Below are positions 1 through 22,865 of a stretch of 22,865 nucleotides of DNA, piece by piece. The position numbers and the translations under genes were made by a program. The notes beneath the pieces were generated by a model that was not told the origin of the DNA, made no database searches, and saw nothing but the letters and a program-made list of their open reading frames with translations. Position 1 is the stretch's first letter; each line of letters opens with the position of its first letter. The stretch is from positions 1 through 22,865 of the IMG/VR virus record IMGVR_UViG_3300033146_000500, one strand, 5' to 3'. This stretch comes from a virus.

Positions 1-90
1 CTTAAACATGCTGTAAACTGTACATGACCTAGGCGGGTGTGCTAATCTGACAAACCGAAACCGGTCTTTTTTATAACATCATTTATTTTT

Positions 91-318
91 TCTAAATATA
101 TATCATATTTATACTGTCATAATCACCCCTTCTAAATATATATAATATTTACACTATCATTTACCCCTCTCTAATATATATAATATTTTGCATGCATTTT
201 CTCACCTTTAGATAATAATAAAAAAACAGATCACATAATCGCCCCTCCTCAACATATATAATATTTTACATACATTTTACCCCTACTGAATAATAATGAA
301 AAAATAAATCGCACTGCA
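91..318. repeat. Four degenerate ~40-base AT-rich repeats
   Basis: Copies lie at about 91-130, 131-169, 170-210 and 249-286. Each has a core resembling TCTAAATATATATAATATTT followed by ACxxxCATTT and a CACCCC or TACCCC end. The third and fourth copies extend into a shared ~70-base unit (about 168-239 and 247-318, offset 79), both carrying a GATAATAAT or GAATAATAAT tract followed by an A-run and an (A)GATC or AAATC. The alternating pyrimidine block and TATATA core look like an easily melted region. This is visible directly; its function is unknown. Confidence 0.8.
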
Positions 319-380
319 ATTTTCTTCCCATCGTCGCCGGGGTACATTACGCGCAGCAAACTTTGGTTCAATTGTCATGT

Positions 381-444
381 CTGGTCATGCCGATACCGAG
401 GTTACGAGGTATCTGGTCATGCCGATACCGAGGTTACGAGGTAT
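381..444. repeat. Perfect 32-base tandem duplication with iteron-like words
   Basis: The 32 bases at 381-412 are repeated exactly at 413-444. Each unit contains the word CGAGGT twice, 8 bases apart, so there are four regularly spaced copies. In the first unit GATACC (392-397) and GGTATC (408-413) form inverted arms around these words; in the second unit the arms are one base pair shorter. Unit length is not a multiple of three, so this is unlikely to encode a protein repeat. It could be a binding site for a DNA-binding protein. Confidence 0.9.
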
Positions 445-675
445 ACTCAAGGCGTGATTTCAAATATTATCGCACAATTCCACAACGATATTCTGCACTA
501 TGTCAACAATCTATCTGTGATAAACCATCGTGCAAACTTTCTACACCGTACTATGTCGCTGTGAAAACACCGTATTATGTCGCCGTGAAATAATGAAAAA
601 TAATTTACATACTGTGATTTTCTGCATACTCAAGGTCTGTTTTCAGATATTATCAGATGGAAACCTGCACAATTC
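443..675. repeat. Diverged direct duplication, two ~40-50 base copies
   Basis: The segment 443-480 (starting ATACTCAAGG, with ATATTATC, ending GCACAATTC) recurs at 626-675. The second copy has four substitutions in the middle and a 12-base insertion before GCACAATTC. The copies are about 180 bases apart and enclose the 24-base tandem repeat. This suggests the non-coding region grew by segmental duplication followed by drift. Confidence 0.7.
543..590. repeat. 24-base tandem repeat, two copies
   Basis: Positions 543-566 and 567-590 match at 22 of 24 bases; the differences are at 551/575 and 560/584. The unit begins ACACCGTA and ends GTGAAA. A weaker partial echo (GCACTATGTC) lies at 496-505. 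No ribosome binding site precedes any start codon here. Confidence 0.85.
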
Positions 676-677
676 TG

Positions 678-1205
678 TTACAGTAGTTTATTGTATTCAG
701 CCCAATCGCAGGTTTTGAGGATCAGATCTCTGATTGATTTTACTGTCGCGCCGTTGTCGATATCATTTCGATAGCGTGTGATTTCGGTAACGTATAGTTT
801 CAGTGATTCCTCGAAGGCATACCATCGTGGTCCCTTGGTATATTCGTATGCTTTGAGACCGTGTCTTGATATACGTCGGTCTAGTATCTCAAGGTTTACG
901 ATTTTTCTTAGTGATCGTACCACGGTAATTCTCGCAAGGTCGAACATGTTTGCAAGTGTATCTTGTGTAATGGTTAGCGGGTAATCGTCGCATAATTCAG
1001 ATAGCATATATTGGATTATCTGCACTTGCGTTTTACTTACGAATGGTTTAACGAATCTGCTTGTGATGAATAGGCCAACTTTTGTGAAGTGACTGATATC
1101 TTCGATTGCTTCGATAGCATTGCATAGTCGTAGATATTGAGTAGATGATTTTATCATTTCTGTCGGCGGCTTTTCTTCGACGGGTTTGGTCGTTTCGTTT
1201 TCCAT
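678..1205 (-). CDS. Winged helix-turn-helix DNA-binding protein
   Basis: This 175-residue protein is the only convincing leftward gene. Its middle (about residues 60-120) reads as a winged helix: a first helix around QVQIIQYMLSEL, a helix-turn-helix around ITQDTLANMFDLARITVVRSL, then a basic strand-turn-strand wing around ILDRRISRHGLKAYEY. This arrangement is shared by MarR- and Crp-type regulators and by RepL-type plasmid replication proteins; I cannot decide between them from sequence. A start 20 codons upstream at 1265 is possible but would overlap the divergent methyltransferase gene, so ATG 1203-1205 is preferred, although it has no clear Shine-Dalgarno. It faces the repeat-rich region 1-677, which may hold its targets, and could regulate the late operon or replication. 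Confidence 0.75.
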   Translation of the reverse strand: MENETTKPVEEKPPTEMIKSSTQYLRLCNAIEAIEDISHFTKVGLFITSRFVKPFVSKTQVQIIQYMLSELCDDYPLTITQDTLANMFDLARITVVRSLRKIVNLEILDRRISRHGLKAYEYTKGPRWYAFEESLKLYVTEITRYRNDIDNGATVKSIRDLILKTCDWAEYNKLL

Positions 1206-1240
1206 GGTTGAATGGTACACTATAAATGGAGGTAACGCAA
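1206..1240. other. 35-base divergent intergenic gap
   Basis: This gap separates the start codons of the leftward winged-helix gene and the rightward methyltransferase gene. It holds the rightward ribosome binding site GGAGGT (1228-1233). A TATAAA at 1221-1226 is present but has no good -35 partner, and transcription would start inside the ribosome binding site. Promoters for the two genes therefore probably lie inside each other's coding sequence, or further away. Confidence 0.5.
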
Positions 1241-2557
1241 ATGGGTACATTTGATACATGGGCATCGCCGGATGAGGTCGAGTTAAACTTGGTGCGTGAT
1301 CGTATGGTGATGCGTCGGTTGAGTCAGTTGTGTGAATATGACAAGAACCCGAAGGAACACGATATCGAGATGATCAAGAGGTCGATAGTTGAGTTTGGGT
1401 ATACGTCGCCGATGATCGTGAACAGTGAGAACGGGATATTGCTTAGTGGCCATGGGCGGTTAATGGCGTTAAGGGAGCTATACGCGGATCGTCCGGATCT
1501 TCCCCCGGCTGGTGTGGCTCTGGTGGCCCCCGGAGAGCCTAAGGCGGGTGAGGATGGCATTTACGGGCACGAGTGGGCTGTCATGGTGATACAGGTGAGC
1601 ATCCACCCGGAGAAGCATTCCGAGTACGTCATCATGGATAACAAGACGGTCGAGAGTGGCGGATGGAATGAAACGGTATTGGCTGATCTATTGAAGAAGT
1701 CGATAAGTGTTGATCGTGTACAGTACACTGGATTTGATAACAAAGAGATACTGAGTATTATTGGTAAACGCGCGAACAGTGATTCGGAGTTAGATAAAGT
1801 TCATCGTCAATGGGATGATGATAAAGAAGAAACATATGGAGAGATTATCAATATTGTCGGTGTGCTTGAGCATGGCGCAAGGATATCATTCAATGGTGGG
1901 AATCACGTTCTTTACTATGGTGACGCAAGAGAGATTGTAAGTGATGATTTTCGGGTTAGTGTATTGTGTACTGATCCACCGTATTGTCATAATAAAGTGC
2001 ATGGTATTCGTAGCGCAAGGGAGTCGTCGATCAAGAATGATGATCTTGATGCTGCTGGATACATTGAGTTATTGCGCGGTGTTATTCCGCTGTCAATTAA
2101 GATGGCATATGTATTTACGCATTGGGCTTCATGGGTTCCTACAGCATGGATAATGGAGTCGCTTGGGTTCGATATTCAGACGATGGCGATATGGGACAAG
2201 AAGAGTCCGACGCTTGGCAATAATAATTGGCGTTGTCAGCATGAATTGATTTACGTCGGGTACCGTGATGTTGATAAGAAAACGCTACCAATTGCGCAAT
2301 ATGGAAATATGTTTCGCATGGCTACTGTTCCGTATAAGGGGCATCCGACCGCGAAGCCGATACAGTTAATATCGAATGTATTGTCGCGTGAAGTTATGCA
2401 GAACATGGTAGTGTTTGATCCATTTGCTGGAAGTGGAACCACGATGTTAGCGTGTGAGTCTTCCGGGTTGCGTAGTGTATCAATAGAGTTTGACGAGAAG
2501 TTCATATATGGATTGATTAAACGTGCGCTTGATTGGGGGTTAAAGATTGATAACTGA
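1241..2557 (+). CDS. ParB-like / DNA methyltransferase fusion
   Basis: This 438-residue protein joins two domains. The N-terminal ~100 residues resemble the ParB/Srx fold: a NPKEHD segment, an IVEFGYTSPMIVN strand-loop and the GHGRLMAL box. The C-terminal half is a beta-class amino-methyltransferase: DPPY (residues 245-248) precedes the SAM-binding DPFAGSGTT (393-401), the order typical of phage N6-adenine or N4-cytosine enzymes. It probably methylates phage DNA, protecting it from restriction or marking it for packaging. Start: ATG 1241 sits 7 bases after GGAGGT; the upstream ATG at 1226 overlaps that site and is rejected. The two halves differ sharply in base composition (42 of 60 G/C at 1501-1560, 21 of 60 at 1801-1860), suggesting a mosaic origin. 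It overlaps the terminase small subunit gene. The target sequence is not predictable. Confidence 0.9.
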   Translation: MGTFDTWASPDEVELNLVRDRMVMRRLSQLCEYDKNPKEHDIEMIKRSIVEFGYTSPMIVNSENGILLSGHGRLMALRELYADRPDLPPAGVALVAPGEPKAGEDGIYGHEWAVMVIQVSIHPEKHSEYVIMDNKTVESGGWNETVLADLLKKSISVDRVQYTGFDNKEILSIIGKRANSDSELDKVHRQWDDDKEETYGEIINIVGVLEHGARISFNGGNHVLYYGDAREIVSDDFRVSVLCTDPPYCHNKVHGIRSARESSIKNDDLDAAGYIELLRGVIPLSIKMAYVFTHWASWVPTAWIMESLGFDIQTMAIWDKKSPTLGNNNWRCQHELIYVGYRDVDKKTLPIAQYGNMFRMATVPYKGHPTAKPIQLISNVLSREVMQNMVVFDPFAGSGTTMLACESSGLRSVSIEFDEKFIYGLIKRALDWGLKIDN

Positions 2558-3200
2558 TGATACTGATGTTGTAGTAAGTGAAGAAGGTGATGATCAGCTT
2601 GATGACTTGATACCCGAGCCAGAGATTGCGCATATGGCTGAATGGTGGAATACATCTACGACGGTTAATCCAGTTGTGTTTGAGCGTAGAGTTAAAGTAG
2701 CGCAATTATGGAATAGGTACGGATATTCTGTTAAAGAGACCGCTGATATTCTCGGCGTTGATATGCACTTGGTTACGAGTGATCGTCGATGGTTAATCAG
2801 TCAATGGCAGCGTGTTGTTATTGCAGATATAAACGAGATCATTGGTCAACAATTGGCGAAGTTGGAGGATACTGAGAGGGAGCTTTGGGTCGCTTGGGAG
2901 AAGTCGAAAGAGGACGAGATTACGGTAACCGATCAGACGGTTGATGATATTGATGGGACACGCACGACACGCAAAACGGTAACACGTGGAAGATTGCCGG
3001 AGCATCGGTACATGGAATTGATACTGAAGGTTCAAGAGCGTAGATCAAAGTTACTCGGGTTAGACAAGATTCAAGATCTAGGTTCGACTACGTTTAACTT
3101 TGCGGTATTTGTCGAACAGGCATATCAAAAAGCTATTGAAAAAAGTGGACAAGTTTTGGATGTTACTCCTTTAGAGAACAGAATTGAGAGTGGAAAATGA
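2547..3200 (+). CDS. terS: Terminase small subunit
   Basis: A 217-residue protein predicted to recognise phage DNA and hand it to the large terminase. Residues ~50-85 form a helix-turn-helix (VAQLWNRYGYSVKETADILG, followed by a second helix with DRRWLISQW). The centre is a charged helical segment. A further helix with MELILKVQERRSKLLGLDK matches the C-terminal half of many phage small terminases. The proposed start is TTG 2547, 7 bases after GGGGG (2535-2539) and overlapping the end of the methyltransferase gene. The next in-frame ATG is 29 codons later with no ribosome binding site. The stop overlaps the next start as ATGA (3197-3200). The assignment rests on the helix-turn-helix, the C-terminal motif and its place before terL. 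Confidence 0.78.
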   Translation: MITDDTDVVVSEEGDDQLDDLIPEPEIAHMAEWWNTSTTVNPVVFERRVKVAQLWNRYGYSVKETADILGVDMHLVTSDRRWLISQWQRVVIADINEIIGQQLAKLEDTERELWVAWEKSKEDEITVTDQTVDDIDGTRTTRKTVTRGRLPEHRYMELILKVQERRSKLLGLDKIQDLGSTTFNFAVFVEQAYQKAIEKSGQVLDVTPLENRIESGK

Positions 3201-3893
3201 AGTTTATTGTATCGTTTTCAGGTGGTAAAGATTCAACTGCAATGTTATTTAAGTTAATTGAAAAGAAACTTCCAATTGATATTGGTAGAAAAAGAATTAA
3301 ATAAAATTGGATTAGAATTGGTTAGGCTTAGTCCAAAGATTCCTTTTGATAAGTGCATGGTATCTAAACCTGTTATAGCAAGAAGTGGGAAAATGAAAGG
3401 CAAAATTAAAAGATATGGATATGGCTGGCCAAGGTGGGACATGAGATGGTGTACTACTTTCAAAAGAGATACTATCAAAAAATGTATAAAAGAAAATTTT
3501 GGAAATAAATATATTACATATATTGGTATCGCAAAAGATGAAGAGAACAGAGTGAAAATTGCTAACAATATATTATATCCGTTAATAACATGGGGGATGA
3601 CCGAAAAAGATTGTTTGGATTATTGTTATTCACTTGGTTATAATTGGGGCGGTCTTTATGATAAGATGGATAGAGTATCTTGTTTTTGCTGTCCATTTCA
3701 GAGAGTATCTGAGCTAGAAGTGATTTTTAATGATTTCCCTGAGCTGTGGCAAAATATGTTAGATTTTGTTGACGCCAATTCTGAATATATGCAAGATTTC
3801 AAAAGTGGCAAACCGCTTGAGTATTATAATAAAAAATTTAGTGAAAAGAAATTTAATAGAGAATTGACAAAGAAGATGGCTTATGGAAAATAA
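3197..3893 (+). pseudogene. PAPS-reductase-like PP-loop enzyme, frameshifted by an internal deletion
   Basis: The gene starts at ATG 3197, overlapping the terS stop, and encodes MKFIVSFSGGKDSTAML, the classic SGGKDS pyrophosphatase loop of the phosphoadenylyl-sulfate reductase family. After 35 codons it hits a stop at 3302-3304. The rest of the family sequence continues in the +1 frame to 3893: GLELVRLSPK, a GYGWPRWDMRWCT segment, and CFCCPF. Intact relatives have about 20 residues after the first helix (a VDTG...EFPEMYEHI-like stretch) that are absent here, so an out-of-frame deletion near 3280 is the simplest explanation. The second half has an ATG at 3258 but no ribosome binding site. Composition is far more AT-rich than its neighbours (12 of 60 G/C at 3481-3540). 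In phages such genes are often tied to DNA or nucleotide modification; this copy is probably dead. Confidence 0.85.
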
Positions 3894-3934
3894 AAAACTT
3901 GTAATATCTTTTTTTTGGTGGTAATGAATTATGA
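3883..3934 (+). pseudogene. Ghost 5' end of a second PP-loop enzyme gene
   Basis: ATG 3883 overlaps the stop of the preceding gene and encodes MENKKLVISFFWW then a stop (3922-3924). Dropping one T from the eight-T run (3909-3916) gives MENKKLVISFFGGNEL, ending with TGA at 3932-3934. This matches the N-terminus of the PP-loop family (compare KFIVSFSGGKD in the gene just upstream). Over 11 codons, 23 of 33 bases agree. The body of the gene is missing and terL begins immediately. It looks like the stub of a tandem paralogue lost by deletion. Its GGTGGT (3917-3922), formerly Gly-Gly codons, now sits where the terL ribosome binding site should be. Confidence 0.65.
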
Positions 3935-5376
3935 TAGGGAACTTACATCCTGATTTCGAGAAGTGGGCCACGTTCGTATTTGATCCGGCTGGATTCGTCA
4001 GAGAGGTTATTGGTGCCGAGCCTGATGAATGGCAATGCAATGTGATGCAAGATATCGTTACGTCAGACAAGATCAGAACCGCTGTGCGGTCATGTCATGG
4101 TCCGGGAAAGACGACGTTGCTGGCATGGTTAATTATTTTTTGGTTATGCACCAGACCATACCCTAGGGTTGCATGTAGTGCGCCGACCGAGAATCAGTTA
4201 CTTGATAAGTTGTGGCCCGAGGCGCATAAATGGTTACGAAAATCTCGTGGTGAATTATTGCGTTGGTTTGCGTGGGAGAAGTCGAAGATATATTTACGCA
4301 CAATGCCATCTGAATGGTTTGCTGTTGCACGTGCCGCTAGAGTGACAAAAGATGCGTCTGGCAATGATCAGAGTTTAGGTATTCAAGGATGGCATAATGA
4401 TAATATGTTGTTCCTTCTTGATGAAGGATCTGGTGTGGCGGATGCTGTGTACTCTTCTGTTGAGGGTGCGCTTTCAACGGGCGGTGGGTCGCGGTTAGTT
4501 GCGATGGGAAACCCCAATTTACCTGCCGGGTGGTTTTATAATGCGTTCATGAAATTCAGTGACAAGTGGAATACACACAAGATATCATATAAAGATTCAC
4601 CACGGATTAGTGATGAATGGGCGCAAGATATGATTGATATGTATGGTATTAACCATCCGTGGGTCCGCGTTCGTGTGCTTGCTGAGTTTCCGAATTCGAT
4701 ATCAGATGGATTATTGTCGTTAGATAAGATCATTGAATCTCGTGATCGTAACTTTGAAAATGCGAGAGATTACGTGACGTTGGGTGCTGATGTTTCAACT
4801 GCTTCTGGTGCAAATAAAACGATATTCGCATTAGCACGTAGAGGTCACGTATATGCAATTGAAGAAATATCTGGTATGGAGCTTGCTGATTTAGCGTTAG
4901 AGATATATTCTGTAAGCATCGACATAGGCGCAAAGTATGTCGTGGTTGATTCAGATGGCATTGGCATTGGAGTTGTAGAACCATTGGCTAAACTACTTCG
5001 GTCACACCCCGGCGCACACAAGCCCATTTTAATTAAATGGCATGGTTCAGCTAGTGCAAATGATAAGTCAAGATATCTCAACGCAAGAGCTGAGTTATGC
5101 TGGAAGATAAAAATGGATGTTGAGAAATCTGTTGGTATAATAAGGTTGCCAAGTAATGAGAATTTTGAGCGTCAAGGTTGTGCTATTAGATACTATGTTG
5201 ATGAAAGAACTGAACGGATTAAGATAGCATCGAAAAAAGAGATCATTAAAATTATCAAAGAGTCACCAGATGAATTTGACGCAACGACATATGCGTTGGT
5301 GCCATTTGTATATGAAGGTGGATTTATTCCATCAACTGATGATGGATTGATGACTGCTGATGAGTTTATTTTATAA
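3931..5376 (+). CDS. terL: Terminase large subunit (ATPase-nuclease)
   Basis: A 481-residue packaging motor. The N-terminal ATPase has the Walker A variant RSCHGPGKTT (residues 53-62), Walker B LFLLDE (D164, E165) and a coupling-like MGNPN motif. The C-terminal RNase H-like nuclease shows the expected acidic triad: GADVS (D287), VVVDSDGIG (D340, D342) and FDATTYAL (D450). It translocates DNA into the prohead through the portal and cuts the concatemer. The start is forced: an in-frame TGA lies at 3925-3927, and ATG 3931 is 8 bases after GGTGGT. That Shine-Dalgarno comes from the remnant gene upstream. The cos or headful mode cannot be read from the sequence. Confidence 0.95.
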   Translation: MIGNLHPDFEKWATFVFDPAGFVREVIGAEPDEWQCNVMQDIVTSDKIRTAVRSCHGPGKTTLLAWLIIFWLCTRPYPRVACSAPTENQLLDKLWPEAHKWLRKSRGELLRWFAWEKSKIYLRTMPSEWFAVARAARVTKDASGNDQSLGIQGWHNDNMLFLLDEGSGVADAVYSSVEGALSTGGGSRLVAMGNPNLPAGWFYNAFMKFSDKWNTHKISYKDSPRISDEWAQDMIDMYGINHPWVRVRVLAEFPNSISDGLLSLDKIIESRDRNFENARDYVTLGADVSTASGANKTIFALARRGHVYAIEEISGMELADLALEIYSVSIDIGAKYVVVDSDGIGIGVVEPLAKLLRSHPGAHKPILIKWHGSASANDKSRYLNARAELCWKIKMDVEKSVGIIRLPSNENFERQGCAIRYYVDERTERIKIASKKEIIKIIKESPDEFDATTYALVPFVYEGGFIPSTDDGLMTADEFIL

Positions 5377-5406
5377 TGCGATTCGATAACGATAAGGATG
5401 TTTAAT

Positions 5407-6765
5407 ATGGGGATGTTTGGTATCATAAACAAGGTCATCGCAAAGTCCGCCGGTGGTGCAAGTGTTATTTATTCGCAGCTTGGGTGGTCGGATGATTCGG
5501 GACCGGTTGGATCTAAGAAAGATGCGCTGGTAAAATCGTATTCAAAGATGCCATGGTTAGCGTCGGTCGCCGGGAAGATCGCTGATAATGTCGCTACTGT
5601 TCCATGGTATTTTGTTGTAGCAGGTAAAAATGGTAAGCCTGTAAAGTCGAAACAGTTGAAGCAAATGAATGTCGAGCAATTGCATAATCTGACGAAGAAG
5701 TCGGTATTCGATATAACTGAAGTTTACGATCACCCATTACTTGACATTCTTTCGGAACCCAACGAGTGGATGACTGGTTTTGATTTGTTTAAGTTGACTT
5801 CAATTCATCTTGATTTAGCTGGTTGTGCTTATTGGTATGTTTCTGGTGACGTACCGAATATTAAACTTTATCCAATTCCACCGGCATGGATTTTGTCATT
5901 ACCGAATAAAGTCGGTGATCCATATAAATTGAGAATGGATAAAAAGACGACTATTGGATCGGATGTAGATGGGATGCCGAAAGAAATACCATACGAAAGG
6001 GTTATTCCATTTCGGTCACCAAAGCCTTCGAGTCCGTATCGTGGAACAGTTGGTATTGCTGAGTCTGTTAGTGATGAATTGGCGACTGACGAATATGCCG
6101 CGAAATATATTAAAGCATTCTTTCTCAATGGCGCAAGACCTGATATTGTTGTTAGTGGTACTGGATTGTCTGCTGCTGAAACAGAACGTGCAGAGGCAAG
6201 ATGGACATCTAAATTACGTGGTTATTTGAAATCACACGCGCCGTACTTTTTGAATAAAGCGGTTACTGTCACTGAGCTTGGTAAATCGTTCAAGGACATG
6301 GATATTGTTAATTTGCGTAAATGGCAGCGTGACATTGTTATGCAGGTGTTCGGTATTCCGCCGGAGATTCTCGGTGTATTGGAATCGTCAAACCGTGCGA
6401 CTATTTCTGCTGCATCGTATTTGTTTACCAAGCAGGTTGTGATGCCACGTCTTGATAAAATTCGTAAGGTACTACAATACAGATTAGTTCCGATGTTCAA
6501 TGATACGATTATCCTTGCGTATGCGTCGCCGGTTGAAGAGGATAAAGAGTTCAGATTGAAGGTCATGGAAGTTGCGCCGTGGTGTTGGACGATTGATCAA
6601 TGGAGAGAGATTGTTGGTGATCCACCGTTGAGAAATAATCAAGGTGAACATGTTATGATCCCGGCACAATATGTTCCGACCCATGTGGACAATATCGAAG
6701 ATTTCATTTCGCCATATACGGCTGACGGATTGGTGACTACTGATAATAGCGGAGGTTCAAAATGA
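5407..6765 (+). CDS. Portal protein (HK97 type)
   Basis: A 452-residue portal that forms the dodecameric DNA gateway at the head vertex. Family features seen in order are: an N-terminal segment with WLASVAGKIADNVATVPW; the HPLLDILSEPNEWMTG stretch; the wing with GCAYWYV and LYPIPPAWI; the IPFRSPKPSSPYRG and SDELATDEYAAKYIKAFF segments; and the stem region FGIPPEILGVLESSNRAT followed by the amphipathic clip and crown. Of three close ATGs (5398, 5407, 5413), 5407 is best, 8 bases after AAGGA (5394-5398). The stop overlaps the protease start as ATGA (6762-6765), implying coupled translation. Confidence 0.93.
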   Translation: MGMFGIINKVIAKSAGGASVIYSQLGWSDDSGPVGSKKDALVKSYSKMPWLASVAGKIADNVATVPWYFVVAGKNGKPVKSKQLKQMNVEQLHNLTKKSVFDITEVYDHPLLDILSEPNEWMTGFDLFKLTSIHLDLAGCAYWYVSGDVPNIKLYPIPPAWILSLPNKVGDPYKLRMDKKTTIGSDVDGMPKEIPYERVIPFRSPKPSSPYRGTVGIAESVSDELATDEYAAKYIKAFFLNGARPDIVVSGTGLSAAETERAEARWTSKLRGYLKSHAPYFLNKAVTVTELGKSFKDMDIVNLRKWQRDIVMQVFGIPPEILGVLESSNRATISAASYLFTKQVVMPRLDKIRKVLQYRLVPMFNDTIILAYASPVEEDKEFRLKVMEVAPWCWTIDQWREIVGDPPLRNNQGEHVMIPAQYVPTHVDNIEDFISPYTADGLVTTDNSGGSK

Positions 6766-7808
6766 AGGGTATGAGTATCAAGGAATTGCGCGACAAACTT
6801 ACCGATGAGTCCGCTGAGGACATTACGGTTAAGGGAACCGCGATAACAGAAACATTGATTGCGAAGATTGACGCTTCTGATGTGCCAGATAATCTTGACG
6901 ATGGCGGTACAGTTGATTTTGTTATTTCGGATGATACCGTTGATTCGTATGGTGATATTGTTCGTGTTAGTGGTGTAGACCTTACTCGGTATGTTAAGAA
7001 TCCGGTAGTGCTGTGGGCGCACAACGGTCATGAACTTCCGATTGCGAAAGCAGTATCAATTGGTGTCGAAGGAAAAGAGTTGGTTTCGACCGCTGAATTC
7101 CCTGGACGTGATATTTATGATTTCGCAAATACAGTTTACAAACTATTGGTAAATAAATTTCTCAATGCTGTGAGTATTGGATTTAGCGTTCTTGAGTATG
7201 AACCGGTTGATCCCAAACAGCCGTATGGTGGATGGGATATTCTGAAATTCAAACTGAGTGAATATAGTGTCGTTCCGTTACCAGCGAATGAGAATGCGCT
7301 TGCGAAAGCATCTAACGTTATCGGCATGAAAGAGACGGTTGACTTTGCGACTAAGTTGCTTGATGGTGGAAATGTTTCTTTAACCGAAGCATATATGTCG
7401 CTCATTGGACATCGGAAGACTGTTGATTTTGGTGCTATTGACAGAATCAGCAAATGTGGTTCTATCTTTTGTTCGCGTTCTTCTGTTACAGTTGACAATG
7501 ATAACGAAAAAATACATAATGGAGAAGGGAGAAAACCAGATGACGGGGTAATTGAACCTGAAAGTAACGAGGACAAGAAAATGTTTATTGATACCAGAGA
7601 CCACGACGAAGAGATTGAAGTCAGAAAAACCATTGGTGTTGACATTACCGAGCATGAAGATCCGCTCGTTGTTGTTGCCAAGGGTGTGACGATCAGTGAT
7701 CCGCGCGACGATATTGTTATTGATATTGTTGACTACAGTGCGTCTAAAGCTCATGGTGTATTAAACGAAGATCAACTGAAAGAAGCTGTTTTTACCATTA
7801 AGTTTTGA
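6762..7808 (+). CDS. Prohead protease with a C-terminal extension
   Basis: This 348-residue protein begins with an HK97-type serine protease (about residues 45-195). Catalytic-type motifs are VLWAHNGHELP (His87 or His90), NAVSIGFSV (Ser138) and the closing SEYSVVPLPANENAL. It should cleave the scaffold-like N-terminus from the capsid protein and itself during head maturation. The family usually ends near residue 200. Here another ~150 residues follow: an acidic, low-complexity linker (about 240-290, rich in D, E, N) and a short beta-rich C-terminus with VVVAKGV and DDIVIDIVDYS. The extension may act as a scaffold or targeting part; I do not recognise it. GGAGGT (6751-6756) fixes the start. 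Confidence 0.9.
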   Translation: MKGMSIKELRDKLTDESAEDITVKGTAITETLIAKIDASDVPDNLDDGGTVDFVISDDTVDSYGDIVRVSGVDLTRYVKNPVVLWAHNGHELPIAKAVSIGVEGKELVSTAEFPGRDIYDFANTVYKLLVNKFLNAVSIGFSVLEYEPVDPKQPYGGWDILKFKLSEYSVVPLPANENALAKASNVIGMKETVDFATKLLDGGNVSLTEAYMSLIGHRKTVDFGAIDRISKCGSIFCSRSSVTVDNDNEKIHNGEGRKPDDGVIEPESNEDKKMFIDTRDHDEEIEVRKTIGVDITEHEDPLVVVAKGVTISDPRDDIVIDIVDYSASKAHGVLNEDQLKEAVFTIKF

Positions 7809-7839
7809 CGATTAACGCAATACATTGGAGGTATGCAAA

Positions 7840-9060
7840 ATGGAACTGACCATGGATCAACTCAAAGAAGTAGTCGCCGGTATCATGAAAGAGGTAAATC
7901 CTCATGGTATGGCACCTGACGTTCCCGGTGAGATCAAGCTGGGGACTGCCGATCCGATTGTTGACGCAATTACTGAGAAGGATGTATCTCGGGACATTAC
8001 CGGAATGTCTGCGAAAGAGCGTCGCCTTGCCATTGGACGTACCGTTCGTGCATTGGCCGCGACCAAGGGAAATGCATTTGCTGCTGATAAGTATGCTGAG
8101 AAGGTGTGGAATGAGTCGCCGGATTCGCATGTACGGAAAATCCTTGTTATCGGAACAGACGCTTCCGGTGGATTTTTGATCCCTGAGATTTTGTCTGACG
8201 ACTTTATCGAGCTTTACCGCCCCGTTGCTGTCGTGCGTAACCAGAACCCCGTTGAGATTCCGATGCCCGAAGGCAACATGAGCATGAATGGACTCGCATC
8301 CGGCGCAAGTGCAGACTACATCGGTGAGACGGAAAACCTGCCCGTTGGTGAGCAGACCTTCAGACGCATGTCGTTTTCTGCAAAGAAGCTCGCGGTATTG
8401 ACTCCGATCTCGAATGATCTGCTTTCCACGCCGTCGGGAAAAGTTGACCGTTTGGTTGCTGACGATATTTCGTATGCAACTGCCAGTCGTGAGGATATTG
8501 CATTTCTTCGCGGTGATGGTTCTGGTAACTCTCCTGTCGGGTTCAAGTCGCTGTGTCTTCCTGCGAACCTGATTCCGTCTGCGTGGATGGCTGGTACTTC
8601 TCTCGGTGATATCCGTCGTGATATTTACAAGCTGAAGAAAGCATTGCGGTATGCTGAAGTTCCCTTCCGTCTGCCGGTGTTGTTCATGAGTCCTAGGTCT
8701 GAATTTGCCGCTGAGCTGGCAATGGATAGCTACGGAAACACCCCGCTTGGAACTGAGATGCAGACCAAGGGTACCCTGATGGGCTTCCCCTTCGTTTCGA
8801 CGACTAAGATTCCTGACAACCTCGGTGCTGGCAGCGATGAGTCCGAAATCTACCTCGTAGATATGGCCGACGTTGTTGTTGCTGATATGACGCGCCCACA
8901 GATCGCTGCATCCATGGAAGCGTCGTATTTCGATGGAACTCAGATGCGCTCTGCATTCCATGCTGACCTGACTCTCATGCGTATCATCGCTCGTCACGAT
9001 TTCAACATGCGCCACCTTGAGTCCCTTGCGATTCTTACTGGCGTCAAGTGGGATGTGTGA
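7840..9060 (+). CDS. Major capsid protein (HK97 fold)
   Basis: A 406-residue shell protein. The first ~100 residues are helical and charged (MDQLKEVVAGIMKEV, AKERRLAIGRTVRAL) and look like the scaffolding delta domain removed by the protease. The mature part begins near IGTDASGGFLIPEI (about residue 104) and continues with typical HK97 elements: the E-loop region around GASADYIGETENLPVGEQTF, KLAVLTPISNDLL, FLRGDGSGNSPVGF, and the A-domain strands to the end. ATG 7840 lies 7 bases after GGAGGT (7827-7832); an in-frame TTG at 7825 overlaps that site and is rejected. Codons ending in C (TTC, AAC, GAC, ATC) are visibly commoner than in neighbouring genes, as expected for the most abundant virion protein. 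The exact cleavage site is not predicted. Confidence 0.95.
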   Translation: MELTMDQLKEVVAGIMKEVNPHGMAPDVPGEIKLGTADPIVDAITEKDVSRDITGMSAKERRLAIGRTVRALAATKGNAFAADKYAEKVWNESPDSHVRKILVIGTDASGGFLIPEILSDDFIELYRPVAVVRNQNPVEIPMPEGNMSMNGLASGASADYIGETENLPVGEQTFRRMSFSAKKLAVLTPISNDLLSTPSGKVDRLVADDISYATASREDIAFLRGDGSGNSPVGFKSLCLPANLIPSAWMAGTSLGDIRRDIYKLKKALRYAEVPFRLPVLFMSPRSEFAAELAMDSYGNTPLGTEMQTKGTLMGFPFVSTTKIPDNLGAGSDESEIYLVDMADVVVADMTRPQIAASMEASYFDGTQMRSAFHADLTLMRIIARHDFNMRHLESLAILTGVKWDV

Positions 9061-9065
9061 TAACC

Positions 9066-9278
9066 ATGATCGTTGTAAAATTCACAAGACGTTATGGTGT
9101 GTATCACACTGGTGAAGTCGCCGGATTTGATAAAGCGGCATTCGCAAAGGTTCCGAACGAATCTTGCGAAATCATTAGTCGCAATGGTGACGATGAAATC
9201 AAGCCCGACGAAGCAGAACCAGATGATGCTAAAAAGAAAAAAGTGAGAGTAAATGTAAAGACCAAAAAGGGGGCATGA
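9066..9278 (+). CDS. Small conserved phage protein after the capsid gene
   Basis: A 70-residue protein beginning MIVVKFTRRYGVYHTGEVAGF, a pattern I associate with short proteins near capsid genes of siphoviruses: a hydrophobic strand, then a YxxGEVAGF turn. The second half is acidic, then strongly basic (KKKKVRVNVKTKK), and probably disordered. GTG 9057 (overlapping the capsid stop) or ATG 9066 could be the start; ATG is preferred because it begins at the conserved strand. Function is unknown; a role in head assembly is inferred only from position. Confidence 0.7.
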   Translation: MIVVKFTRRYGVYHTGEVAGFDKAAFAKVPNESCEIISRNGDDEIKPDEAEPDDAKKKKVRVNVKTKKGA

Positions 9279-9279
9279 T

Positions 9280-9810
9280 ATGAAACATGCTTTGAGTGGT
9301 CCCGCTGACTTTGTTTTGGATATGAGTACGGCTCATATTTTTACTGCAAGCGGATTACCGACTGAAATTTCACACGCTTTTCAATGCCCGGTTGATACGC
9401 GAGCCGAAGTTGTATTTCTTCTTTCGTTCTCAACGTCGGGCGCAAATGCGAAATTGGGAATTGATGACGTTGTTATCAAGGGTGCGCATTCCGACCCAGG
9501 TTCTGGATGGGATAGTATTGCTGCACTTGAGATGCTTAGTCCCAAGCACAACTATTTTTATACCATTCCTGCAACGGCGCATCTTTCTGCAATTGCTGTG
9601 AAGATTCGCCCGACGTTTGAATGGAATCAAGTAACTTTGTCGCTTGCGAATAAAGATGGACTCGTTACCGGGATCAGTGGAACTGTCTATATGCACAATT
9701 ACGACAACAATTCACTTGAAAAAGAATGTGTTGATAGTGATGACATTTATGTCCCTCGGTTCTGGCGTCCTTCGTGTGAACTTGTTATTAGCAGTCAGAA
9801 GATGGATTGA
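9280..9810 (+). CDS. Putative head-associated protein, MKH(A/Q)LS family member 1
   Basis: A 176-residue protein of unknown function, predicted beta-rich (VVFLLSFSTSG, AKLGIDDVVIKG, SAIAVKIRP). It is the first of three consecutive genes that start MKH(A/Q)LS. Its LLSFSTSGANAKLGIDDVVI segment aligns with LLSFATATPAQMKIVGLEVR of member 3, and both end near a VPRFWR or SAVWR motif. It follows the capsid gene and precedes the connector gene, the usual place for decoration or head-fibre genes. The start is well supported by AAGGGGG (9267-9273). No catalytic motif, signal peptide or membrane segment is seen. A decoration role is inference. Confidence 0.75.
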   Translation: MKHALSGPADFVLDMSTAHIFTASGLPTEISHAFQCPVDTRAEVVFLLSFSTSGANAKLGIDDVVIKGAHSDPGSGWDSIAALEMLSPKHNYFYTIPATAHLSAIAVKIRPTFEWNQVTLSLANKDGLVTGISGTVYMHNYDNNSLEKECVDSDDIYVPRFWRPSCELVISSQKMD

Positions 9811-9822
9811 TGGAGGTATCAT

Positions 9823-10368
9823 ATGAAACACCAACTCAGTCCGTTTAATAATCATAACTTTGTTTCTGTTTCTCAAAACATCGGAGAATTTTCTGATACA
9901 GAGCAAACTCTTCTTGTACAATTTAGCATCAACAAAGAAATTGACGGTGATTCTCATTCGATTATTGTATTTATTAGGGGCGACAAGAAGAATCAAAGTG
10001 CTACTGGAGTATCTGCATTAGTCAGATATAGTGATGTGTGGCTCGCTGTTGATGATGCTGAGTGGAGTAATTTGCTGTCGAATGTTTACGATTGTTCTGA
10101 ACTCGAAAAGCATCCACTGTATATGGGTGCCGGAGTTCTTAATGTTTTTGAATTTGCCATCGACAAAACAAAAGCGTATGGAAGAATTGAATTGATGATT
10201 CCATGCATCACTAATATTACGATAAATGTCATTGCCGCATCAATGGTAACCGGTCTCAATGAACAGCCAAATGAACGTTCAGTATTGAGTGCTTATTCAT
10301 TGGATAGGCAACCGACGTATATTTTTCTTGAACCAGAATTGCCGAAAGCTCAGAGTGAGATGTCATGA
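9823..10368 (+). CDS. Putative head-associated protein, MKH(A/Q)LS family member 2
   Basis: A 181-residue protein beginning MKHQLS, with GGAGGT at 9812-9817 ahead of its start. Predicted strands include TLLVQFSIN, SIIVFIRGD, VLNVFEFAID and the hydrophobic ITNITINVIAA. It is more diverged than the other two and has an extra central segment containing two Trp (VWLAVDDAEWSN). The last ~30 residues (SVLSAYSLDRQ to the stop) may be flexible. The general order matches members 1 and 3: an N-terminal tag, a central hydrophobic strand around LL(V/S)xF, then further strands. Homology is therefore likely but not proven. The stop overlaps the start of the next gene as ATGA. Confidence 0.7.
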   Translation: MKHQLSPFNNHNFVSVSQNIGEFSDTEQTLLVQFSINKEIDGDSHSIIVFIRGDKKNQSATGVSALVRYSDVWLAVDDAEWSNLLSNVYDCSELEKHPLYMGAGVLNVFEFAIDKTKAYGRIELMIPCITNITINVIAASMVTGLNEQPNERSVLSAYSLDRQPTYIFLEPELPKAQSEMS

Positions 10369-10817
10369 AACATGCGCTGAGTGATTTGTCGTCACTGCTG
10401 ATCAAGGCTCCTTCTTCGTATATGAGGAATGTTCCACACGACTCATGGTTGAAAGAGGTTATAGATTTTACGTTTGATACAGCAAAAGAAGAGTGTGCTG
10501 GGTATACTCTTTTGCTTAGTTTTGCAACTGCTACACCAGCGCAAATGAAAATTGTCGGACTAGAAGTTAGGGATACGGCGAACGCTAACAATAAAATGTC
10601 ATGCGATCTTGATGTTAAAATTGAGACCACATTAAATCCTGTTTATATTTTGGTGCCAATTCCAAAGCTATTTACACTTAGCGAAGGTTTCGCGATTGAT
10701 GTTATTCACGATCTTGACAATAAAGAAAATAACGCATTGCTGATTGGCACGAACCCAAAGAACACTGATTACGACAAAGAAGGTGTAACTGTTATTGATT
10801 CTGCTGTTTGGAGATAA
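10365..10817 (+). CDS. Putative head-associated protein, MKH(A/Q)LS family member 3
   Basis: A 150-residue protein beginning MKHALS. At the DNA level its first 20 bases match those of member 1 at 17 positions, although the proteins differ widely after residue 6. Predicted strands include GYTLLLSFATAT, MKIVGLEVRD and PVYILVPIP. It ends with a SAVWR tail resembling the PRFWR of member 1. Its start overlaps the stop of member 2 (10365-10368), with only a weak GAGTGAG upstream, so translation is probably coupled. It is followed directly by the head-tail connector gene. Function is unknown. Confidence 0.72.
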   Translation: MKHALSDLSSLLIKAPSSYMRNVPHDSWLKEVIDFTFDTAKEECAGYTLLLSFATATPAQMKIVGLEVRDTANANNKMSCDLDVKIETTLNPVYILVPIPKLFTLSEGFAIDVIHDLDNKENNALLIGTNPKNTDYDKEGVTVIDSAVWR

Positions 10818-10820
10818 GTG

Positions 10821-11537
10821 ATGATTGAAGTATTAGAACCAGCATCGACTCTTGATCTCGTGACACCAGACATGGTAACTCGTGGATGGGATGAGGTTGA
10901 TGACTTATCTTCGGATGAGGTCGAGTTGGCTATTGCTGCTTCATCACGATCTTTCAATCATTGGTGCGGTAGAGTGTTTTCAAGTCAACGGTATCTTGAA
11001 ACAATGGAAGCGTCCCATACGTTGAAGTTGATACTTCGTGAAGGTCCAATTAGCGACGTAAGCGAAGTGCTTAGTATGGGTGCGCCAGTCATTGATTATA
11101 TCGTAGACAAGGAAACAAGCATATTACATAAGAACAATATGATCCCGTGGTATGGTCCACTGAGGAGAGACGGTGTGTTGCGGGACAGCTTTGCCGCCTA
11201 CGACATACCGCTTTCACTTACGGTGGACTATATCGCGGGTTATATTACACAACCGATGATTGAATTAGATCCGACTGTCGGTGATAAAACAATTCCCGTT
11301 GATCTTGAGTATGCGTGTATTGTACAATCAAGAATCGTTATCAAAGGGTTGCGTGGCATGCCTGTCGGGATTCCTCAAAGTATTGTTGTGGGACCATACG
11401 AGGCTAAACATGCTACCGTTGATTCGATGGTTGGATCTGGCTCTGGATATTGGGCGACAGCAATTGCTGATCCTACAATCATGTGGCTTCCGCTTGAAGT
11501 AAGACGCACGTTGGTTTTATATCGCAGGACATTCTGA
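10821..11537 (+). CDS. Head-tail connector (adaptor) protein
   Basis: A 238-residue neck protein expected to sit under the portal. Near the N-terminus, the helix VELAIAASSRSFNHWCGRVF matches the helical core of gp6/gp15-like connectors, where a tryptophan/cysteine-glycine-arginine helix is typical. The rest is beta and loop (LKLILREGPISDVSEV, LTVDYIAGY), and another helix (LEYACIVQSRIVIKGL) follows. ATG 10821 lies 6 bases after GGAGA; a GTG directly before it is not needed. The stop TGA overlaps the next ATG. The family call rests on the helix pattern and gene order. Confidence 0.78.
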   Translation: MIEVLEPASTLDLVTPDMVTRGWDEVDDLSSDEVELAIAASSRSFNHWCGRVFSSQRYLETMEASHTLKLILREGPISDVSEVLSMGAPVIDYIVDKETSILHKNNMIPWYGPLRRDGVLRDSFAAYDIPLSLTVDYIAGYITQPMIELDPTVGDKTIPVDLEYACIVQSRIVIKGLRGMPVGIPQSIVVGPYEAKHATVDSMVGSGSGYWATAIADPTIMWLPLEVRRTLVLYRRTF

Positions 11538-11857
11538 TGATTGCCGCTGTCAAGTTTGCTATGACTGATCGAGTCACGTTCCATAAATTAGTTGGTCGTG
11601 ATCAAGACCTTAATGCTGTATATGAAATCATATCGAATGTTAGGTGTTTGATTAGTTCTAAGCAAGATAATAGTACAACGGCGAATGGTGTTCGCGATGT
11701 TAATCCATCGACCGCAGTTTATTTCTTTAATGAACACGAGATATCTGAAGGAGATATTGTCGAATTTGGTAATGGTGAGAAATGTGAAATTGACAGGATA
11801 TCAGACGTAAAGAAATTCGGTAAAGTGTTTGCGTATTTCAGTGTAATGAGGAAATGA
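11537..11857 (+). CDS. Head closure (stopper) protein
   Basis: A 106-residue beta-rich protein with VTFHKLVGRDQDLNAVYE near the start and a C-terminal barrel-like half (ISEGDIVEFGNGEKCEIDRI, KVFAYFSVMRK). Its size, strand pattern and place between the connector and a gp10-like gene fit the SH3-like stopper proteins that retain DNA after packaging. AGGA at 11526-11529 precedes the start by 7 bases, and the start overlaps the connector stop. The family is diverse, so the assignment leans on order. Confidence 0.65.
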   Translation: MIAAVKFAMTDRVTFHKLVGRDQDLNAVYEIISNVRCLISSKQDNSTTANGVRDVNPSTAVYFFNEHEISEGDIVEFGNGEKCEIDRISDVKKFGKVFAYFSVMRK

Positions 11858-11858
11858 T

Positions 11859-12245
11859 ATGATCACCATGGTAGTGAAAACCAACGCAAAGAGTGTGCAT
11901 TTGTCGGATGCGCGGATGTTATCTGCATATCATCTTGCATTCGTAAAGGCTGGTCAGACTCTTACGAGGACTACTGAACAGCTTGCGGCGTTGAAGACTG
12001 GTGCATTGCGCGGTTCTATTACGATGGAAATTGAGCGTGAAGCTCATTCGGTCGTTGCGCATATTGGTTATGATAATTCAGTATCATACGCATTGATGCA
12101 CGAAAATTGGCCGATAGAATCGTATCGTAGACCTACCACACCGAGAACCGTACCACGGGCAATGAAGACCGCTGCTGAGTTAATTATGTTTGAGTCTATT
12201 GTTGAAGCTCAAGTTGATCTTGAGTTAGTATTGGCGTCGGTGTAA
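11859..12245 (+). CDS. HK97 gp10-like neck / tail-completion protein
   Basis: A 128-residue protein. The segment TGALRGSITMEIE, followed by VVAHIGYDNSVSYALMHE, is characteristic of the gp10-like family of siphophage head-tail joining proteins, where a TGxLRxSI motif precedes a Y-A-xxxE motif. The C-terminus is a helix (VPRAMKTAAELIMFESIVEA). GAGGA (11848-11852) supports the start. It should take part in the neck between stopper and tail terminator. Confidence 0.78.
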   Translation: MITMVVKTNAKSVHLSDARMLSAYHLAFVKAGQTLTRTTEQLAALKTGALRGSITMEIEREAHSVVAHIGYDNSVSYALMHENWPIESYRRPTTPRTVPRAMKTAAELIMFESIVEAQVDLELVLASV

Positions 12246-12249
12246 TATC

Positions 12250-12621
12250 ATGTCATCTATTTACGAAGATATTAGATGGTTAATTCATGGTTATTTTGGT
12301 CTTGATATTCCTGTCTATAATGAAGGAATTACCGCCGAAGATGAAATTAGCATTGGCATTAAAGTTAAATCAACCACTGACATAAGTCCGAATAATGGAG
12401 AATCGCATCTCTATAATCTTATGATTATGGTTGCGTCAGACAAAGACGGTGGTGCGCGTGGGGTATCGGAAAGTCTTTCAAGGGCATTTAATACCGTCAA
12501 GACACGGATTCATCCATCGTGTGGTGTTCACGCGATTACTGCGACTAGACCAATATTGATGAGCAGGCTTGTTGGTGGTGATGTTATTTATATGTTTAAT
12601 GCTTTTGCTTACAAATCATAA
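12250..12621 (+). CDS. Probable tail terminator protein
   Basis: A 123-residue alpha/beta protein with an N-terminal helix (YEDIRWLIHGYFG), several strands (SHLYNLMIMVASD, VIYMFNAFAYKS) and a central helix (VSESLSRAFNTVKTRI). This helix-strand-helix-strand layout and its place directly after a gp10-like gene fit proteins that cap the tail tube and dock it to the head. The ribosome binding site is weak (GGTG around 12239). There are no decisive motifs, so the call is mainly by fold pattern and synteny. Confidence 0.62.
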   Translation: MSSIYEDIRWLIHGYFGLDIPVYNEGITAEDEISIGIKVKSTTDISPNNGESHLYNLMIMVASDKDGGARGVSESLSRAFNTVKTRIHPSCGVHAITATRPILMSRLVGGDVIYMFNAFAYKS

Positions 12622-12634
12622 AGGAGGTGAATGA

Positions 12635-12865
12635 ATGGTACGTAAAAAGAAGTCCTACACCAAGCCAGATCATGTCGTCACTTATTCGCAAATTGATACT
12701 TGGCGTGAGATTCCAAGATTCAAATGCGACGTATGTGGCGAGATCTCGCTTGGTCTACACGCTGCCGAAAGACATGCTCAAAAACATGAGTTTGGCTTAG
12801 TGCGCAAAAATAAAGACGCATGTATCCGATATGATCGGTACGGTGTCGAAGTGAAGGGAGAGTAA
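12635..12865 (+). CDS. Small C2H2 zinc-finger protein
   Basis: A 76-residue basic protein with a single classical zinc-binding pattern: C-x2-C-x12-H-x3-H (FKCDVCGEISLG, then HAAERHAQKH) in the middle. A lysine-rich N-terminus (MVRKKKSY) precedes it and a charged C-terminus follows. It could bind nucleic acid or simply be zinc-stabilised; sequence alone does not say. It has the strongest ribosome binding site in the window (AAGGAGGTGA, 12621-12630, close to ATG 12635), so it may be made in quantity. It sits between the tail terminator and tube genes, an unexpected place for a DNA-binding type of domain. Confidence 0.8.
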   Translation: MVRKKKSYTKPDHVVTYSQIDTWREIPRFKCDVCGEISLGLHAAERHAQKHEFGLVRKNKDACIRYDRYGVEVKGE

Positions 12866-12867
12866 AT

Positions 12868-13221
12868 ATGGCCGCTGTTACGATCACAGTTGATAAGCTG
12901 AAAAATGTTTATGATGGGTTTACCGCAGTTCTTGCGCATACGCTTGACGCTGAGGGTATTACCTTTCGATCGTCTGGGAATGAAATGATTATTATTCGTC
13001 ATGATGGTGGTGCAGAAGCCGGTACTGTCGTTTTGCAGTCTACGCCCGATCAGTTGAATCGACTTGGTGACATTCAAGTTGTGCTGAATAGTGGTGACGT
13101 GAAAGGCATTGGTCCAGTTAAGCAACTCGGATTTATGGATTCGAGTGGAATGGTAACTTTGAAGCTGGCAGCTGATATCAGCAACACGATTGTTGCTTAT
13201 GTTTTTCAGCCGTCTTCGTGA
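12868..13221 (+). CDS. Small virion-like protein, unknown role
   Basis: A 117-residue protein rich in beta strands. After an N-terminal helix (TVDKLKNVYDGFTAVLA) it shows GGAEAGTVVLQSTPDQLNRL, DIQVVLNSGDVKGIGPVKQL and a closing run of strands (MVTLKLAADISNTIVAYVF). The GPVKQ(L/x)GF turn followed by alternating strands recalls short structural proteins common near the neck or tube genes of siphophages. GGGAGAG precedes ATG 12868. A role as minor head or tail protein is inferred. Confidence 0.65.
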   Translation: MAAVTITVDKLKNVYDGFTAVLAHTLDAEGITFRSSGNEMIIIRHDGGAEAGTVVLQSTPDQLNRLGDIQVVLNSGDVKGIGPVKQLGFMDSSGMVTLKLAADISNTIVAYVFQPSS

Positions 13222-13250
13222 ACAAAATAAAATGATATTGGAGGATTGAT

Positions 13251-13688
13251 ATGGCTGAATCGAATGCTATTGCTGCTTTTGGAACTGTGTTGGAAGTTGG
13301 CGACGGTGGAAGCCCGGAGGTTTTTACTGGTATTGCAGAAGTGCATGATGTTAATGGACCGGGAATTTCGCTTGATATGATCGAACGGACTCATCAACTT
13401 TCTCCAGACGCAACGAAAGAGTACATCGCCGGTTTGAAGGATCTCGACAACATCACGTTCGAGATTGGTTTCGTGCCGACAGATCCGACTCATTCGCTGA
13501 CGACCGGGTTTCTGGCTGATTGGAAAAACCGCGTGATGCGGACTTACCATTTGGTGTTTCCCGACTCCGGTAATACGACTTGGGAACTCAAGGGATACGT
13601 GTCCGGATTTTCGATCAAAGGTCCGACCCAGGGATTGCTGACCGCTGACGTGACCATCAAACTCACCGGTGGGCTTACTGAGATTTGA
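13251..13688 (+). CDS. Major tail tube protein
   Basis: A 145-residue protein that should polymerise into the non-contractile tail tube. Typical elements are an N-terminal AFGTVLEVGDGGSPEVFTGI, the loop GISLDMIERTHQLSP, the segment EYIAGLKDLDNITFEIGF, and a C-terminal pair of strands (YVSGFSIKGPT, LLTADVTIKLTG). The order matches TP901-1/lambda-type tube proteins. GGAGG (13241-13245) precedes the start by 5 bases. Codon choice is richer in C-ending codons than in most neighbours, as in the capsid gene, consistent with high expression. It is followed by the chaperone pair and tape measure, as expected. Confidence 0.9.
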   Translation: MAESNAIAAFGTVLEVGDGGSPEVFTGIAEVHDVNGPGISLDMIERTHQLSPDATKEYIAGLKDLDNITFEIGFVPTDPTHSLTTGFLADWKNRVMRTYHLVFPDSGNTTWELKGYVSGFSIKGPTQGLLTADVTIKLTGGLTEI

Positions 13689-13736
13689 TCTTGAAGTATC
13701 AGGTAATGTGTGTTATTGTTACGTCGGAGGTTAATT

Positions 13737-14066
13737 ATGGATTTTAAGGCAACTAAAAACATCGAGAACTTCGGCGGTAAAAATCGCACACTTGTTTGGA
13801 ATATGAATGCTGTGTGTGAACTTGAGGCCATCGAAAAAGTCAACATTCTTTCCGGCGGGAATTTTTGGCGTGACATGAGTGTATCGAAATTTCGTACACT
13901 TATTTATGTGATGCTGTACAAAGAAGATCCGAGACCGTCGATGGAAGAAGTTGGCGAGTTTATCAGTGATTATGGTTTCGACAAGATTGGCGATATTGTT
14001 GCTGAGATGTTTGAAGCGATTGCTGATGGCAAAAAAGGTCAAGATGGTGGCCAGGGAAAAGAATAA
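13737..14066 (+). CDS. Tail assembly chaperone, short form (gpG-like)
   Basis: A 109-residue protein with a compact N-terminal part (FGGKNRTLVWNMNAVCELE) and helices around FRTLIYVMLYKEDP and VGEFISDYGFDKIGDIVAEM. This matches the first domain of siphophage tail assembly chaperones, which bind the tape measure protein while the tube assembles. ATG 13737 lies 6 bases after GGAGG (13726-13730); an in-frame GTG at 13710 is rejected. Near its 3' end is an A6 run (14031-14036) where the ribosome can slip to make the long form. Confidence 0.85.
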   Translation: MDFKATKNIENFGGKNRTLVWNMNAVCELEAIEKVNILSGGNFWRDMSVSKFRTLIYVMLYKEDPRPSMEEVGEFISDYGFDKIGDIVAEMFEAIADGKKGQDGGQGKE

Positions 14067-14425
14067 CAGGTGATCATGATGATGGATATTCTAACCTAAG
14101 TCATCGTGACAAATGGCTGAAGTTAAAATCTGAAGGACGGGTGTTATTTGGACTATCTGATGATGAGTTCTGGAACTTAGCCCCGGAGGAATGGATCGCC
14201 CTAGTTAATGCTAGGGCGAATTCATTAAAGGTCTACGATGCGTTTCAGGCTAGAATATCCTACATGATCGCCGCAACTTCTATGTCGAAAACTAGACACA
14301 AGGAAAATGATTTCAGATTCTTTCCGGAGCCGATACGTGGTAAAAACTTACTTAGCAAATGGCTTGGTATTGTTAGCATGTTTAAGGCTAGAAAAGAAAT
14401 CAACAACGCCTTGTCAGATAAATAA
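13737..14425 (+). CDS. Tail assembly chaperone, long frameshift form (gpGT-like)
   Basis: The -1 frame is open from 14027 to 14425 and overlaps the end of the short chaperone. It encodes the T-type domain (SDDEFWNLAPEEWIALVNA, VYDAFQARISYMIAATSM). No ATG exists in that frame upstream of the domain, and the only alternative start (GTG 14141) has a badly spaced AAGGA. A -1 slip at AAA AAA G (14031-14037) would yield a fusion of 229 residues. This matches the well-known lambda G/GT arrangement just before the tape measure gene. The slip itself is inferred from frame and gene order. Confidence 0.82.
14030..14037 (+). promoter_or_regulatory. Candidate -1 ribosomal slippery site
   Basis: GGC AAA AAA GGT in the chaperone frame gives the slippery run CAAAAAAG. 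Shifting back one base lets the lysine tRNA re-pair with AAA (14033-14035) and continue with AGG in the T frame. The shift must occur between 14027, where the -1 frame opens, and the zero-frame stop at 14064-14066. This A-run is the only good candidate in that interval. Confidence 0.75.
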
Positions 14426-14443
14426 GAGTGGCGGGTGGTGAAA

Positions 14444-17400
14444 ATGTCTGATCAAGTTAAAACCATATTTGAATTAAGAGCTGACACAACACAGTTTAAT
14501 CGTAGAATGACCGCTGCGACAAAACGTATCAATGATATAAATGCGGCACTTGAGCGGTTGAAAACTACAACTGGGATGAGTACGTCTCAGGCGTTTGCCG
14601 CTATGAGTGATAGTTTGAATAAAACGTCTAATAGTGCATCGAAAGCAACCAAGAAACTTACAGCGATGGATTATGTCACAAGGCGATTAAGCGTCGCTTT
14701 TGGTATTATGATTGCGATGCGTGTTGCGCGATGGTTTGTTCGCACGTCAATAGAAGCTGTATCTTTATCAGAGAATCTTGAATACTTGATCACCCGTATC
14801 AATGCCTTGACTGTTAATACTGAATTCAGTGCAAAACAATTATCTGACATGATTACAGACATGTCAACAAGGTATGGCGTTGCTGCTGAGAATATCGCAG
14901 AAGGAATGTTCTTTATTTCGTCTGCTGGTATTACTGGTGCGCAATCATTAGAGCTTCTTGATCAAGCGACGAAGATGTCATACATGGGTCTTGGTGATAT
15001 GAAGAATATTGCTATGGCCGCATCCGCCGCTGTGAATGCATGGTCAGACACAAATATGACCGCTGCTGAAGCTACGGACACTTTGTACAGAACCGTTAAA
15101 TACGGTAACATGGAAATTTCTGGTCTTGCGAATACCATTGGTCGTGCGATGCCGGTTGCTGCGACGCTTGGAATATCGTTTGATGAACTTGGCGCATCCG
15201 TTGCAGTGATGACTAAATACGGTGCGAATGCTGCGAAGTCGATTACGATGATTCGTCGATTCATGCTTGCGTTGACAGATCCGAGTCACCAGGCGGCAGA
15301 GGCGATGGAGCATTACGGCGTGTCTGCAGAAGGATTACGCAAAACGATCAAAGAAGAAGGTTTGCTTTCCGCTATCAATGAATTGGTTGATGCGACTCAC
15401 GGTGAATTTGAGGCTATCACAGAAATCATTCCGAATATTCGTGCGTTAGTTCCTGCACTTGTAATGGTCAAAGAAAACGGTGGTGATGTTGCTGCCGTAT
15501 TCGAGGGAATGAAAGATAAGACTGATGATGTATCGAAAGCCTATAGTGAATTTGCTGATCAGTCTAAACATAAAACACAAGAATTAAGTTCTGCATGGAA
15601 ATTATTTCTACGAGAATTCGGAGAAAATCTTGACGAAGGATTTCTTAATAAGACTAAAGTAACTCTTACAATTGCATTGCATTGGTGGGCTAATTATTTT
15701 GCTGAAATAAGAAAGATGAAATTAGTGTCGCCATTTCCTGGGTCTACAGATGAAATGGAAAACACTATAGTAAAAGTTGAGAATGCTATTCGTAAATTGA
15801 TTGGATTATACAAAGAAGAAATTCCAGCATTAGCGTCTAGCCATAATATTCCTGAAATGATGTCTAGCCATGGATTGAGTGATATTGTTGACGCAATGGA
15901 TGATGTTGATGTCAGTCTTGGTGAAGTTAGGGATAGTTTATTTAATCTTGGTATAGCCGAAGCTGATGTAACAGAAAAGACCGTTGTATTCCATAGTAAA
16001 CTTGGGAAAACAATTAAACGTCTTGAAGAGTATTCAAAACAGGCTCAAGAAGTAATAAATGTTATTCATCCTGCGAATGCTGCCATCGCTGGTCAATCGG
16101 CATTTGATTTTAGTGATCTTATAGATGTCGCTGCAATACGACAGAAATTCAAAGATACAGAAGTAACATTCGATAAATTCATGAAAGATGCTGATAGTAA
16201 ATTTGAGTCATTTGGCGAAAAGTTTACTGATGCTTTTGGTGACATAAATAGAGTCATGGGTAAATTCATGACTGATTTTGATACCGATGGGCTAGTAGAT
16301 TCATGGGCATCTTTTGGTGAACGTGCTGGTCAGGCATTCTTTGGTGCGTTATTTGATTTCGATAATTCAAAAGAACAAATAGCGAATGCCATGAATAAAA
16401 TTGCTGGATCATTTGATAAAACCGGCAAAATTGGTAAATTAGTTGGCGCGACACTTCAGGCTGGAATGGGTGCATATGCACTTTATCAACAAACAAAGAG
16501 CGGTAAAAAGCTGAGTGTGATGTCTGGCGTTATGCAGGGTGCTGCTGCTGGTGCTGCATTCGGTGTCGTTGGAATGGCTGTTGGTGCTGTAGTCGGTCTT
16601 GTTGCATCATTGATGTCGAAGAAAAAGAAGTACAGTTTTGGTGCTGATTGGACTGGCACCGGATATGAAGCATACACAAGCTCGAACGTTAGTGATCCTG
16701 AATTGCAGTCAATGCTTGGGTCTGTTACACAAGCAACACGTAGTTTGCATTCGTCATTCATGGATATGATTGAAATGTTTGATGATGTCGGATTGCTTCT
16801 TATTACTTCGATGAGTGATTTCAATGGTGAATTTTACGTTGAAGGTAAAAACTACTCGGAAGTATTACAGCGGTTTATTGCGAATGACCTACCAAAGAGA
16901 ATGCGGGGTCAATTCTGGGAAGCGTTAGTTAATGGATTCCGTGGTCTTGACATTGGTGTTAATGCAGACTTCCTCAATGCGCTTATCGAGCAGAGTGATG
17001 ATTTGCTTGGTGACGCATTTACACAATTCGTCATGGATGTCGTCAAGGGTGCAACCGATATATCGAATGCAATAGAAGATATATCATTTGGGTCTGTATC
17101 AGCAGAAGTCGCACGTGGAACATTCGAGTCATTTAATGTTGGCATGAATGCGACGTTGCATAATATTGATTTGGTTCAGGCGCGCATGTCGAACGAGATG
17201 TCTCTTGATGCTGCTGCGCGAGACGTGTCACGTATTGCTGAGATGACACAGAATGCGCGGCAAGCTGAAATTGATATGCTTCGTCAGATCAATGGTATTT
17301 CAGATGAGATTGCCAAGAGTATTGAACAGGCACAAGAATTATTATCATTGCGTGGTTTGACAGATTTATCTAAGCTGAGATATTTCATGTCTGGTGCAGT

Positions 17401-18694
17401 TGATAGTTTTGAGGAGATTGGCCGTGCATTGAATCCAGAAGATTTACAGGAGTCCGCGAATGAGACGTCGCGTTTCCTTGCGAACGTTACTGGATTATTT
17501 ACCGATGAGCAATTGTGGGAAAGTACGGTCGGTGCATTTAGTGAAGCAATGGGTGGAAGTGGGAGTCGATATCTTCAATTGTTGTCAGAAGCGTTTGATG
17601 TTAGTTACGATGGAAAGACACTTCGTGAATTCTTCAATGATTTGTACGAGAGTCTTGGTACCGAGTCGCAAGCTGGGCTAGATGGATTCACAAGTGCAGT
17701 TGAAGAATGGTCAGACGTATTACAGAATGAAGCTGCTGCTACAGCGTTAGCATTCACTGGATTGACGAGCGTTACTGAAGATTTGTCTGATGCTGTATCA
17801 GATTTAATTAGAACGATAAACGGTGAGGATACGTCGTCTGGTGGTACTTCCGGATTGAGAAGTGCAAGTGGTCGTGCCGGTGGATTGATTAGCGTTCCGT
17901 TTGAATTTGGTCATGAAATAATGATAGATCCGCCGATATCTGATGATGATCTTGGCGCGCTTGATGATTACGGTAGAGCACTTGATGATATCAGACAGCA
18001 TGAATTGGAGATGCTTGCAAAGATAGCCGAAGCTCAAATGCGACTTAATGATGAGATATTCAGTAGCATTGAAGAGTTGGCATTGGGTGGGATGAATGAT
18101 CTTGAGCGGTCGATTTATTGGAGTCGTCGTCTTGGTGAATCGTTCGATGATCTGAGGGATGCTATCACGCCTGAGCAGGTGACCGAGGCGGCAGAGGCGG
18201 CGATGAGGGATGTTCAGGGCATTGTGAGTGCGCTTGGTGAAGATCAGCTTGATGAATTGGCGACTACGGCATTCTCAGGGCTTTACCGAGGGAACGAGTG
18301 GCTTCAGAGGATCTTCGATGCTACTGGATTGAGTCCGGAGGAGGATGAGACTGCTAGGCAGTTCCTTATTCGAGTGTATCAGGATCTTCAGACTGAATCT
18401 GACGACATGTTTGCCACGCTGAGAGAACAGGCGACAATATTTACTGATTCGCTTTTGTTGAATACGGAAAATGTCACGAAGTCATTCACAACACTAACTG
18501 AGTCTGCTGACGTGCTTGCTGGCATGTTCAACAGAATGTCATCAACAAATGTCAATGGTGATTTTGGTCCGACCGTTGGAAATAATGGTGTCGCAGTAGT
18601 TGTAAATGTCAATGGTACAATTGCGCCGCTGATAAATACGATTGATGCTAGAATTGTCAGACATACTGTAGCGGGAAGGCCGGTAGTCGCATGA
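14444..18694 (+). CDS. Tape measure protein
   Basis: A 1416-residue protein that sets tail length and is probably ejected ahead of the DNA. The N-terminus is coiled-coil-like (FNRRMTAATKRINDINAALE). Residues ~100-380 form the TP901-type tape measure domain (TRYGVAAENIAEGMFFIS, LANTIGRAMPVAATLG, FDELGASVAVMTKYG). A glycine/alanine-rich hydrophobic stretch (about 690-725, AAAGAAFGVVGMAVGAVVGL) could insert in the host membrane. Two ~165-residue units repeat near the C-terminus (about 951-1122 and 1201-1365). Assuming the usual ~0.15 nm of tail per residue, a tail of roughly 200 nm is expected. ATG 14444 with GGTGGTG just upstream is preferred over GTG 14435/14438. The stop overlaps the next start as ATGA. 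Confidence 0.95.
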   Translation: MSDQVKTIFELRADTTQFNRRMTAATKRINDINAALERLKTTTGMSTSQAFAAMSDSLNKTSNSASKATKKLTAMDYVTRRLSVAFGIMIAMRVARWFVRTSIEAVSLSENLEYLITRINALTVNTEFSAKQLSDMITDMSTRYGVAAENIAEGMFFISSAGITGAQSLELLDQATKMSYMGLGDMKNIAMAASAAVNAWSDTNMTAAEATDTLYRTVKYGNMEISGLANTIGRAMPVAATLGISFDELGASVAVMTKYGANAAKSITMIRRFMLALTDPSHQAAEAMEHYGVSAEGLRKTIKEEGLLSAINELVDATHGEFEAITEIIPNIRALVPALVMVKENGGDVAAVFEGMKDKTDDVSKAYSEFADQSKHKTQELSSAWKLFLREFGENLDEGFLNKTKVTLTIALHWWANYFAEIRKMKLVSPFPGSTDEMENTIVKVENAIRKLIGLYKEEIPALASSHNIPEMMSSHGLSDIVDAMDDVDVSLGEVRDSLFNLGIAEADVTEKTVVFHSKLGKTIKRLEEYSKQAQEVINVIHPANAAIAGQSAFDFSDLIDVAAIRQKFKDTEVTFDKFMKDADSKFESFGEKFTDAFGDINRVMGKFMTDFDTDGLVDSWASFGERAGQAFFGALFDFDNSKEQIANAMNKIAGSFDKTGKIGKLVGATLQAGMGAYALYQQTKSGKKLSVMSGVMQGAAAGAAFGVVGMAVGAVVGLVASLMSKKKKYSFGADWTGTGYEAYTSSNVSDPELQSMLGSVTQATRSLHSSFMDMIEMFDDVGLLLITSMSDFNGEFYVEGKNYSEVLQRFIANDLPKRMRGQFWEALVNGFRGLDIGVNADFLNALIEQSDDLLGDAFTQFVMDVVKGATDISNAIEDISFGSVSAEVARGTFESFNVGMNATLHNIDLVQARMSNEMSLDAAARDVSRIAEMTQNARQAEIDMLRQINGISDEIAKSIEQAQELLSLRGLTDLSKLRYFMSGAVDSFEEIGRALNPEDLQESANETSRFLANVTGLFTDEQLWESTVGAFSEAMGGSGSRYLQLLSEAFDVSYDGKTLREFFNDLYESLGTESQAGLDGFTSAVEEWSDVLQNEAAATALAFTGLTSVTEDLSDAVSDLIRTINGEDTSSGGTSGLRSASGRAGGLISVPFEFGHEIMIDPPISDDDLGALDDYGRALDDIRQHELEMLAKIAEAQMRLNDEIFSSIEELALGGMNDLERSIYWSRRLGESFDDLRDAITPEQVTEAAEAAMRDVQGIVSALGEDQLDELATTAFSGLYRGNEWLQRIFDATGLSPEEDETARQFLIRVYQDLQTESDDMFATLREQATIFTDSLLLNTENVTKSFTTLTESADVLAGMFNRMSSTNVNGDFGPTVGNNGVAVVVNVNGTIAPLINTIDARIVRHTVAGRPVVA
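17290..17815 (+). repeat. Tape measure internal repeat, unit 1
   Basis: This encodes about 170 residues beginning ISDEIAKSIEQAQEL and ending around SVTEDLSDAV. Landmarks shared with unit 2 are SFEEIGRALNPEDLQESA, a LFTDEQL segment, a SRYLQLLSEAFD segment, REFFNDLYESLGTES and a closing ALAFTGLTSV helix. The similarity is clear at protein level only; the DNA has drifted. Confidence 0.8.
18035..18540 (+). repeat. Tape measure internal repeat, unit 2
   Basis: This encodes about 165 residues beginning LNDEIFSSIEEL and matching unit 1 in order: SFDDLRDAITPEQVTEAA, ALGEDQL, NEWLQRIFDATG, RQFLIRVYQDLQTES and a closing SFTTLTESADVLAGM helix. Part of this unit (about 18090-18420) uses more GAG, AGG and GCG codons than unit 1, so the copies are old or one was imported from a relative. 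Confidence 0.8.
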
Positions 18695-19482
18695 GAGGAT
18701 TAACACCAGAACAGATACGAGCGTTGTCCGCAAAGGTCTCGAAGATCAAAGTATTGCTTGAGATCCCCGGATTAGACATACATTACTGCACGGGTAATGT
18801 AGGTGGAAGATCGAATAATATTACATACCATCCAAGGCAGCTAAAAATTGGTAGCATTATTTTTGGTGATCCAACTAAATTAAAGATGGTTGTATCAATT
18901 GATAATGTTGATAATAAAGTTAGTAGGAAAATGAGTAATGTCGTCGCTTCTGGTCAAACTGCAAAACTTCATCTTATTTCGTTTTATCCCGGCAGTAGTG
19001 ACATTATTGGTGTTATTACTCTTATTGACGGTAATCTTGTGCGTTGTGAAATTAATTCGAGAACTGCAAATATTGACATATCTGCAAACGTGGTTCGCAA
19101 TAGAGCTGGCGCGTTAATAACTGGGTCACGATCATGCGGTAATAAATTTACTGATGCGCTGTGTAAATATTCTGGAACAGATACGGAATGCAATCATACG
19201 TGGATGGATTGTTTTGCAAAAGGAAATGTTGCAAACTTTAATGGATTTAGATTTGCACCAGTTGGCGGCATGCAGATTATGGTCGAAGCCGCGCCGGTTC
19301 CAGTTGGATATTCTGGTGGCGGTGGTGGGTCATGGGATAATCCACAAGATGACATGTATCAGATTGGGGATTGCATGTGGTGGGAATTGTTGTTTTGGGG
19401 TTGTGACGAATATTTTGATGTTGATGATTCGATGTTCGTTGATACGTTAATGATAAATTCGTCTGAGTTTGGAGCTGTGTAA
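18691..19482 (+). CDS. Tail-tip protein with gpL-like four-cysteine segment
   Basis: A 263-residue protein located directly after the tape measure gene. The N-terminal ~140 residues are beta-rich (KVLLEIPGLDIHYC, KLKMVVSIDNVDNKV, LHLISFYPGS). Then come four spaced cysteines, C149-x8-C158-x8-C167-x6-C174, followed by KGNVANFNGF. This resembles the C-terminal part of lambda gpL, in which four cysteines bind an iron-sulfur cluster before an N-x-x-x-F-x-GF sequence. The cluster here is inferred. A glycine run (GYSGGGGG) and an acidic, Trp/Cys-rich tail (CMWWELLFWGCDEY) end the protein. Its start overlaps the tape measure stop, so it is probably translationally coupled. It should help build the tail tip with the next two genes. 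Confidence 0.75.
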   Translation: MRGLTPEQIRALSAKVSKIKVLLEIPGLDIHYCTGNVGGRSNNITYHPRQLKIGSIIFGDPTKLKMVVSIDNVDNKVSRKMSNVVASGQTAKLHLISFYPGSSDIIGVITLIDGNLVRCEINSRTANIDISANVVRNRAGALITGSRSCGNKFTDALCKYSGTDTECNHTWMDCFAKGNVANFNGFRFAPVGGMQIMVEAAPVPVGYSGGGGGSWDNPQDDMYQIGDCMWWELLFWGCDEYFDVDDSMFVDTLMINSSEFGAV

Positions 19483-20555
19483 TGTTTAATTTCATATGGC
19501 CAGAATGGTGTAAGGTTATCGGTGATGTTAATCAGGACGTTGATGATGGGATTATTTCAAATAAGTTTATGACCGGGCCGGGGTTGGCGAGAACGTATTA
19601 CGACATGCCATTGAATACGTTTGGCGTGACACTGCTTGAGTCATCTGGTCAGACTGAGTTGAACTTTCGCAATAATCAATTCGTGCATTATTTAGCACAA
19701 TTGCATCCTGTATGGTTTACTCCGGGAAGGTCTGAGTTCATATCGAATTTTCCGATTGGCATTGGTGATGGAGTTCGCAAGACATTCGTGGTGCCATTAA
19801 ATGCGACCGCTGGATTGGATAAAAATTTCAGTGTATTAATTGGTGACTTTCCGGTTACCTTTACGGCGACTTCTAGTGCGCATATTTATAATGGTGATAT
19901 TGGGATCAATTTAATGCAAGCATCATCATGGAATACGTCTGGCGCAAATTTTTGTGGCAAAAGTTATTTACCATTTTACAGTGAATATCCATTAAAAATT
20001 GATCTTGACGGAACGATAATCGCCGCTGAAGCAACAATCAGAAAGGTGCTTTATAATGCGACTGATTTTAATAACCTTGGATTCATCCATGCTGCTATTG
20101 ATTTTATTGCATTATATGGTGATTCGGCAAGCGGGTCAATTGAATTGTGGATAGGGTTTCGTGATTCTGGCGGTGTGCAAATAAGTTACATATCAGCATC
20201 ACAAAGTGAGTCTGGAATGCTAGAATTAACCGGTGTTGTTCCATCGCATACAGACAGTATTGATGTAAAGATTATCGCAAGAACCGATGCTAAAAATTCA
20301 TGGTTATTTAATTTCTTCAGTGTGGCACCTATGGATGTCAAAGGAGAATATTTTATGAATGACGCAAGACCATTGATAATCAAATTAGACGCAGTCCCCG
20401 CTGACGGTGTGGTTGTAAGCATTGATCGTCATCTTACTGGCGAGGGTCAATTACTTGAACCGTTGATGCGGAAATGTGTAGCAAATAATATCAAGCATAC
20501 CACGTCACCTGCTGGTCATCGTGCATTTAATATTGAAATGATTGAGGTACAGTGA
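19482..20555 (+). CDS. Minor tail / tail-tip protein with an inserted beta domain
   Basis: A 357-residue protein between the gpL-like and hub genes. The N-terminal ~90 residues (TGPGLARTYYDMPLNTFGV, NNQFVHYLAQLHPVWFTPG) look like a virion core domain. A split motif follows: GIGDGVRKTFVVPL...FSVLIGDFPVTFT (about 90-130) and, much later, IIKLDAVPADGVVVSID (about 300-315), which together form a strand-pair unit often continuous in tail proteins. Between them lies a ~160-residue jelly-roll-like stretch (KIDLDGTIIAAEATIR, GSIELWIGFRDSGG, SIDVKIIARTDAKN) resembling carbohydrate-binding modules. Receptor or glycan contact is possible but unproven. The start overlaps the preceding stop (TAATG), and the end overlaps the hub start. 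Confidence 0.65.
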   Translation: MFNFIWPEWCKVIGDVNQDVDDGIISNKFMTGPGLARTYYDMPLNTFGVTLLESSGQTELNFRNNQFVHYLAQLHPVWFTPGRSEFISNFPIGIGDGVRKTFVVPLNATAGLDKNFSVLIGDFPVTFTATSSAHIYNGDIGINLMQASSWNTSGANFCGKSYLPFYSEYPLKIDLDGTIIAAEATIRKVLYNATDFNNLGFIHAAIDFIALYGDSASGSIELWIGFRDSGGVQISYISASQSESGMLELTGVVPSHTDSIDVKIIARTDAKNSWLFNFFSVAPMDVKGEYFMNDARPLIIKLDAVPADGVVVSIDRHLTGEGQLLEPLMRKCVANNIKHTTSPAGHRAFNIEMIEVQ

Positions 20556-22490
20556 TGGCATATCAGCAAGACTTCGGTCAGATAATTCCGATTGATCCAC
20601 CGATGCCCGCTGGTGTGCCGCCGAATAGATCACCAGAGAATGTGCAGCAATTATCGACCGGAAGAACTATTCTCGGTTCTACGATACCTTGCGTATACGG
20701 AAGGCGACGTGTCCCCGGTACGTTGATTATGGCTGAGCGTAGAGATCAATATTTGTATTGCATATGGGCGTTATGCTTCGGAAAGATTGATTCATTTGTA
20801 ACGATATATTTGAATGATCTTCCAATCGTCATATCTTCTGCAATAGTCAGAGAGGCACGGCGGTGACGGCACATACAACCAACCGATCATACAATTTATT
20901 CGTGATGAAGTGTTGGACGGATCTCATAATCAATTATTCTTTGAGACGTATCCCGGAATCGTATTACATGCAATGAAAATAAATACGATTGACTTGGATA
21001 GCGGTGGCTCTCTTAATCATGAGGCCGATATCATCGGAAGAGTCTTTGAGGATTTTCGCAATGGCTCTGTCGCTGCACACAGAAACCCAGTTGTAATTGC
21101 ATATGACATATTAACTTCTGAATGGCCGTGGGGAATCGGCATAGATCCATCTCATATTGACGTATCACAATGGAGAACATACGCAAACTGGTGTGATGAT
21201 GTCATAAATGCGCAGGCTAGATTCACGTTTAATGGAGTCATATCTGAAAAAGATCCGTTTAAGGCGGCCCAATACGTGTTATCTCATGCTCATTTATCCA
21301 TATCAGACACCGGAAAGATGCTCAGAATCATATCGAATGGTGATGAGGCATCGGTATTGACAGTTGAAATGAGTGATTTTTTCTCAAGTCCGAATCTCGT
21401 GATGGCGGAACCGGGAACGATATTGAGTGACGTTGAGGTATTTTACCACGCTCAATCTGACGAGTCTGACCATTCTGTTTACTATTCCAAGGCCGTTACG
21501 CCGGACTTATTCTCTAAGGCCTCGCATCGTATGAATGGTTTTATCCATCCATGGGAGGCGTATCGTTGGGCATATCAACGTCAAAAGTTATCTGAGGAAG
21601 TGTGGTCTATAACATGTAAGGTTGGTCCAATCGTTGCAGATTGCATACCAGGCAATGTTATTACAATGTATATTACACCATTTGGTGAGTATAAAGATGT
21701 CAGAATATTGTCGATAAATGCCACGCAAGAGCTTGGGGTGTACGTCATTCGTGGTCGAATTATTGCTGGTTCTGTTGTGTGTCCGGATCATGTTGATGAC
21801 GATGGGGATGGGATTATTGATCCTGGATGGGAAACCGGGACTCCGAATCCACCACAGAATGTTAATCTGACGGTTCACGTTCATCGGACCAGCAATGATA
21901 CCGAAGAGCCGATTGTCAAGATCTCGTGGAATCCACCGAACAAAGGTCCGCGTGTCCAGTATTACGAAGTTCGATATGGTGCATATATTCTTGCTCATGT
22001 TTCCGCGTTAAAATGGAGTGGTCAAGCACCATCTGATGGAAACATAAAATTGACCGTAGCGTCCGTTGGCATTGATGGAACACAAAGTGCCGGTGTTGAT
22101 AGTAACTTAGTTGACGCAAGCCTCGGCATGACCACAGGTGCATATGGTGTGCAGTATTCCGGAGCTATTACAGGTGATGCTGGTCAATACGCATTCGATG
22201 ACGTAAATGATACGCTGAATCCATTGAAGTTTGATTATATCATAAATTATTTGACTGATATAATTCGTGATGGTGATGATCATGTTTCATTTAGCAGCAT
22301 TCCAGTTATCGGTGATATTGTTGCTGCGGTCGCGATAGTGCATGGTCCATCATCACCGATCGTTCCGCTGTCTGTAATGTATTCGCCAACGTCAATCGAG
22401 GTTTATCGTGACGGAACAACTGGGGATTTGCCGGTAACCGTAATGTATATTCACGCTTCTACGTCTCTTGACATGGGTAATGCAGGGTAA
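20555..22490 (+). pseudogene. Central tail hub (gpJ-like), split by a frameshift near 20864
   Basis: ATG 20555 (GAGG 7 bases upstream) opens a frame ending at TGA 20864-20866 after IYLNDLPIVISSAIVREARR. The +1 frame is open from 20847 and continues the same protein to 22490. Removing one base gives 644 residues. Hub signatures fill the second frame: TYPGIVLHAMKI, HRNPVVIAYDILT, a WGIGIDPSHIDVSQW and ANWCDDV segment, FNGVISEKDPFKAA, and SISDTGKMLRII, matching gpJ/Rcc01698-type tail hubs. A DDDGDGIID calcium-type loop and a fibronectin III-like domain (VKISWNPP...VQYYEVRYG) follow. No ribosome binding site precedes the first usable start in the second frame (GTG 20910). A one-base indel (mutation or sequence error) is likeliest; a programmed +1 shift at CGG TGA C is less likely. 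Confidence 0.8.
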
Positions 22491-22499
22491 AGGGGTATC

Positions 22500-22712
22500 A
22501 TGATTATGATTACACGAAAAATACAATTCATTTCAGTCGATTATCGCAACGGTGTCAAGCTGTTCGTAAGAATAAAGTACACTGGCATTGATGACGATGG
22601 CACAACATTCACATATTTTAAGACTGTCGTGCTTCCGATCATCGGTATTATGAATGAGAATGCGGTCAAAAGATTGTATCGCAGAGTCAAACATGCGCTA
22701 TGGGGAGAATAA
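22500..22712 (+). CDS. Small protein of unknown function
   Basis: A 70-residue basic protein. The sequence alternates strands (KIQFISVDYRNGVKLFVRIK, FTYFKTVVLPIIG) and ends in a short basic helix (AVKRLYRRVKHALWG). AGGGG (22491-22495) precedes ATG 22500; an ATG two codons later is also possible. It lies between the hub gene and a secreted or membrane protein. No membrane segment is evident and I do not recognise a family. Confidence 0.6.
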   Translation: MIMITRKIQFISVDYRNGVKLFVRIKYTGIDDDGTTFTYFKTVVLPIIGIMNENAVKRLYRRVKHALWGE

Positions 22713-22713
22713 C

Positions 22714-22865
22714 ATGAACAGATTTATTGTATCCTGTGTCCTTGCTATTATGGTTACCGTGTCTGGATATGCTACCGTCAGAAAGCATTGGCATATTCAG
22801 CTTAATTCAGTTATCGGGACATTTTCGACTACGCAGCATGTTGAATTCATTGCGTATTATAAACA
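22714..22865 (+). CDS. Secreted or membrane protein, truncated at the window edge
   Basis: Only the first 50 residues are present. They start MNRFIVSCVLAIMVTVSGYA, a short basic end and a hydrophobic core followed by a small-residue site (SGYA), typical of a signal peptide or an N-terminal membrane anchor. The region after it is soluble and unrecognised. GGGGAG (22702-22707) supports ATG 22714. Lysis or superinfection-exclusion proteins often lie here in phages, but nothing specific supports either. Confidence 0.6.
   Translation, partial: MNRFIVSCVLAIMVTVSGYATVRKHWHIQLNSVIGTFSTTQHVEFIAYYK

Follow-up and report, generated by a model that had tools for sequence, protein, structure and literature searches.

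We propose that three consecutive genes of a tailed phage, g1, g2 and g3, encode three jelly-roll head-decoration (cement) proteins that share an N-terminal capsid-docking peptide, MKH(A/Q)LS, a reading to which we give about an even chance. The genes lie in a window, i.e. the whole stretch of DNA analysed, of 22,865 bases from an IMG/VR virus record. This window carries a head-tail module in the order terminase, portal, prohead protease, HK97-type major capsid protein (MCP), a 76-aa ORF, g1, g2, g3, head-tail adaptor, tail tube and tape measure. The MCP gene (7825..9060, + strand; HK97 fold) matches Phage_capsid PF05065 (Pfam E 1.1e-30) and the PHROG major head protein, and its product is 98% identical in a sister contig, L001 (IMG/VR record 3300028029_000095), which carries the same genes and from which all our evidence on variation comes. 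On the right, the trio is bordered by the head-tail adaptor gene (10818..11537, + strand; phrog_442, E 4.6e-11).

The shared start of g1, g2 and g3

The original prediction of three neighbouring genes with a common MKH(A/Q)LS start was borne out, as all three ORFs are present on the + strand. g1 (9280..9810) encodes 176 aa starting with MKHALSGPADF, i.e. the tag MKHALS (9280..9297) followed by a 170-aa body. g2 (9823..10368; 181 aa) starts with MKHQLSPFNNH (tag MKHQLS, 9823..9840) and is preceded by a good Shine-Dalgarno sequence, GGAGG. g3 (10365..10817; 150 aa) starts with MKHALSDLSSL (tag MKHALS, 10365..10382), its start overlapping the g2 stop codon (ATGA). No other M[KR]HxL start occurs in the six frames of the window. 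In 143 other loci we counted 2434 distinct ORFs with a length of 100 aa or more; 112 of them start with MK and 2 with MKH, and 2 of 1151 adjacent ORF pairs agree at four or more of residues 2-6. By these counts, the common start of the trio exceeds chance.

The tag DNA was also expected to be near-identical in g1 and g3, and indeed 16 of the 18 bases of the first six codons are the same, both differences (GCT/GCG and TTG/CTG) being synonymous. Between the window and L001, synonymous changes are again seen inside the tag, CAC/CAT in g2 and GCG/GCA and CTG/CTA in g3. Codons thus change while residues are kept, which indicates constraint at the protein level, clearest in g3. The motif is not lost in the orthologues: L001 keeps MKHALS, MKHQID and MKHALT in g1, g2 and g3, respectively, though its g3 is only 28% identical. 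In this last comparison, the first five residues are the sole fully conserved run of five over 151 positions. The corresponding run of g2 is unexceptional, as 31 of 177 windows are conserved equally well.

These observations bear on the idea that the common start acts as an element at the level of DNA or RNA, either for efficient translation initiation through A-rich early codons or as a recombination joint for cassette exchange. Indeed, all three genes share ATGAAACA at their starts, and the g2-g3 swap described below has its left border there. However, the synonymous changes inside the tag, between paralogues as well as orthologues, leave the residues untouched, the swap ends on the right at the g3 stop, where there is no tag, and the remaining genes of the window start differently. 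We therefore regard such an element as quite improbable.

It was further proposed that the three bodies retain a faint similarity, which is weak at best. Over their full length, g1 and g3 are similar at p = 0.003 (local); once the first seven residues are removed, p rises to 0.11 in local and 0.03 in global alignment. A profile test without the tag gave p = 0.53 for g1-g3, 0.04 for g1-g2 and 0.36 for g2-g3. The finer details were not borne out: g3 of L001 has IISG in place of the 'LLSF' strand, and the 'W-R end' is terminal in g3 only, WR being followed by 13 residues in g1 and missing from g2.

An alternative is that the tag is simply what a tandem duplication has preserved best, or that its residues belong to a beta-sandwich core or oligomer interface, with no docking partner common to the three proteins. 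The adjacency of the genes fits this explanation, as does a weak g1-g3 similarity spanning residues 1-66 (hhalign P 1.5e-4, partly tag-driven). However, with the remainder of the orthologous g3 down to 28% identity, a tag that is its sole fully conserved run of five residues is under separate constraint, and the structural models of g1 and g2 place the tag outside the predicted fold. Altogether, we hold this explanation to be unlikely, and a pure duplication remnant, like a DNA-level element, to be less likely than a functional tag.

A divergent g2-g3 cassette beside near-identical capsid genes

At the protein level, the window and L001 are 98.7% identical in the portal, 97.8% in the MCP and 93.7% in the protease. 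Identity is 87.5% in g1, 47% in g2 and 28-31% in g3. The dS values follow the same course, with 0.33 for the MCP, 0.34 for the portal, 0.42 for the protease and 0.51 for g1, followed by 2.1 for g2 and 1.7 for g3, with sharp borders. The divergent segment (9835..10817, + strand) runs from g2 after its tag to the g3 stop and shows about 40-66% DNA identity per 50 columns, and does not exceed 66% even across the conserved g2/g3 junction. Its left flank, in g1, has 74-100% identity; DNA identity remains high up to and including the ATGAAACA of g2 and then drops at once, so that the g2 tag holds the left breakpoint. To the right of the g3 stop, the first 50 bases are identical at 50 of 50 positions. 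The G+C content of the segment is 0.38-0.39 vs 0.44-0.52 for g1, the adaptor and the MCP gene. Because dS jumps from 0.33-0.51 in the flanks and g1 to 1.7-2.1, g2-g3 is best read, from this pairwise comparison, as a cassette replaced by a long-diverged allele rather than as the product of fast drift.

The tag had been predicted to be functional, for example in capsid docking or processing. The first part is supported in that the tag is kept at the protein level while the bodies are replaced beside a 98%-identical MCP; a role in processing has no specific support. Since the tag is retained, the bodies are replaced and the MCP is nearly invariant, the data support a functional tag that would meet a constant partner, capsid docking being the simplest case. 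The MCP is its presumed partner. The retention of the tag amid body swaps is also what is expected if it is the fixed anchor of interchangeable surface modules.

The capsid-adaptor slot in related phages

The trio had been said to sit where decoration genes occur, and synteny with two relatives, L038 and L013, backs this position. The order terminase-portal-protease-MCP-small ORF (68 or 76 aa)-slot-adaptor is common to the window and L038, and to L013 from the protease on, where the comparison with L013 starts. L038, a 44 kb record, is colinear from the terminase to the tape measure, with 12 genes matching by blastp (small ORF 32%, adaptor 43.5% and tail tube 54% identity). In both relatives, whose MCPs are about 40% identical to that of the window, the space of g1-g3 is filled by one 148-aa gene (MKKSIGT...).

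The small ORF that precedes the slot (76 aa from GTG 9048; 9048..9278, + strand) has as its homologue a 68-aa ORF at the same position in L038. Its listed GTG start overlaps the MCP gene and an ATG at 9067 (MIVVKF) looks likelier. In L001 (3724-3999) it carries, relative to the window, a 15-aa acidic insertion with DDTEADEVETDEVKT-like repeats.

Among wider relatives, whose MCPs are 36-44% identical to that of the window, a single gene is found in the neighbourhood. It belongs to a family matched by phrog_5707, the function of which is unassigned in PHROGs (loci L006, L010, L014, L015, L016, L018, L022, L041, L043, L044, L047, L057, L073, L074 and L083). Members combine a short N-terminal motif, DIGA(F/Y)xK, with a variable body; as they were partly picked by this motif, its conservation among them is partly by construction, and the independently made phrog_5707 profile spans it in its best matches. 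We built a profile (A9) from this wider slot family and the two 148-aa genes and searched it against all PDB sequences. With E < 10, only two matches were obtained, the BPP-1 cement protein Bbp16 (3j4u, E 0.024) and a 'Capsid Decoration Protein' (8cjz, E 0.2), both of which outscore all 150 column shuffles. The E-values are weak, yet we find it telling that two decoration proteins stand alone in the list. As these are the sole PDB sequence matches of the profile, phrog_5707 is probably a capsid cement/decoration family.

The decoration-gene position of g1-g3 is supported by synteny, but no profile comparison ties the three proteins to the L038 gene, phrog_5707 or Bbp16. Searches of g1-g3 in Pfam, PHROGs, NCBIfam and PDB sequences gave nothing credible; g1 had a weak match to phrog_12505 (E 0.0084), and beta-propellers were among the PDB matches. 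The phrog_5707 profile did not match g1-g3 at E up to 1, and hhalign of g1-g3 against the gene of L038 and L013 and against phrog_5707 members was not significant (P 0.28 for phrog_5707). Direct comparison with Bbp16 gave p 0.12-0.25, and that with the 8cjz fragment was not significant. Compared with g1-g3, the phrog_5707 genes also lie between the MCP and adaptor genes, have a similar length and join a short N-terminal motif to a variable body; they differ by their DIGA(F/Y)xK start and their single copy. Bbp16 of BPP-1 (PDB 3j4u; PMC3863775) shares with the trio a proposed head-auxiliary role, a predicted beta-sandwich/jelly-roll arrangement and a similar size (140 aa), its N-terminal loop contacts the shell (PMC3863775), and the profile link to it comes from the family that fills this slot in the relatives. 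In contrast, it is encoded by one gene rather than three, and g1-g3 themselves have no significant sequence match.

Further tagged trios were sought widely. tblastn of g1, g2 and g3 against 50,697 phage records gave no match. IMG/VR scans with the three proteins and with back-translated MKHALSGPADFV returned the sister contig only, and a DNA pattern of two MKHxL starts about 540 bases apart returned it together with two chance matches that are not gene starts. No MKHxL genes were present at 79 further IMG/VR loci related by their MCP (best about 44%). In GTDB, a scan with the g1 alignment found none, and the 54 loci retrieved with the MCP alignment (best MCP about 43%) all lack MKHxL[STDN] genes. 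The proposed search of phage databases for such proteins near capsid genes hence yields the sister contig alone, and at the sensitivity of these short patterns tagged trios were not found in the phage records, the GTDB representative genomes, or IMG/VR beyond the sister.

Elsewhere in the window, an ORF of 211 aa with a TTG start (3258-3893) lies between a small ORF (2547-3200) and the large terminase gene. It has no Pfam match at E up to 1 and contains a CFCC cysteine cluster, presumably resembling PAPS-reductase-like phage proteins. A DNA methyltransferase gene (1226-2557; N6_N4_Mtase, PF01555), the N-terminal part of which looks ParB-like by eye, adjoins the terminase genes and is divergent from a Crp-like HTH gene (678-1265, minus strand). 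In the tail module, the protein encoded at 19482-20555 has an apparent beta-rich domain inserted mid-protein (about residues 150-290), possibly carbohydrate-binding.

Predicted folds and possible roles on the head

AlphaFold2 models of g1 and g2, made from two-sequence alignments, are of low confidence (pLDDT 51.7 and pTM 0.53 for g1; pLDDT 42.3 and pTM 0.45 for g2). Both are predicted as all-beta, with 9-11 strands in the same order, compared with eight in a jelly roll of the Bbp16 type. In g1 the predicted strands are 19-24, 29-35, 42-52, 57-68, 92-96, 104-109, 115-125 and 129-140, within a span of 19-149; in g2 they are 17-20, 29-35, 44-53, 61-76, 106-112, 121-128 and 134-143. The N-terminus is loose in both models, the first 18 residues or so of g1 lying outside the fold. 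In fold searches, the closest matches among solved structures are beta-sandwiches, and many of these are jelly-roll or carbohydrate-binding domains (Z up to 7.9 for g1 and 7.4 for g2). A Z below 8 may reflect a common arrangement only, and for this reason we set aside kinship with infectious bursal disease virus VP2, binary-toxin receptor-binding domains, carbohydrate-binding modules and the other folds listed, all of which score below 8. The profile and structure comparison called for by the original prediction thus yields a predicted beta-sandwich for g1 and g2, at low confidence and with a shared strand order, while profile tests link no known family.

The main rival explanation places g1-g3 inside the head. 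In this case, the N-terminal peptide would be a capsid-targeting sequence that brings each protein into the prohead, and the variable bodies would be ejected with the DNA, for instance for counter-defence, as with IPI, IPII and IPIII of T4. In T4, IPII and IPIII have a common capsid-targeting sequence of about 10 aa, and IPI-III are trimmed by the prohead protease, IPI being injected and acting as a nuclease inhibitor (PMC9958956). The trio resembles IPII and IPIII as several proteins with a common short N-terminal peptide and different bodies, the allele replacement fits as well, and the window encodes a prohead protease (PF04586; 6762-7808). The T4 proteins are internal, ejected and processed by the prohead protease, which the decoration reading does not expect of the trio, and their genomic location is another one. 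Against the rival, only 5-6 residues are common to the trio, the slot of g1-g3 is that of the relatives' presumed cement gene, no cleavage-like site is shared after the tag, all-beta sandwiches are predicted, and the proteins are acidic (net -7 to -10 in the window), as are most members of the slot family. On balance, we consider an internal location improbable.

Head decoration by tagged proteins has partial counterparts in known phages. In T5 pb10, a conserved N-terminal part binds the capsid and an Ig domain is exposed (PMC5292684). Like T4 Hoc (PMC7602432), it thus combines a conserved capsid-binding part with a variable exposed beta-sandwich. Both nevertheless differ from the trio in that the binding part is a folded domain and not a hexapeptide, there is one gene, and the fold is Ig rather than jelly roll.

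Under the decoration reading, we can propose the following scenario. Duplication or recruitment would have given three genes in place of the single decoration gene of the relatives. After head expansion, the flexible MKH(A/Q)LS peptide would dock on the conserved MCP shell, and the jelly-roll-like beta-sandwich of each protein would sit on, or project from, the capsid. Were this peptide enough to position a module, the bodies would be free to diverge or to pass from one phage to another, with the peptide and the MCP unchanged; g2-g3 may have been exchanged in this manner between the phage of the window and its sister. The bodies could contribute to capsid stability or bind cell-surface glycans. 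We infer the fold, the binding of the peptide to the MCP, the surface location on the head and the function of the bodies; the shared tag, its retention as protein, the cassette swap and the syntenic slot are observed.

A bolder possibility, which we consider rather doubtful, is an exchangeable head-surface display, in which three different beta-sandwich modules would be held on one head by the same hexapeptide and phages with near-identical capsids would swap cassettes that begin, on their left, inside the tag. Descriptions of phage heads commonly mention no more than one or two decoration proteins. If this possibility were true, head surfaces would evolve by module exchange, like tail fibres, and a six-residue docking peptide would offer a minimal handle for studies of capsid-decoration binding.
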